This document shows, one piece after another, positions 1 to 64,000 of a DNA stretch of 64,000 bases. The notes beneath the pieces are model-generated. The model was not told the origin of the DNA. It did no database searches and worked only from the letters and a program-made list of their open reading frames with translations. Position numbers and translations under genes: made by a program. The first letter of the stretch is position 1. Every line of letters begins with the position of its first letter. The stretch spans positions 1-64,000 of the forward strand of contig JAPPGA010000019.1 of NCBI GenBank assembly GCA_028821515.1. The letters are read 5' to 3'. Origin of the DNA: Gammaproteobacteria bacterium. GTDB taxonomy: Bacteria; Pseudomonadota; Gammaproteobacteria; Pseudomonadales; Azotimanducaceae.

Positions 1-186
1 CAACTTGACAGGTCAAAACATATCAGCGCCATGAAATCCGTCGGCCCTTCGGGCGCGTCGTATTTCACCCCCGCCCAGGCCCACCTATCATCCTGCGCCT
101 TGATCGGCACTGCGTGCCGTTCTACGGCGCAGCCTGCTAGTCTTTCCGGCTCTGAAGACAGTCCGAACCACTGATCTGGGGTATCC

Positions 187-1146
187 ATGGAGTACAGGCA
201 ACTGGGACGCACGGGCTTGAGGATCAGCCCGGTCGTCCTCGGCACCGTCAACTTCTCTTCCTACACGAACGAAGCTGATTCGTTCGCGATTCTGGACCGC
301 GCGCTGGAACTCGGCATCAATCATCTCGACACGGCCAACAACTACAACGCGGGCCGGTCGGAAGCACTGCTTGGACGCTGGCTTGCCCAGGGCGGGGGAC
401 GCCGGGAGAAGATCGTTCTCGCCACCAAGGTGTATTGCAAGCCGAGAGAGTGGGGCGACACGGACAAGGGCCCGACGGGCCCGAACGAGCACGGGCTGTC
501 GGCGGCCAACATTCGCGCCGCCGTGGACGCGAGCCTGGAACGCTTGCAGACGGACCACATTGACCTGTACCAGACCCATCACGTCGACAGAAACGTGCCC
601 TGGGAAGAGCTCTGGCAGGCGATGGAGGTTCTGATCGCCCAGGGCAAAATCACGTATGTCGGCAGTTCCAACTACGCTGGCTGGCACATCGCGCAGGCGC
701 AGGAGGCCGCGCGGCGACGCAACTCGTTGGGATTCGCGTCCGAGCAGAGCATCTACAACCTGGCGAACCGCAGCGTGGAGCTCGAAGTGATACCCGCATG
801 CCTCGATTACGGGATGGGGCTCCTTGTCTACAGCCCGCACGCAAGCGGCAAGCTGGGTGGCAGGCCGGATAGCAACGAAGGACGGCGGGCTATCCAGGAA
901 AGGCACCCGAAGGCCGACGCGTACGAAGCGTTGTGCGATGAAGTCGGACACCCGCCCGCGAGCGTTGCGCTGTCATGGGTGGCGCACCGTCCTGGCGTGA
1001 CGGCGCCGATCATCGGTCCGCGCACCATGGAGCAGCTTGAGGCGAGCGTCGAAGCCATCGATATCGAGCTCGATACCGAAACGCTTCGGCGGCTGGATGC
1101 GATGTTTCCTGGCCCCGGGCCTGCGCCGGAAGCCTACGCCTGGTAG
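187..1146 (+). CDS. aldo/keto reductase family oxidoreductase
   Basis: MEYRQLGRTGLRISPVVLGT N-terminus, LDTANNY and AKR-type C-terminus (GPRTMEQLEASV). Confidence 0.9.
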   Translation: MEYRQLGRTGLRISPVVLGTVNFSSYTNEADSFAILDRALELGINHLDTANNYNAGRSEALLGRWLAQGGGRREKIVLATKVYCKPREWGDTDKGPTGPNEHGLSAANIRAAVDASLERLQTDHIDLYQTHHVDRNVPWEELWQAMEVLIAQGKITYVGSSNYAGWHIAQAQEAARRRNSLGFASEQSIYNLANRSVELEVIPACLDYGMGLLVYSPHASGKLGGRPDSNEGRRAIQERHPKADAYEALCDEVGHPPASVALSWVAHRPGVTAPIIGPRTMEQLEASVEAIDIELDTETLRRLDAMFPGPGPAPEAYAW

Positions 1147-1161
1147 TCGAGTGGGAGAGCC

Positions 1162-2010
1162 ATGCCCGTGCCACAAGATCAATTCGCCACGGTACCCACG
1201 TCCGCCGGTTCGCTGCAACTGGCCTACCAGTCGTTCGGAGACAAGGACGACCCGGTGTTCCTTTTGCTCACGGGGTGGTTCTCGGACCTGACGCTCTGGC
1301 CGAGGGGGTTCTGCGAGGTGCTTAGCCGTCGCGGGTTCCGGGTGATCCGCTACGACCACCGCGATGCGGGCCTGAGTACCCGGACCGATATCGATGTCCC
1401 TGATCCCGGTAACCCTCCCTACACCATGTCCGACCTCGCAGCGGATGCGGTGGGATTGCTAGACGCACTTGGCATAGAGAAGGCGCACGTGGCGGGCTTC
1501 GCCTTCGGCGCCACCATTTCCCACCTGGTTGCCATAGAACATCCGGACCGCGTGCTATCGCTCGTGTCGCTTGCGACCACGACCGGCAGGCGTACGGGTC
1601 CACGGCGGCCGCGGAGGGCCATGCCCCCATTCCCCACGGACCCGGAAGGACTCAGTCGGCTGCACAAGGAGAGGTTCGCCGACATGGCAAGGGAGAGTTT
1701 CGACGAAGAGGACTACGAGGCTCGCCGCAGAGAGTCCGCGCAACGGGGTGCGTCACTCGCAAGGGGAGACATACAGAGTGCCGTCATGCCGACCGCCGGC
1801 GATCGCACCGAGCGCCTCGGACAGGTCAGGGTTCCGGTGCTTGTCGTGCATCCGGAAAAGGATCCCCTGCTTTCCCTCGACGTCTCGAAGTTTCACGTCG
1901 GGTGTTATCCGGATGCGAAGCTCCTGGTCCTGGACGGCATTGGCCACGGCGTACTGCCCGAGCGCCACTGGGCGACGATGGCGGACGCGATGCGGGAGCG
2001 AACGCTGTAG
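1162..2010 (+). CDS. alpha/beta hydrolase
   Basis: YDHRDAGLSTR, nucleophile-elbow region HVAGFAFGATISHLVA, C-terminal DGIGHGVLPE; the elbow Ser appears replaced (GFAFG). Confidence 0.8.
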   Translation: MPVPQDQFATVPTSAGSLQLAYQSFGDKDDPVFLLLTGWFSDLTLWPRGFCEVLSRRGFRVIRYDHRDAGLSTRTDIDVPDPGNPPYTMSDLAADAVGLLDALGIEKAHVAGFAFGATISHLVAIEHPDRVLSLVSLATTTGRRTGPRRPRRAMPPFPTDPEGLSRLHKERFADMARESFDEEDYEARRRESAQRGASLARGDIQSAVMPTAGDRTERLGQVRVPVLVVHPEKDPLLSLDVSKFHVGCYPDAKLLVLDGIGHGVLPERHWATMADAMRERTL

Positions 2011-2016
2011 ACGGGG

Positions 2017-2502
2017 CTAAATGTCGCCCTGGAGCTTCCTGTAATAGTCGACGACAGCGGGGTGAACGAACCCCGATATATCGCCGTGGAGCGCGGCGAT
2101 CTCTCGCACCAGGGAAGAAGACACGAACGAGCTTTCGAGCGACGGCGGCAGGAAGACGTACTCGATGGAGTCGTCCATGGAACGGTTCATTTCGGCCATT
2201 TGAAACTCGTACTCGAAATCGGCCATCGTGCGCAACCCGCGCAGGATGAATATGGTGCCCTTGGTGTGCACGTAGTCGACGAGCAGCGTGTTGAACCCCT
2301 CGACCTCGATGCGGTCGCCAAACTCGGCGAGTACTTCGCGGCAGAGTTCGACGCGCTCGCGAAGATGGACCTCCGGGTCCTTTTGCGCTGACGTTCCGAT
2401 GGCGACGACCACCCGGTCGAAGAGCTTCAACGCGCGCCGGACGAGGTCGGTGTGCCCGTTGGTGATCGGGTTGAAACTGCCTGGATATACGACGGTTGTC
2501 AT
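2017..2502 (-). CDS. coaD: pantetheine-phosphate adenylyltransferase
   Basis: MTTVVYPGSFNPITNGHTDLVRRA ... FLPPSLESSFVSSSLVREIA, full-length 161 aa. Confidence 0.96.
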   Translation of the reverse strand: MTTVVYPGSFNPITNGHTDLVRRALKLFDRVVVAIGTSAQKDPEVHLRERVELCREVLAEFGDRIEVEGFNTLLVDYVHTKGTIFILRGLRTMADFEYEFQMAEMNRSMDDSIEYVFLPPSLESSFVSSSLVREIAALHGDISGFVHPAVVDYYRKLQGDI

Positions 2503-2553
2503 GGGGCCTTCAGCCGGGGGATACGAGCGGACATGCCTTTGTCAAAGCGGTTA

Positions 2554-3156
2554 TCACGCATTGGAGGCGTCCGGCGCATCATCGTAGCACAGGCTCGGAC
2601 GCAGCAGCCGAAAGCGGCAGTCGCCCGCCCTCGACTGCTTGATCGTGGTCCAGCCTGGGATGTCGGTGCCGGACCGAGACTCGAGATACACGGTCGTGTC
2701 GTGTTTCCGGAGCAGTGCGAGGACCTCTGTTGTCCGGGAACTTCCTTGCGGGCCGTGCTTGCCCCGAATGCGATCCGGGCGCTCGAAAGGGGGATCGACG
2801 AATACGATGTCCCATCTCCACGTGGCCTGCCGGCGAAGCCAGGGCAACGCGGGAACGTTGTGGATTTCGCATACTGCGTGCAGACGTCCCGCTTGCGCGC
2901 GCAGCGCGGATGCTGTCCGCTGGTCGTGCTCGACGAGCGTCGCGGATTCCGCACCCCTCGACAGCGCTTCGAAGGCGAGCGCGCCGGTTCCGGCGAACAG
3001 GTCCAGGACGCGGGCACCCTCGATCTCGGTGCCCAGCCAGTTGAACACGGTCTCGCGAACCCGATCCATGGTGGGCCGCAGTGACGGGCGCTGGACGACC
3101 TCGATCTTTCGCCCTTTCCACTTACCGCCGATAATGCGTACTGTTCGTCTCGCCAT
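2554..3156 (-). CDS. rsmD: 16S rRNA (guanine966-N2)-methyltransferase
   Basis: VRIIGGKWKGRKIEV...RPTMDRVRETVFNWL...DLFAGTGALAFEALSRGA...DIVFVDPPF; start chosen at MARRTVRII (ORF track extends further upstream). Confidence 0.93.
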   Translation of the reverse strand: MARRTVRIIGGKWKGRKIEVVQRPSLRPTMDRVRETVFNWLGTEIEGARVLDLFAGTGALAFEALSRGAESATLVEHDQRTASALRAQAGRLHAVCEIHNVPALPWLRRQATWRWDIVFVDPPFERPDRIRGKHGPQGSSRTTEVLALLRKHDTTVYLESRSGTDIPGWTTIKQSRAGDCRFRLLRPSLCYDDAPDASNA

Positions 3157-4276
3157 GACCGGCGCTGTCCGGAACCGTGCTGCCGCAGCCGCCGACGGAA
3201 TATATGAGTTTGCGTTGAACGAAGAAAGTGCCCCAAAGCCATTGCCTTCGGCTCCGCCGGTCGCGGGTGCTCCCGGGACGCACTTGTCCCATGGAGGTCG
3301 AACGGGCGTCTGGCAACGCCTCCACAGGACCCGGGACCGTCTCGCGGAGATCGCGGGCAACCTGTTGCTCGGCGAGCGCGTGATCGACCAGGCTGCGCTG
3401 GAGGACCTGGAAGCCGCGCTGCTTGGAACGGATGTAGGGGTGGATGCGACGCAGCGAATCATCGATGCGATCGCGAAGCGGGTATCGCGCAGGGAACTCT
3501 CCGACGCCGACGCGCTGCGCGGTGCCCTGCGTGACGAACTTGAGGACATGCTCTCACCCATGACCAGCCCGTTCCGGATCGATCCGGAGCGGCGGCCGTT
3601 CGTGGTGCTGGTGGTCGGCGTCAACGGCGCGGGGAAGACGACGACGATAGGGAAGCTGGCGAAGCAGCTTCGCGACGAAGGTCACTCGGTCCTGCTTGCG
3701 GCGGGCGATACGTTTCGCGCCGCAGCGATAGAGCAACTTGTCGAGTGGGGCCGGCGCAACGAAGTGGCGGTGATCGCCCAGGATCGCGGCGCGGACAGCG
3801 CTTCGGTGATCTTCGATGCCATGGAGGCGGCCCGCGCCCGCGGAATCGATGTCGTTCTGGCGGACACGGCGGGGCGGCTGCAGGCGAAGATCAACCTCAT
3901 GGACGAACTGTCGAAGGTCAAACGCGTGGTGGGGCGCTTCGACTCCACCGCGCCCCATGAAGTGATACTGGTGCTCGATGCCGGGATCGGCCAGAACACG
4001 CTGGGCCAGGTGGCCCGGTTCGACGCTGCCGTTGGCCTGACCGGGCTGATCGTGGCAAAGCTCGACGGCTCGGCCCGGGCCGGGATCCTCTTCGCCATCG
4101 CTGCGCAGGACGCCTCGGACAGGGCCCGGAAGGGAGCACTGCCGGTGTACTTCATCGGGGTGGGAGAGCGGGTCGAGGACCTGCGATCTTTCAATGCCCG
4201 CGAGTTCGTCGATGCACTGTTGGGAGAGGGTGGCGAACAACCGAGCCAGAAACGCAGGGGAGGCGCACGTGGGTAG
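3155..4276 (+). CDS. ftsY: signal recognition particle receptor FtsY
   Basis: GVNGAGKTTTIGKLAKQL, AGDTFRAAAIEQL, DTAGRLQAKINLMDEL, LTGLIVAKLDGSARAG; exact start uncertain. Confidence 0.93.
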   Translation: MTGAVRNRAAAAADGIYEFALNEESAPKPLPSAPPVAGAPGTHLSHGGRTGVWQRLHRTRDRLAEIAGNLLLGERVIDQAALEDLEAALLGTDVGVDATQRIIDAIAKRVSRRELSDADALRGALRDELEDMLSPMTSPFRIDPERRPFVVLVVGVNGAGKTTTIGKLAKQLRDEGHSVLLAAGDTFRAAAIEQLVEWGRRNEVAVIAQDRGADSASVIFDAMEAARARGIDVVLADTAGRLQAKINLMDELSKVKRVVGRFDSTAPHEVILVLDAGIGQNTLGQVARFDAAVGLTGLIVAKLDGSARAGILFAIAAQDASDRARKGALPVYFIGVGERVEDLRSFNAREFVDALLGEGGEQPSQKRRGGARG

Positions 4277-4946
4277 CATCGCCCTGCACGGCGTCACCCA
4301 GCGGTTCGAAAATGGACAGGAAGCCCTGCGCGACGTCTCGCTCACTTTCGAGGAAGGCTCCATGACGTTCCTCACGGGGCATTCGGGCGCGGGGAAGAGC
4401 ACCTTCCTCAAGCTCCTGCTGCGGTTGCAGGTCCCCACGCAGGGCCAGATCGTCGTCAATGGCGTCAACATCTGCCAGCTTCCGAGGAACAGGGTGCCGC
4501 GCTACCGGCAGCACCTGGGGGCGGTGTTCCAGGACCATCACCTGCTGGCTGATCGCACGGTGATCGAAAACGTTGCCGTGCCGCTCCTGGTCACGAGCAT
4601 GCGCAAGAGGGACATTGCCACGAGGGCCCGGGCGGCGCTGTCGATGGTGGGGCTCCTCGCCATGGAAAGACTCTACCCGAGCCACCTGTCGGCAGGGGAG
4701 CAGCAGCGGGTCGGAATCGCCCGGGCCGTGGTGAACCGTCCCAACCTGATACTTGCGGACGAACCGACCGGGAATCTCGACCCTGGGTTGTCGCGGGACG
4801 TCATGGGGCTTTTCGTGAACTTTCGGCGGATCGGAGCAACGGTTATCGTCGCGAGCCATGACCATGAACTCATCGAGTCGATGGGTGTGCGCGTCATCGA
4901 ACTCGATCAAGGCCGGGTCGTTCGGGACGAGGCCCCCGCGGCGTGA
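4269..4946 (+). CDS. ftsE: cell division ATP-binding protein FtsE
   Basis: GTG start VGSIALHGVTQRFENGQEALRDVSLTF; Walker A GHSGAGKST, LSAGEQQRVGIARAVV, LADEPTGNLD; between ftsY and ftsX. Confidence 0.93.
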   Translation: MGSIALHGVTQRFENGQEALRDVSLTFEEGSMTFLTGHSGAGKSTFLKLLLRLQVPTQGQIVVNGVNICQLPRNRVPRYRQHLGAVFQDHHLLADRTVIENVAVPLLVTSMRKRDIATRARAALSMVGLLAMERLYPSHLSAGEQQRVGIARAVVNRPNLILADEPTGNLDPGLSRDVMGLFVNFRRIGATVIVASHDHELIESMGVRVIELDQGRVVRDEAPAA

Positions 4947-5905
4947 GTAATGAACGCGGTTCAAGGGATCCGTGGCCGCCGGTGCAGCGTCCGCGGTTTG
5001 CGTGGATTCGCGACCATTGGCGTGTCGGATGGGATTGCTTCGCCATCGCCTGTCGCCGCCTTTGGTCGAGTCTGCTGGTGTGGCTGCTTGTCGGGATCTC
5101 GCTGGCGCTGCCTACGGCGCTGTACATCCTGCAGCGGAACCTGGCTGCCGTTGCCTCGCAGTGGGACGGACGACCGAGTTTCACGGTATACCTGCAGACC
5201 GGAACCGATGTCGGCGTCGCCCGGGTACTCGCAACGCGGCTCGACGCGGAAACCGAAGTCGAGCGGGCGTGGGTCATCACCCCGGAGCAGGCACTGGAGG
5301 ACTTCGGGGAAGGTCTCGCGATAGCGGACGCGCTGGAAGTGCTAGGAGAGAATCCGCTGCCAGCGTCGGTCAGGGCGACGGTGGCCGATGGCGTGGGGGA
5401 GGCGGAGCTGCAGGCGCTTGTCGACGGGCTGCGCAAGGCCGAGCAGGTGGATGAAGTCGCCATGGAAAGGGCCTGGCTGGAGAGGATGGGGGCCATCTCC
5501 GCCCTTGTCGGACGGGTGGGCTGGATCCTCGCCGGGATATTCGGCCTCGGTGCCGCGCTGGTTACGGCATCGTCGGTACGCCTCGTCATAGAATCGCGGC
5601 TGGAAGAGCTCAGGGTGCAGAAACTCGTGGGTGGGACAAATGCGTTCGTGAGGAGGCCGTTTCTGTATTTCGGCCTTTTCTATGGTGTCGGCGGCGGCGT
5701 CGTGGCAGCGATGCTGGTTTCGGGATTGCTGATCGCGCTCGAGGCGCCGCTCGAAAGACTGTTCAGCAGTTATCACGAGCGCCTGGCAATACATGGCATG
5801 AGCGCGCCGCTCGTGGGCGTTTTGCTTGGTGTGGGCGGACTGCTCGGCGTGTGCGGCGCGTTGATCGCGTCGGGCCGACGTCTGAGAGGCGTGGAGTTGG
5901 CCTGA
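4943..5905 (+). CDS. ftsX: cell division permease FtsX
   Basis: FtsX-like: WKPLLVW-type N-terminal TM region, LEELRVQKLVGGTNAFVRRPFLYFGLFYG; 4-bp overlap with ftsE. Confidence 0.9.
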   Translation: MSNERGSRDPWPPVQRPRFAWIRDHWRVGWDCFAIACRRLWSSLLVWLLVGISLALPTALYILQRNLAAVASQWDGRPSFTVYLQTGTDVGVARVLATRLDAETEVERAWVITPEQALEDFGEGLAIADALEVLGENPLPASVRATVADGVGEAELQALVDGLRKAEQVDEVAMERAWLERMGAISALVGRVGWILAGIFGLGAALVTASSVRLVIESRLEELRVQKLVGGTNAFVRRPFLYFGLFYGVGGGVVAAMLVSGLLIALEAPLERLFSSYHERLAIHGMSAPLVGVLLGVGGLLGVCGALIASGRRLRGVELA

Positions 5906-5929
5906 AATGGCTTCGGTGATATCTCCCTG

Positions 5930-6610
5930 ATGCGGCTCGAAGACGTAACCGTCGTCTTTACCGATCCGTCGTTTTTCTCGAACGTGGAGAAAGTGACGGC
6001 ATTGAAAGATGTGAGCCTTCACGTGGGACGCGGTGACAAGGTCGGCGTTATCGGTGCCAATGGCGCCGGGAAATCGACCCTGGTGCGCGTCATGGCCGGG
6101 GTTTTGAAACCCAATGCGGGGACCGTGGACGGCGAGGGAATGTCATGCTCGCTCCTGTCACTGAATGCGGGGTTCGACGGTGAGTTGTCCGGCAGGAGGA
6201 ATGTCGTCATGCACGGCATGTTGATGGGGCTCACGCGCAGGGAAGCAGCGTCGCGTATCGACGCGGTTACCGAGATGTCGGGGCTCGGGGACGCGATGAA
6301 ACGGCGTGTCAGTACGTACTCGACGGGCATGCGCGCGCGGCTTTGCTTCTCGACGGCGATCAACCTTGAGCCGGATATCCTGCTGGTCGATGAAGCGATC
6401 GTCGTCGGGGACCGCGAGTTCCGCGAGAAGTCCGAGCGGATCATGCGCGAGCGGTTCACCGAGGACCGGGCCATCGTGATGGTCAGCCACTCCCTGGCCA
6501 ACGTGGAGCATCTCTGCGAGCGCGCAATCTGGCTGGACCAGGGCGAGATCCGGGCGCAGGGCGACACCAAGAGCGTCGTTCACGCATACCGCAACGCGAA
6601 TCACAGCTAA
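5930..6610 (+). CDS. ABC transporter ATP-binding protein, polysaccharide/teichoic-acid exporter type (Wzt/TagH/KpsT-like), no adjacent permease
   Basis: ALKDVSLHVGRGDKVGVIGANGAGKSTLVRVMAGVLKPNAG, YSTGMRARLCFS, LLVDEAIVVGDREF typical of KpsT/Wzt. Confidence 0.85.
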   Translation: MRLEDVTVVFTDPSFFSNVEKVTALKDVSLHVGRGDKVGVIGANGAGKSTLVRVMAGVLKPNAGTVDGEGMSCSLLSLNAGFDGELSGRRNVVMHGMLMGLTRREAASRIDAVTEMSGLGDAMKRRVSTYSTGMRARLCFSTAINLEPDILLVDEAIVVGDREFREKSERIMRERFTEDRAIVMVSHSLANVEHLCERAIWLDQGEIRAQGDTKSVVHAYRNANHS

Positions 6611-6623
6611 CGCGGCCTAGAAG

Positions 6624-9296
6624 TTGGCGGTGAAGCCCGTTAACACGCATCGGTCGGCTCTAGGTGGCCCCTGCATTCTTGCTGCTGCCGGACTGATCTG
6701 GGGGTGCACCGAGGTCCGGGTGGCGCCCGAACCGGAACACGTCCTGCGCGAGGCGGCGGCGGTGCTCTCGGCGGAGGACGCGGGAGCGCGGTCCGCGCGC
6801 GTGCGCAACGTGGCCTATGACCTTGAGTTCGAGCTCGACGGTGAGGCCGACGAGTACACCGGACGCGTGAGGACTGCATTTGAACTGACGGATGCCCGGG
6901 CAACCCTGACCGTCGACTTTGCCGGCGGCAGGGTCGCAAGCGTACGTGTCAATGGTTCGCGAGTGGATGCCTCCTACAACGGCTACTTCGTGACCCTGCC
7001 GGCCAGTTCCCTGCGGACCGGATCGAACGTGGTGGAGATCGCGTTCTCGCATCCCTACAGCGCGGACGGAAGCGGCCTGTACCGGTTCCGGGACCCGGTC
7101 GATGGCCGGGACTATCTGTACACGGACTTCGAGCCGTTCGATGCGAACCGGTTGTTTCCGTGTTTCGATCAGCCCGACCTGAAGGCGACTTTCGCGACGC
7201 GTGCGACGGTGCCGGCTGACTGGCAGGTGGTGTCGGTCGTAGCGGAGTCCGGCGTCGAGAACCATGGGGACACCAGCACCTGGACGTTCCCGCGGTCGGC
7301 GAGGATCAGCACCTACGTCTACGCGCTGCACGCCGGCCACTACCGGCAGTGGGAGTCGGCGGCCGGTGAGATCCCCCTGCGGCTCTTCGCCCGGGAGTCC
7401 GTCGCCGACTACATCTATCCGGAGCACTGGTTCGTTCCTACTCGCCAGGGGTTCGAGTTCTTCCAGGACTATTTCGGGATCGCCTATCCATTCGGGAAGT
7501 ACGACCAGGTCATCGTGCCCCACTTCAATGCCGGTGCCATGGAAAACGTCGGCGCCGTCACGTTCAGCGAGCGCTTTCTTCGACGCGGCGCCGTCACGCG
7601 ACAGGCGCGTCGATGGCTCGCCAGCGTGATCCTGCACGAGATGGCGCACATGTGGTTCGGGAACCTGGTCACGATGCAGTGGTGGAACGGGCTGTGGCTG
7701 AACGAGTCGTTCGCCACGTTCATGGCAACGCTGGCCCTGGTGGAAGCCACCGATTTCTCGGAGGGGGGGCTCGGCGCCTATCTCAGCACTGTTCGTGCCT
7801 ACCAGGCGGACGAGCGCGACACCACGCATCCCATCGAACTGCCCACCCCCGACACGGATGCCGCCTTCGCGAACTTCGACGCCATCACGTACAACAAGGG
7901 TTCGGCCACACTCACGCAGCTCCATCACCTGGTGGGGCCGGAAGTGTTCCGGCAGGGGGTGAGTGCCTATCTCAGGGCGCATGCCTACGGGAACACGACG
8001 ATCGACGACTTCCTGGCCGAGATATCGAAGGCCGCGGGCCTGGAACTCGAAGGCTGGGCGGGCGACTGGCTGCACCAGCCGGGCACCAACGCCGTGACGG
8101 TCGACCTCAACTGCGAAGACGGCAGGATCACCGGCATGTCGATCCTGCAGACCGCCCCGGCGGCCTGGCAGACCCTGCGCACGCATCGCACCCAACTCGG
8201 TCTCTACAACTTCAGCGATGGGGATGTCTCCGTCCGACGCGTGCCCGTCACCTATGCCGGAACCCGGACGGAAGTCGAAGCGGTGGTGGGCGGGAGATGC
8301 CCGGAGTTCGTCTACGCGAACCACGGCGACTGGGACTATGCGCGGGTGGATTTCGATCGCGAGGCACTGGCCGCGCTCGGCGACCACCTCAACGAATTTG
8401 CGGATCCGCTGGCGAGACTGATGCTCTGGCAGGGCATCTACGACATGGTCCTGCACCAGCGGCTCTCGCCGCTGGAGTTCATCGACATTGCCCTTGCGAA
8501 CGTCGATGCCGAAGGTGTGGACGACGTCACTTCCGAGGTACTCGATGCGTTGCAGGGTTCCTGGTCGTATCTCAGACGCCTTGTCGAAGACCCGGTGATA
8601 CTGGACGAGATCGGGGCGAGGATCGAGGGCTACCTGTGGCAGGCGTTCCTCGAGAGCAAACCGGGGAGTGACCGGCAGCTCCTGTTTTTCGATCATTACC
8701 TTGCGGCGGCAACCAGCCAGCAGAGCATCGACCGGATTGCCCGCCTCCTTGGTGAGTCCGATCTCCCGGAGGGTTTCGTTTTCGATCAGGACCGCCGTTG
8801 GAGTGCCGTCGCACTGCTGAGCGGACACGATCATCCCGCCGCGGCCACCGCACTCGCGGCGGAGCGGAAGCGCGACCTGTCCGATGCGGGTCGGCGCCGG
8901 GCGGTCTCAGCGGAGGCAGCCCGCCCCGATCCCGCGAACCAAAAGCGCTTGATGGACCTGCTCCTTGATCCCGACTCCGGACTGAGTGTCGCCGATGCGT
9001 GGGCGCACGCCAGTGGGCTGTTCCCGGACCACCAGCACGAACTGCAGCTCGAGATCGTCGCCGAGGTGTTCGAAAGGCTGCAGTCCGTAAGCGACCGCCT
9101 CGATCCGTTCTATTTCAGGGCCGTGGCGGAAGGCCTGCTCGGGACGATCTGCGATGCTGGTTATCTCGAACTGGTGGAGCAGGCGGTGGAGCGCTCGCAT
9201 ACGCTGCACCCCTCTCTGGCGAAGCGCGTGAGGAACCTGCGCTTCGACGTCAAACGCTGCCTGGCCATCGGCGAGGTGCTCGCCTCGCCGGGCTGA
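6624..9296 (+). CDS. M1 family aminopeptidase (PepN-like), possible lipoprotein
   Basis: GAMENVGAVTFSE, HEMAHMWFGNLVTMQWWNGLWLNESFA, FPCFDQPDLKATF; N-terminal hydrophobic stretch with lipobox-like LIWGC. Confidence 0.93.
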   Translation: MAVKPVNTHRSALGGPCILAAAGLIWGCTEVRVAPEPEHVLREAAAVLSAEDAGARSARVRNVAYDLEFELDGEADEYTGRVRTAFELTDARATLTVDFAGGRVASVRVNGSRVDASYNGYFVTLPASSLRTGSNVVEIAFSHPYSADGSGLYRFRDPVDGRDYLYTDFEPFDANRLFPCFDQPDLKATFATRATVPADWQVVSVVAESGVENHGDTSTWTFPRSARISTYVYALHAGHYRQWESAAGEIPLRLFARESVADYIYPEHWFVPTRQGFEFFQDYFGIAYPFGKYDQVIVPHFNAGAMENVGAVTFSERFLRRGAVTRQARRWLASVILHEMAHMWFGNLVTMQWWNGLWLNESFATFMATLALVEATDFSEGGLGAYLSTVRAYQADERDTTHPIELPTPDTDAAFANFDAITYNKGSATLTQLHHLVGPEVFRQGVSAYLRAHAYGNTTIDDFLAEISKAAGLELEGWAGDWLHQPGTNAVTVDLNCEDGRITGMSILQTAPAAWQTLRTHRTQLGLYNFSDGDVSVRRVPVTYAGTRTEVEAVVGGRCPEFVYANHGDWDYARVDFDREALAALGDHLNEFADPLARLMLWQGIYDMVLHQRLSPLEFIDIALANVDAEGVDDVTSEVLDALQGSWSYLRRLVEDPVILDEIGARIEGYLWQAFLESKPGSDRQLLFFDHYLAAATSQQSIDRIARLLGESDLPEGFVFDQDRRWSAVALLSGHDHPAAATALAAERKRDLSDAGRRRAVSAEAARPDPANQKRLMDLLLDPDSGLSVADAWAHASGLFPDHQHELQLEIVAEVFERLQSVSDRLDPFYFRAVAEGLLGTICDAGYLELVEQAVERSHTLHPSLAKRVRNLRFDVKRCLAIGEVLASPG

Positions 9297-9339
9297 CTGG
9301 CATAGCGACAGATGGGTTTGGGCGGGGGCGAAACCCGGC

Positions 9340-9906
9340 CTAACTTTCGACGTACTCGAACGGGCTCACCAGTTGCGAGAGCGTGGGGTGTTCGCGGTCC
9401 CGGTCCGAGAGAACGGGACCGGATTCGGGGGTGGGCCATTGGATCCTAAGTGCGGGATCGTTCCAGAGGAGCCCATGGTCATGGTCCGGTGCGTAATAGG
9501 CGCTGACCTTGTACATGACCTCGGTGCCGGGCGTCAGGGTCATGAACCCGTGCCCGAAGCCGACCGGCACCCAGATCTGGTTCCAGGCTTCGGCTGACAG
9601 CGTCGCGCTCACGTGCTGGCCATACGTGGGCGACCCCCGGCGCAGGTCTACCGCCACGTCGAATATCGAACCGCGCAGGACCCGGACGAGCTTGGCCTGC
9701 GCGAAGGGAGGCGCCTGGAAGTGCAGTCCCCGGACCGTCCCCGCATCGGCCGACAGCGAGCAGTTGTCCTGGACAAAGTCCACCGAAATCCCCCCGTCCT
9801 GCAGGGTTCTCCTGTTGTAGACCTCGGAAAAATAGCCTCGATGGTCGCCGTGCTTGACGGGCGTGAGAAGCTTGACGTCGGGGATTTCAAGGGGTTCGAT
9901 ATGCAT
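9340..9906 (-). CDS. rfbC: dTDP-4-dehydrorhamnose 3,5-epimerase
   Basis: [71 protein letters not shown]. Confidence 0.93.
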
Positions 9907-9997
9907 GTCCGCGCAATGTACGCGAAGTATGCGGATCAGGCGAGAATAGCCGCGGAAAATGCCACGGAAAACGCCGCCCGGCGAACCTTTGGCGGAA

Positions 9998-10024
9998 TTG
10001 GCACTCTAAGAGGGGGAGTGCTAA
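9998..10024. promoter_or_regulatory. CIRCE-like HrcA operator upstream of rpoH
   Basis: TTGGCACTC-TAAGAGGGG-GAGTGCTAA matches consensus TTAGCACTC-N9-GAGTGCTAA with one mismatch and exact N9 spacer; 34 bp before rpoH ATG. Confidence 0.88.
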
Positions 10025-10058
10025 CATCGTCGTCCAACGTTACCGGAGGTATCAAAAG

Positions 10059-10919
10059 ATGACCTCGAACGTACTGTCTCTCGACAGTCTATCGCCGGGT
10101 CGCGATCTGGATGCCTATATCCAGACCGTGAACGCGTTCCCGGTGCTGAGCCCGGAGGAAGAACGCGGGCTCGCGGAACGTTTCTACTACGAAGACGACC
10201 TTGCAGCCGCCCGCGAACTTGTGCTCTGTCACCTGCGCTTTGTCATTCACGTGGCGCGGGGCTATTCGGGCTATGGGTTGCCACAGGGCGACCTGATCCA
10301 GGAAGGCAACGTTGGACTCATGAAGGCGGTCCGGCGTTTCAACCCCGAAGTGGGTGTGCGTCTCGTGTCCTTTGCCGTGCACTGGATCAAGGCCGAGATG
10401 CACGAGTACATCCTGCGCAACTGGCGCATCGTCAAGGTGGCGACCACCAAGGCGCAACGCAAGCTCTTCTTCAACCTGCGCAGCGCCAAGAAACGCCTTG
10501 GATGGTTCTCCCCGCAGGAAGTCGAAGCCGTCGCCGAGGATCTCGGGGTGCCGCCAGAAGTCGTCATGCAGATGGAAGGCCGCATGGCGGCCCAGGATGC
10601 GGCGTTCGATGGGGATCCCGGCAGCGACGACGGCGAGAGCTTCGTTGCGGCCCCGGCGCAATACCTGGCCGATGACTCGATGAATCCCGCCGAGATCGTC
10701 GCGGAAGAGGACTGGACCGAACAGTCCATGGCGCAACTTCGGGACGCGCTCGGGGACCTGGACGAACGCAGCCAGGAGATCGTGCGACTGCGCTGGTTGA
10801 ACGAACCGAAGGTCACGCTGCACGAACTGGCGAAGCAGTACGGAATCTCGGCGGAGCGCGTGCGCCAGGTCGAAGCCAAGGCGATGAAAAAGCTCCGGAG
10901 CGCACTCGCCCCGGCTTAG
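10059..10919 (+). CDS. rpoH: RNA polymerase sigma-32 factor RpoH
   Basis: [66 protein letters not shown](R/K)[13 protein letters not shown] RpoH box. Confidence 0.96.
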
Positions 10920-10939
10920 GTGCCCGTCCGCAAACACCA

Positions 10940-11620
10940 ATGAGCACTGGCCCGCGCCGCTCGGCAGCGGCGTCCAACGCGTGGCCGGTGCGGCTCTATG
11001 CCGGCAAGAGAGGCCGCCCCACCAGGGCCCAGGCGCGGGCGCTTGCCGAACACGGCGACCGGTACCGGATGACGCGGTTCGAATCCTCGGACCGGCCTGT
11101 CATGGTCGAAGTGGGTTTCGGATCGGGCCACGCCCTCGCCCGATTCGCCGATGAGCACCGGAACTGGTCCTGCGTTGGCATCGAGGTATACCGGCCGGGT
11201 ATCGGTTCGCTGATCCTGCAGTGCGAGGCGCTCGAGCTCGACAACGTGAGAATCGTCGAAGGCGATGCAGTGGCGGCGTTAGCTCGGTGGCCATCGGCGA
11301 GCGTTCGCCGCTTCGCGATCTATTTCCCCGATCCATGGCCCAAACGTCGGCATGCGGGGCGCCGCCTGGTTCAGCCGCCCTTCGTCGGCGAGGTCGCGCG
11401 TTTGCTGGAGCCCGGCGGCAGACTGCTGATGGCGACGGACTGGGAGCCTTATGCCAGGTCCATGCTGGAAACTGTCGACGCCGAGCCGGCGCTGGCCAAC
11501 GAGGCTGGCAGGGGTGCGTTCTCGGAACAGCCCGCCGAGCGGCCGGAGACGCATTTTGAATCGCGCGGGCGTGCATCCGGGCGAAAGGTCTGGGACCTCG
11601 CCTACGGGAAGATTCAATAA
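10940..11620 (+). CDS. trmB: tRNA (guanine46-N7)-methyltransferase
   Basis: VEVGFGSGHALARFADEHRNWSCVGIEVYRPG, IYFPDPWPKRRHAGRRLVQPPFV. Confidence 0.93.
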   Translation: MSTGPRRSAAASNAWPVRLYAGKRGRPTRAQARALAEHGDRYRMTRFESSDRPVMVEVGFGSGHALARFADEHRNWSCVGIEVYRPGIGSLILQCEALELDNVRIVEGDAVAALARWPSASVRRFAIYFPDPWPKRRHAGRRLVQPPFVGEVARLLEPGGRLLMATDWEPYARSMLETVDAEPALANEAGRGAFSEQPAERPETHFESRGRASGRKVWDLAYGKIQ

Positions 11621-11626
11621 CGGGCG

Positions 11627-12718
11627 CTAAAGGAACCGCGCGACTACCGTATCGAGGTGCGCAAAGCCGAAATCAGTGAGCCCGATGCGGTCTTGCCGCA
11701 TCAACCCCTCCGAGCGCAGCCGCGCAAGCTCGTCCGAAACGGTTTCAAGTGGCAGACCCGTGCGTCGGGGGAACTCGTCCTCTTCGGCCCCATCCACCAG
11801 CCGCAACGCGTTCATCATGAATTCGACGGGGAGGTCGCCCGGGTCTATGGGCGCGTCGTGCGGGGACTGGTCCTCGAGGTAACGTCCCGGTTGTCTTGCC
11901 TTCTCCGTGCGAATGATCCCGGACGGCAGGCTCAGCTTGCCGTGGGCGCCGGCGCCTATGCCGGAATAGTCCCCGAACTTCCAGTAGTTCACGTTGTGGC
12001 GGGTCTCGGAACCCGGGCGCGCATACGCGGATACCTCGTATCGGCTGAACCCGTGGGATTCGAGAAAGGCCTGGCCGGCTTCCGCGATGCCAGCCTTGTC
12101 GTCCGGATTGGGAAGAATCGGCGGGTGCCTGGCGAACGCGGTGTTCGGTTCGATCGTGAGTTCGTACCAGGAGATGTGGGTCGGTTCCAGCGCCACCGCG
12201 GATTCGAGATCGGCGATGGCTGATGCCTGGGTCTGTCCCGGCAAACCGAACATCAGGTCGATGTTGAACTCCTGGAATCCTGCCCGCGCGATCGCTGCGG
12301 CCGCCCGGGTCGTCTCAAGGGCCGTGTGAATCCGTCCCAGTCGGTTCAGGTTGTCATCGTCGAACGACTGGGCGCCAAGCGAGATCCGGCCAATACCCGC
12401 CGCGGCATAGTCTTCGAGGGTGCCAGCGGTTTCCACGGTCCCCGGGTTCGCCTCCATGGTCACTTCCACGCCGTTGGACAGTTCGAAGGCGTCCAGCAGC
12501 CGTGCAAACGCACGCGCCGGCATGAGGCTCGGCGTCCCGCCGCCGAAATACACCGAAGCGACGTCGAACGTCATGCGTTCCCGCTCTCTCGAGAAGTCGG
12601 CAAGCAGCGCATCGACATAGTCCACCTCCGGCAGCGACCGCTGGAGCGCGTGAGAATTGAAGTCGCAGTACGGGCATTTGCGCACGCACCACGGGATGTG
12701 CACGTAGAGGCCGCTCAT
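11627..12718 (-). CDS. hemW: radical SAM family heme chaperone HemW
   Basis: SGLYVHIPWCVRKCPYCDFNSHA (CX3CX2C), FGGGTPSLMPA, EANPGTVE. Confidence 0.94.
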   Translation of the reverse strand: MSGLYVHIPWCVRKCPYCDFNSHALQRSLPEVDYVDALLADFSRERERMTFDVASVYFGGGTPSLMPARAFARLLDAFELSNGVEVTMEANPGTVETAGTLEDYAAAGIGRISLGAQSFDDDNLNRLGRIHTALETTRAAAAIARAGFQEFNIDLMFGLPGQTQASAIADLESAVALEPTHISWYELTIEPNTAFARHPPILPNPDDKAGIAEAGQAFLESHGFSRYEVSAYARPGSETRHNVNYWKFGDYSGIGAGAHGKLSLPSGIIRTEKARQPGRYLEDQSPHDAPIDPGDLPVEFMMNALRLVDGAEEDEFPRRTGLPLETVSDELARLRSEGLMRQDRIGLTDFGFAHLDTVVARFL

Positions 12719-13320
12719 CGAGCGTCCGGTGGTTGAACGTGCCGCAGGGCTGCCGCGAGCCGCCTGGCGGCGATACCCCGGTGGCTGTGTGCGTTCTTCA
12801 CTTGCGGCGCGAGTTCTGCCGCAGTCGCGCCCAGTTCCGGAACCAGGAAATGCGGGTCGTATCCGAAGCCATGCGATCCCCGCGGCGCATCGACGATCCG
12901 GCCGTTCCAGGCCGCCGTGGCAAAGATCGGGACTGGGTCGTCCGCGCGCTCGATGAACACCAGGGCGCAGTAGAAGTACGCGTGTCGGTCCTCGACACCG
13001 TCAAGGGCGGCAATGAGCTTCCTGTTGTTGTCCTCGGCGGTGGCGTCTTCACCCGAGTACCTGGAGGAAAGGAGGCCCGGTGCGCCGCCCAGGGCGGGAA
13101 CGACCAGGCCAGAATCATCGGCGATCGCTGGCAGGCCGGTCGCCAGGGACGCATGGCGGGCCTTGATCAACGCATTCTCGATGAAGGTCGCCCCGTCCTC
13201 TTCGGGTGATTCCAGGCCGAATACCGACATAGGGTGCAGGACTATGCCGGTGGGTGCCAGCAGGCGGGAGAGTTCTGCGAGCTTGCCGGCGTTAGCGCTG
13301 GCGAGGACTGCGTCCCTCAT
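12715..13320 (-). CDS. rdgB: XTP/dITP diphosphatase (RdgB/HAM1)
   Basis: VLASANAGKLAELSRLL...ENALIKARHAS...AIADDSGLVVPALGGAPGLLSSRYSG; start set at MRDAVLAS. Confidence 0.93.
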   Translation of the reverse strand: MRDAVLASANAGKLAELSRLLAPTGIVLHPMSVFGLESPEEDGATFIENALIKARHASLATGLPAIADDSGLVVPALGGAPGLLSSRYSGEDATAEDNNRKLIAALDGVEDRHAYFYCALVFIERADDPVPIFATAAWNGRIVDAPRGSHGFGYDPHFLVPELGATAAELAPQVKNAHSHRGIAARRLAAALRHVQPPDAR

Positions 13321-13736
13321 GGTTCCCAATAGAGCGTCTCCTGGAATTTCAATACCGCCGGGCCGTAGCCGGGCAGGTCCGCAGTGATCTCGAAACGCAG
13401 CGTGTCGCGATCCTGGTAGGTCAGCATCGCAAGGTAATAGACGGCATCCCCTTCCTTCACCTCGCGAAAGCGCAATGGCTGTGACTGCCCGAGCAGGTTC
13501 TTGACCGTACCGGTTACCGGTAGCGCTACGCTCCGCTCTCCGTCCAGAATGGATACGTTCACCACTGCCTTGTCGCGGCCCCTGACGATCTCGTATTGCT
13601 CGGCGATCGCGGCGCGCAGGAAACTGGGGTTGAAGACCGAGTAGTGCACGTCGTAGCGACCGAACGACTCCTTCTGCTCCGCTGACAGGATCCCCGCGGC
13701 AAGTAAGGCGACCGCCATGGCGACACGTCTTGTCAT
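13317..13736 (-). CDS. DUF4426 domain-containing protein with signal peptide
   Basis: hydrophobic N-terminus, FGRYDVHYSVFNPSFL...FQETLY; metW-DUF4426-rdgB synteny. Confidence 0.75.
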   Translation of the reverse strand: MTRRVAMAVALLAAGILSAEQKESFGRYDVHYSVFNPSFLRAAIAEQYEIVRGRDKAVVNVSILDGERSVALPVTGTVKNLLGQSQPLRFREVKEGDAVYYLAMLTYQDRDTLRFEITADLPGYGPAVLKFQETLYWEP

Positions 13737-14338
13737 GTCTCCCCGTCCGCGCGTCCCAGGCGGTAGAACGCCGTGGTCCCGAAGAGGTTCGGGAAGCGGT
13801 TGACCATGCGCCGGCTGCGATAGCCACTGTCCACGGCGAAGCGTTCAATGACGGTGATGCCTGTCTCCAGGCACAGCCGCTCGAAGTCGGCGAACGTGCA
13901 GAGGTGAATGTTCGGCGTGTCGTACCAGTTGTGGGGCAGGTGCCTCGCCATGGGCATCCGTCCGCGCGTCACCAGCCACACGCGGCATACCCAATGGCCG
14001 AAGTTGGGAAACGTGACGATGCACTCGCCGCCGATTCGAAGCATCTCGGTAAGTACGAGGTCGGGTCTCCGCACGGCCTGGAGGGTCTCTGTCATCACCA
14101 CCATGTCGAAGCTCGCATCCGGGAACCGGGCAAGACCATCGTTCAGGTCGTGTTCTATGACGTTGACACCGGCCCGGATGCAGGCATTTATCCGCTGCGG
14201 ATCGATGTCCATGCCGTAGCCGCGCACGTCCTTGTTCGACTGCAGGTGCGCCAGCAGTTCGCCGTTGCCGCATCCGAGGTCGAGTACCCGGGCACCCGGT
14301 TCGACCAGGTCGGCGATGATGCGGAGATCCTCTCTCAT
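13733..14338 (-). CDS. metW: methionine biosynthesis protein MetW
   Basis: [17 protein letters not shown]...[34 protein letters not shown]...VTFPNFGHW; next to metX. Confidence 0.93.
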
Positions 14339-15477
14339 TGCCCGCACTCCGCCGCGACGCGGTCGAGATAAGTTGAAAGGAGCTCCAGGTACCGTGGCAC
14401 CTGGAGAAGGAAGGAATCGTGGCCATGAGCGGCGTCGATGTTTGCGCCGACCACGTCCTTGCGGGCCGCGACCAGTGCGTCGATGATCTCGTCGGACCTC
14501 TCCGGGGCGAAGCGCCAGTCGGTTGAGAAAGAGACGACCAGGAACTTGCAGGTGGCTTGGCCAAGAGCCTTTACCAGGTCGTCCCCGTAGTCCCGGGCGG
14601 GGTCGAAGTAGTCGAGTGCCCGTGTCATCAACAGGTACGTATTGGCGTCGAAGACTTTCGAGAACGTGCTGCCCTGGTAGCGGAGGTAACTCTCGACCTG
14701 GAACTCGACATCGTGTCCGGACGCGATGTCTCCGGACTTGAGTTCCCGCCCGAACCGGTCCCCCATACTGTAGTCGGAGAGGTAGGTCACGTGGCCGAGC
14801 ATGCGGGCCAGGCGCAGTCCGACGTCGGGGTTGGACCCGGCCTTGATGTAGTTGCCGCCGTGAAACTCGGGATCGGTGACGATGGCCTGGCGGGCGATCT
14901 CGTTGAAGGCGATGTTTTGCGCCGAGAGCTTCGATGCGCAGGCGATCAGCAGTGCGTGCCGTATGCGGTCGGGAAAGTCGATGGCCCACTGCATCGCCTG
15001 CATCCCGCCCAGGCTGCCTCCGATAATGGCGGCAAATGCCGGAATCTCGAGCGTGTCGGCGAGCATGGCCTGGGTCCGCACCCAGTCCTTTACGGTCACG
15101 GTGGGAAACGTTGGCCCGTACGGATCCCCGGTCGAGGGATCGGTGGAACGTGGCCCAGTGCTGCCATGACAGCCGCCGAGGTTGTTGAGGCTGACCACGA
15201 ACAGGCGGTTCGTATCGATGGGCTTGCCGGGACCGATGCACACGTCCCACCATCCGGGCTTGTCGTCGTCCATGCTGTGATACCCGGCGGCGTGATGGTG
15301 TCCCGACAGGGCGTGGCAGACCAGGACGGCGTTGGTCCGGTCGGCATTGAGCTGGCCGTAGGTCTCGTAGACGATCTCGAAATGCGGCAGCCGGACGCCG
15401 CACTGCAGGTCGATGGGTCCGAATTGCGCGGTTTGGGGAACCACCACGCCGACCGAATGGGGAGGCACGATTTTCAC
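14335..15477 (-). CDS. metX: homoserine O-acyltransferase MetX
   Basis: [58 protein letters not shown]. Confidence 0.95.
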
Positions 15478-15510
15478 GGTTGCAAACTGAAGTTGACGAG
15501 GCCGCGCCGG

Positions 15511-16110
15511 CTAGGGACCGCCTCCGAACAGCGTCCCGAACAAGGCTGGCAGGAGATAGTGTTGCAGCAACCCGATCACGAGAAACACGATCAGCGGGGA
15601 CAGGTCGAGACCTCCCATCACCGGCAACAGCCGGCGCGCCGGTGCGAGCACGGGCTCACAGACATCGCGCAGCAGGGCGGTGACCGGGTTGTAGGTGGTG
15701 GGCGCGAGCAGGGAGATGATGATCATCGCGAAGATCGCGATCCAGTAGAAATACAGGAACAGATCGAATGTCCGGTAGACGCCCGCGACAATGGCGCCCA
15801 GGGTGAGACCGAGGGATTGCAGGATCTCCACCACTACGTAACTGTCGAAGCGGCCAGTCATGGCGGCAACGCCGCCGATCGTCGCCGCGCAGGTGACCCA
15901 GGTGGCAACGAAGGCGGAGAGGTCGAGATTCTTGTAGGTCGGGATGACCTTTCTCAGCGGGTTCAGCACCGGATCGGTGTAGCGGACGATGCCTTGGGAT
16001 ATCGGATTGTAAAAGTCTGCGTGCGTCGCCTGCAGAATGAAACGCGCGAGGAAGAGCAGGGAGACCGCGCTCAGCAAGTAATGGATGATGAAGGCAATTG
16101 GATCGCCCAT
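15511..16110 (-). CDS. YggT family membrane protein
   Basis: two repeats of RFILQ...NPISQGIVRYTDPVLNPLRKVIP / NPVTALLRDVCEPVLAPARRLLP; next to proC. Confidence 0.88.
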   Translation of the reverse strand: MGDPIAFIIHYLLSAVSLLFLARFILQATHADFYNPISQGIVRYTDPVLNPLRKVIPTYKNLDLSAFVATWVTCAATIGGVAAMTGRFDSYVVVEILQSLGLTLGAIVAGVYRTFDLFLYFYWIAIFAMIIISLLAPTTYNPVTALLRDVCEPVLAPARRLLPVMGGLDLSPLIVFLVIGLLQHYLLPALFGTLFGGGP

Positions 16111-16135
16111 GTTCCCCGCCGCTACCCCGTAAAGG

Positions 16136-16957
16136 CTATTTGCCGAACTCTTTCGCGAGCTCTCGCGACCGCTGGCAGGCGGCCTGGATCGCCCTTTTGA
16201 ACTTCGCCCGCACCCGGGCGGATTCAAGTATAGATAGGGCGCGTTCCGTCGTGCCACCCGGAGAGGTCACGCGTTCGCGCAGGACGCTCGGCCCGACAGG
16301 CTCCGCTTCGGCCATGCGGGCGGCGCCAAGCACCGTCGCCGTCGCCAGGCGCTCGGCCGTGGGCGCATCCAATCCGAGTTCGACGCCGGCTTCGATCAGG
16401 GCTTCGAGCAGGTAGAAGGCGTAGGCAGGGCCGCTACCGGACAGGGCAGTCACTGCGTGAAGGTTGTCCTCGTCATCGAACCAGACTACCTCGCCCGCCG
16501 CCAACAGGATCCTCTCTGCCAGGGACCGCATGTCGGCGTCGACGAATCGGTTGGCAGTCATTCCGGATATGCCCGCCCGCAGCAACGCCGGCGTGTTCGG
16601 CATGCATCGCACGATCGGTTGTTCCACCGAAGTCCACCGGGAGATCGCTTCGATGGGTACGCCCGCGGCGATGGATATGACGAGCTGGTGAAGCTCGAGA
16701 GGCAGTGCGGAGACCACCTCCCCAATGACCTGGGGCTTCACGGCCAATACCACCGCGTCCGCGGAATCGACTGCCACGGTGTTGGACTGCGTCGTGGAAA
16801 CGCCGTCGAAACGGTCAAGTTGTCCCGGTATGGGGTCGGCCACCACGATGTCCAGTCGGGCGTCCGGCATGCCGGCCTCCCGTTCGCCGGCCGCGCGCAA
16901 ACCGCCGACCAGGGCGAACGCCATGTTGCCGCCGCCGATGAATGCGATGCGTTTCAC
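16136..16957 (-). CDS. proC: pyrroline-5-carboxylate reductase
   Basis: VKRIAFIGGGNMAFALVGGL, TALSGSGPAYAFYLLEALIEAGVELGL, RVTSPGGTTERAL; GTG start. Confidence 0.94.
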   Translation of the reverse strand: MKRIAFIGGGNMAFALVGGLRAAGEREAGMPDARLDIVVADPIPGQLDRFDGVSTTQSNTVAVDSADAVVLAVKPQVIGEVVSALPLELHQLVISIAAGVPIEAISRWTSVEQPIVRCMPNTPALLRAGISGMTANRFVDADMRSLAERILLAAGEVVWFDDEDNLHAVTALSGSGPAYAFYLLEALIEAGVELGLDAPTAERLATATVLGAARMAEAEPVGPSVLRERVTSPGGTTERALSILESARVRAKFKRAIQAACQRSRELAKEFGK

Positions 16958-17649
16958 GCGTCCCTCGGCCCGAAGATCGCCGTGCCTATGCGTATGCAGG
17001 TGGCGCCTTCCTCGATGGCAACGGCGAAGTCGCCGCTCATGCCCATGGACAACGTGTCCCAATGCGGTCCGCCGAACTGACGGTGCCGATCGAACAGTTC
17101 CGCGGTCAGGGAGAAGCTGTCGCGCATGGATTGCGCGTCCTCTTTGGGTGCCGGTATGACCATCAGTCCCCGCAATCGAAGGTGTTCAAGGCCTCGTACC
17201 GCATCGATGAGTTCGCCAATTTCATCGGGTTCGATGCCGGATTTCTGCGGTTCGTCATCGATGTTCACCTCGATACAGACGTCAAGCGGGGCGAATCCTG
17301 CGCGGCTGGAGTTTAGCCGCTCGGCGATCCTGTTTCGATCAAGCGTGTGCACCCATTGAAAGTTACGCGCGATGTCTCGCGTCTTGTTGGACTGCACGGT
17401 TCCGATGAAATGCCAGGTGACATCGCGCCCAGCGAGAAACCGCACCTTGGGCAACGCTTCCTGCAGGTAATTCTCGCCGAAGTGACTGATGCCGGCGTCG
17501 GCGGCCGCCGCGACTTCTTCTGCCGAGCGCGTTTTCGACACGGCGAGCAGGCATACGTCGACGGACGATCGCCCGGAGCGCGACGCCGCGAACGCGATGG
17601 CTTGCTGAACCCGGGCGACCGAGCGCGCAATCGGTGATCCAAGCCCCAT
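16954..17649 (-). CDS. YggS family PLP homeostasis protein
   Basis: LLAVSKTRSAEEV, HFGENYLQEALPK, WHFIGTVQSNKTRDIA, LRGLMVIPAP, LSMGMSGDF. Confidence 0.93.
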   Translation of the reverse strand: MGLGSPIARSVARVQQAIAFAASRSGRSSVDVCLLAVSKTRSAEEVAAAADAGISHFGENYLQEALPKVRFLAGRDVTWHFIGTVQSNKTRDIARNFQWVHTLDRNRIAERLNSSRAGFAPLDVCIEVNIDDEPQKSGIEPDEIGELIDAVRGLEHLRLRGLMVIPAPKEDAQSMRDSFSLTAELFDRHRQFGGPHWDTLSMGMSGDFAVAIEEGATCIRIGTAIFGPRDA

Positions 17650-17790
17650 GTCTCACGCAGCATCTGGTTAAGTGACTGAAGTCATTTTAAGCACCAGCCG
17701 CCCGCGATTGCAGAGATTATCCGTATGCCTTGCGGCTCCGTCTCCGGATACTCCCTGTCGGGCATTGCGGCAATTCTGGTATTCGCGAGG

Positions 17791-18912
17791 GTGGAAATCA
17801 TCGAACTCCTTTCCCACGCCATGGCGGCTGGCGCTTCGGACCTTCACCTGTCCTCGGGTTTGCCTCCCTTGGTCCGGGTCGACGGTGAACTGCGGCGCCT
17901 GGGAGAGGAGCCTTCAGCCGGGGGGGCTTCCCCGACCGCCGACGCGTGCGGAAGTGACGGTATTCCCCCCGTCGCTGGAGGCGTGCTTCCATGCAAGCCC
18001 ATTGCCGACCGCGAGGTTCGCGCGATGCTTGCCGCGGTCATGAGCAGGCGCAGTCGCGAGACGTTCGGGAATTCACTCGAAACGGACTTCGCGTTCGCGG
18101 CCGAGGGGATCGGGCGCTTCCGCGTCAATGCCTACCACCATGATCGTGGCGCCGGCGCCGCGTTCCGGGTGATTCCCTCCAGGGTTCCGACCATGGACGA
18201 ACTCAAGCTGGCGCCGGTGTTCGAGGAGATCGCCATGGCACCACGGGGCTTGGTCCTCGTCACGGGTCCGACCGGGTCCGGCAAGAGCACGACGCTGGCG
18301 GCCCTCATCGACGGCATCAACCGGAACCGCCAGCAACACATTCTCAGCATCGAGGATCCGATCGAGTTCGTGCACGCCAGCCGTTCCTGCCTCGTCACCC
18401 AGCGCGAAGTGCTTCGCGACACCAGGGGCTTCAACGCGGCATTGCGCTCCGCCCTCCGGGAAGACCCCGACGTCATCCTGGTGGGCGAGATGCGCGATAC
18501 GGAAACGATCCGACTGGCATTGACGGCGGCGGAGACCGGACACCTCGTGTTCGGCACCCTGCACACTGCGTCCGCGGCAAAGACCGTCGACCGCATTGTC
18601 GACGCCTTTCCGGCGGGGGAAAAGAACATGGTGCGTTCGGCGCTGTCGGAGTCGCTTCATGCCGTCGTTTCGCAGACCCTGCTGAAGGCCACAAGCGGCG
18701 GGCGTGTCGCGGCGCACGAAGTCATGCTGGCGACGCCGGCGATACGCAACCTGATAAGGGAAGACAAGACGGCGCAGATGGTTTCGGTAATGCAGACCGG
18801 CGCGGCTGTCGGCATGCAGACCCTGGATCAGTGCCTGCGCGGTCTCGTGCAGCAGGGGACCGTGTCCCGGGAAGCGGCGCGCGCGAAGGCGCGGGTCCCC
18901 GAAGACATCTGA
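17791..18912 (+). CDS. pilT: type IV pilus twitching motility ATPase PilT, with ~30-aa in-frame insertion
   Basis: ASDLHLSSGLPPLVRVDGELRRL, LVTGPTGSGKSTTLAALIDGIN, SIEDPIEFVH, REDPDVILVGEMRDTETI; insert GEEPSAGGASPTADACGSDGIPPVAGGVLPCK not expected in PilT. Confidence 0.92.
   Translation: MEIIELLSHAMAAGASDLHLSSGLPPLVRVDGELRRLGEEPSAGGASPTADACGSDGIPPVAGGVLPCKPIADREVRAMLAAVMSRRSRETFGNSLETDFAFAAEGIGRFRVNAYHHDRGAGAAFRVIPSRVPTMDELKLAPVFEEIAMAPRGLVLVTGPTGSGKSTTLAALIDGINRNRQQHILSIEDPIEFVHASRSCLVTQREVLRDTRGFNAALRSALREDPDVILVGEMRDTETIRLALTAAETGHLVFGTLHTASAAKTVDRIVDAFPAGEKNMVRSALSESLHAVVSQTLLKATSGGRVAAHEVMLATPAIRNLIREDKTAQMVSVMQTGAAVGMQTLDQCLRGLVQQGTVSREAARAKARVPEDI
17907..17993 (+). repeat. copy A of ~87-bp two-hairpin palindromic element, in frame inside pilT
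   Basis: GGAGCCTTCAGCCGGGGGGGCTTCCCCGACCGCCGACGCGTGCGGAAGTGACGGTATTCCCCCCGTCGCTGGAGGCGTGCTTCCATG aligns without gaps to copy B for 80 nt. Confidence 0.9.
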
Positions 18913-18915
18913 ACT

Positions 18916-19443
18916 TCATCGAGTCGTATTGGAGAGCGTCTCGTGGCGCGCCAGTCCGAGGGTCCGTTCGATCCAGCGGGTCTTCCCCTCGCCGTACGCG
19001 GCCCGGTCCACGGGGTTCTCCATCGCGAGCCGCCTTTTGAGCTTGCCGTAGGCCGCCGCTTCTTCAGGGTGGCGGCGGAGATAGTCGCGGAACTGGAGGT
19101 GGCGAAGCAGCTCGGGATTGTCCTCGGCGCAGACGTAAAGGTGGTGCTCGGGCGGACCCGGAGGCGACCCGAACGCGTATCGCCCCGGCACTCCCTTGTC
19201 TCCCTGGTATTCGTAGCCGATGGCGGCGAGACGCTCGATGGCATCGCCGAGCTGGTCGTCCCGTTCGATGACGACATCGATGTCGATCACGGGTTTGGCG
19301 GGCAGACCCGGAACGGACGTGCTCCCGACATGCTCGATCCGTTGGCAAACCGCTCCAAGGGCCGGCTCCACTCGCGCCTTCAGCGCCTGGAACACCAGGG
19401 GCCATGCTTCGGAGTAGGGGACTACCTCAAGCGTTCCAGCCAT
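18916..19443 (-). CDS. GrpB family protein (UPF0157)
   Basis: VVPYSEAWPLVFQALK...RIEHVGSTSVPGLPAKPVIDIDVVI...HHLYVCAEDNPELLRHLQFRDYLRRHPE. Confidence 0.9.
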   Translation of the reverse strand: MAGTLEVVPYSEAWPLVFQALKARVEPALGAVCQRIEHVGSTSVPGLPAKPVIDIDVVIERDDQLGDAIERLAAIGYEYQGDKGVPGRYAFGSPPGPPEHHLYVCAEDNPELLRHLQFRDYLRRHPEEAAAYGKLKRRLAMENPVDRAAYGEGKTRWIERTLGLARHETLSNTTR

Positions 19444-19510
19444 ATTCGTAAAACCGGGATCAGGCGCGCCCGGATGCGCACCGGGGGAGTTCCTGCGCTA
19501 CCGCTCTTCC

Positions 19511-19597
19511 ATGTGAAGTACGCGTCCGGCGACGGGTGAAATGCCAGCACTTCCTTACGCGTCAGCGGTCGGGGAAGCTCCCCCGGCTGAAGGCTCC
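19511..19597 (-). repeat. copy B of ~87-bp palindromic element, spanning the argF 3' end
   Basis: reverse complement GGAGCCTTCAGCCGGGGGAGCTTCCCCGACCGCTGACGCGTAAGGAAGTGCTGGCATTTCACCCGTCGCCGGACGCGTACTTCACAT; provides the last ~13 codons and stop of argF. Confidence 0.9.
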
Positions 19598-20496
19598 CCG
19601 AGCAGGAACTCGAGCAACGCCTTTTGCGAATGCAGTCGATTGCCCGCCTCCGTGTACACGACGGACCGGGGATCTTCGAACAGGTCATCGCTGACTTCCT
19701 CGCCCCTGTGGGCCGGAAGGCAGTGCATGAAGATCGCGTCCTTGCCGGCGAAATCGAGAAGCGCCGGCGTGACCTGGTATCCGTCGAACGCGTTTCGGCG
19801 GTCTTGCGCCTCCTCGTCGTGTCCCATGGAAGACCAGACGTCTGTAACCACGAGGTCGGCGTCTTCCACCGCGGCGCGCGGGCTCTCGACGAGGTCCGCG
19901 GTGTCGGTGGCGGCGAGCAGTTCCTCTTCCGGCCGATGGGTTTCGGGCGTGGCGATCTTCAGACGGAATCGGAATTGTCTGGCCGCGTTGATATACGAAT
20001 TGCACATGTTGTAGCCGTCGCCCACGAACGCGACGGTGCGACCTTCGATGGTTCGCCCCCGCACCTCCGCGTAGGTCTGGATGTCGGCGAGCAACTGGCA
20101 CGGGTGAAAACGGGCGGTCATGCCGTTGATGACAGGCACGGTAGAAGCGCGCGCAAACGCCGTGACGTCGTCGTGGCGCAGGGTCCGGATCATTACGGCA
20201 TCGACCATTTCGGAAAGCACGCGGGCGGTGTCCTCAATGGGCTCTCCCCGCCCTATCTGGGAGTCCTGGGGGCCCAGGTTGATGGCATGTCCCCCGAGTT
20301 GGTGCATCCCGACCTCGAATGCCACCCTGGTCCGCGTGGAGCTGAGCCCGAAGATCATGGCGAGCGTCTTGCCCCTGAGGGGCATGCACGTGTGGCCGTG
20401 CGCCTGGAGCCGCTTCAGTTCCGCGCCGCGCGAAACGATGCGGTCGAGTTCTTCGGGACTGAAGTCCCTTAAGGTCAGGAAGTGTCGTACCAGCAT
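19555..20496 (-). CDS. argF: ornithine carbamoyltransferase with repeat-derived C-terminal tail
   Basis: [81 protein letters not shown] followed by [13 protein letters not shown]. Confidence 0.93.
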   Translation of the reverse strand: [313 protein letters not shown]

Positions 20497-20500
20497 GGCG

Positions 20501-21664
20501 TCATGCCATTGCCTTGACCAGGCGGACGACGGTGGCGACCACCTGGTCCGCATCCTCGTCCGAGAGGACCAACGGCGGCAGGAGGCGGATGACGGTGTCG
20601 GCGGCGACATTCAGGATGACGCCAGCCTCCATTGCATCTGTCACCATCTGCGCGCACGGCCGGTCCAGTTCGACGGCCAGCAGCAGTCCCTTGCCGCGAA
20701 TCTCCTTCACGATGTTGCTGCCCTGCAAACCCTGGCGCAGGCCGGCAAGCATGCGCTCGCCGAGTTCTCCGGCCCGTTCCATCAAGCCGCCTTCGAGTTC
20801 GTCGAGTACCGCGTTCGCCGCCGCGCAGACCAGCGGATTCCCGCCGAAGGTGGAGCCATGGGTGCCGGCGACAAGCATCCCGGACGCCGTCCCGCGCGCC
20901 AGGCAGGCGCCGATGGGGACGCCGTTTCCGAGTCCCTTGGCGGTCGTGACGACGTCGGGAAGGATGTCACTGTGCTGGTAGCAGAAGAACTTGCCGGATC
21001 GGCCGTTGCCGGTCTGTACCTCGTCGAGCATCAAAAGCCAGCCGTTGTCGTCGCACAACGCCCGGAGGCGCGTCAGGTAGTCATCCTCGGGGATGTGGAT
21101 GCCGCCCTCCCCGAGAATCGGTTCGACCATCACGGCGACCACGTTTTCGTCGTTTTCGCCGATCCTGCGCACCGCGTCGATGTCGTTGAAGGGCGCGCGG
21201 ACGAACCCGCCCAGTAGCGGTTCGAAGCCGGCATGGACCTTGCGGTTGCCGGTGGCCGTCAGCGTTGCCATGGTCCGGCCGTGGAAACTGTTGTCCATCA
21301 CGACCGTGTGGGGGATGTCGATGCCGCGGTCGTGACCGTACAGGCGCGCAATCTTGATGGCCGCCTCGTTCGCTTCCGCGCCGGAGTTGCCGAAGAAAAC
21401 GTTGTCCATGCCGGAGAGCGCGGTCAACCGGGCCGCAAGTTTTTCCTGCCCGGCGATGCCGTACAGGTTTGAGGTGTGGGTCAGCGTACGCGCCTGCGCG
21501 GCGATGGCTTCGGTGACGTGGGGATGTGCGTGGCCGAGACCGGTGACAGCGAGTCCGCAAAGCGCGTCGATGTACTCCTTGCCGGCGTCGTCGTAAAGCC
21601 GCGCCCCGCTCCCCCGGGCGAATGTCACGGGTAGACGATTGTAGGTAGGCATGATGCTGGTCAT
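20501..21664 (-). CDS. argD: acetylornithine aminotransferase
   Basis: YNRLPVTFARGSGARLYDDAGKEYIDALCGLAVTGLGHAHP, FFGNSGAEANEAAIK, LLMLDEVQTGNGRSGKFF, HGSTFGGNPL; start set at MTSIMPTYN. Confidence 0.93.
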   Translation of the reverse strand: MTSIMPTYNRLPVTFARGSGARLYDDAGKEYIDALCGLAVTGLGHAHPHVTEAIAAQARTLTHTSNLYGIAGQEKLAARLTALSGMDNVFFGNSGAEANEAAIKIARLYGHDRGIDIPHTVVMDNSFHGRTMATLTATGNRKVHAGFEPLLGGFVRAPFNDIDAVRRIGENDENVVAVMVEPILGEGGIHIPEDDYLTRLRALCDDNGWLLMLDEVQTGNGRSGKFFCYQHSDILPDVVTTAKGLGNGVPIGACLARGTASGMLVAGTHGSTFGGNPLVCAAANAVLDELEGGLMERAGELGERMLAGLRQGLQGSNIVKEIRGKGLLLAVELDRPCAQMVTDAMEAGVILNVAADTVIRLLPPLVLSDEDADQVVATVVRLVKAMA

Positions 21665-21692
21665 GGGTACGCCCCCTTTTCGGTCTCGAGCG

Positions 21693-21780
21693 CCGCGCGA
21701 CCGCCACCGGGCCTTCGGCCCTCGCGTCGCCCCTGCGGTCGCGCGGGGCATAAAACAAAGCGGGCAGCAATATGCTGCCC
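21693..21780 (-). promoter_or_regulatory. structured argD leader: terminator-like hairpin plus U-rich tract, then 12-bp stem
   Basis: GGGCAGCA-ATA-TGCTGCCC (21762-21780), on the minus strand followed by GCTTTGTTTTATG; then CCGCGCGACCGC/GCGGTCGCGCGG arms (21693-21704/21735-21746). Confidence 0.55.
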
Positions 21781-21918
21781 TCCAGACAGAGCATCGTAGC
21801 AGCGATTCGCGCCAGTTCAAGCATCTGTCTTGCTCCGAAAGCCGGGCCTGGACTTGCCAGCTTCGTTGCGTATCCGACACACTAGCCGCGCAAGCCCCCT
21901 GTCGAAGCGATCTTCCGC

Positions 21919-23505
21919 ATGACCCTCATCACCTGGTCCTGGCTGTTTCTCGCGCTCTACACGGGTGCCATGCTCGCGATCGGCGTGATCGGCAAGCGGC
22001 GCGTCAAGCACGCGGACGACTTCGCCACGGCGCGGGGCGCGTACGGCCCATGGGTGCTTGCTTTCGCGTTCGCCGCCACCACCGCCAGCGGCGCGACGTT
22101 TCTCGGCGGGCCGGGTCTCGCCTACGAATTCGGCACGGCGACCATCTGGAGCAACTTCCTCTATCCCATCGGCGTGTATTTCGGCGTGCTCATTTCCATG
22201 CGCCTCATCGCGACGTCGGGGAATCGGTTCGGCAATCGTTCCATTCCTGAATACCTCGGGGACCGCTACCAGTCGGACGGCATCCGCGTCGTCATATCCC
22301 TGCTGTCGCTGGTCCTGTTCTTCTACATCGTCGGGCAACTCGTTTCCGGCCTGGTGATGTTCGAGGTCATGCTCGGCATGCCGAAGATGTGGGCGTTGAT
22401 CGTGACCTCCTCGGTGCTGCTGATCTACGTCGTGATGGGCGGCGCCCATGCGGACATACTTACCGATGCCGCCCAGGGGGTCATGATGCTGATCCTCGCC
22501 GTTGTCGTCGTATTCCTGTTCCTGTTCGCGGTCGGGGTGGAAGGAGGACTCGGGGGACTCATCAATAACCTCAACACCCAGGACGAGAATCTCGTTGGCC
22601 CGTTGAACAGGAGTACGCCCCTGCTGCATTCGTGGTGGTCGATCGCCTGCATCCCGCTGGCGCATCTTCCGCTGGGACTATTGCCGCACCTCGGCAACAA
22701 GCTCTGGGCATTGAAGGACACGGGCCAGCAACGCACCTTCATCAAGCTGGCGTTCACTTTCGGGCTGACGCTGGGCATGCTGGGTCTCGGCGGCCTGGTG
22801 GCCCGGGCCCTGGTAGGCGACTCGCTCTACGACGAGGGCGCCAACCCGAATGAAGCCCTGCCAATACTCTTCATCGAGTTGTTCCCGACGTGGCTGGCCG
22901 CGCTGATCGGCGTCGGCATTCTTGCCGCAATCATGTCCACAGCCGATGGCCTCGTCGTTTCCTCGTCGCAGGTCATCGCCAACGACCTGTACCGCCGAAC
23001 ACTGGCGCGCTACCTGGCGCCCAACGCCACGGAGGAAGAGCACGACCGCATGGAACTCCTCATCAGCCGCTGGGCGACGGTGGTGGTGCTGGTTCTGTGC
23101 ACGCTGCTGGCCTGGCTCTTCATGCAGCGCAATATCGCGCTCATCGTCTGGATCGGTGTCGGCGGGATGATGGCGGCGTTTGCGGGGCCCCTGGTCCTGG
23201 GAGCCCTCTGGAAGGGCGTCACCCGACGGGGCGCCTACGCAGGACTTATCTCCGGATTTGCGACCTTCGCCATCCTGCACGGGCAGGTGCTGAATCCCGC
23301 AGTCGTGGAAGGCTGGGGTTTCCTTCACACGGTGATCGCCTGGCTGGCCGGAGAAGGGGGCAATCCCATTTCCTGCGCCGCCATAGGAGAAGGCGTCGGC
23401 GTGCTCATGACCTTCGTGGTATCCAAGCTGACCGCGCCACTGCCCGCGGCGCATGTGGAAGAGATCTTCCGCGACGAAGAGGTGAGGCCGGCAGGGCAGA
23501 CTTGA
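21919..23505 (+). CDS. sodium:solute symporter family (SSS, PanF-like)
   Basis: multi-TM; ATTASGATFLGGPGLAYEFG, SIPEYLGDRYQSDGIR, GILAAIMSTADGLVVSSSQVIANDLYRR. Confidence 0.88.
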   Translation: MTLITWSWLFLALYTGAMLAIGVIGKRRVKHADDFATARGAYGPWVLAFAFAATTASGATFLGGPGLAYEFGTATIWSNFLYPIGVYFGVLISMRLIATSGNRFGNRSIPEYLGDRYQSDGIRVVISLLSLVLFFYIVGQLVSGLVMFEVMLGMPKMWALIVTSSVLLIYVVMGGAHADILTDAAQGVMMLILAVVVVFLFLFAVGVEGGLGGLINNLNTQDENLVGPLNRSTPLLHSWWSIACIPLAHLPLGLLPHLGNKLWALKDTGQQRTFIKLAFTFGLTLGMLGLGGLVARALVGDSLYDEGANPNEALPILFIELFPTWLAALIGVGILAAIMSTADGLVVSSSQVIANDLYRRTLARYLAPNATEEEHDRMELLISRWATVVVLVLCTLLAWLFMQRNIALIVWIGVGGMMAAFAGPLVLGALWKGVTRRGAYAGLISGFATFAILHGQVLNPAVVEGWGFLHTVIAWLAGEGGNPISCAAIGEGVGVLMTFVVSKLTAPLPAAHVEEIFRDEEVRPAGQT

Positions 23506-23513
23506 CCAGTGGG

Positions 23514-24728
23514 TCAGGGATGCTCGTCGGCTTCTTTCCGAGTCGGCGGCAGGCTCCACTGCAATACCAGCCAGGCAGCCACGGCGGAAGCCACGGATCC
23601 AATGAGAATCCCCAGCCGGTCTCCCGCGTAGTACTCGCCACTGCCGTGCTCGAATGCGAGCCCGGCGATGAAGAGGCTCAAGGTGAACCCGATACCACAA
23701 GCCCACGCAACGCCGATGATCTGGCCCCAGGTGACGCCGTCCGGCAAGGACACGGCACGTAACAGAACGCCGAGTCCGACAAAAGCGACGATGCCGGCCG
23801 GCTTGCCGAGAAACAGGCCTGCGGTGATGCCGAGTGTCACCGGGTGGAGCATGTCGTCGATGCCGATCCCGCCGAGCGGGATTCCGGCGTTGACGAAAGC
23901 GAACACCGGAAGGATCGCGTAGGCGACGGGGGCGTGCAGGTCGTGCTCAAGCTGCCTCAAGGGTGAGCCTCCTTCCGGGTCCCGAGTGGGTACGCAGAAA
24001 GCGATGAGGACGCCCGCGAGGGTCGCATGCACACCGGACTTCAGCATGGCCACCCACAACACCACACCGACGAGCACGTAAGCCGTGATGCTTGTGACAC
24101 GGAGCCGGTTCAGGGTCACGCCGACGCCCAGCGCGACGACGCCCACTATCAGTGCTTCCAGGGACAGGTCCGCCGAGTAGAAGATCGCGATGATCGCGAT
24201 GGCTGCGAGGTCGTCGAATATGGCGAGCGTCAGCAGGAACACCTTGAGCGAAGGCGGGACGCGTCGACCGAAGACGCTGAGCAGCGCCAGTGCAAACGCG
24301 ATGTCCGTCGCCACCGGGATGCCCCAGCCGTCGAGCGCCACGGGGTCGTGCCAGTTCAGGGCCGCGTAGATCGCTGCGGGGACGGCCATGCCGCCGACCG
24401 CGCCAAGCCCGGGCAGCACTACCTGTCTCGCCGAGGAAAGTTCGCCTTCCAGGAACTCGCGTTTGACTTCGAGTCCGACCAGGAAGAAGAACACCGCCAT
24501 CAGCCCGTCGTTCACCCACAGGAGCAGTGGCTTCTCGATGGCGACTGCGCCCACCTGCACGGCGATGGTCGTGTCCACAAGCCCTGCATAGAGCGTTGCG
24601 AGAGGCGTGTTGACTGCGACGAGGGCAGCGATGGCCGCTACAAGCAGGAGAATCCCGCCGGCGGATTCGAGCTGGATGAACTCGCGGATGGCGGAAGTGA
24701 ACCGCGGAGGTTGCGCTGGTTGGTCCAT
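23514..24728 (-). CDS. nhaA: Na+/H+ antiporter NhaA
   Basis: AGGILLLVAAIAALVAVN, LLLWVNDGLMAVFFFLVGLEVKREFLEGEL, GWGIPVATDIAFALALLSVFG. Confidence 0.94.
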   Translation of the reverse strand: MDQPAQPPRFTSAIREFIQLESAGGILLLVAAIAALVAVNTPLATLYAGLVDTTIAVQVGAVAIEKPLLLWVNDGLMAVFFFLVGLEVKREFLEGELSSARQVVLPGLGAVGGMAVPAAIYAALNWHDPVALDGWGIPVATDIAFALALLSVFGRRVPPSLKVFLLTLAIFDDLAAIAIIAIFYSADLSLEALIVGVVALGVGVTLNRLRVTSITAYVLVGVVLWVAMLKSGVHATLAGVLIAFCVPTRDPEGGSPLRQLEHDLHAPVAYAILPVFAFVNAGIPLGGIGIDDMLHPVTLGITAGLFLGKPAGIVAFVGLGVLLRAVSLPDGVTWGQIIGVAWACGIGFTLSLFIAGLAFEHGSGEYYAGDRLGILIGSVASAVAAWLVLQWSLPPTRKEADEHP

Positions 24729-24731
24729 GTC

Positions 24732-25865
24732 CTATGGGTTCCGGACCGCTTCTTCGAATAGAGACAATCCCTGTTGCAGGGTGATGCGGGGACAGCCGAA
24801 GTTGAAGCGCTGAAATCCCGGGGCGCCGAATGGCTCGCCGTCCGAGAGGCGGATTCCGAATCGATCGAAGTGCGCGCATGCGTCGTCAAGGGCGAGGGCG
24901 CTGACGTCGATCCAGCCGAGATAGGTGGCCTCGACGTGGGTCATCTCGACGCCATCCAGTTTCGCGACCGTCTGCTCCAGCAGGTCGCGGTTTTTCGAAA
25001 GGTACGCGGTGACCGCACGAAGCCAGTCGGACCGGTCCGTGTAGGCCCAGAGCGCCGCCGCGAAGGCGAGGGGCGAAACGCCGGACCCCAGGCCCAACAG
25101 GGCTTCCTCGTAGTTGTTTCGCAGCACCGGGTCGGCGATCACGGCAACCCCGAGGCTCAGGCCGGGCATGTTGTACGCCTTGTTCGGGCTGAATAACGAG
25201 ATGCACCGCAACTCGGGATTGAGCGTTGCGGTCGGCACGTGACAGGCGGTCGCGTCGAGCAGGAGGTCGCAGTGGATTTCATCGCTGACCAGGGTGAGAT
25301 CGTGCCGAAGGCAAAAGCCGACCAGCGCCTCGAGTTCGCTGCGATCGTATGCGCGTCCGGTGGGGTTCTGCGGACTGCACAGCAGGAGCCCGCGCGTGGA
25401 TGGCTGAACCGCGTCCTCGAGCCTGTCCATGTCCATTACCCATCGGCCCCTGTCCCGCACGAGGTCAACGAACAGGGCTTCCTTGCCCGCTTGTCGTGGT
25501 ACGGACAGGAACGGGTGGTAGACGGGGACGGGTATCAGGATGCTCTCTCCGGGATCGCCGATCACGCGTCCGGCGAGGTTGAGACCGGGAACGACGCCCG
25601 GCAGCCACAAGAGCCACTCTCTCGGCACTGACCAGCCGAATCGGTCCATGAGCCATTCCAGGAAGGCATCTTCGACTGCTGGCGGTGGATCCGTGTACCC
25701 GAGGACGCCGTGGCGGAGGCGCTCTTCCACCGCTGCAAGCAGGCCGGGAGGTGACTTGAAATCCATGTCAGCCACCCAGAAGGGCAACAGGTCGGGGCCG
25801 TATCGAACCCACTTGGTGCTCGATGTCGCCCTGCGATCGATGACGGAATCGAAGTCGTAAGCCAT
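24732..25865 (-). CDS. MalY/PatB family PLP-dependent aminotransferase / C-S lyase
   Basis: FDSVIDRRATSSTKWVRYGPDLLPFWVADMDFKSPP, GYTDPP, LCSPQNPTGRAYDRSEL, SDEIHCDLLLD, FSPNKAYNMPGL. Confidence 0.9.
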   Translation of the reverse strand: MAYDFDSVIDRRATSSTKWVRYGPDLLPFWVADMDFKSPPGLLAAVEERLRHGVLGYTDPPPAVEDAFLEWLMDRFGWSVPREWLLWLPGVVPGLNLAGRVIGDPGESILIPVPVYHPFLSVPRQAGKEALFVDLVRDRGRWVMDMDRLEDAVQPSTRGLLLCSPQNPTGRAYDRSELEALVGFCLRHDLTLVSDEIHCDLLLDATACHVPTATLNPELRCISLFSPNKAYNMPGLSLGVAVIADPVLRNNYEEALLGLGSGVSPLAFAAALWAYTDRSDWLRAVTAYLSKNRDLLEQTVAKLDGVEMTHVEATYLGWIDVSALALDDACAHFDRFGIRLSDGEPFGAPGFQRFNFGCPRITLQQGLSLFEEAVRNP

Positions 25866-25912
25866 ATGCGAATCGGCCCTGCGTGACGTGTGGTCGAACG
25901 GGCCCGGCGTAC

Positions 25913-26833
25913 TCAGGTCGCGTCCGAGTCCTGCTTGTCCATGCCCGCCACGGCGCGGTCCTTGGGCGCGCTGGCGTAGGCGCCGCGGAAGTCGCGGAAC
26001 GGTCCGTCGCGCCATTCCAGCGCCGCCTTCAGACCGTCTTCCCGCACCCGGCGTCCCCACTCCGCACTGGCGGCGCGCTGGGAACTCAGGGCCTGGATTT
26101 CGGTGCCCGAGTGCAGGGCCGTGCGGATGCCCATGGTTTCGTACTGCCGGTTCACGGCTCGTTTCGTGTACATCAACATCTCGTTGTCGATGAATCCCAG
26201 GCGCCGGGCGAACTTCTCCGTGAACTCCCCGAGCTCTTCTTTCGGCACGGCGTAGTTGGCCCAGCCGAGACGCGCCATTTCCGTGCCGGAGAAGGAGTCG
26301 CCCATGAACGCGAACTCTCTCGCCTTTGCCGGCGGCAGGTGCCACGGTGCCCACATCATGTCCATGGTCGTCATGGCGCGTACCGGCGGATAGCCGATCT
26401 GGGCGTCTTCCGCGACGATGCGAAAGTCGCAGGTGGTGGCCAGTTCGGTCCCGCCGGCCAGGCAGTGTCCCTGGACCTGGGCGACGACGGGCTTGGCCAG
26501 CTCCCAGATGACCCAGTTCGTCATCACGACGTGCCGCGCCCACTGCGATGCTCCCGGGTGGGTACTGCCCGTATCGGGCAGCTTCGACCGATGGTCGACG
26601 AAGCTATCGTCCTCGGCGCTGCGCGCCGGGGTGAGATCGTAGCCCGCTGAGAAGGAACGCCCGGCACCCCGCAGGATGATCACGCCGACGCTGTCGTCGT
26701 ACTCGGCTTCGCGCATCGCATCCATCACTTCGCCGCGCAGGTTGTTGCTGAGCGCGTTCAGCTTCTCCGGGCGATTGAGTGTGACAAATGCAAGCCGGTC
26801 GTCCGTCTCGTAGGTGATGTCGGTGTAGTTCAT
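25913..26833 (-). CDS. enoyl-CoA hydratase/isomerase family protein
   Basis: LAFVTLNRPEKLNALSNNLRGEV, ILRGAGRSFSAGYDL, VQGHCLAGGTELATTCDFRI. Confidence 0.9.
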   Translation of the reverse strand: MNYTDITYETDDRLAFVTLNRPEKLNALSNNLRGEVMDAMREAEYDDSVGVIILRGAGRSFSAGYDLTPARSAEDDSFVDHRSKLPDTGSTHPGASQWARHVVMTNWVIWELAKPVVAQVQGHCLAGGTELATTCDFRIVAEDAQIGYPPVRAMTTMDMMWAPWHLPPAKAREFAFMGDSFSGTEMARLGWANYAVPKEELGEFTEKFARRLGFIDNEMLMYTKRAVNRQYETMGIRTALHSGTEIQALSSQRAASAEWGRRVREDGLKAALEWRDGPFRDFRGAYASAPKDRAVAGMDKQDSDAT

Positions 26834-26948
26834 TGCGCCTCCTGAAAGGGAGTCGCCGCGAATGCGGCGACTCCGACATGCTATCGCAATTGCCCGAGGG
26901 ATCAGGCGCCGGGGATGGGAATACGAAGACGCCGGCTATTGGGCGTTC

Positions 26949-27236
26949 CTAGTGGAACACGTCCGAGTTGTTCTGCCGCCGTACAGCCTGATCATCCGTG
27001 ATGTGCACGTCGCGGGCGGCGTTGGTGTTCGTATAGGCGAGGTCTATCGCGTTTGCGAGGCATGCGGGACACATGCCCTGCACGATCAGGTCTTCCACCA
27101 CCATGCCGATGACGTCGTACACGGTAATGGCCTCTTCGTGTTCTTCGTTGAATCGCCAGAGTACGTCGCCGACAACCTTGGCGACGGCATCGGCTCGTGT
27201 CGCGTCGCGCATTTCGCGCGCCTGGTCTTCTGTCAC
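26949..27236 (-). CDS. hypothetical protein with CPAC motif
   Basis: 95-aa ORF with plausible composition; GMCPACLANAIDLAYTNTNA. Confidence 0.5.
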   Translation of the reverse strand: MTEDQAREMRDATRADAVAKVVGDVLWRFNEEHEEAITVYDVIGMVVEDLIVQGMCPACLANAIDLAYTNTNAARDVHITDDQAVRRQNNSDVFH

Positions 27237-27350
27237 TGCAAATCCGTTTCAAATCGATTCGACTGTGGGGCATGTTATCAATCCCGGTCAGTGGAAACCG
27301 CCACGGCTGAAAAACACGCGTTGACTCGGCGTGTATCAGATGGAGCGACG

Positions 27351-28715
27351 ATGACCAGAAAGGATCCAGCAGTCCGGTTCCGATCGGGGTTTTGGGGCGT
27401 CCTGTTTCTGGCCGTCGCCGTGATGTCGAAGGCCGGCGAAACGGAGTCACAGGCAGACAGTTCGGGTGATTGCGAGGAACTGTTTCGCGTGGCCAGCACG
27501 ATGGACTTCGATCATGCGTGGACGGGGACCATCCGGCTGCGGGAAATGGAATCGTCTTGCGTCCGTTCGGAAAACGAACGGACGTACTGGCAAATGCGGG
27601 CTACCGGGGAGAATCTTCTTGGCAACCACCACTCCGCGCTTGAGTACTTCAACCGTGCCATAGGGGGGCGCAGATCGCGGCAGGATTTTCCGGCAGAAGC
27701 GAAGTCCAGATCCGCCGTTGCGTACATCGTTACCCGCGCAGCCGGCCACCAGGTCGTCATGGTTAACGAACAGCACCATGTCTCCACGGAGCGATTGCTT
27801 ACGCTGGAGCTACTACAACCCCTGTACGATCAAGGTTTCCGCTACTTCGCGGCGGAAGCGCTTTGGGTTTGGGAAGGCGACGACCAGCTCAACCACCGTG
27901 GTTATCCGATCCGCGAAACCGGGGGCTACGTCAATGACGTGGTTTTTGGCGAGTTATTGCGCGAAGCCATCTCGATCGGTTACGAGTTAGTGCCCTATGA
28001 GGCGAGCCAGGAACAGATGCAGCCGACGGATACCATGACCTCCCAACAGGCGCGCGACTACGGGCAGGCGCAGAACCTGATCGCGACGACGATCAAGCAG
28101 GATCCTGAGGCCAAGGTCCTCGTCCATTGCGGGTATGACCATCTCCGGGAAGTTCCGAGCCCAGGAGGCTGGACGCCCATGGCTTACTACTTTCGTGAAG
28201 CCACGGGCATCGATCCGCTAACGGTTGACCAGACCCTGTTCGCCGAGAGGAATGCGGAAGGGATGGAACACCCATGGCGGCTGGCGGCAGACGAAAGGGG
28301 CTTGTTGGACGACCAACCCGTTGTGCTCGTGGGTAGCGATGGCGACCTCGTGCCAGTTGAACAGACGCACGTCGATGTCACAGTGCTCAATCCGAGCACC
28401 GAATATCGGAACGACCGTCCAGGGTGGATGACGCTGGGCGGGCGCAGGGATCCCGTAGGGGTCACGACGCCGGAATGTATCGAAGAGACGTGCGTCGTCG
28501 AGGCGTTCAATCCTGCCTGGGAGGAACGTGCCGTTCCTTACGACCGCGTGGAAGTCAGAGCGGCGAAAGTGACCATGTATGTTCCGCCGCATGTCGACAT
28601 CGTGATACGCGGCTACCGCCTTGACGGAAGTCCAGCCTTCTCGCAGATGCTGACCCGGGTTCAGGGTACCCATTCAGGTCTCCGGATACCTGATAGTTGG
28701 GGGGAACCCCTGTAG
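27351..28715 (+). CDS. exported protein with erythromycin-esterase/ChaN-like (Tiki superfamily-like) domain, function unknown
   Basis: signal-like N-terminus; VMVNEQHHVSTERLLTLELLQPLYDQGFRYFAAEAL, KVLVHCGYDHLRE; start placed at MTRKDPAV. Confidence 0.55.
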   Translation: MTRKDPAVRFRSGFWGVLFLAVAVMSKAGETESQADSSGDCEELFRVASTMDFDHAWTGTIRLREMESSCVRSENERTYWQMRATGENLLGNHHSALEYFNRAIGGRRSRQDFPAEAKSRSAVAYIVTRAAGHQVVMVNEQHHVSTERLLTLELLQPLYDQGFRYFAAEALWVWEGDDQLNHRGYPIRETGGYVNDVVFGELLREAISIGYELVPYEASQEQMQPTDTMTSQQARDYGQAQNLIATTIKQDPEAKVLVHCGYDHLREVPSPGGWTPMAYYFREATGIDPLTVDQTLFAERNAEGMEHPWRLAADERGLLDDQPVVLVGSDGDLVPVEQTHVDVTVLNPSTEYRNDRPGWMTLGGRRDPVGVTTPECIEETCVVEAFNPAWEERAVPYDRVEVRAAKVTMYVPPHVDIVIRGYRLDGSPAFSQMLTRVQGTHSGLRIPDSWGEPL

Positions 28716-28763
28716 TCGGTAGATGCCCTAAAGATTGCATGTGCGGAGTTTCAAGGAGTAACC

Positions 28764-30416
28764 ATGAAGGCTTCTGATCTGTTCGTGGAGTGCCTGGAAA
28801 ACGAAGGCATTGAATACATCTTCGGCGTGCCCGGGGAGGAGAATGCCGACTTCATGATTTCACTGGAGGCATCCGAGAAGATCACGTTCGTGCTCACGAG
28901 GCACGAACAGGGTGCCGCCTTCATGGCGGAGATCTACGGTCGGCTGACCGGAAACCCGGCGGTGTGTCTCGGGACTCTGGGACCGGGCGCGACCAACCTC
29001 ATCACGGGCGTGGCGGATTCAAACATGGACCGCGCGCCGATGCTGGTGCTGACCGGCCAGGGCACCACCCATCGCCTGCACAAGGAGTCCCACCAGGTGA
29101 TGGACGTCGTGGCGATGTTCGATCCGGTGACGAAATGGGCGGAGACGGTGCGGGCGCCGGACACCATTCCCGAAATCGTGCGCAAGGCGGTGCGCGTGGC
29201 GACGACGGAAAAGCCCGGAGCGGTGCATATCGAGCTGCCGGAAGACGTCGCGAGCCTCGAGACATCGGCGCGGCCGCTGATTCCGAGACGCCTTCGACGC
29301 TCCGTCCCCGACGACAAGATCGTCGACCAGGCGTTCGAACTCCTTCGCAAGGCGAAGAAGCCGGTGATCCTGGCGGGCAACGGTTGTATCCGCCGGCGGG
29401 CGAGCAACCAGTTGCACCTGTTCTGCGAGAAGACCGGCATTGGCGTGGTCAGCACGTTCATGGCAAAGGGCTGCGTCGACATGGATGCGGACTATTGCCT
29501 GTTCACCGCGGGCCTCGGCGCGCGCGACCGGATCAATCTCGCCATCGACGAAGCGGACCTGGTGCTTTCCCTCGGTTTCGACATGGTGGAGTACCACCCT
29601 CGCCTGTGGAACCCGAACGCGGCCAAGTGCATCGTGCACGCTGATTTCCTCCCCGCCGAGGTCGACGAGCACTACTGTCCGGAGGTGGAACTGGTCGGTG
29701 ACCTGGCGCACATGCTTTGGATGCTGAACGAGCGCGTCGACGCGGTGGGTGGTCTTTCCTTCGATCTTGCAAGCCAGAGGTCCCTGCGACGCGAGATGTG
29801 GGCGGACATCATGGAGCACGCGGACGACGACACCGAGGGCAGCATCCGTCCCCAGAAGGCGATTGCGGACTCCCGGGCCGTGCTCGGACCTGAGGACATC
29901 CTGCTGTCCGACGTGGGCGCCCACAAGATGTGGATCGCGCGGCACTATCACTGCAACACCCCGAACACATGCCTGATTCCGAACGGGTTCTGTTCCATGG
30001 GGTTCGCGCTTCCGGGGGCGATCGCCGCCGCGATCGTGCATCCGGACCGGCGCATCCTCGCGATCTGCGGCGATGCTGGATTCCTCATGAACGTGCAGGA
30101 AATGGAGACCGCCAGGCGTCTTGGCGTCAACATCACCGTCCTGGTCTGGGAGGACCAGGAATACGGCCTCATCGCCTGGAAGCAGGAAACCACGTTCGGT
30201 CGCCACACGAACCTTTCTTTCGACAACCCGGACTGGCTGCAGTTGGCGTCCGCATTCGGATGGAACGGCCACTACTGCGGGAACAGCCTGGAACTCGAGG
30301 GAATGCTGGAATCGTCGTTCGCGGAAGACGGGCCCAGCCTGGTCGTCATTCCGATCGACTATCGCGAGAACAGGCTGCTGACCCGCAAGCTCGGGGAAAT
30401 TACCGCGACGCTCTGA
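28764..30416 (+). CDS. acetolactate synthase large subunit-like ThDP enzyme
   Basis: GVPGEENADFMISLE, GPGATNLITGVADSNMDRAPMLVLTGQ, GFCSMGFALPGAIAAAI, ICGDAGFLMNVQEMETARRL. Confidence 0.9.
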   Translation: MKASDLFVECLENEGIEYIFGVPGEENADFMISLEASEKITFVLTRHEQGAAFMAEIYGRLTGNPAVCLGTLGPGATNLITGVADSNMDRAPMLVLTGQGTTHRLHKESHQVMDVVAMFDPVTKWAETVRAPDTIPEIVRKAVRVATTEKPGAVHIELPEDVASLETSARPLIPRRLRRSVPDDKIVDQAFELLRKAKKPVILAGNGCIRRRASNQLHLFCEKTGIGVVSTFMAKGCVDMDADYCLFTAGLGARDRINLAIDEADLVLSLGFDMVEYHPRLWNPNAAKCIVHADFLPAEVDEHYCPEVELVGDLAHMLWMLNERVDAVGGLSFDLASQRSLRREMWADIMEHADDDTEGSIRPQKAIADSRAVLGPEDILLSDVGAHKMWIARHYHCNTPNTCLIPNGFCSMGFALPGAIAAAIVHPDRRILAICGDAGFLMNVQEMETARRLGVNITVLVWEDQEYGLIAWKQETTFGRHTNLSFDNPDWLQLASAFGWNGHYCGNSLELEGMLESSFAEDGPSLVVIPIDYRENRLLTRKLGEITATL

Positions 30417-30547
30417 TCGAGGGCACCCCGAAGCAAGGTGTCGTAGCCGAATCGGTCTGCGTTTGGCAGACTTGTCCTCCCCGAGACTGCGTCGACTGAC
30501 CGCACGCATGGGCAGTGCCGGGCGGCGCATGACTGCAGCGAGGAAAT

Positions 30548-31876
30548 ATGGATCTCACGGCGCATTGGGTCGGAATCGTGGCCATCGTGATTTTTGTGGT
30601 GGCGTATTCCCTCGTCATTGTCGAAGAGTTCACGCACCTCCGAAAGTCCGTGCCCGTCATGTTAGCGGCGGGTGTGATCTGGGCGATTATCGCCGCGCAG
30701 TATGCCCTCGGCGGCTACGACCATGAGGCCCATGAGGCTGTTAAGCACTTCCTGATCGAATTCGGCGAACTCTTCCTGTTCCTGCTGTGCGCGATGACCT
30801 ATGTCAATTCGATGAGCGAGCGGCGGGTGTTCGACGCGCTGCGCTCCTGGCTCGTGCGCAGGGGTTTCGGTTACCGGAAGCTGTTCTGGATCACCGGCAT
30901 CATCAGCTTCTTCCTGTCTCCCCTTATCGACAACCTCACGACAGCGCTCGTGATGTGCGCAGTGGTTCTGGCCGTCGGCCGCGGCAACAGGCGGTTCATC
31001 GGCATCGCCTGCGTCAATATCGTCGTGGCGGCGAACGCCGGCGGCGCGTTCAGCCCGTTCGGAGACATCACGACCCTGATGGTCTGGCAACGCGGCCACG
31101 TGGATTTCATCACGTTCCTTGCGCTGTTCGTGCCGTCGGTCGTGAACTACATCATTCCCGCGATCTTCATGTCATTCGCGGTGAGAAACGAGACCCCGTC
31201 GGTGGACGACGAACAAGTCGCCATGAAACGGGGCGCAAAGCGCATCATGTTCCTGTTCGGCTGCACGATCGCCACGGCAGTCTCCTTCCATAATTTCCTG
31301 CACCTGCCCCCATTCCTCGGGATGATGACGGGTCTCGCCTACCTCAAGATATTCGGACACTACCTGAACCAGACCTCGGACAGGGTGAGAGTGGGGCTCG
31401 GCAGCGAGGTAGGCGATATCCAGGGATTCGACAGTTTTCGCGAAGTATCCCGTGCGGAGTGGGATACGCTGCTCTTCTTCTTCGGCGTCATCATGTGCGT
31501 CGGCGGTCTTGGTTTCGTTGGCTACCTGGACATGGTTTCGGCCTACATGTACGTCGAACTGGGACCGACGATCGCCAACACCCTGGTCGGAATCCTGTCC
31601 GCCATCGTCGACAACATTCCCGTGATGGTGGCCGTGCTGCAGATGAATCCTGCGATGGACCTTTACCAATGGCTGCTTGTCACGCTAACGGCTGGCGTGG
31701 GAGGCAGCATGCTGTCCATCGGGTCCGCCGCCGGCGTCGCGCTGATGGGCCAGGCGCGCGGCAGGTACACGTTCTTCGGCCACCTGAAGTGGACGCCGGT
31801 TATCGCGCTCGGCTACTTCGCGAGCATCTGGGTCCACCTGCAGATAAACGGCCGCTACGAGGGCATCATGCCTTAA
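30548..31876 (+). CDS. nhaD: Na+/H+ antiporter NhaD
   Basis: ISFFLSPLIDNLTTALVMCAVVLAVG, NIVVAANAGGAFSPFGDITTLMVWQ, LSAIVDNIPVMVAVLQM, GGSMLSIGSAAGVALMGQARGRYTFFGHLKWTP. Confidence 0.94.
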   Translation: MDLTAHWVGIVAIVIFVVAYSLVIVEEFTHLRKSVPVMLAAGVIWAIIAAQYALGGYDHEAHEAVKHFLIEFGELFLFLLCAMTYVNSMSERRVFDALRSWLVRRGFGYRKLFWITGIISFFLSPLIDNLTTALVMCAVVLAVGRGNRRFIGIACVNIVVAANAGGAFSPFGDITTLMVWQRGHVDFITFLALFVPSVVNYIIPAIFMSFAVRNETPSVDDEQVAMKRGAKRIMFLFGCTIATAVSFHNFLHLPPFLGMMTGLAYLKIFGHYLNQTSDRVRVGLGSEVGDIQGFDSFREVSRAEWDTLLFFFGVIMCVGGLGFVGYLDMVSAYMYVELGPTIANTLVGILSAIVDNIPVMVAVLQMNPAMDLYQWLLVTLTAGVGGSMLSIGSAAGVALMGQARGRYTFFGHLKWTPVIALGYFASIWVHLQINGRYEGIMP

Positions 31877-32838
31877 GCGGGCACGCCGCCTTCGAGCACC
31901 ACACGCAAGATCGCGGCGTCGACGTTACCCCCGGTCATCACGACCGCAACGCGTTGACCGGCGCGTTGTTCACGCTGTTGCATCAGCGCCGCGAACGCCG
32001 CTGCGCCCGCCCCTTCGGCAACGTTGTGCGTCTCGCTGTAGAGCACCCGCATTGCTTCGGCGATCTCGGCCTCGTTCACCTCGACCACGCCGGCAGCGCC
32101 GCGACGGACGACCTCCAGCGGCTCAAGCATCGGTACGCGGCATGCAAGTCCGTCGGCGAACGTATCCGCCGCTTCAGTAGCGACGACCTCTCCAGCGGCG
32201 ACGCTCCGTGCCATCGCGGGTGCTCGTGCGGCGACCACGCCGACGATGTCGGTCTTCAATCCGAGCAGATCGCGCGTGTGAATCATCCCGCAGATCCCGG
32301 ATCCCATGCCGATCGGGACGTAGACGACATCGAGATCCGGGACGGTGCTGAGCAACTCCAGTGCATAGGTGGCAACCCCGCGAACCAGGGCGGGATGAAA
32401 AGGCGGCACGAGCAGGGCGTCCTCGGCCTCGGCTCGACGCACGGCCTCGACGCGCGCGTCTTCGAAGTCGTCGCCGAACTCGACGAGCTTCGCGCCCCAG
32501 CCGGCCATCGCCGCGTTCTTTTCGATGCTGTTGCCCCGGGGTACGAGCACGGTCACCGGCACGCCGAAGCGGGAAGCCGCGAAAGGGATGCTCTGGCCGT
32601 GGTTGCCGCGCGTTGCCGTGATCACCTTCCGCGGCAACTGTCCGGTCCGGTACAACTCGTCGAAGAGCACGAGACCGCCACGAACCTTGAAGGCGCCGAT
32701 CGGCGTGTGGTTTTCGTGCTTCACCCACACCTCGCAGCCGGCATGTCGGCTCAAGCCGGGCCAGCGGTATTGCGGCGTCGGTGGCATGGAACGGTACACC
32801 ACGGTGTTCGCCACTCGCAGACCAGGAAGGTCAAACAT
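31873..32838 (-). CDS. threonine/serine dehydratase (PLP)
   Basis: VWVKHENHTPIGAFKVRGGL, TATRGNHGQSIPFAASRFGVP, YVPIGMGSGICG, ATEAADTFADGLACRVP. Confidence 0.88.
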   Translation of the reverse strand: MFDLPGLRVANTVVYRSMPPTPQYRWPGLSRHAGCEVWVKHENHTPIGAFKVRGGLVLFDELYRTGQLPRKVITATRGNHGQSIPFAASRFGVPVTVLVPRGNSIEKNAAMAGWGAKLVEFGDDFEDARVEAVRRAEAEDALLVPPFHPALVRGVATYALELLSTVPDLDVVYVPIGMGSGICGMIHTRDLLGLKTDIVGVVAARAPAMARSVAAGEVVATEAADTFADGLACRVPMLEPLEVVRRGAAGVVEVNEAEIAEAMRVLYSETHNVAEGAGAAAFAALMQQREQRAGQRVAVVMTGGNVDAAILRVVLEGGVPA

Positions 32839-32978
32839 CTACGCTCGCTCCCACCGTTGATCGAACGGAGCGTCGGCGGCAGAATTGCAGACTCTCATCA
32901 CAAGGTTCGCATTGCGCCCGAACGAAATCCGGGGCGTCTGATACTTGAAGCTGCACATCGTACCGTCTCGGTACTTCG

Positions 32979-33014
32979 ATGGAAGTACGCCTCCGGCGAC
33001 GGGGAAATGCCAGT
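32979..33014 (-). repeat. half copy (D) of the palindromic element
   Basis: reverse complement ACTGGCATTTCCCCGTCGCCGGAGGCGTACTTCCAT matches the right half of copies A and B (1-nt deletion vs B). Confidence 0.85.
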
Positions 33015-33027
33015 CCGGTAGCGCGCC

Positions 33028-33660
33028 ATGACCCGCGTCTGGGATCTGCCGTTTCGGCTCTGGCACTGGGCGTTGGCCTTGAGCGTCCTGTTTTCCCTCT
33101 ATACGGGATTGGCCGGGGATATCTCACTGATGGAGTGGCATCAGCGCTCGGGGTTCGTGGTCCTGGCGTTGCTGCTGTTCCGTGTGGGCTGGTGGATATG
33201 GGGCGGCCGCTATGTCCGGCTGTCGGAGTATCGGACCACCCCGCGCCGTTTCATTCAGCATTTCGCCGGAACGGGCAAGGCGGACCCGCATACGTCGCCG
33301 GGTATCGTGATGGCCATCTTCGTGATCCTGGCCCTGACGGTGCAGGCGGGTACGGGCCTGTTCGCGACCGACGACATCTTCAACGAAGGTCCGCTGGTGC
33401 GTCATGTAGGGGGTGAGGTGTCAGCGACGATGACCTGGATACATCATCGCGTCTTCTGGGTCATCATCGCGCTCGTGGCGACTCACATCACTGCCAATGC
33501 GGTCTACGCAATGATGCGGGACCCCACACCGTTGGCCATATTCACGGGACGCAAGCCGCTGGATCTCCCGCCCACCGAGCAGCACCTGCTGCGAGCGCTA
33601 TTCACCGCCGCTGGCGCTGCGCTCGTCGTGTACGGCGCGTTGGCATGGAGCGGCTATTAG
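33028..33660 (+). CDS. cytochrome b561 family protein
   Basis: TRVWDLPFRLWHWALALSVLFSLYTG, HQRSGFVVLALLLFRVGWWIWGG, WIHHRVFWVIIALVATHITANAVY. Confidence 0.88.
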   Translation: MTRVWDLPFRLWHWALALSVLFSLYTGLAGDISLMEWHQRSGFVVLALLLFRVGWWIWGGRYVRLSEYRTTPRRFIQHFAGTGKADPHTSPGIVMAIFVILALTVQAGTGLFATDDIFNEGPLVRHVGGEVSATMTWIHHRVFWVIIALVATHITANAVYAMMRDPTPLAIFTGRKPLDLPPTEQHLLRALFTAAGAALVVYGALAWSGY

Positions 33661-33692
33661 CAGCTACCAAGTCCACCGGACATCGACCGGAC

Positions 33693-34139
33693 TTACTTCT
33701 TGCGATAGTTGTCGTGGCAGCCCTTGCAGGCCTGACCAAGCTGTTGGGCCGCAGCCATCACGTCGCCTCCGGTCTCGGCGGCGGTGCGAAGGCCAGCTCC
33801 CGCTTCCTTGAAGGCATCGAGGCGTTCGGCGAAATCTTCGGGGTTCTCCCAGATGGCGGGCAACGCGTCGGTGTCATCGCCGCCGGACCCCGCGGGAAAC
33901 AGCGTTGGCGTGATCTCGGCGAGGGATGCCAAGGCAGCCGCATGAACCGACAGTTGGTCCGCATGGTCCACCTTGCCCCGGAGGATGTCGAACATCGCCT
34001 GCATGTGACCGCCGATCGCCTCCATGGTGTGATGGCGGTAGTCCTTGTCGCCTTGAGAGGCCGCGGCAGGCAGCGCGGCAACGAGCACGACTGCGCCGAT
34101 GAGCGGCCGGAGCGAAGCGAGCGGATTCGTGAAGGTCAT
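33693..34139 (-). CDS. cytochrome c'
   Basis: signal peptide, CKGCHDNYRKK C-terminal heme site, four-helix cytochrome c' layout. Confidence 0.88.
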   Translation of the reverse strand: MTFTNPLASLRPLIGAVVLVAALPAAASQGDKDYRHHTMEAIGGHMQAMFDILRGKVDHADQLSVHAAALASLAEITPTLFPAGSGGDDTDALPAIWENPEDFAERLDAFKEAGAGLRTAAETGGDVMAAAQQLGQACKGCHDNYRKK

Positions 34140-34221
34140 GGGGCTGTCCCGATCGGAAGGAGTGCCGACCGTATACCTTGTCAGTTAGCGGCGCAAGGCG
34201 CGTCAACGGGGAGCGATGACG

Positions 34222-34494
34222 TCAGCGGGAACCCTGGTTCCGGTTGAGTTCGCGCCGCGGTTTTCGTTCCACCGCATTGCGGCGGAAGTGCCCCACGATG
34301 CACTGTGTTGCGCCCCCCAGGAAACCGAGAATAAGGGCGGCGAGCAGCCACCAGAAGACGGGCACGGACGGCGTCTTGTAGTTCAGGACCTTGAGGCTGA
34401 CCGGTGTCGCGTTGTCTGCCAGCAACAGCGCGGAGATGGCTACGAGACATATCGCCACAAGGAGCGTGAGGAGTGTCTTCAGCCGCCTCATCAA
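34222..34494 (-). CDS. LapA family (DUF1049) membrane protein
   Basis: N-terminal TM, NATPVSLKVLNYKTPSVPVFWWLLAALILGFLGG; downstream of ihfB. Confidence 0.82.
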   Translation of the reverse strand: MMRRLKTLLTLLVAICLVAISALLLADNATPVSLKVLNYKTPSVPVFWWLLAALILGFLGGATQCIVGHFRRNAVERKPRRELNRNQGSR

Positions 34495-34540
34495 ATCGGA
34501 ATTTGCGAGCCCACCCGTGTGATCAGGCCTGCGTTCCGCG

Positions 34541-34849
34541 CTACCCGCCGGATTGCCGGGTCGTGTTCACCCGGTCGCGCAGTTCCTTCCCGGGTTTGAA
34601 GTGCGGGACGAACTTTCCGGTCAGGCCGACAGATTCCCCGGTTCGAGGGTTACGCCCGATCCTGGGCGCCCGATAGTGCAGAGAGAAGCTGCCGAAACCC
34701 CTGATCTCGATGCGGTTGCCCCCGGCCAGCGTCTGGGACATGTGCTCGATCATGGTCTTTACGGCGAATTCGACATCCCGAGGGGACAGGTGTGGCTGAT
34801 GCGTCGCGATGCGATCGATTAACTCCGACTTTGTCAGGTGGCGCGCCAC
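34541..34849 (-). CDS. ihfB: integration host factor subunit beta
   Basis: [72 protein letters not shown]. Confidence 0.96.
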
Positions 34850-34870
34850 TGGTTCGTCGTCTTCGCTTTT

Positions 34871-36562
34871 CTAGTCGGATGCGTCCGTTTGCCTGTCCAT
34901 CTGGCGCTTGATCAGGTCCCCCAGTGTCGTCGGACCTCGCCTTTCGGCCTCTCTCGTGCGGTGCTCGCGGAGGTTCGCGCGCTCGTCGTCCTGTTCCTTC
35001 GCCTTGATCGAAACGCCGATATATCGGTTCTTGCGGTCGACGTTGATGATCTTCACGCTTACGGACTGGCCTTCCTTCAGTTCGGTGCGGGCGTCTTCCA
35101 CCCGGTCGACGCTGATCTCGGAGACCTTCAGCGTGCCTTCCACGCCCTCCGTCAACTCGACGATGGCTTCATTGGGCTGCACCGAGAGTACCGTTCCCTC
35201 GACGATGCTGCCCCGGTCGTTGGTGTCGGTGTAATCGATGAACGCGTTCTGGTCGAGTTGCTTGATGCCGAGCGAAATCCGCTCCCGTTCGGCATCGATG
35301 GCCAGTATGACGGTTTCGAGTTCCTCGCCCTTGCTGTAACGGCGGACAGCGGTCTCCCCTGGCTCGTTCCAGGAGATGTCGGACAGGTACACCAGCCCGT
35401 CGATGCCTCCGTCGAGGCCGATGAAGATCCCGAAATCGGTGATCGACTTGATGTGCCCGGTGATGCGCTGGCCCTTGCTGTACTTGGACGCGAACTCGTC
35501 CCATGGATTCTCGCGGCATTGCTTGATGCCGAGCGAGATACGGCGCCGCTCCTCGTCGATGTCGAGAATCATGACCTCGATCTGGTCGCCGACCGCGACG
35601 ACCCTCGACGGATGAATGTTCTTGTTCGTCCAGTCCATCTCGGAGACATGCACCAGACCCTCAACCCCTTCTTCGATCTCGGCGAAGCAGCCGTAGTCTG
35701 TGAGGTTCGTCACGACAGCCTGCACACGGGTACGGGTCGGATACCGTCGGGAGAGGTTGACCCACGGGTCATCCCCGAGTTGCTTCATCCCGAGCGATAC
35801 GCGGTTTTTCTCCCGGTCGAACCGAAGGATCTTGATCTCCACCTCGTCGCCGACATTGACCATCTCGCTTGGATGCCTGATGCGCCGCCAGGCCATGTCG
35901 GTAATGTGCAACAGGCCGTCGATACCACCGAGATCGACGAATGCGCCGTAGTCGGTGAGGTTCTTGACGATCCCGTTCATGCGCTGGCCTTCCTGCAACG
36001 AAGCCAGGAGCTCTTCGCGCTCGGCGCTGTTTTCGTCTTCGAGTACCGCGCGACGGGAGACGACCACGTTGTTGCGTCTCTGATCCAGTTTGATGACCTT
36101 GAATTCGAGGGTCTTGCCCTCGAGATGCGTGGTCTCGCGCAAGGGGCGAATGTCGACCAGCGATCCAGGCAGGAATGCACGAATATCGTTGATGTCGACC
36201 GTGAAACCGCCCTTGACCCGGCCGTTCAGCAGACCCTTGATCGCCTTTCCGTTCTCGAACGCATCCTCAAGCATTTCCCAGCACTCCGCCCGCCGGGCCT
36301 TCTCGCGGGAAAGGCGGGTCGCGCCCCATCCATCGTCCACGACTTCCATCGCGACCTTGACCTGGTCGCCGATCTCGATCTCGAACTCGCCGCTCTCGGT
36401 GACGAACTGGCTACGTGGAATGACGCCTTCCGACTTCAGTCCGGCATGGACCACCACGACTTCGCTGTCGATGTCTACGACGGTACCGGTCACGATGGAG
36501 CCGGGCTCCATCTCCACGGTGTTCATGCTCTCTTCGAATAGCTCGGAAAAACTTTCTGCCAT
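34871..36562 (-). CDS. rpsA: 30S ribosomal protein S1
   Basis: repeated S1 domains ([62 protein letters not shown]). Confidence 0.96.
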
Positions 36563-36644
36563 GCGCTTCTCTTTGGTTTGTCCCTTGTCTTCTGTTTCTT
36601 TGCTGTTGCCGGGTGACGGACAACCGTGCCCGCCGCTCGAACGG

Positions 36645-37334
36645 TTATTCTCCTCTCCGCGTCCCGCTGCCCGTGAGCGAGCGCTCGGCGGCGTGGCCGA
36701 GCACCTCCTCCACCACAGCCGAAATCGGCATCTCAGTGGTGTCGATCATCACTGCGTCTTCGGCTGCTCGCAATGGAGAAACGGAGCGTGACCGGTCGCG
36801 CTCGTCGCGTGCCCGGAGGCTCGCGAAAAGGTCGCACAGACTAACACTCGACCCCTTATCTATCAACTGCTTATGACGACGGCGCGCGCGCTCTTCGACG
36901 CTCGCGTCGAGAAAAACCTTGAGCTCCGCGGTGGGGAATACCTTGGTGCCCATGTCACGTCCGTCCGCCACCAGTCCGGGGGGGCGCCGCATGCCGACCT
37001 GGACGATTCTGAGGGCGTCGCGCACCGGCTTCAGGCGGGCGACGCGCGAGGAGCCGACGCTGATCGGCTCCTCGCGGATCGCCTGTGTCACGTCGATGCC
37101 ATCGATGTGGATATTGCCAGGCCTGATTTCGAAGACGAGCTGCCGCGTCATGGCCTCCAGTGCGGATGCGTCGTCAAGGTCAATTCTCCGCTGAATGGCC
37201 GCCCATGCGACCCCCCGGTACAGCGCGCCGCTGTCCAGCAGGTGCCAGCCCAGCCGTTCGGCGACGAGGGTAGCCACGGTTCCCTTGCCAGAGCTGCTCG
37301 GGCCGTCGATGGCGATGACGGGAGGGTTAGCCAT
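36645..37334 (-). CDS. cmk: cytidylate kinase
   Basis: [68 protein letters not shown]. Confidence 0.95.
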
Positions 37335-38247
37335 CCAGGCGGGCGCGCAAGTCGCGGGCTTTCGCGAGACGCCGCCGCAGCGCCGCCTTGTTGTCGTCGA
37401 TGACGAGACGCGTACCGAGTTGTTTCGCGAGTCCCAGCGTCGCGTCCCGGTTCGCCTGCAGTATGTCGCTCCAGATGGTCGGGTCGGAAGCCGCGACGCG
37501 GCTCAGGTCGCGGAATCCGTCGCCGATGTAGGGTCCGATTGCCTTTTCGTCCAGACCTTCGAGAACCTCCATCAGGGCGAAGGCGACGAGATGTGGCAGG
37601 TGGCTCGTTGCGGCGATGATTCGATCATGCGTGCGGGGGTTGTGCGTGGTCACTGCCGCGCCGATTCGCCGCCACCACGACTCGACCGTTGCTACGGTTT
37701 CGGGATCGGTTTCTTCGACGGGCGTGATGATCACGGAACGTCCCTCGAACAGGTCCGCGCGAGCGGCCCGCGCGCCGACTCTCTCGGAACCTGCGATTGG
37801 ATGGCACGGCACGAAATGGGGGGGCACCGCGCCGTCGTTGCGCAGACTGTCGATGACCATCGTCTTGACGCTGCCGACATCGAAGATGGGCACGCCCGGA
37901 TAGCGCTTGGCCGCGTCGGCGACCTGTTCGGCGATCTGGCTGACAGGAGTGGCGATGCAGACACCGGTCGGCTCAACGGACGTTTCGGGTCTCTCGACAA
38001 TGCCGAGGGAACATGCCGTCGAGAGCGCGTCCGCGTTCGAGTCGATGCCGATGATGCGATCGAAAAGGCCTTGGGCGCGGGCGGCCAGCGCGAACGAACC
38101 CCCGATCAGGCCCGTTCCCACGAGTAGTAGCACTTCCTTGGAACAGACGTCTCTGGGAGCGTCAGCGACCGGAGACGATTGTTCCAAGGGCGACGAGAGG
38201 GGCCGGGCCGCAGGCGGGCCGGAGGCACGGCTGTGGGGCACGCTCAT
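37327..38247 (-). CDS. tyrA: prephenate dehydrogenase family protein
   Basis: VLLLVGTGLIGGSFALAARA, IFDVGSVKTMVIDSL, FVPCHPIAGSERVGARAARADLFEGR. Confidence 0.92.
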   Translation of the reverse strand: MSVPHSRASGPPAARPLSSPLEQSSPVADAPRDVCSKEVLLLVGTGLIGGSFALAARAQGLFDRIIGIDSNADALSTACSLGIVERPETSVEPTGVCIATPVSQIAEQVADAAKRYPGVPIFDVGSVKTMVIDSLRNDGAVPPHFVPCHPIAGSERVGARAARADLFEGRSVIITPVEETDPETVATVESWWRRIGAAVTTHNPRTHDRIIAATSHLPHLVAFALMEVLEGLDEKAIGPYIGDGFRDLSRVAASDPTIWSDILQANRDATLGLAKQLGTRLVIDDNKAALRRRLAKARDLRARLDG

Positions 38248-39335
38248 ATCGCCTCGCGCAGAGCGGCGAGGAAGGATGCGTTTTCCTTCGCCAGGCCGAT
38301 GGAGATGCGCAGGTGATGGGGCATGTCATAGTTCGCCACGGGACGGACAATGACGCCTCGCGTAAGCAGCGCGTGGTATATGGGTGCGGCATCCCGGCCA
38401 CAGTCCATCGACACGAAATTCCCGATCGACGGGATGTACTCGATGCCCATATCGTCGAGTCCCGAGGTGATCTGCTGCATGCCGGCATCGTTGATCGCCC
38501 TGCTCGAGTCGACGAAGTCATCGTCATCGAGCGCAGCTTCGGCTGCGGCGAGCGCCACGCTCGAGGCATTGAATGGTTGCCGGATGCGGTTCATCAGGTC
38601 GGCGAACCCGGGTGTCGAGACGCTGTAGCCGATCCTCAGGCCCGCGAGTCCGTGGATCTTCGAGAAAGTGCGCGTGACGATGAGGTTGGGAAACGAGGCC
38701 TGCAGGCGCACGCCATCGGGATAGTCCCTTCGAGCGATGTACTCGCAGTACGCTTCGTCGAGCACCACCCAGACTCTTTGCGGCAGCGCCTCGAGGAAGC
38801 CGACCAGCGACTCGTGGTTAATCCAGGTGCCGGTGGGATTGTTGGGGTTGGCGATGAAGACGATTCGCGTGGACGGGGTGATGCGTTCGCGCATGGCATC
38901 CAGGTCGTGGCCCCAGTTCCGTGACGGCACGGCGACCGGCACACCATGGGCCCCTGCCACGGCGGATGGATAGACCACGAAGCAATGCGCGTCGAAGATG
39001 CCCTCCGTTCCAGGTGAGATCGCGACTCGAGCGGCGAGTTCCAGGACATCGTTCGAACCGTTGCCGAGGGTGATCTGGTCGGTGGCAACGCCCAGCCGCT
39101 CGGACAATGCCCGCTTGAGACGATAGCCGCCGCCGTCCGGGTAACGCGAGATGTCCCGAACGGCGCGTTCGATCGCGGCGCGCACGCCGGGGCCCGGCCC
39201 CCGGGGGTTCTCGTTGCTGGCGAGCTTGATGACGCGGGCGAGGCCGAGTTCGCGCGTTACTTCCTCGATCGGCTTGCCAGGTTGATACGCCGTCAGTCCC
39301 GCGACGCGCTCGTTGATGTTGTCGAGCCGCATCAA
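38244..39335 (-). CDS. hisC: histidinol-phosphate aminotransferase
   Basis: IKLASNENPRGPGP, GNGSNDVLELAARV, IVFIANPNNPTGTW, FSKIHGLAGLRIGY. Confidence 0.94.
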   Translation of the reverse strand: MMRLDNINERVAGLTAYQPGKPIEEVTRELGLARVIKLASNENPRGPGPGVRAAIERAVRDISRYPDGGGYRLKRALSERLGVATDQITLGNGSNDVLELAARVAISPGTEGIFDAHCFVVYPSAVAGAHGVPVAVPSRNWGHDLDAMRERITPSTRIVFIANPNNPTGTWINHESLVGFLEALPQRVWVVLDEAYCEYIARRDYPDGVRLQASFPNLIVTRTFSKIHGLAGLRIGYSVSTPGFADLMNRIRQPFNASSVALAAAEAALDDDDFVDSSRAINDAGMQQITSGLDDMGIEYIPSIGNFVSMDCGRDAAPIYHALLTRGVIVRPVANYDMPHHLRISIGLAKENASFLAALREAI

Positions 39336-39341
39336 GGGGCG

Positions 39342-40436
39342 CTAGAAGACGGCCTGGGGATAGGAGCCCAGCGAGCGGACTTCAGTGGCCACCGTGCGCA
39401 CTTCTTCCAGCAATGTGGCGATCTCCCCGGTCTCTTCGTGGCCGTCGAAGTCGATGAAGAAGATGTAACTCCAGTTGCTCACGCGGGACGGACGCGTCTC
39501 GATACGCGTCAGGTTGACGTCATGACGTCGGAACGGCTCCAGCACGCGGTGAAGCGCTCCCGACTCGTTGCGGGTGGACACGAGGAGGGAGGTCTTGTCC
39601 TTGCCGCTCGGTCCGACGTTCTGATTGCCGATCACGAGAAACCGCGTCTTGTTGTCTGTTTCGTCCTCGATGTTCGCGGCAAGAACGCGCAGTCCGTAAC
39701 GTTCCGCCGCCATTTCGCCGGCGATCGCGGCTGCGCCCTCGGTCCGGGCTGCGACCCGCGCCGCCTCGGCGTTGCTGACCATGGGCGTGCGGGCGATGTT
39801 CGGATAGTGCCGGTCGAGCCAGCGCCGGCATTGCGCGAGCGACTGTTCGTGGGAATAGACCGTGGTGATGGCGTCTTCCTTTTCGAGTGACATGAAGGCG
39901 TGGTTGATCGACAGTTCAACTTCACCACAGATCTTGAGGCGGGACGCCATGAAGCAGTCGAGGGTGTGATTGACCATGCCTTCGGTGCTGTTCTCGACGG
40001 GTACGACGCCGCAGTGCGCGGCGCCGGACTCGACCTCGCGAAATACGTCGTCAATGGAGTTCTGTGCCCGATTGCGCGCGAAATGCCCGAAGTGTTTCAC
40101 CGCCGCCGCCTCGGTATAGGTGCCGGGGGGCCCGAGGTACGCGACGGTAAGCGGCTGCTCGAGGGACAGGCAACAGGACATGATCTCCCGGAACAGGCGC
40201 CAGAGATCACGGTCGGAAAGTGGACCCGGATTCTCTGCCAACACCCGTTCAAGAATCTGGGCTTCTCGATCCGGTCGATAGAACACAGTCGCTTGATCGG
40301 TGTTTTCGGCGGCCTTGATTTGCGCCACCTGCTTCGCGCCGGCGGCGCGCTCGTTCAGAAGCCGCACGATGTCGCGATCTATCGCGTCGATCCGCGCGCG
40401 TACGGCGTCCAGTTCATCCCCTGCTTCTTCGCTCAT
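39342..40436 (-). CDS. pheA: bifunctional chorismate mutase/prephenate dehydratase
   Basis: LDAVRARIDAIDRDIVRLLNERA, VAYLGPPGTYTEAAAVKHFG, GVVPVENSTEGMVNHTLD, C-terminal ACT domain with ETRPSR. Confidence 0.95.
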   Translation of the reverse strand: MSEEAGDELDAVRARIDAIDRDIVRLLNERAAGAKQVAQIKAAENTDQATVFYRPDREAQILERVLAENPGPLSDRDLWRLFREIMSCCLSLEQPLTVAYLGPPGTYTEAAAVKHFGHFARNRAQNSIDDVFREVESGAAHCGVVPVENSTEGMVNHTLDCFMASRLKICGEVELSINHAFMSLEKEDAITTVYSHEQSLAQCRRWLDRHYPNIARTPMVSNAEAARVAARTEGAAAIAGEMAAERYGLRVLAANIEDETDNKTRFLVIGNQNVGPSGKDKTSLLVSTRNESGALHRVLEPFRRHDVNLTRIETRPSRVSNWSYIFFIDFDGHEETGEIATLLEEVRTVATEVRSLGSYPQAVF

Positions 40437-41515
40437 CGGTTTTCCGCCTCAAACGCGGCCATGAAGTCTATCAATGCATCCACGCCCTCTTCAGGCATCG
40501 CATTGTAGATGCTCGCCCGCATGCCCCCAACGCTACGGTGTCCCTTGAGGTTCAACAATCCGCGCGCTTCTGCGGCGCGCAGGAACGCCTCGTCCAGCGC
40601 CTCGTCGGCGAGCGTGAACGCCACGTTCATCCAGGAGCGGTTGCGCTTCGCCACGGGGCACCGGTAGAAGTTGCTTCCGTCCAGGGCGGCGTAGAGCTTG
40701 CTCGCCTTTCGCTCGTTGACTTCGGCGATGGCGCTAACGCCGCCCTGCTCCCTGAGCCACTGCAGGACGAGACCCGTCAGGTACCAGGCGTAGGTGGACG
40801 GCGTATTCAGCATGGAATCGGCCGCGGCGTGGGCGCCGTAGTCGAGCGTGGTCGGCGTGTTTGGGCGCGCCCGTCCGATGAGGTCCTTGCGCGCAACCAC
40901 GACGGTTATGCCGGCGGGACCCAGGTTCTTCTGGGCGCTGGCATAGATGAGGCCAAACCTGTCGACGGTGAGCGGCCTCGACAGCAATGTCGACGACAGG
41001 TCGGCAACCAGTGGCGTGTCGCCCGTATCCGGATACTCGTGAAACTCGACCCCGCCGATGGTCTCGTTCCCCGTGATGTGCACATACGCCGAGCCGGGAC
41101 TCAGCCGCCAGGTTTCCGGGGGTGGCACATGGTTGAAGTTGTCCTCTTCGGAGGATGCGGCCACGTTCACACGGCACAGTCTGCGCGCCTCGGCGATGGC
41201 CTTGGTGCCCCACAGGCCGGTATGCACGTAGTCGACCACGGAGTCTTCATCCGCCAGGTTGATGGGCACCATTGCGAACTGCAGGGTGGCACCCCCCTGC
41301 AGGAACAGCACCGCGTAGTCGTCGCTGACATCCAGCAGTTCGCGAAAGTCCGCCTCTGCCCGTTCGGCAATCTCGACGAACTCGGGGCTCCGGTGGCTCA
41401 TTTCCATTACCGACAGGCCGCGGCCCCGGTAGTCGAGCATCTCTGCCCGGGCGCGCTCGAGCACAGGTTCGGGAAGGGTCGCCGGACCGGGGGAAAAGTT
41501 GTAGGCGCGCGGCAT
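40433..41515 (-). CDS. serC: phosphoserine aminotransferase
   Basis: YNFSPGPATLPEPVLERARAEM, EMSHRSPEFVEI, FLQGGATLQFAMVPINL, SAQKNLGPAG. Confidence 0.95.
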   Translation of the reverse strand: MPRAYNFSPGPATLPEPVLERARAEMLDYRGRGLSVMEMSHRSPEFVEIAERAEADFRELLDVSDDYAVLFLQGGATLQFAMVPINLADEDSVVDYVHTGLWGTKAIAEARRLCRVNVAASSEEDNFNHVPPPETWRLSPGSAYVHITGNETIGGVEFHEYPDTGDTPLVADLSSTLLSRPLTVDRFGLIYASAQKNLGPAGITVVVARKDLIGRARPNTPTTLDYGAHAAADSMLNTPSTYAWYLTGLVLQWLREQGGVSAIAEVNERKASKLYAALDGSNFYRCPVAKRNRSWMNVAFTLADEALDEAFLRAAEARGLLNLKGHRSVGGMRASIYNAMPEEGVDALIDFMAAFEAENR

Positions 41516-41532
41516 GTGTCGTGTCGCGTGGG

Positions 41533-44148
41533 CTACCCGTCGTCTTCGGCGGTGTCGTCTTCGGCGTTTTCGTCCTCGCCGTTGTCGGTTTCGACGATGC
41601 GTTCGAGTCCGACCAGCTTGGCGTCGTCCCTAAGGGCGATGAGCTTGACGCCCTGCGTGTTGCGGCCGGATGCGCGGACGCTGTCGGCACTTGTGCGAAC
41701 GAGCGTTCCGAGATTGCTGATCAGCATGATCTCGTCGCCGTCGAACACCTGCGCGGCGCCTATGATTGGACCGTTGCGATCGCTGGTCTGCATGGCGATG
41801 ACACCCAGCCCCCCGCGACCCTTGACGGGAAACTCTTCGATGCGCGTGCGTTTGCCGAACCCGTTTTCACTTGCCGTGAGCAGGAACCCGTTCTCTTGGG
41901 GAATGATCAGCGAGATCACGGATTGTCCCCGGCCCAGGCGGACACCTCGAACACCGCGGGCGGTTCGCCCCATGGCCCGCACGTCGGATTCCTTGAAGCG
42001 CATGGCCTTGCCCGAACTGGTGACGAGCAGGACATCGGAGTAGCCGTCGGTGATCGCTACGCCGACGAGATGGTTGCCGGGCTCGAGATCGAGCGCGATG
42101 AGGCCGGTCGACCGCGGACGGGAGAACTGCTCGGCGGGCGTCTTCTTTACCTTGCCGGAGGCGGTGGCCATGAAGACGAACGCGTCGGGGGACAGATCCT
42201 TGATGGGCAGCAGCGTCGTGATGCGTTCGTCGCTTTCCAGAGGAAGCAGGTTGACCAGCGGGCGCCCCTTGGCCCCGCGGCTGCCCTGCGGGATCAGGAA
42301 CACGCGCAGCCAGTACACCTTGCCCCTGTTCGAGAAGCACAGCAGCGTCTCGTGGGAATGGGCGATCAACAGGTGTTCGACGAAGTCCTCGTCCTTGACA
42401 GCCGTGGCCGCCTTGCCGCGACCGCCGCGGGCCTGTGCCTGGTAGACATCCAGGGACTGCGTCTTGGCGTAGCCGGCGTGGGAGACCGTCACCACCATGT
42501 CCTCTTCGTTGATCAGGTCCTCTGCGGTCAGGTCGCTTTCGGAACTGCGGATTTCGGTGCGCCGCTCGTCCCCGTACTCTTCCTTCACCGCATTCAGTTC
42601 GTCGCGAATCACTTCCTTCAGCCGCTCTTCGGACTCGAGGAGCCCGGTCAGGCCGATAATCTCCTGGAGGATCTCGAGGTAGTCCTCCATGAGCCGCTCC
42701 TTCTGTAGCGCGGTCAGACGCTGAAGCTGCATGTCGAGGATCGCCTGCGCCTGCTCTTCGGACAGGTGGTAGATACCGTCGTGGTAACCGTACGCGGCGT
42801 CCAGGTCCTCCGGACGGCATCCACGGCTGCCGCTCCGGGCGATCAGTTCGGCGACGGCCTCGGATTTGAAACGCCTGGCCATCAGTTCGGCGCGGGCGGC
42901 GGCGGGCGTGGCGGAATTGCGAATCAGTTCCACCACTTCGTCGATGTTCTCGAGCGCCACCGCCTGGCCCTCCAGCAGGTGTCCCCGGCGGCGCGCCCTG
43001 CGCAACAGGAACAGGGTTCGGCGTATGACCACCTCGCGCCGGTGAGCGAGGAAGGCGGCCAGCATGTCCTTCAGGCCGAGCAGCTTGGGCTGGCCCCCGA
43101 CCAGGGCGACGCAGTTGATGCCGTACCCGGACTGCAACTGGGTCTGGGCATAGAGGTTGTTCAGCACCACTTCGCCCTGTTCGCCCCGCCGCAGTTCGAT
43201 GACGATTCGAAGGCCGTCCTTGTCCGACTCGTCGCGCAGTTCGGTGATGCCTTCGATCCGCTTTGCGCGCACGAGATCAGCGATCTTCTCCAGTAGGCGC
43301 GACTTGTTCAGCTGGTAGGGAATCTCGGTGATCACGATGGTGTCTTTGTTTGAATCCTCGTCGTGCTCAACCACCGCCCGTGCGCGAATCTTGATGCGGC
43401 CCCGTCCGGTCCGGTAGGCCTGCACGATTCCGGCGCGGCCGTTGATGATGCCGGCGGTGGGGAAGTCCGGTCCTTTGATCTTCTCCATCAGCCCGTCAAC
43501 CGTGGTCTCAGGCGCGTCGAGCAGCATGATGCAGGCGTCGACCACTTCGCGCAGGTTGTGTGGCGGGATATTGGTGGCGAGGCCGACCGCGATCCCCGAA
43601 GCACCGTTCAGCAACAGGTTCGGAACCCGGGTGGGAAGCACCTCGGGCATGGTCAGCGTCTCGTCGTAGTTCGGGACGAAGTCGACGGTGTCCATTTCCA
43701 GGTCCGCCAGCAGTTCGGAAGCGAACTTGGCCATGCGCACCTCGGTATACCGGGCGGCCGCCGGCGGGTCGCCGTCGATAGAGCCGAAGTTGCCCTGGCC
43801 GTCGACGAGTTCGTAGCGCATCGAGAAGTCCTGCGCCATGCGCACGATCGTGTCGTAGATCGCCGCTTCCCCGTGCGGATGGTATTTGCCCATCACTTCG
43901 CCGCTCACGCGCGCCGACTTCATGTACGGCCGGTTGTAGGTGTTGTTCATCTCGTTCATGGCGAACAAGACGCGCTTGTGGACGGGTTTCAGACCGTCGC
44001 GGACATCGGGGAGGGCGCGTCCCACGATCACGCTCATGGCGTAGTCGAGGTAGGACTGCCGGAGTTCGTCTTCGATGTTGACCGGGAGGATTTCCCGGCC
44101 GCGAATTCCGCCGTGGCTGCCAGTCGTGTCGGGCCCGGAATCGGACAT
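41533..44148 (-). CDS. gyrA: DNA gyrase subunit A
   Basis: [37 protein letters not shown], catalytic [10 protein letters not shown]-terminal GyrA-box QGSRGAKG. Confidence 0.97.
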
Positions 44149-44296
44149 AGGGGTGACGTCGTCTAACCGTTGAGATTGCCCGGAATTTTACCACGAACGG
44201 CTGCGCGGCCGGGCGTTTCGGAGGGGTTTCAGGGAGGTTTGTGGCCGGTGTTTTCCCGCCACGGGTGCAGTAATCTGCGATGGCCTTGAGGAGGAC

Positions 44297-45166
44297 GTGT
44301 CGATGATCAACTTTGGCCTGATTACCTTTGCAACCCACTACGGCTTACAGCCGGCGGAGCTCGGCCGCTGGGCCGAGGGCGCAGGCTACGAGTCCCTCTT
44401 TTTCGCGGAGCACACGCACATCCCCACGAGCCGGAAATCTCCGTTCGGCGGAGGCGGTCCGCTGCCTGACTATTACAAGCAGGCTTACGATCCTTTCGTT
44501 GCCCTCGCCGCGGTGGCCACGGCGACGGAAACCCTCAAGGTCGGCACCGCGATCTGCCTCGTCACCGAACACAATCCCATCACCCTCGCGAAGACCGTTG
44601 CGAGCCTTGATCGGGTCAGCAACGGCCGCGCCATCTTGGGCATAGGCGCGGGCTGGAATGCCGAGGAGATGTTCGACCACGGGGTCGACTTCAAGGACCG
44701 GTGGAAGGTGACGCGTGAGCGCGTGCTGGCGATGCGCGAGATCTGGAACCACGAGGTGGCCGAGTACCACGGCGATTTCGTCGACTTCGAACCTACCTGG
44801 TCCTGGCCGAAACCGGTCCAGGCCGGTGGACCACCCATTCTGCTGGGCGCGAGATCGAGGTGGGTTCCGGACCGGGTCGCAGAGTACTGTGATGGATGGT
44901 TCCCGATCGGAAGGGCGGATCAGCTCGCACCGTTGATGGAACAGGTAAAGGCGAAGGCCGCGGAAGCCGGTCGCGAGAAGCTCGACATGTCGCTATGCGC
45001 CTGGGGAAGGAGCGACCCGTTCCTGACGGCAGAAGAGGTCAATCGGGCGGTCGAGATGGGATTCCGTCGAATCGTCCTGCACTTCGAGCCGCAGGCAGCG
45101 GACCGGCAACGAACGATGCTCAAGGAATACGAGGACTATATCGAGCAGATTGCCTCCATCGTCTAA
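44297..45166 (+). CDS. LLM class (F420-dependent type) oxidoreductase
   Basis: GRWAEGAGYESLFFAEHTHIPTSRKSPFGGGGPLP, GIGAGWNAEEM, GPPILLGARSRWVPDRVAEYCDGWFPI. Confidence 0.87.
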   Translation: MSMINFGLITFATHYGLQPAELGRWAEGAGYESLFFAEHTHIPTSRKSPFGGGGPLPDYYKQAYDPFVALAAVATATETLKVGTAICLVTEHNPITLAKTVASLDRVSNGRAILGIGAGWNAEEMFDHGVDFKDRWKVTRERVLAMREIWNHEVAEYHGDFVDFEPTWSWPKPVQAGGPPILLGARSRWVPDRVAEYCDGWFPIGRADQLAPLMEQVKAKAAEAGREKLDMSLCAWGRSDPFLTAEEVNRAVEMGFRRIVLHFEPQAADRQRTMLKEYEDYIEQIASIV

Positions 45167-45205
45167 CTGGACACTCGAATCGCCTTTGGAGGGTCCGCAT
45201 TGCAT

Positions 45206-45227
45206 AATATATCCGATGGGATATATT
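45206..45227. promoter_or_regulatory. 9-bp perfect inverted repeat, putative operator of the XRE/NTase operon
   Basis: AATATATCC-GATG-GGATATATT, 10 bp before the XRE start; AT-rich island in high-GC DNA. Confidence 0.7.
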
Positions 45228-45237
45228 TCTTTGGCCA

Positions 45238-45738
45238 ATGAATGTCATTCGCCAGCTCCGGGATCAGGTACAGGTAACCCAGGCGCGACTTGCCGCAATG
45301 GTCGGCACTTCACAGTCGGCGATCGCCGCCTATGAATCCGGGTCAAAGTCCCCAACGCTTAGAACGGTTCACAGGCTGGCGGCCGTCCTCGGCCTGGTGC
45401 CGGAAGTCCGGTTCGTCGCATCGCTGACGCGCGAAGACCGCCGCAGCCTGGCCTACCACCAGGTCATTGCCGAACGATTGCTGCGGAATCCAGGACAGAT
45501 AGTGGAGAAGGCGCGTAGGAACCTGAAACGGCTGCAAGCCCTCCATCCGCATGCCGCGCATCTGTTGTCCCTGTGGGAAGCCTGGCTGGACCTTCCGCCG
45601 GGAATGTTGACGGAAGAGATCATCGGCACCAGCGAACTGGCGCGCGATATGCGGCAGGTGTCTCCATTCTCCGGGTTGCTTGCCGCCGCCGAACGACGAA
45701 GCGTGCTGGCGCGTTTCCGAGCAGAAATGGCGGCATGA
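45238..45738 (+). CDS. XRE family HTH regulator (putative antitoxin)
   Basis: VTQARLAAMVGTSQSAIAAYESGSKSPTLRTVHRLAAVLG. Confidence 0.88.
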   Translation: MNVIRQLRDQVQVTQARLAAMVGTSQSAIAAYESGSKSPTLRTVHRLAAVLGLVPEVRFVASLTREDRRSLAYHQVIAERLLRNPGQIVEKARRNLKRLQALHPHAAHLLSLWEAWLDLPPGMLTEEIIGTSELARDMRQVSPFSGLLAAAERRSVLARFRAEMAA

Positions 45739-46253
45739 ACCGGAGGCAGTTCGAACATGCCGTCCGGGCAGCGGGTGCCATCCTTGGCGTGGACGAGGTT
45801 CTGGTCATCGGGAGTCAGGCGATCCACGGATCGGTTAACGAGCAGCTCCCGGAGGCCGAACGTTCAATCGAAGTCGACATCTCCGCAGTCGAGGATGACG
45901 ACGGATCAAGGGCCGATCTCATCGATGGCTCGATCGGCGAACTGTCGATGTTTCAGGAGGCGTTTGGCTACTATGCGCAAGGCGTCACGCCAGGCACTGC
46001 CGTGTTGCCGGCTGGTTGGCGCGGCAGACTGGTCAGCTACGAATCACCAGCCACCCGCGGTATCCGGGCCCTGTGTCTCGAGATCCACGACCTCTGGATA
46101 TCGAAAGCCGTCGCCAATCGCGAGAAGGACAGGGAGTTCTGCCGGGCGCTGCTTGAGAGAGACCTGGTTGATCGCGATATCCTGAAGCGACGCCTGAAAT
46201 CGGTAGACGATCTCCCGCAGGCTACCATCGATACCGTACTGTCGTTGATATGA
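45735..46253 (+). CDS. DUF6036/AbiEii-like nucleotidyltransferase (putative toxin)
   Basis: VLVIGSQAIHGSVNEQLPEAERSIEVDISAV..., LCLEIHDLWISKAVANREKDREFCRALLE; ATG overlaps the XRE stop (ATGA). Confidence 0.75.
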   Translation: MNRRQFEHAVRAAGAILGVDEVLVIGSQAIHGSVNEQLPEAERSIEVDISAVEDDDGSRADLIDGSIGELSMFQEAFGYYAQGVTPGTAVLPAGWRGRLVSYESPATRGIRALCLEIHDLWISKAVANREKDREFCRALLERDLVDRDILKRRLKSVDDLPQATIDTVLSLI

Positions 46254-46260
46254 GTCACGC

Positions 46261-48504
46261 GTGACCAAGGTGCTGGAACTGGGAGGGTTCGCCGCGGGGT
46301 TCTGCGGCCGCCTGTTCGTGCATGCGGGTGCCGAAGTCGTTCGTATCGAAGGCGCGCTACCGCCGGTGACGGACGCCTGGGTTTCGGAACGCGCCATGGA
46401 CATATTCCTGCACGCGGGGAAGGAGCGGGTCAGCTTCACGGATGCCTCGGCCCTTCGGCGTCTCGCGGCGGACGCGGATGTCGTGGTGGCGGAGGGAATG
46501 CCGGACGAGATCGAAGCCCTTGGCTGGGAGTCGCTCGACGGCATTCGCGTCGCGATCACGCCCTTCGGTATGACCGGTCCACGGCGTCAATGGCATGCCA
46601 GCGCGTCCGTCCTGCAGGCAATGGCAGGGCAGACGTACCTGATGGGAGACCCGGGGGTTGCGCCGTTGACCCTGCCGGGCCACTACACCGAATACCAGTC
46701 GGGGCAGTACGGATATATCTCCGCTGCCGCCTGTCTGCACGCCATCGACAGGTCCGGCGCATCCCCGCTGCGTTCGATAGACATCAGCATGCTGGAGACG
46801 CTGCTGTCGCTGTCGCAGATGACGACGGTGATGTGGACGTGCAGCGGCAGGGTGCGCATGCGCCACGGGTCGAATTACGGCGTACTGTACCCCGCCAACC
46901 TGTTTCCATGCGCGGACGGGTGGTTCCACATCACCGCGACGCATCGGTTCTGGGGTGCTTTCGCACGGATGCTGGGACGGCCGGAACTGGAGCACGATCC
47001 GCGCTTCGCTGCTGCCCCGGCGCGCACCGAGAACCAGGAGGCGCTGGACGAGATTATCGTCGAGGTCCTGGGGCAGAAGACCAGGGAGGAGATTCAACGC
47101 CTGGGCGAGGCTGCGCGCGTCCCCGCGGGCGCCCTCAAGGATCTGGACGAAGTCCTGGTGGACCCGCACCTCTCCGCGCGTGAGTTCTGGCACACGGTCG
47201 AAGGAATCCGGGTGCCGTCTCTAGGGTTCCGGTTCCGCGACGAAAGCGCAGGCGGGCGCAACTGGTTACCGGTCCCGGCAAAAGACGGCAGCACCCGAAG
47301 GCGCGCCTCGTCGACAGCTCGGGAGCGGGGATCGATGCCTGACGGTAAGGGCCCCTTGGCGGGCGTTCGCATCCTCGACCTGACGCATGTCTGGGCGGGG
47401 CCGCTCGGCACGCGCATCCTCGGCGATCTCGGCGCGGATGTCGTGAAGGTCGAAAGGCCGATGGGACGGGGAGGCGTTTCGGGGACGCCTGGCGCGGGCA
47501 ACTACCCCGGTGGCGAGAAGGGCGAGGACCCCTGGAACCGGCAGGCCACGTTCCTGAAGCTGAACCGGAACAAGCGGAGCCTCGCCATCGACCTCAAGAA
47601 GCCCGAAGGGCGTCGGGTGTTTCTCGACCTCGTCCGGGTCGCTGACGTGGTGATCGAGAACTTCAGCGCGCGCACGATGCCGGGGCTGGGTCTCGGCTAC
47701 GACGTACTGCGCGAGGCTAACGAGAGGATCATCTACGTGTCCATGCCGGGGTACGGTCGTACGGGCCCCTATAGCGGCAGGGTTACCTATGGCCCCTCGG
47801 TCGAAGCGATGACCGGCCTCAATGCGGTCATGGGATATTCGCCCGACGAGCCGCGGAACACCGCAGTCGCGCTGCCGGACCCGATCGGGGGCGTGACCGC
47901 GGCGGCGGCGGTCGTCACGGCTCTTAACCGGCGGGAAGCCACCGGGAGGGGTGCGTTCGTCGAACGGTCCATGCATGAGTCCGGAGTCAGCCTTCTGGGC
48001 GAATTCCTTGTAGAGAGGCAACTTGGCGCGAACCCGCAGCCGATCGGAAACGCGCATCCCGCGCATGCCTTTTCCGACATCTTGAGGACCCGGGGCGAGG
48101 ACGAGTGGATCGCCGTGACGTGCAAGACCGAAGCCGACCGCGCGATCCTCGAAGAGATCATCGACGGCGATGCCTCCGACCACGACAAGCACGATCTCAC
48201 TGCGCGTCTGCAGGCGGCGGGAATACCGGCGGGTCCGGTAACCATCGCGCCGGACATCCTGGCCGATCCCCAGGTGTCTGACCGACGCTACTTTGTCCGG
48301 CTCGAGCGCGAGGACCTGCCGTCGACGCCGATGCCGGGTTCGCCGATGGTCATCGACGGCGACTTCGAGCGGCCCTATTGGTACGTCGCGCCGCGTCTCG
48401 GAGAACACAACCGGCAGGTGCTCGAGGACTGGCTCGCCTATGAAGCTGACGAGACGGCGCGGCTGGAACGTGACGGTGTGCTGGTTGATCGTCCGCCCGG
48501 GTGA
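46261..48504 (+). CDS. tandem two-domain CaiB/BaiF (class III) CoA-transferase family protein
   Basis: two CaiB-like modules; second begins ~47335 GVRILDLTHVWAGPLGTRILGDLGADVVKVERP with LPDPIGG; GTG start. Confidence 0.87.
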   Translation: MTKVLELGGFAAGFCGRLFVHAGAEVVRIEGALPPVTDAWVSERAMDIFLHAGKERVSFTDASALRRLAADADVVVAEGMPDEIEALGWESLDGIRVAITPFGMTGPRRQWHASASVLQAMAGQTYLMGDPGVAPLTLPGHYTEYQSGQYGYISAAACLHAIDRSGASPLRSIDISMLETLLSLSQMTTVMWTCSGRVRMRHGSNYGVLYPANLFPCADGWFHITATHRFWGAFARMLGRPELEHDPRFAAAPARTENQEALDEIIVEVLGQKTREEIQRLGEAARVPAGALKDLDEVLVDPHLSAREFWHTVEGIRVPSLGFRFRDESAGGRNWLPVPAKDGSTRRRASSTARERGSMPDGKGPLAGVRILDLTHVWAGPLGTRILGDLGADVVKVERPMGRGGVSGTPGAGNYPGGEKGEDPWNRQATFLKLNRNKRSLAIDLKKPEGRRVFLDLVRVADVVIENFSARTMPGLGLGYDVLREANERIIYVSMPGYGRTGPYSGRVTYGPSVEAMTGLNAVMGYSPDEPRNTAVALPDPIGGVTAAAAVVTALNRREATGRGAFVERSMHESGVSLLGEFLVERQLGANPQPIGNAHPAHAFSDILRTRGEDEWIAVTCKTEADRAILEEIIDGDASDHDKHDLTARLQAAGIPAGPVTIAPDILADPQVSDRRYFVRLEREDLPSTPMPGSPMVIDGDFERPYWYVAPRLGEHNRQVLEDWLAYEADETARLERDGVLVDRPPG

Positions 48505-48584
48505 GCGCGGCCTGACGGGGCTGATCGCGGCGCAGTTCCGCTATGCTAAACGCGATCAGATAGAGCAAGAGAGACTCAGGAACC

Positions 48585-49688
48585 ATGGCCAAGCCACTTA
48601 AAGTGGGCCTGGTTGGGACGGGAGGCATTTCCCGCCGTCACCTGCCCGCGTATCAGCAATTCCCCGACCAGGTACAACTCACGGCCGCATGCGACATCGT
48701 CGAAGCCGCTGTCCAGGAGTTTGGGCAGCGGAACCAGGTCGACGCGATCTACACGGACTTCGGAAAGATGCTGCGCGAAGCGGACATCGATGCCGTGGAC
48801 ATCTGCACGGCACACAACGCGCATGCGCCTCTGGCCATCGCGGCGGCCGAAGCAGGCAAGCACGCGATTACCGAGAAGCCGATGGCGATCTCGCTCGACG
48901 AATGTCGGCAGATGATCGACGCCGCCGACAAGGCGGGGGTGACGCTGATGGTTGCCCAGCACCTGCGGCATACGCTGGAGGCGAAGGCCGTGAAGCGAAT
49001 GCTCGACGAGGGGACATTGGGTACGATCCAGGCCGTCAAGACCCATGCAATCCAGGGAGGGGGCCGTCCGAGGATACGTTCCCACGGCATCAGCAATTGG
49101 GGACGCGACAAGGCAGTGGCCGGCGGCGGCATCCTCATGATGGTCAGCGTGCACCACATAGACCTGCTGCGCTATTACGCGGGCGACGTCAAGCGCGTGA
49201 GCGGCGTCTGCCAGTCGATCCAGCCGCACATGCTGAACGGTGCCGAAGACATGGCTTCGGCGACGCTCGAATTCGAGAGCGGCGCCGTCGGCAACCTGTT
49301 CGCCAACGGGACGACCTACCTGGCGCCCGAAGGCTCGTCGTACCAGATATTTGGCTCTAACGGCACGATCGTCTCGACGAGGCCGACGGACGAGCAGCGC
49401 GAAATAGGGGCGATACCCCATTTCGGCGACATCCTGTACCGGCTTCGGGAGGAGAGTCCCGAGAGGTCAACGGTGCAGAATCCTCACTTCGACCCGATTG
49501 CCACCAACGCCGACGACCTACCGACCGCAAACGGTTTCATCAACGAGATACTTCACTTCGCGGATTGCTGCCGGACCGGTGAAGAGCCCATCAGTAGCGG
49601 CCACGACAACATCGGGACCATCAAGACAATCATGGGCATCTACGAGTCATCCCGTACAGGAGAGTGGGTCGACCTGGATTCGCTCTAG
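48585..49688 (+). CDS. Gfo/Idh/MocA family oxidoreductase
   Basis: KVGLVGTGGISRRHLPAYQQFP, VDICTAHNAHAPLAIAAAEAGKHAITEKPMAISLDECRQM. Confidence 0.9.
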   Translation: MAKPLKVGLVGTGGISRRHLPAYQQFPDQVQLTAACDIVEAAVQEFGQRNQVDAIYTDFGKMLREADIDAVDICTAHNAHAPLAIAAAEAGKHAITEKPMAISLDECRQMIDAADKAGVTLMVAQHLRHTLEAKAVKRMLDEGTLGTIQAVKTHAIQGGGRPRIRSHGISNWGRDKAVAGGGILMMVSVHHIDLLRYYAGDVKRVSGVCQSIQPHMLNGAEDMASATLEFESGAVGNLFANGTTYLAPEGSSYQIFGSNGTIVSTRPTDEQREIGAIPHFGDILYRLREESPERSTVQNPHFDPIATNADDLPTANGFINEILHFADCCRTGEEPISSGHDNIGTIKTIMGIYESSRTGEWVDLDSL

Positions 49689-49767
49689 GAGCTTTAGCCA
49701 CTGGGCGTGGCAATGAAGAGATCTGAGATCAGAGATTCTATTCGCTCACTCTGCAAGGAAGATCGCA

Positions 49768-50598
49768 ATGCCGCAACAACAGGAATCTCTGCTCGAAAAC
49801 CTGATCTACATGCATTGGGGCGTCAGCGTGGTGCTTTCGCTGTTGGCGTACGTTGGGCTGGCAGTGGTACTCCCGCAATACTGTGCTGGCGATTCTTGTG
49901 GCTTGGTACTCCGCCCGCTTGTACCTGTCCTTTCTACGATGGCGCCGTTTATTGCGCTCGCACTGCTGATTCCTGCCCCACTATCTGCGTTGCGAGCCTG
50001 GAAAGAGCGTCGGCTGCTGGACCGCCAGCGCAACTTGGAGTCGATTCGGTCATTGCACTGGAAGGACTTCGAGAGACTCCTCGGCGAGTACTACCGGCGA
50101 CAGGGTTTCAAGGTGGAAGAAAACCGGCAAGGAGGCGCGGACGGCGGGGTCGACCTCCGGCTCAGGGACAAGGATGGCTTGCACGTTGTCCAATGCAAAC
50201 AGTGGCAGTCGCGGCAGGTCGGCGTCCCGATTGCGAGGGAGCTATTAGGCGTCATGGTCGACCAAGGTGCATATGGCGGCAGCATCGTCACGTCTGGAAC
50301 TTTCACCAGAGAAGCCGAGCAATTCGCCGAACGCAACGGCATGGAGCTTGTCGATGGGGCACGGCTGGAACGCATGATCATGGAAGTCCGCCGGGGAAAG
50401 GAGGCGAATCCCTTTCCGCCAGGTACTGCCGAGGCAGACGGCGACACGCAATGTCCCCGTTGCGGCTCACCACTTGTGCTGAGGACAGCCCGGCGCGGGC
50501 CTAACGCCGGATCGGAGTTCTACGGCTGTTCGTCCTTTCCGAAGTGCCGGTATATCCGGCCCCAGGGTCGCCGCGCAAGCGACAGGCGGACTGGATGA
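49768..50598 (+). CDS. membrane-anchored Mrr-like restriction endonuclease with topoisomerase-type zinc finger
   Basis: two N-terminal TM segments; FERLLGEYYRRQGFKVEENRQGGADGGVDLRLRDKDGLHVVQCKQW (D-x-CxKQ); C-terminal CPRCGSPLVLRTARRGPNAGSEFYGCSSFPKCRYI. Confidence 0.85.
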   Translation: MPQQQESLLENLIYMHWGVSVVLSLLAYVGLAVVLPQYCAGDSCGLVLRPLVPVLSTMAPFIALALLIPAPLSALRAWKERRLLDRQRNLESIRSLHWKDFERLLGEYYRRQGFKVEENRQGGADGGVDLRLRDKDGLHVVQCKQWQSRQVGVPIARELLGVMVDQGAYGGSIVTSGTFTREAEQFAERNGMELVDGARLERMIMEVRRGKEANPFPPGTAEADGDTQCPRCGSPLVLRTARRGPNAGSEFYGCSSFPKCRYIRPQGRRASDRRTG

Positions 50599-50652
50599 GG
50601 GTACAGCAAGGACGAAATAGAAGCTCTCGTCCTTCTCGACGAGGACGGTGTC

Positions 50653-50880
50653 ATGCGGAACATCACGCAAGAGCGGACGCGGACACGATAGACGCGGCGC
50701 GGCAGCGGGCTGCGTCGAAGAACACGACCCTGAACGCGGAGTTCCGAGTTTGGCTGGAGGGCTCCCGGCGCCACCTGGAGGCCGTGCGATTGGTTCCGTC
50801 CAAGAGCAGCGAGCGAAGTACGCGACCGGCGGGGTCAACCTCACCAGAGACGAATAGAATGAGCAGCTCTACAGGATTCT
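50653..50880 (+). pseudogene. decayed ribbon-helix-helix (VapB/FitA-like) antitoxin gene
   Basis: fragments in different frames: MRNIT / ADADTIDAARQRAASKNTTLNAEFRVWLEGSRRHLEA / VQEQRAKYATGGVNLTRDE*NEQL. Confidence 0.6.
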
Positions 50881-50884
50881 GACC

Positions 50885-51086
50885 GCCATCACATCGTGCA
50901 GGCCTGAGACCCGCTTGCGCCCGCGCGGCACTGAGTCGTCGCGCTATTTGGGTTTGGGTGAGGTGGAGAACTTCCCGAACCGCGTGAGGCGAGACGGCAG
51001 GGATGCACGATGTCAGGACCCTTGCCTCTCGCGTGCTCGAGTGCCTCGCCGAGGGATCGGACGAGGTCGTCACTAAAGGTGGTCAT
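50885..51086 (-). pseudogene. decayed XRE-type (NadS/HigA-like) antitoxin gene fused to a duplicated 3' gene end
   Basis: MTTFSDDLVRSLGEALEHARGKGPDIVHP then, out of frame, VSPHAVREVLHLTQTQIARRL; end resembles SGLHDVMAVR of the neighbouring gene. Confidence 0.5.
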
Positions 51087-51109
51087 GGTTTGTGTCTCCT
51101 CGGACCCGG

Positions 51110-51574
51110 CTAAAGCGTCCTGACCGCCATGACGTCGTGCAGGCCTGAGAGCCACTTGAGGCCGCTCAGGACCGACGCGTCTCCCTCTCTCTGAATGCCA
51201 GCCGCGAGCGCCTTCAGGGTCTCCACATCCAGCGGTGGATCGGTCGAAAGGCGCCGGGCTGCCGCCAGGACCATCTGATAGTCGACGGTGGCGCGCACGT
51301 CAGCTTCTGCCAGGACACCGGGCGAGACCTCGATACGGTTATCGGCTATGCGCAGATACCAGCCGACCTTGCCGACACCCTCGGGATCGAGATGGGCGGG
51401 AGGATCGGTGAAGACCTCGTTGAACGTGACATTGATCCCGGTCAGGTCGGCGCCTTCGGCCCGTTGCTCGATGAACTCGCGTGCAACGGCGATCCAGTCA
51501 TGGCTGCAGAACTCGTACTTGGTGGATTCGCTCACGCTCCCCTCCCTCTTCGGCGTCGGCTGCACTGCCGGCAT
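51110..51574 (-). CDS. hypothetical protein (SCP2-like?)
   Basis: ORF with coherent composition; IRIADNRIEVSPG...DVRATVDYQMVLAAARRL suggests sterol-carrier-like fold, unverified. Confidence 0.5.
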   Translation of the reverse strand: MPAVQPTPKREGSVSESTKYEFCSHDWIAVAREFIEQRAEGADLTGINVTFNEVFTDPPAHLDPEGVGKVGWYLRIADNRIEVSPGVLAEADVRATVDYQMVLAAARRLSTDPPLDVETLKALAAGIQREGDASVLSGLKWLSGLHDVMAVRTL

Positions 51575-51681
51575 CGTATAACGGGTCAGGGGTCAGCTGA
51601 ATGCATTAGACTCGCAGACGGTCTGCCTCCCGTCGCTTTGGGAGGCGACTCGCGGGGAATTCGTCTAGGGGGGCATGAACC

Positions 51682-53619
51682 ATGGAAAACGCCGCATTTG
51701 AACGTGCATGGCATGCGCGACTACTCGTTCTCGCGCTCACCGCCATACCGCTCAGTGCGTTCGCCGCGGAACCCTATTCCCCGCAAGTCGGCCAGTCCTA
51801 CCCGGACAACGTCTATTGGGGCGATACGCACGTGCACACCGCCCTGTCGGTAGACGGCTATATTTTGGGTAACAGGCTCATGCCGGACGACGCCTATCGT
51901 TTCGCCAAGGGTGAGAAGGTCCGGGCCGCGGGCGGCGGGGACGTTCGTCTACGACGGCCGTTGGACTTCCTCATGGTGTCCGATCACGCGGAGAACATGG
52001 GCGTTATCGCGCGGATCGACTCCGGGGACAAGACCCTCGCGGAGACGGAGGCTGGCAAGCTGACGCTCAAGTCGCTTGACTACCCCGTTTCCCTGGCGGA
52101 AGCCCTTGATGCGGACACCCCCGACCCGTTGAACGCCTTCAATGCCGCCACGCTGAGAGCCATCAAGGTCAACCAGGGCCTGGGCGAAGGTCTGGGGTCT
52201 GCCGACTATGGGACCGACGAGCGTTTTCAGCGCACCGTATGGGACCAGGTTGTCGCCAGCGCCGAAGAGCACAACGATCCGGGAACATTCACCACCTTTG
52301 TGGGTTACGAGTGGACGGGGAGGGGTCACCGAAATGTCGTCTTTGGAGACGGGCCCGAGCTGACCAGCCAGATCGTGCCGTACTCCAGCCTGGACAGCAG
52401 TGACCCGGAGGATATGTGGGCATACCTCGAGGACTACGAGGAACGCCTGGGAGGGAAAGCGCTTGCGATCCCCCACAACGGCAATATGAGCCGCAACCGC
52501 ATGTTCGCGTTCACCAATTTCCAGGACGAGCCGCTTGATCAGGCGTATGCGAGAACCCGCTCGCGCTTCGAGCCGCTCTACGAGGTGACGCAGATCAAGG
52601 GAGACGGTGAAACCCACCCATTGCTCTCGCCGACGGACGAGTTTGCCGATTACGAGGTGTTCAGGTGGGGTGTCACGCTGAGCCAACCTGACACGAAGAA
52701 GGGAAATGGTTCGACAGATACGAAAGAGCAGCCCAAAGGTTCAAGCACACCGCAGCAGAGCCCCATCCATTCCTATGCCCGTTCCGCCCTGAAGCTGGGT
52801 TTGGGCAAAGAAGCGGAACTGGGAGCCAATCCCTTCAAGTTCGGCATGATCGGGAGCACGGATTCCCACACCGCGCTTGCGACCGCGGACCAGGACAATT
52901 TCTGGGGCAAGTTGCCGGGCAATGAACCAAGCCGGAACCGCGTGATAACGGGATGGAACTACAACGCTTCCGGCTATGCAGCCGTGTGGGCGGAAGAGAA
53001 CACGCGGGAAGCGATCTTTGCCGCCATGCGGCGTAAAGAGGTCTATGCGTCTACCGGCCCGCGCATAACCGTCCGATTCTTCGGCGGATGGGACTACTCC
53101 GCTGCTGACGCCATTCAGCCAGACCTGGCTCGATTTGGTTACGCCAAGGGCGTGCCTATGGGCGGCGATCTCACGGAAGCGCCAGAGGGGAAAGCGCCGA
53201 GTTTTCTTGTCCGGGCCGTAAAGGACCCCGACGGCGCCAACCTGGACCGCGTGCAGGTGATAAAGGGGTGGCGTGACGAGGATGGCGAGTTACACGAAAA
53301 GATCTACAACGTTGCCCTGTCCGATGGCCGCACGACGAACAGCAAGGGCGAGGTTGATGCGGTGGGCACCACGGTCGACGTTGCCGATGCTTCCTACACC
53401 AACAGCATTGGCGATCCGGAGCTGGCCGTGGTGTGGACCGACCCTGATTTCGATCGTGACGAACGCGCCTTCTACTACCTGCGCGTACTGGAGATCCCGA
53501 CCCCTCGCTGGACGGCCTACGATGCGAAGTTCTATGGTCTGAAAGATCTGCCGGATGGCATACCGATGGTCACGCAAGAGCGCGCCTATACTTCTCCCAT
53601 CTGGTATACGCCAATGTGA
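51682..53619 (+). CDS. DUF3604 domain-containing exported protein
   Basis: signal peptide; YPDNVYWGDTHVHTALSVDGYI, DFLMVSDHAENMGVI, GMIGSTDSHTALATADQDNFWGK. Confidence 0.92.
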   Translation: MENAAFERAWHARLLVLALTAIPLSAFAAEPYSPQVGQSYPDNVYWGDTHVHTALSVDGYILGNRLMPDDAYRFAKGEKVRAAGGGDVRLRRPLDFLMVSDHAENMGVIARIDSGDKTLAETEAGKLTLKSLDYPVSLAEALDADTPDPLNAFNAATLRAIKVNQGLGEGLGSADYGTDERFQRTVWDQVVASAEEHNDPGTFTTFVGYEWTGRGHRNVVFGDGPELTSQIVPYSSLDSSDPEDMWAYLEDYEERLGGKALAIPHNGNMSRNRMFAFTNFQDEPLDQAYARTRSRFEPLYEVTQIKGDGETHPLLSPTDEFADYEVFRWGVTLSQPDTKKGNGSTDTKEQPKGSSTPQQSPIHSYARSALKLGLGKEAELGANPFKFGMIGSTDSHTALATADQDNFWGKLPGNEPSRNRVITGWNYNASGYAAVWAEENTREAIFAAMRRKEVYASTGPRITVRFFGGWDYSAADAIQPDLARFGYAKGVPMGGDLTEAPEGKAPSFLVRAVKDPDGANLDRVQVIKGWRDEDGELHEKIYNVALSDGRTTNSKGEVDAVGTTVDVADASYTNSIGDPELAVVWTDPDFDRDERAFYYLRVLEIPTPRWTAYDAKFYGLKDLPDGIPMVTQERAYTSPIWYTPM

Positions 53620-54548
53620 GCAGCATCCGGGGAGGGATCGTCATGCCGACAGCGGGACACCCGACCAGACTGAGTAAGGCCGCACGCGAACTCGGCCTCG
53701 AGCCCTACATCCTCGACCTTGAAGTCAACGGCCTGACCATTGTGCCGCCGGAAGTACACGGCGTTGCCGAGGATTGCTTCGACCAGATGCTCGATCTCGT
53801 CCTCCAGCGCGCGGAGGAGCTGGTCGGATGCCCATTCAGCCTCGACCGGGGTCCCCACGAAGAGCTGGACTTTAGCCCGAATCCTGGCAGCCTGATCGGT
53901 TACACGGGCGACGAGAACGTGCCGACGCAGTTCCTGCTCCAGACGCTCGGCAGAGTACACCGTGTCTTCCGCGACCTGGCCATAAACCCGGTCGCCGTGG
54001 CCTTCATGCACCACATGATCGGCGGCAACAACGCGCGATTCAGCAGCCACAATTCGTTCGTCAAGTGGTACGGCGGCCGCGGCTACGGTCCGACCCTTGG
54101 CTTGCACGCGGACCAGGGTCGGAGTCCGCTGCCCTGGGGACGCAATGCCCTGAATGGCAACACGAACTGGTGCCTTACCGACTACACCAGGGAAGGCGGG
54201 GCCCTGGCGTATGTTCCGGGGTCGCACAGGCGTGTGACGAGGCCCGTGCAGGCCCAGGACGAGGCTGTCGCGGCCGAGTGCCCGAGAGGGTCTCTCATCG
54301 TGTGGCACGGCGCGACCTGGCACGGAGCGTTTCCGCGCATGATCCCTGGAATGCGGATCTCGGTGACGAACTACTACCGGCACCACATGGTGACGTCGCA
54401 GGAGGATATACGGGGAACGTTTCCCCGGGAACTCGCCGAGGACTGCGACGATCCGGCGCTGTTCAGGTTGCTCGCCGGCTTCAAGGATCGTGGCCCCTAT
54501 TCGGAGCAGAGCTACCCGATCCCGCGTGCGCGGAATGGCAACGAATAA
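53616..54548 (+). CDS. phytanoyl-CoA dioxygenase family protein (paralogue 1)
   Basis: LGLHADQ...GALAYVPGSHRR...SLIVWHGATWHGA; 4-bp overlap with DUF3604 stop. Confidence 0.88.
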   Translation: MSSIRGGIVMPTAGHPTRLSKAARELGLEPYILDLEVNGLTIVPPEVHGVAEDCFDQMLDLVLQRAEELVGCPFSLDRGPHEELDFSPNPGSLIGYTGDENVPTQFLLQTLGRVHRVFRDLAINPVAVAFMHHMIGGNNARFSSHNSFVKWYGGRGYGPTLGLHADQGRSPLPWGRNALNGNTNWCLTDYTREGGALAYVPGSHRRVTRPVQAQDEAVAAECPRGSLIVWHGATWHGAFPRMIPGMRISVTNYYRHHMVTSQEDIRGTFPRELAEDCDDPALFRLLAGFKDRGPYSEQSYPIPRARNGNE

Positions 54549-54624
54549 CGGTCACCCACCGCGTCTCGTTGCCGGACAAAATCCGCCCGAGTAGACTCAT
54601 CGACGTGCGATTGGAGAGAAACTG

Positions 54625-55644
54625 ATGGCAGCAGCAAGCACTTACGACACTAACTTGGAACGTGTCTGGAACGAGATTCGCGATCTGGGGCTTGAACCCT
54701 ACGTCGCGGAACTCGATGCGAAGGGCTACACCGTGATCCCGCCCGAGATCGCCAATCCCAACGGCCTGTGCGAGCGCATGCTCGAAGCGGTGCTCGACAT
54801 CGCTGAACGGCGCAACGGGGAGCGGCCGGATATGGAGACCGGTTCTACACATGCGCACCTGGGAGTCGAGACGACGGCCCAGGCCCGTCGGGAGGGACCG
54901 GGGAAACTCAGGGGCCGCCTGCCATCGGTCACGGGCAAGGAGATCGACTCGCCCCACGGTGACCTCATGCAGTCGATCTACTGGGAAAACCCGGTGTTCG
55001 AGGAGTCGATCATGAACCCGGTGCTGCTCGCGATGGCGACGTACCTGTGCGGTTACGGCGTGATCCTGTCGGCCATGGGCTGCTGGATGAAGGGCCCGAA
55101 TTACAGCAACTTCAATCTGCACACGGATTCACCCATGCCGGCGCCGATGCCGTCGACCTCCTATGTCTGTCAATGCACGTACGTATTGACCGACTACAAC
55201 CGGGAGAACGGCGCCACGGCTTTCGTGCCGGGTAGCCACAAGTGGTGCCGCCAACCCGTGGGCCGCGAGGCCATCGTCGGTGAAGGCGGCAATGAACAGG
55301 CTGTTCCGGTCGAAGCCAAGGCGGGCTCGCTGCTCGTCTGGCACGGCGGCACCTGGCACGGCGCGGTCAACCGCACGGCGCCGGGACTGCGCGTCGGGGT
55401 GACGAATTTCATGGTGCGGCCATTCATCAAGCCGCAAGAGGATTTTGTCGGCAGGATCCCGCAGGAGGTGCTCGATCGTAACTCCGCGCGGTTCGCGATC
55501 GTGATGCAGCAGGGCACGGTGGAAAGCCGGCACAGTCCGGAAGACGGGCAGCGCAAGGTCGCCCGGGCCGCGAAATTCACGGACGCCTATGCGAAGGAGA
55601 TCGGGAATACCGGCCCGCGGCCGATCAAGGATCTCTACAGCTAG
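54625..55644 (+). CDS. phytanoyl-CoA dioxygenase family protein (paralogue 2)
   Basis: NFNLHTDS...GATAFVPGSHKW...SLLVWHGGTWHGAVNRTAPGLRVGVTNF. Confidence 0.9.
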   Translation: MAAASTYDTNLERVWNEIRDLGLEPYVAELDAKGYTVIPPEIANPNGLCERMLEAVLDIAERRNGERPDMETGSTHAHLGVETTAQARREGPGKLRGRLPSVTGKEIDSPHGDLMQSIYWENPVFEESIMNPVLLAMATYLCGYGVILSAMGCWMKGPNYSNFNLHTDSPMPAPMPSTSYVCQCTYVLTDYNRENGATAFVPGSHKWCRQPVGREAIVGEGGNEQAVPVEAKAGSLLVWHGGTWHGAVNRTAPGLRVGVTNFMVRPFIKPQEDFVGRIPQEVLDRNSARFAIVMQQGTVESRHSPEDGQRKVARAAKFTDAYAKEIGNTGPRPIKDLYS

Positions 55645-55693
55645 GCCCGGTACATGGGACGACATTCAGGCGCGAGTCGCCCGGTGCCCTGAC

Positions 55694-57277
55694 TCAGTCC
55701 CCGTCGCGGGGTTCGACGCCGAAGGCAACGTCCTGGGCCAGTGGCAGCGCATCGGAGTAGTTGACGGTCGCGGTCAGGCGCCGCATGTAACCCTTCCAGG
55801 CGTCGGAACCGGACTCCCGTCCGCCGCCGGTGTCCTTCTCGCCACCGAATGCGCCACCGATTTCGGCGCCGCTCGGCCCGGTGTTCACGTTGGCGATCCC
55901 GCAGTCGCTGCCGGCCTGGGACAGGAACGCTTCCGACTCCCGCAAGTCGTTCGTGAAGATGCTGGAGGACAGTCCCTGTGGAACACCGTTCTGGAGCTCA
56001 ATGGCGTCCGAAAAATCGCTGTAGCGCATGACGTAGAGCAGCGGTGCGAAGAGCTCGTCCTGGAGACGTGGGTGGTCGCTGTCTATCCGCACGACAGCCG
56101 GTCGCACGTAGTACGCCCTGTCGCCGCCGGTGCCTTCTTCGCGTCCACCGCCCTCGACGCGGCACCCGGAGGACTTCAATTCGGACACGGCCGCTTGCAT
56201 CGCCTCGTATGCGTGCCGGTCGATCACCGGACCCAGGTGCGTGGACTGGTTGAAGGGATTGCCCACCCGGAGGTTCTGATACCGGTGGATGATCCGTTCC
56301 ATCAGCGCGTCGACGATGGACTCGTGCGCGATGACCCGCCGCAGCGAGGTGCATCGTTGCCCGGCCGTGCCCACTGCGGCAAACACCACCGCTTCGGCGG
56401 CCATGTCCAGGTTGGCTGACGGCGTCACGATCATGGCATTGTTGCCGCCTAGCTCGAGGATGCAGCGCCCGAAGCGCCGCGCCACGATCGGCGCGACCTT
56501 CCGGCCCATCGTCGTGCTGCCTGTGGCACTGACGACGGCCACCCCCGAATCTTCTGCCAGCCTTCGCCCAGCTTCCGCACCTCCGACGAATAATTGGTGC
56601 AGACCATCGGGTTCGTCGGGATGTGCTGCAAAGACCCTTCGCAACAGCGCGTCGCACGCGATCGCCGTCAGTGGTGTCTTGTCGGAAGGCTTCCAGATCA
56701 CCGAGTTCCCGCACACCAGCGCGATGGCCATGTTCCAGGACCAGACGGCTGCGGGAAAATTGAAAGCGGTGATCACGCCCACGACGCCCATCGGGTGCCA
56801 GTACTCGATGAGTTTATGGCCACGGCGCTCCGAACCCATGGTCCGGCCGTACAGCTGCCGGGAGAGGCCAACGGCGAGATCACAGATGTCGATCATCTCC
56901 TGGACTTCGCCCAGCGCTTCGGAGTAGATCTTCCCGGACTCCATCGTCACCAGTGCTGCGAGTGCGGGCTTGTGAGCGCGTAGCGAATCGCCGAACGCGC
57001 GGACCACTTCTCCACGTCGTGGCGCCGGCACATCCCGCCACTGTTGAAATGCCCGCCGCGAAATCTCTATCCCGTCGCTGCGTTCATCCCTGGTGCAATG
57101 CCGCAGGCTCGCTGTCATCTGGCCATCGACGGGAGAAAACACCGGCTGGTCGCCCGAAGCCAGCACGCTTGCCGGTATCTCGAGCGCTCGAAAAATCTCC
57201 TTCGCCCGCTGCCGTGAGTCCAGCTCCGGGCTCGCGTAAGGAAGACTTGCAGTCAGATTGTCTGCCAGGGTGCTCAT
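55694..57277 (-). CDS. aldehyde dehydrogenase, ALDH7/alpha-aminoadipic semialdehyde dehydrogenase type
   Basis: GRTMGSERRGHKLIEYWHPMGVVGVITAFNFPAAVWSWN, FTGST-type VVSATGSTTMG, LELGGNNAMIV, GTAGQRCTSLRR, NTGPSGAEIGGAFGGEKDTGGGRESGSDAWKGYMRR; start set at MSTLADNL. Confidence 0.92.
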   Translation of the reverse strand: MSTLADNLTASLPYASPELDSRQRAKEIFRALEIPASVLASGDQPVFSPVDGQMTASLRHCTRDERSDGIEISRRAFQQWRDVPAPRRGEVVRAFGDSLRAHKPALAALVTMESGKIYSEALGEVQEMIDICDLAVGLSRQLYGRTMGSERRGHKLIEYWHPMGVVGVITAFNFPAAVWSWNMAIALVCGNSVIWKPSDKTPLTAIACDALLRRVFAAHPDEPDGLHQLFVGGAEAGRRLAEDSGVAVVSATGSTTMGRKVAPIVARRFGRCILELGGNNAMIVTPSANLDMAAEAVVFAAVGTAGQRCTSLRRVIAHESIVDALMERIIHRYQNLRVGNPFNQSTHLGPVIDRHAYEAMQAAVSELKSSGCRVEGGGREEGTGGDRAYYVRPAVVRIDSDHPRLQDELFAPLLYVMRYSDFSDAIELQNGVPQGLSSSIFTNDLRESEAFLSQAGSDCGIANVNTGPSGAEIGGAFGGEKDTGGGRESGSDAWKGYMRRLTATVNYSDALPLAQDVAFGVEPRDGD

Positions 57278-57278
57278 T

Positions 57279-58427
57279 TCACATTGCCTTTGCCTGTTGT
57301 TCCATGGATCCACAGTCCGTTCTGAACACCCGTCCGAAGCGGTTTGCGAGAAAGTCAGACAGTGGAATGTCTTCCTGGCGAACGAATCCAAGCTTCTGGA
57401 TGTGTCCGTCCGCCAGAAGATCGAGTACCGCGCACGCGCTCGACGCGGTGCACAACTGGATGGCGGTGTAGTCGCGGCCGGCAAACTCCTGGCCGTAGAT
57501 CTTGTTGGTGTAGGTCACCTGCTCCAGTCGGCCGTCCCGCATTCCGGACATGTCGATGAAGATGATCACGACGTCCTGGGTCGTTACCGGCAGCGCGTGG
57601 GAGAACATGTCCAGAAGCAGTTCCCTGCGGTTCGACAGTCCCAGGTCGCGCAGCAGCGCGCGCATGATCGCGGCGTGCCCCGGGTAACGGATGGACTGGT
57701 AACTCAGGTTGCGGACCTTGCCATCCCAGGTGCAAGCAAGGCTGCCGAGTCCCCCCGATGTATTGAAGGACTCGTACTGAACGCCATCGATAAACAGCAG
57801 TTCCCGCTGTTCCAGGGGCGGGGCCTGCATGCGTTGCCCGTCAAATATGACGGTACACGGATTGCAGTACTCGTTGACGACCCCTTCGGGGCTCCACGTC
57901 AGGTTGTACGAGAGCGCATTGCACGGATACCTCGGCAGCGCGCCCACCTTGAGTTTGACCGTATCGAGGTCTTCGAACTCGCGCGCGATGTCCGCCGCCA
58001 GTATCGATACGATGCCCGGCGCCAGACCGCACTGGGGAATGAAGGTCGAAATTCCGTTGGCCGCCAGTGCCCTCACGGCCCGCGTGCTGGCGACGTCTTC
58101 GGTGAGGTCGATGTAGTGGGCGCCCCCATTGGAGGCCGCCCGCGCGATCGGTTCAGTCAGGTGGTAGGGCGCCGCGTTGACGACGACATCGTGCTGCTCG
58201 ACCGCAGCCTGAAGTTCGAGGGAATCGACGACATCCAGGTGCGATTTCGAAAGTCTCGCATGCCCGGGAATCTTGGCGAGCTGGTTCTCGCTGGAGTCGA
58301 ACAGGGTGACGTCGTAATCACCGGACTCGACCAGCAACGTGGCTATGAGATCCCCGATCTGTCCCGCACCTGTTACCGCGACCCTGTGCATGCCCGCATC
58401 ACTCGCAATCGAGAACGTCCCAGCCAT
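57279..58427 (-). CDS. saccharopine dehydrogenase family protein
   Basis: RVAVTGAGQIGDLIATLL, VVNAAPYHLTEPIARAASNGGAHYIDLTED, GLAPGIVSILA, SYNLTWSPEGVVNEYCNP. Confidence 0.88.
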   Translation of the reverse strand: MAGTFSIASDAGMHRVAVTGAGQIGDLIATLLVESGDYDVTLFDSSENQLAKIPGHARLSKSHLDVVDSLELQAAVEQHDVVVNAAPYHLTEPIARAASNGGAHYIDLTEDVASTRAVRALAANGISTFIPQCGLAPGIVSILAADIAREFEDLDTVKLKVGALPRYPCNALSYNLTWSPEGVVNEYCNPCTVIFDGQRMQAPPLEQRELLFIDGVQYESFNTSGGLGSLACTWDGKVRNLSYQSIRYPGHAAIMRALLRDLGLSNRRELLLDMFSHALPVTTQDVVIIFIDMSGMRDGRLEQVTYTNKIYGQEFAGRDYTAIQLCTASSACAVLDLLADGHIQKLGFVRQEDIPLSDFLANRFGRVFRTDCGSMEQQAKAM

Positions 58428-58447
58428 CCTAGATGAGACTAGTGTTG

Positions 58448-58494
58448 AAATTAATAGTCAGAATTTACGTCTTTGAGATAAATTTCGTTAAATT
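58448..58494. promoter_or_regulatory. AT-rich inverted repeats in divergent promoter region, putative Lrp-family operator
   Basis: AAATT-N9-AATTT (58448-58466) and AATTT-CGTT-AAATT (58481-58494) between saccharopine dehydrogenase and Lrp gene. Confidence 0.55.
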
Positions 58495-58513
58495 GATTAG
58501 CTGGTTCGGCAAA

Positions 58514-58939
58514 ATGGATGCTCTAGATCGACGTCTCATCGGCTTGCTCAGCGAAAACTCCCGAACGCCGACATCGGAGATCGCGAGGCGGCTCGGGATT
58601 TCCCGCTCGACGGTGCAATCCCGCATGGAGCGGCTGCTCCGGGATGGGATCATCGAACGGTTCACGGTGGAGCTTGGAGCCGAGTACGAGGCCCGCCTGG
58701 TCGAAGCGCACGTGCTGATCAAGGTGGACCAGGCCCACACGGGAATTGCCCATGCGGGCCTTCGTAGAATCACACAGGTTACGGCGATTCACGCCATCAG
58801 CGGCGAATACGACATGATCGCGGTGATCGCGGCGGAGTCCACCGTCGAGTTGAATCGATTGCTGGATAGCGTTGCCTCGCTGGAGGGAATCACCCGCACG
58901 AATTCGTCGGTCGTCCTGGAAACGATGCTGCGTCGCTGA
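58514..58939 (+). CDS. Lrp/AsnC family transcriptional regulator
   Basis: MDALDRRLIGLLSENSRTPTSEIARRLGISRSTVQSRMERLLRDGIIERFTV. Confidence 0.93.
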   Translation: MDALDRRLIGLLSENSRTPTSEIARRLGISRSTVQSRMERLLRDGIIERFTVELGAEYEARLVEAHVLIKVDQAHTGIAHAGLRRITQVTAIHAISGEYDMIAVIAAESTVELNRLLDSVASLEGITRTNSSVVLETMLRR

Positions 58940-59033
58940 TCGTTTGGCATCAGAGCGCCTGATCCGGCCCCGCTTGGCGCGATCTTCAAGCTGGGCGTAG
59001 AATCGGGGCAGTAAATCTGGGAGGAAAGGAACC

Positions 59034-60080
59034 ATGGCAGCAGTAGCACCATTAGCAGAGACATCTGATCCCCATCGCCGCGCCTGGAACGACATTTGCG
59101 AACTCGGCATGCAGAAGCATGTCGCGGAACTCGACGTCGACGGCTTCACGGTGGTCCCGCCGGAGCTTGCAAACCCGAACAACATGGCCGAGCGGATGTT
59201 GAACGCCCTGCTCGATATCGCGGAGAAGCGGAACGGCGAACGGCCGAACATGGAGACCGGCGAAACCCACGCGTTTCAACCCAATATGCTGTTCGGCGCC
59301 AAGAACGACGCGTACGGCCGGTCCCAGCTAAAGGACCAGACGCCCGCCGTCGCAACGAACAATCCCGGCCTCGTTGATTCGCCGTTCGGCGATCGGATGC
59401 ACTCGATCTTCTACGACGACCCGGTTTTTGCAGAGGGGCTGATGAACCCGCCGCTGCTGGCGCTGGTTACGTACCTGTTGGGTTACAGCGCCGTGCTGTC
59501 CAACATCGGGTGCTGGATGAAGGGTCCGAACAAGAGCAACTTCCCGTTGCACACCGACTCGGGAGGGTTGCCGTCACCGTTTCCGCCACAGGCCTACGCG
59601 GCCCAGTGCACGTACCTGTTGACAGATTTCACCCGGGAGAACGGCGCGACGGCTATCGTGCCGGGGAGCCACAAGTACGGCCGCGCCCCGGTAGGACGAG
59701 AAACCATCCTGGCGGAGAACGACAAGGCTATCCCGATCGAGGGTCCGGCTGGCTCGCTGGTCGTCTGGCACGGCAATGCCTGGCACGCTGCGTACAACCG
59801 CACGGCGCCGGGGCTCCGGGTCAGCGTGACGGTTTACTTCAACCGGCCATTCATGCGCCCGCTCGAGAACTTCATCGGCAAGATACCCGAGGGGATGCTC
59901 GAGGAGTTGGTCGACAAGCACGGGCCACGGGTCGCGATGGTGTTGCAGCAAGGTTGCATTCCCGGCTACTCGACCCAGGGCGACCGGGTGTCGTTCACCG
60001 CGAAAGCGGAAAAGTACATCGAAGCCTACGAAGACGCCTCGGGGGTCAATACGCGGGACAAGGACAACCCCTTCCACTAG
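59034..60080 (+). CDS. phytanoyl-CoA dioxygenase family protein (paralogue 3)
   Basis: strongly similar to 54625..55644 (VAELDxxGxTVxPPExANPN, RNGERPxMETG); NFPLHTDSGG, GATAIVPGSHKYGRAPVGRE. Confidence 0.9.
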   Translation: MAAVAPLAETSDPHRRAWNDICELGMQKHVAELDVDGFTVVPPELANPNNMAERMLNALLDIAEKRNGERPNMETGETHAFQPNMLFGAKNDAYGRSQLKDQTPAVATNNPGLVDSPFGDRMHSIFYDDPVFAEGLMNPPLLALVTYLLGYSAVLSNIGCWMKGPNKSNFPLHTDSGGLPSPFPPQAYAAQCTYLLTDFTRENGATAIVPGSHKYGRAPVGRETILAENDKAIPIEGPAGSLVVWHGNAWHAAYNRTAPGLRVSVTVYFNRPFMRPLENFIGKIPEGMLEELVDKHGPRVAMVLQQGCIPGYSTQGDRVSFTAKAEKYIEAYEDASGVNTRDKDNPFH

Positions 60081-60108
60081 CCGCGGTAGCGACCGATGTC
60101 GACGCGCA

Positions 60109-60132
60109 GCCCTCGCCGTGACGGGCGAGGGC
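60109..60132. terminator. 9-bp perfect stem-loop between convergent genes
   Basis: GCCCTCGCC-GTGACG-GGCGAGGGC; no clear T tract. Confidence 0.45.
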
Positions 60133-60220
60133 GCGCCCTTGCGTGTGAACCCCCATCGGCCTGACTCGTACAGGCATTGTGGAACGGCCAGGCAGAACGG
60201 GCTGGCGCCGAAACTCCCCT

Positions 60221-61237
60221 TCAGAGTTTGTAGACGCGGGTCGCCGTTCCGGCGAACAGCATGTCCTTTTCCCACTCCGAGCAACCCGACGAGATCTTCT
60301 TCATCGCGTTCCAGTAGACGTGATAGGACATCGATAGCTTGTCCACGGGGAAGTTGCTTTCGAACATGCATCGGTCCGGGCCGAAGCAGTCGATAGCATG
60401 GAGGTAGTAGTCGCGCTGGGCGGCGACGACTTCATCCGATGTCGCCGGCGTCTCCCGCAGGTGCCAGCCGAAATGGTCCGTCGGCATGCCCAGACCACCG
60501 AGCTTGATCGTCACGTTTTCGTGGGCAGCAAGTTCGTCCATGTCGCTTTTCCACCGGGCCAGGATCTCCTCGTGCTGGTCAGGAGGGTGTCCGCTGCGGA
60601 TGGGTGAACCGAGGTGATTCAGTACCATCACCGTGCCTGGGGCGGCTCGGGCTGCTGCGGCAAAATCCGGGTTCTGATGGCGGTAATGCCAGGTTTCGTA
60701 GACGAGGCCCATCTCACCCAGCAGCGCGACACTCTTTCTGAAGTCTTGACGGCTGTAGAGATCGGGCTGCGTGGCAGGGTCTCCCCAGAGGGAGGTCCTG
60801 CCCGGCTCGAACGCGCCGCCGTGGCGAATGCCGCGGAACAGTCCGTCGCTTGCCTCGCGATGGGCGTCGCACACTTCGTGAACACGGCCTAAGTCCTTTG
60901 CCAGGTCGGTGTAGGCGACGATCCCCGAGATCTCGGCGTGGCCGTGGCCCCGGCTTGCATTCGCGATGCCGGCCATGAACTCCGTTTCCCCGATCGGGCG
61001 CAGGTGCTCGGGTCCCTCCGTCCTGTACTCTGACCTGCATTCGACGAAGACGGTCTTCTCGACGTTGTGGCCGGACCCAGTGTCGGCCCAGAGATCTTCC
61101 AGCACATACCTGTCCCGCCACATGTGATGATGCGGATCAACGATGGGCCGCTCCGGATCGACGATTTCTTCCTGGACCTGGTCGAGCCAAGCCTTCTGCT
61201 CTGTCGGGGTCATCTGTTTCGCGCTCCTTGATTCCAT
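60221..61237 (-). CDS. amidohydrolase 2 family protein (TIM-barrel metal-dependent hydrolase)
   Basis: IVDPHHHMWRDRYVLEDL, GLFRGIRHGGAFEP, MVLNHLGSP, NVTIKLGGLGMP, RCMFESNFPVDK. Confidence 0.9.
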   Translation of the reverse strand: MESRSAKQMTPTEQKAWLDQVQEEIVDPERPIVDPHHHMWRDRYVLEDLWADTGSGHNVEKTVFVECRSEYRTEGPEHLRPIGETEFMAGIANASRGHGHAEISGIVAYTDLAKDLGRVHEVCDAHREASDGLFRGIRHGGAFEPGRTSLWGDPATQPDLYSRQDFRKSVALLGEMGLVYETWHYRHQNPDFAAAARAAPGTVMVLNHLGSPIRSGHPPDQHEEILARWKSDMDELAAHENVTIKLGGLGMPTDHFGWHLRETPATSDEVVAAQRDYYLHAIDCFGPDRCMFESNFPVDKLSMSYHVYWNAMKKISSGCSEWEKDMLFAGTATRVYKL

Positions 61238-61333
61238 TTTAGCGCCATGAAATCCGTCACCCTGGGGATGCGCCGTGTTTCCCGGGGATGGTTGTCTTTC
61301 GCGGAGCATTGCGACCTGAGTATGCTTGCTCTC

Positions 61334-62638
61334 ATGCCTGCGACCATTCTGAAACCGCGCTATCTCTTGCCGATTGCACCTGACGGCGTGCAGGAGGGTG
61401 CCGGCGTCGCCGTCGAAGACGGCCGCATCGCGGCGGTGGAACCTTTCGCGGCACTCGGCGGACGTTTCCCGGAAGCCGAGACGATCGAATTGGACTCGCA
61501 CGTGTTGATGCCGGGACTGGTCAATGCCCACGGCCATCTCGCGATGTCGCTGATGCGCGGCCTTGCTGGCTCCCAGCCACTTGATGCGTGGCTGAACGAG
61601 ATCGTATGGCCGCTTGAGAAACGCATCGTCGATCGCGATTTCGTCGCCGACGGGACGGGATTGGCGCTGGCGGAAATGATCGCCTCGGGCACGACCTGCG
61701 CCAGCGATCACTACTGGTACCCCGAGGTTGCCGCTGAAGCGGCGGTGCGGGCGGGCTTTCGTCTCCAGTTGGCAGTCCCGGTGGTCGACTCGCCGAGCGC
61801 CGGACTGCGGGATGTCGACGAGTGCATACACCGCGGCGTCGAGTTGCACGACCGGTATCGGGACGAGGAACTGATCAAGGTCGCCTTCGGTCCGCACTCG
61901 TGCTACGCGGTGGATCTAAAGGCGCTGAAAACGGTGCAGACGCTGGCGGACGAAATCGGCGCGGACCTGCACATGCATCTGCACGAAACCGAGGCCGAGG
62001 TGGCCGGCGCGAGGGCGCGCCACGGCATCTCCTGGATCCGCGTGCTGTCTGAGATGGGAATGATCACGCCGAGCCTCCAGGCGGTGCACATGACCCAGCT
62101 CGACGATGGCGAGATCGACTGCATCGCGCGCGGCGGCGTCCGGGTGATCCATTGCCCGCATTCGAACCTGTTGCTCGCTAGCGGCCGGTGCCGCGTCGGC
62201 GACCTGAAACGCGCGGGCGTCATCGTGGGACTCGGTACGGATGGTGCGGCTTCCAACAACTCCCTCGACATGTTCCAGGAGATGCGGACCGCGATGCTGG
62301 CGTGGAAGTCCGCCGCCGGCGACGCGGCCGTGGCGCCAGCGGCTGAAATGCTGAAGATGGCGACGCTGGACGGGGCGCGCGCGTTGGGGCTTGGGGAGGA
62401 GATCGGCTCCATCGAGCAGGGGAAGTCAGCCGACCTCATTGCGGTGGATTTTCAGCATCCGGCGCTGCAGCCGGTGCACGACGTGCGAGAGCACCTGGTG
62501 CACACTCAGGCCGGGCACCACGTGAGCCATGTCTGGGTGGCGGGCCGATGCCTTTATGGCCAGGGACGTTTCAACACGCTCGACATCGAACGGGTGATGG
62601 CCCGGGCGCAGGAGTGGCCCGAAAGGATGCAGGCATGA
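61334..62638 (+). CDS. TRZ/ATZ family amidohydrolase (MtaD/SAH-deaminase-like)
   Basis: MPGLVNAHGHLAMSLMRGLAGSQPLDAWLNEIVWPLE, MHLHETEAEV, VIHCPHSNLLLASGRC, GLGTDGAASNNSLDMFQEMRTA; precedes ubiG. Confidence 0.92.
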   Translation: MPATILKPRYLLPIAPDGVQEGAGVAVEDGRIAAVEPFAALGGRFPEAETIELDSHVLMPGLVNAHGHLAMSLMRGLAGSQPLDAWLNEIVWPLEKRIVDRDFVADGTGLALAEMIASGTTCASDHYWYPEVAAEAAVRAGFRLQLAVPVVDSPSAGLRDVDECIHRGVELHDRYRDEELIKVAFGPHSCYAVDLKALKTVQTLADEIGADLHMHLHETEAEVAGARARHGISWIRVLSEMGMITPSLQAVHMTQLDDGEIDCIARGGVRVIHCPHSNLLLASGRCRVGDLKRAGVIVGLGTDGAASNNSLDMFQEMRTAMLAWKSAAGDAAVAPAAEMLKMATLDGARALGLGEEIGSIEQGKSADLIAVDFQHPALQPVHDVREHLVHTQAGHHVSHVWVAGRCLYGQGRFNTLDIERVMARAQEWPERMQA

Positions 62639-63348
62639 CCGCCCCTCCAAACGTCGACCCGGCGGAGATCGCCAAGTTCGAGGCGCTGGCACACCGCTGG
62701 TGGGATCCGGACGGCGACTTCAAGGCGCTGCACGACATCAATCCCCTGCGCGTCGGGTACCTCGAGAATCGATGCTCGCTGTCGGGCGCCAGGGTCGTTG
62801 ACGTGGGCTGCGGCGGCGGAATCCTGACGGAGAGCCTGGCCGCGCTCGGCGCCGATGTCACGGGGATCGACGTGGCCCAGGGACCGCTTGCGGTCGCGCA
62901 ACTGCACGCGATCGAGGCTGGCGTCGAGGACGAAATCCGCTACCTGGCGGCCTCGCCCGAGGCCTTCGTGGAAGAGGAGCGTGAGGCATTCGCGGTCGTG
63001 ACATGCCTCGAGATGCTCGAACATGTTCCGGACATGGCTTCCACGGTGCGCGCCCTGGCAGACCTAGTGGTGCCGGGCGGGGACGTCGTGATGTCCACGA
63101 TCAACCGCAACCCGAAGGCGTATGCGCTTGCCGTGGTGGGCGCCGAGTACGTCCTGGGGTTGCTGCCCCGGGGAACCCACGACTACGCGAAGTTCATCCG
63201 TCCGGCGGAGTTGGCCAAGGCCGTCCGAAATGCCGGCTTGGAACTCGTCGCGATCGACGGCATGCGCTACAACCCGTTTACACGGCGTTGCACGCTGACG
63301 CGGGACGTGGACGTGAACTACCTGCTCCACGCGCGAAAACCGGGTTAA
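62635..63348 (+). CDS. ubiG: 3-demethylubiquinol / polyprenyl-6-hydroxyphenol O-methyltransferase UbiG
   Basis: EIAKFEALAHRWWDPDGDFKALHDINPLRVGYL, VVDVGCGGGILTESLAALGADVTGID, STINRNPKAYALAVVGAEYVLGLLPRGTHDY. Confidence 0.95.
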   Translation: MTAPPNVDPAEIAKFEALAHRWWDPDGDFKALHDINPLRVGYLENRCSLSGARVVDVGCGGGILTESLAALGADVTGIDVAQGPLAVAQLHAIEAGVEDEIRYLAASPEAFVEEEREAFAVVTCLEMLEHVPDMASTVRALADLVVPGGDVVMSTINRNPKAYALAVVGAEYVLGLLPRGTHDYAKFIRPAELAKAVRNAGLELVAIDGMRYNPFTRRCTLTRDVDVNYLLHARKPG

Positions 63349-63351
63349 GGG

Positions 63352-64000
63352 TCACGCCTGTACCGGTAGTTCGGGGTACGGGATCAGCAGCGAGCGTGAA
63401 GACCCTTCGCGAGATGTCGCCGGCTGCGTGATGGGCAGGCGCAGCAGACCGTAAAGCGTTGCCAGGTCTTCCGGACCCATCTCGGCGAACTGCCCGCGCC
63501 TGAGCCATGAAGGCAGCACGACAGGCCCGTAACGTACCCGCTTGAGTCGCGAGACCCTGCGTCCCTGGCTTGCAAACAGATCGCGAACTTCGTGGTTCCG
63601 CCCTTCCATGAGCACCACGTGATACCAGTGGTTGCGGCCGCTGCCGTCGTAGTAGCGCACGTCAGAGAATCGGCGGGTTTCGCCGTCGATATCCACCCCC
63701 GTCAACAGGCGCTCGATGTCTTCGGGGGAAAGCTCACCGTTGACGCGAACAGCGTATTCGCGGTCGATCCCCGTCGAGGGGTGCGTCAGACGGTGCGCCA
63801 AAGTGCCGTCGGTGGTCAACAGGAGTAGCCCGCCGGAATTGATGTCGAGCCGTCCCACGTTCAGCCATCGCCCCTGGTGGACGCCGGGCAATGCGTCAAA
63901 CACGGTCTCGCGGCCCTGCGGGTCCCGGCGGGTGCAGATGACGCCCTCGCGCTTGTTCATGACCAGTACGCGGGCGGCCTGCGTGTCTCGAAGAACGAGC
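63352..64000 (-). CDS. rluB: 23S rRNA pseudouridine synthase B (RluB/RsuA family), N-terminus outside window
   Basis: RVLVMNKREGVICTRRDPQGRETVFDALP, GRLDINSGGLLLLTTDG, reading frame open through 64000. Confidence 0.9.
   Translation of the reverse strand, partial: LVLRDTQAARVLVMNKREGVICTRRDPQGRETVFDALPGVHQGRWLNVGRLDINSGGLLLLTTDGTLAHRLTHPSTGIDREYAVRVNGELSPEDIERLLTGVDIDGETRRFSDVRYYDGSGRNHWYHVVLMEGRNHEVRDLFASQGRRVSRLKRVRYGPVVLPSWLRRGQFAEMGPEDLATLYGLLRLPITQPATSREGSSRSLLIPYPELPVQA

Follow-up and report, generated by a model that had tools for sequence, protein, structure and literature searches.

A palindromic repeat, probably mobile, inserted in frame into pilT and other conserved genes of a gammaproteobacterial genus

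Results

An 87-bp insertion in pilT

The window, by which we mean the whole stretch of 64,000 nucleotides that was analysed, carries pilT, the gene of a pilus motor, and, on the opposite strand, argF, each with a copy of the same palindromic repeat, and a third copy lies further along. The features discussed below are as follows (G003, the closest relative, and G005 are genomes of the same genus).

17725..18912, plus strand: host gene pilT, 395 aa as called (TIGR01420, E=8.5e-137; PDB 3jvu, E=7e-143)
17911..17997, plus strand: 87-bp repeat copy inside pilT (empty site in G003; 105 PilT orthologues without the segment)
17914..17942, plus strand: left hairpin of the pilT copy, TCAGC-CGGGG...CCCCG-ACC-GC(T/C)GA (consensus DNA fold; 97-98% of cells paired in 52 copies)
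17950..17990, plus strand: right hairpin of the pilT copy, GGAAGT...(A/G)CTTCC (consensus DNA fold; 94.5% of cells paired)
19506..19593, minus strand: second repeat copy, C-terminal tail and stop of argF (occupied in G003, absent in G005)
19555..20496, minus strand: host gene argF (ornithine carbamoyltransferase), ending within the second copy (ORF list, orthologue comparison)
32974..33050, minus strand: third copy, degenerate (covariance model 28.4 bits, E=0.002; weak)

The pilT gene, for which a GTG at 17791 fits the canonical PilT start better than the called one, matches TIGR01420 in two parts with the insert between them. The protein reads RVDGELRRLGEE, then 29 extra residues, PSAGGASPTADACGSDGIPPVAGGVLPCK, and then PIADREVRAML; the copy is read in sense frame s2 and is 90% identical to the repeat consensus. 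The initial annotation, made from the sequence alone, had claimed an in-frame segment of 29 codons (87 nt) at 17907-17993. The segment is borne out by the sequence and by the orthologue alignment, whereas its position was off by 2-4 bp. As the 4 bp AGCC stand at both ends of the element, the junction is ambiguous and all placements from 17909-17995 to 17913-17999 are equivalent.

G003, 96% identical in the flanking PilT sequence, has an exact empty site and reads CTGGGAGAGGAGCCCATTG where the present genome reads CTGGGAGAGGAG-(87 bp)-CCCATTG. None of the 105 PilT orthologues that could be aligned at this place has the segment, indicating that it was gained in this genome; the possibility, raised at the outset, that distant PilTs carry it as an ordinary domain was thereby removed. 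The assembly is a draft and repeats are prone to mis-assembly, and yet it is hardly credible that the segment is an assembly artefact or an old lineage-specific domain, since both flanks belong to one gene and are syntenic with G003, which has the empty site, and since copies of the same repeat occur at tens of unrelated sites.

Searching genome contigs for PilT returned mostly 57-64% homologues, among them one species of the genus (L106), a MAG (JAJDTI010000010.1, labelled Pseudomonadales bacterium) whose PilT DNA is 100% identical to that of G004 over 1035 bp; judging from this gene, G004 appears to be the same species. The pilT loci of G000 to G008 gave one PilT-family match each (E<=1e-60), and in most of the other relatives covered by the search a PilU-like gene stands next to it as a second match, which suggests that pilU may have been lost in the genus.

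PilT, the only protein modelled, was predicted by AlphaFold2 with 43 orthologues at a mean pLDDT of 82. The ATPase core is mostly confident and residues 63-87, most of the insert, fall below 50. The insert is predicted to be a disordered loop of the N-terminal domain, between the strand at 55-58 and the helix at 95-105, which is compatible with a loop that PilT tolerates.

Anatomy of the repeat

A recurrence of the repeat in argF and, in part, at about 33 kb had also been reported in the initial annotation. The argF copy is real but is not embedded: it provides the final 13 residues of ArgF (EPSAGGASPTADA) and the TAA stop, such that the protein ends in LLEFLLGEPSAGGASPTADA, whereas ArgF of G005, which is without the copy, ends in LLEFLLADR. 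The match near 33 kb is there as well, although weak and degenerate.

The consensus reads GGAG-CCTTCAGCCGGGGGAGCTTCCCCGACCGCTGACGCGTAAGGAAGTGCCGGCATTTCCCCCGTCGCCGGAGGCGTACTTCCATGCAAG, and the element is 87 bp long. Its edges are sharp, (A)GGAG on the left and TG(C/G)AAG on the right; outside them the flanks are only weakly conserved, with CYA to the left and CC to the right. The element ends, GGAGCCTTCAG and CTTCCATGCAAG, do not pair as inverted repeats, and no terminal inverted repeats were found. In the consensus both of the hairpins first described in pilT form, with 94-98% of cells paired per helix in 52 copies, but in the pilT copy itself the left stem is broken by one A-C mismatch, and the best fold predicted for its single strand differs from that of the consensus. 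Since variation among the 52 copies is one-sided only, with no compensatory base changes, covariation speaks neither for nor against a structural function, and the role of the hairpins is putative. Rfam holds no family matching the repeat; this and the lack of compensatory changes gave no sign of a conserved functional RNA, and that reading was dropped.

Copies also form tandem arrays with a period of 87 or 90, and a longer form of the element has an additional hairpin module, GGAGCGCGAGGGTGTCCCTCGCAAGAAA. A 45-bp hairpin unit, GGAGCCTTCAGCCCCGGGAGCGCGAGGGTGTCCCTCGCAAGAAAA, has the head GGAGCCTTCAGCC in common with the 87-bp element and is found alone, arrayed or fused upstream of it (G000 and G003, e.g. 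L176, L178, L179, L181, L187, L189). Another multicopy sequence, TGCCCCACAGCCGTCGCCTTCGGCTCCGCC, adjoins the 3' end of several copies (L016, L180, L181 right flank) and occurs at at least 10 places in G003. At one locus (L168, G000:C64, ~36.1-36.4 kb) three tandem copies lie right downstream of an apparent tRNA 3' end, GGTTCGATTCCTGCCGGGGCTGCCA.

Copy number and distribution

The proposal of a mobile repeat called for further copies, and these are plentiful. BLAST within the genome found ~48 good copies, with E values down to 1e-30 and beyond chance, and a covariance model trained on 52 copies gave 77 matches, of which ~70 were strong. The repeat is multicopy in four genus mates too: at least 125 copies in G003, 43 in G007, 20 in G005 and 10 in G004, as against none in G001, G002, G006 and G008, counts that come mostly from draft assemblies, G002 and G008 being single-contig genomes. 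A search of 49 relatives from outside the genus gave no match, and among 392 members of the order that were drawn only the present genome matched; these searches scored few candidates per genome, and highly diverged copies could escape them. The repeat is thus limited to the genus among the genomes searched. Carriage by phages or plasmids was considered and rejected, as a plasmid search gave no match and ten viral contigs had only a common 16-mer with no element around it.

Empty sites, targets and the search for a mobiliser

For 42-43 copies the two flanks were joined and used as queries against G003. In fifteen cases the site is contiguous there, and hence empty, and about as many sites are occupied in both genomes. 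Of the 15 empty sites 14 were aligned, and these show the element as gained, usually directly 3' of a purine-rich AGG, with junctions that are not base-exact at some sites because the flanks have diverged. A target-site duplication was rejected, being ambiguous (<=4 bp) at pilT and inconsistent at the other empty sites. Among 139 distinct full-length sites, 34 have a sense-strand gene end within ~24 nt upstream of the copy, and at 7, ArgF among them, a TAA inside the element (consensus position 41) serves as the stop codon of the gene.

Hairpins, tandem arrays with periods of 87 and 90, a target-like 5' flank, no clear duplication and a tendency to lie right behind stop codons on the sense side are what one would see if this were a REP/BIME-type repeat moved by a RAYT, a Y1 tyrosine transposase, that is, a common REP of intergenic DNA which now and then ends up within a gene, as such REPs are known to do (PMC3733652). 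We consider this doubtful. No Y1_Tnp was found in the present genome despite ~15 copies that G003 lacks, none of the 10 Y1 loci of genus mates is flanked by the repeat, the GTAG tag is missing and the hairpin geometry is unlike that of the GTAG and CGTC families. Mobilisation by a RAYT was accordingly rejected, and no transposase could be linked to the repeat in this genome or its mates.

Copies embedded in proteins

Embedded copies were called from codon-usage scores of longer ORFs, Pfam/NCBIfam matches and sister alignments, as 210-bp flanks alone were too weak, and in the present genome a coding signal was required on both sides of the copy. The hosts here are PilT, DnaE, MetG, KdsC, MurD, ZipA, GlcE, CoA-transferase III, a GT4 glycosyltransferase, a sulfatase and an amidohydrolase, and thus include replication, cell-wall and tRNA-charging functions. 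In genus mates they are RecC, a biotin-dependent carboxylase, a NUDIX protein, a Rieske oxygenase, an ImuB-like polymerase and an alpha/beta-hydrolase-like protein, of which this last was identified purely by inspection. Altogether 17 independent insertions are embedded in proteins, a count that rests on codon usage and homology, with a frame assignment that is soft for a few hosts; L172:2750, L181, L188, L198, L245, L313 and L315 were unconfirmed and left out.

Six of the copies with empty sites are in-frame insertions by protein alignment with the empty sister, namely those in PilT, DnaE, MetG, KdsC, CoA-transferase III and the GT4 glycosyltransferase. The exact length of 87 bp was kept in 16/16 full-length embedded copies scored, as compared to 86/123 of the others.

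The sites in MurD, GlcE, ZipA and the sulfatase are occupied in sister genomes as well. This and the conserved or essential nature of the hosts could be taken to mean that the insertions are adaptive and add useful linkers rather than being merely tolerated. As the hosts are unrelated, the peptide is a small-residue filler with predicted disorder, a close sister has empty sites and nothing points to a function, we regard such exaptation as very improbable.

In murD the insertion is an in-frame array (L015:1300-1600, G000:C2 ~169.56-169.85 kb) of four 45-bp units (EGSLLRGxSPSRSPA) and one 87-bp element, which amounts to ~85 extra residues in MurD; the array of the sister G003 (L040) is shorter. 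The copy in the ImuB-like polymerase (L289:1573-1659, G003) runs in frame s0, then s2, then s0 (RSLQPGDVPPTADAQGSAGIAPSPDAYFHAS), which suggests that compensating indels may have restored the frame.

Choice of reading frame

In the consensus, sense frame s0 (RSLQPGELPRPLTRKEVPAFPPSPEAYFHA) and antisense frames a1 (LHGSTPPATGEMPALPYASAVGEAPPAEGS, with the peptide stretch PALPYASAVGEAPPAEGS) and a2 (CMEVRLRRRGKCRHFLTRQRSGKLPRLKAP) are open, whereas s2 is interrupted by TAA and reads EPSAGGASPTADA, stop, GSAGISPVAGGVLPCK. Accordingly, among 123 non-embedded copies s0 is open in 106, a1 in 102, a2 in 98 and s2 in 22. The 17 embedded events are distributed otherwise: a1 was read in 11, s2 in 4 (PilT, MetG, RecC and the Rieske oxygenase, all without the TAA), s0 in 2, one of them composite, with shifts that seem to compensate each other, and a2 and a0 in none. 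Gly, Ala, Ser, Thr and Pro make up 70-72% of the favoured a1 and s2 peptides and 23-59% of those of the other frames. Embedded copies therefore mostly read linker-like frames rich in these residues, though other frames are equally open. Weighted by openness the bias has P=0.001 for a1 and P<1e-5 for a1 and s2 together, the frame classes having been noticed and counted in one dataset.

The same bias could come from the codon phase in which genes present the target motif, with no selection on the peptide. Taking the phase of CYAGG in 44 genes of the window, 79 of 99 motifs would indeed favour s2 for sense insertions; on the antisense side, however, the phase favours a0 (97) over a1 (33), and yet a0 is unused. 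As the excess of a1 and s2 persists when openness and target phase are combined (P=0.0006; P=0.005 for a1), we consider target phase an improbable explanation of the bias.

Discussion

Based on our data we propose, with good though not complete confidence, that the element is a palindromic repeat, mobile but non-autonomous, and that its copies within genes are retained only as harmless flexible linkers. The 87-bp repeat would spread among genomes of the genus, favouring positions after a purine-rich CYAGG-like target, often just downstream of stop codons. Most insertions into genes would be purged, and the survivors would be copies that leave the frame intact (87 bp being 29 codons), fall at a loop or linker position and are read on the strand and in the frame that give a flexible peptide rich in Gly, Ala, Ser, Thr and Pro; frames for basic or more hydrophobic peptides are almost absent. 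The pilT copy would then have been inserted recently and be tolerated because its 29 residues form a disordered loop of the N-terminal domain. We infer that transposition is the means of spread and purifying selection the cause of the frame bias, and PilT with the insert presumably still works.

A bolder thought, which we find unlikely, is that the repeat has evolved translatability, such that one frame per strand yields a neutral, small-residue linker of 29 residues and the repeat persists in essential genes; it would spread with neither a Y1 transposase nor terminal repeats, by a mechanism common to modular repeats with the GGAGCCTTCAGCC head.

With the harmless-linker proposal, palindromic elements that invade proteins, for which Rickettsia is the best-known case, are extended to a gammaproteobacterial genus whose genomes are large and GC-rich. 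The six before/after protein pairs between close sisters (PilT, DnaE, MetG, KdsC, CoA-transferase and glycosyltransferase) allow direct tests of the movement of the repeat and of the survival of certain frames only, and the embedded copies serve as insertion scans, 29 residues at a time, that nature has already carried out on conserved enzymes.

The Rickettsia palindromic elements (RPE; Ogata et al. 2000/2002) are, in the passages cited here, palindromic sequences of ~100 bp, with reported lengths of 105-146 bp and terminal inverted repeats, that lie between genes and in frame in unrelated conserved genes, DnaE included, at solvent-exposed or loop positions, and for which those passages name no mobiliser (PMC10969869, PMC2229807, PMC3767692). 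The repeat described here is likewise palindromic and hairpin-forming, lies between genes and in frame within conserved genes, has DnaE as a host and could not be linked to a mobiliser. By these descriptions it is set apart from RPE by its 87-bp core, its GC-rich gammaproteobacterial setting, its modular arrays, one favoured frame per strand and its absence outside the genus in our searches; the long stem-loop with terminal inverted repeats of RPE is not found in it. The suggestion of the initial annotation that this is an RPE-like, protein-invading mobile repeat of another lineage is supported by the empty sites, the preserved frame and at least 10 other recognisable host proteins, with the qualifications that the argF copy is a tail and that in-frame palindromic repeats outside Rickettsia have already been published.

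The Wolbachia palindromic elements, as the cited passages describe them, also put a palindromic repeat inside a protein-coding gene, in yet another genus of bacteria (PMC3767692, PMC3733652); they resemble ours by description but are alphaproteobacterial. GTAG/CGTC REPs are short hairpin repeats that form arrays, lie near stop codons and in some cases within ORFs (uvrA, uvrB), as reported for several bacteria, and those with the CGTC tag have a stem of 8-9 bp, a loop of 4-5 nt and a CCA tail (PMC3733652). The present repeat shares the short hairpins, the arrays, the nearness to stop codons and some intragenic copies, but its 92-bp consensus contains no GTAG and no RAYT was found in the genome. 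On the minus strand a CGTC does stand before the left hairpin, but this hairpin has a bulge in its stem, a loop of ~6 nt and a tail other than CCA. MITEs with in-frame fusions (ERIC/RU-1, Yersinia RU-2, Correia/NEMIS) are ~100 bp long with open frames joined to host ORFs (PMC2229807). Our repeat is similarly non-autonomous, of about that length, open in frames fused to ORFs and found with empty and filled sites, yet terminal inverted repeats are absent from it, and target duplication is neither clear nor consistent.

Since in-frame palindromic repeats are known elsewhere, from GTAG/CGTC REPs, ERIC and the MITEs of Yersinia and Neisseria, the kind is not unprecedented. As the tag and the terminal repeats of the known families are missing, no RAYT was found and the repeat occurred only in the genus among the genomes searched, we regard it as a separate family of modular build, RPE-like in its working and not an RPE, which stands out by how clean its before/after pairs are.
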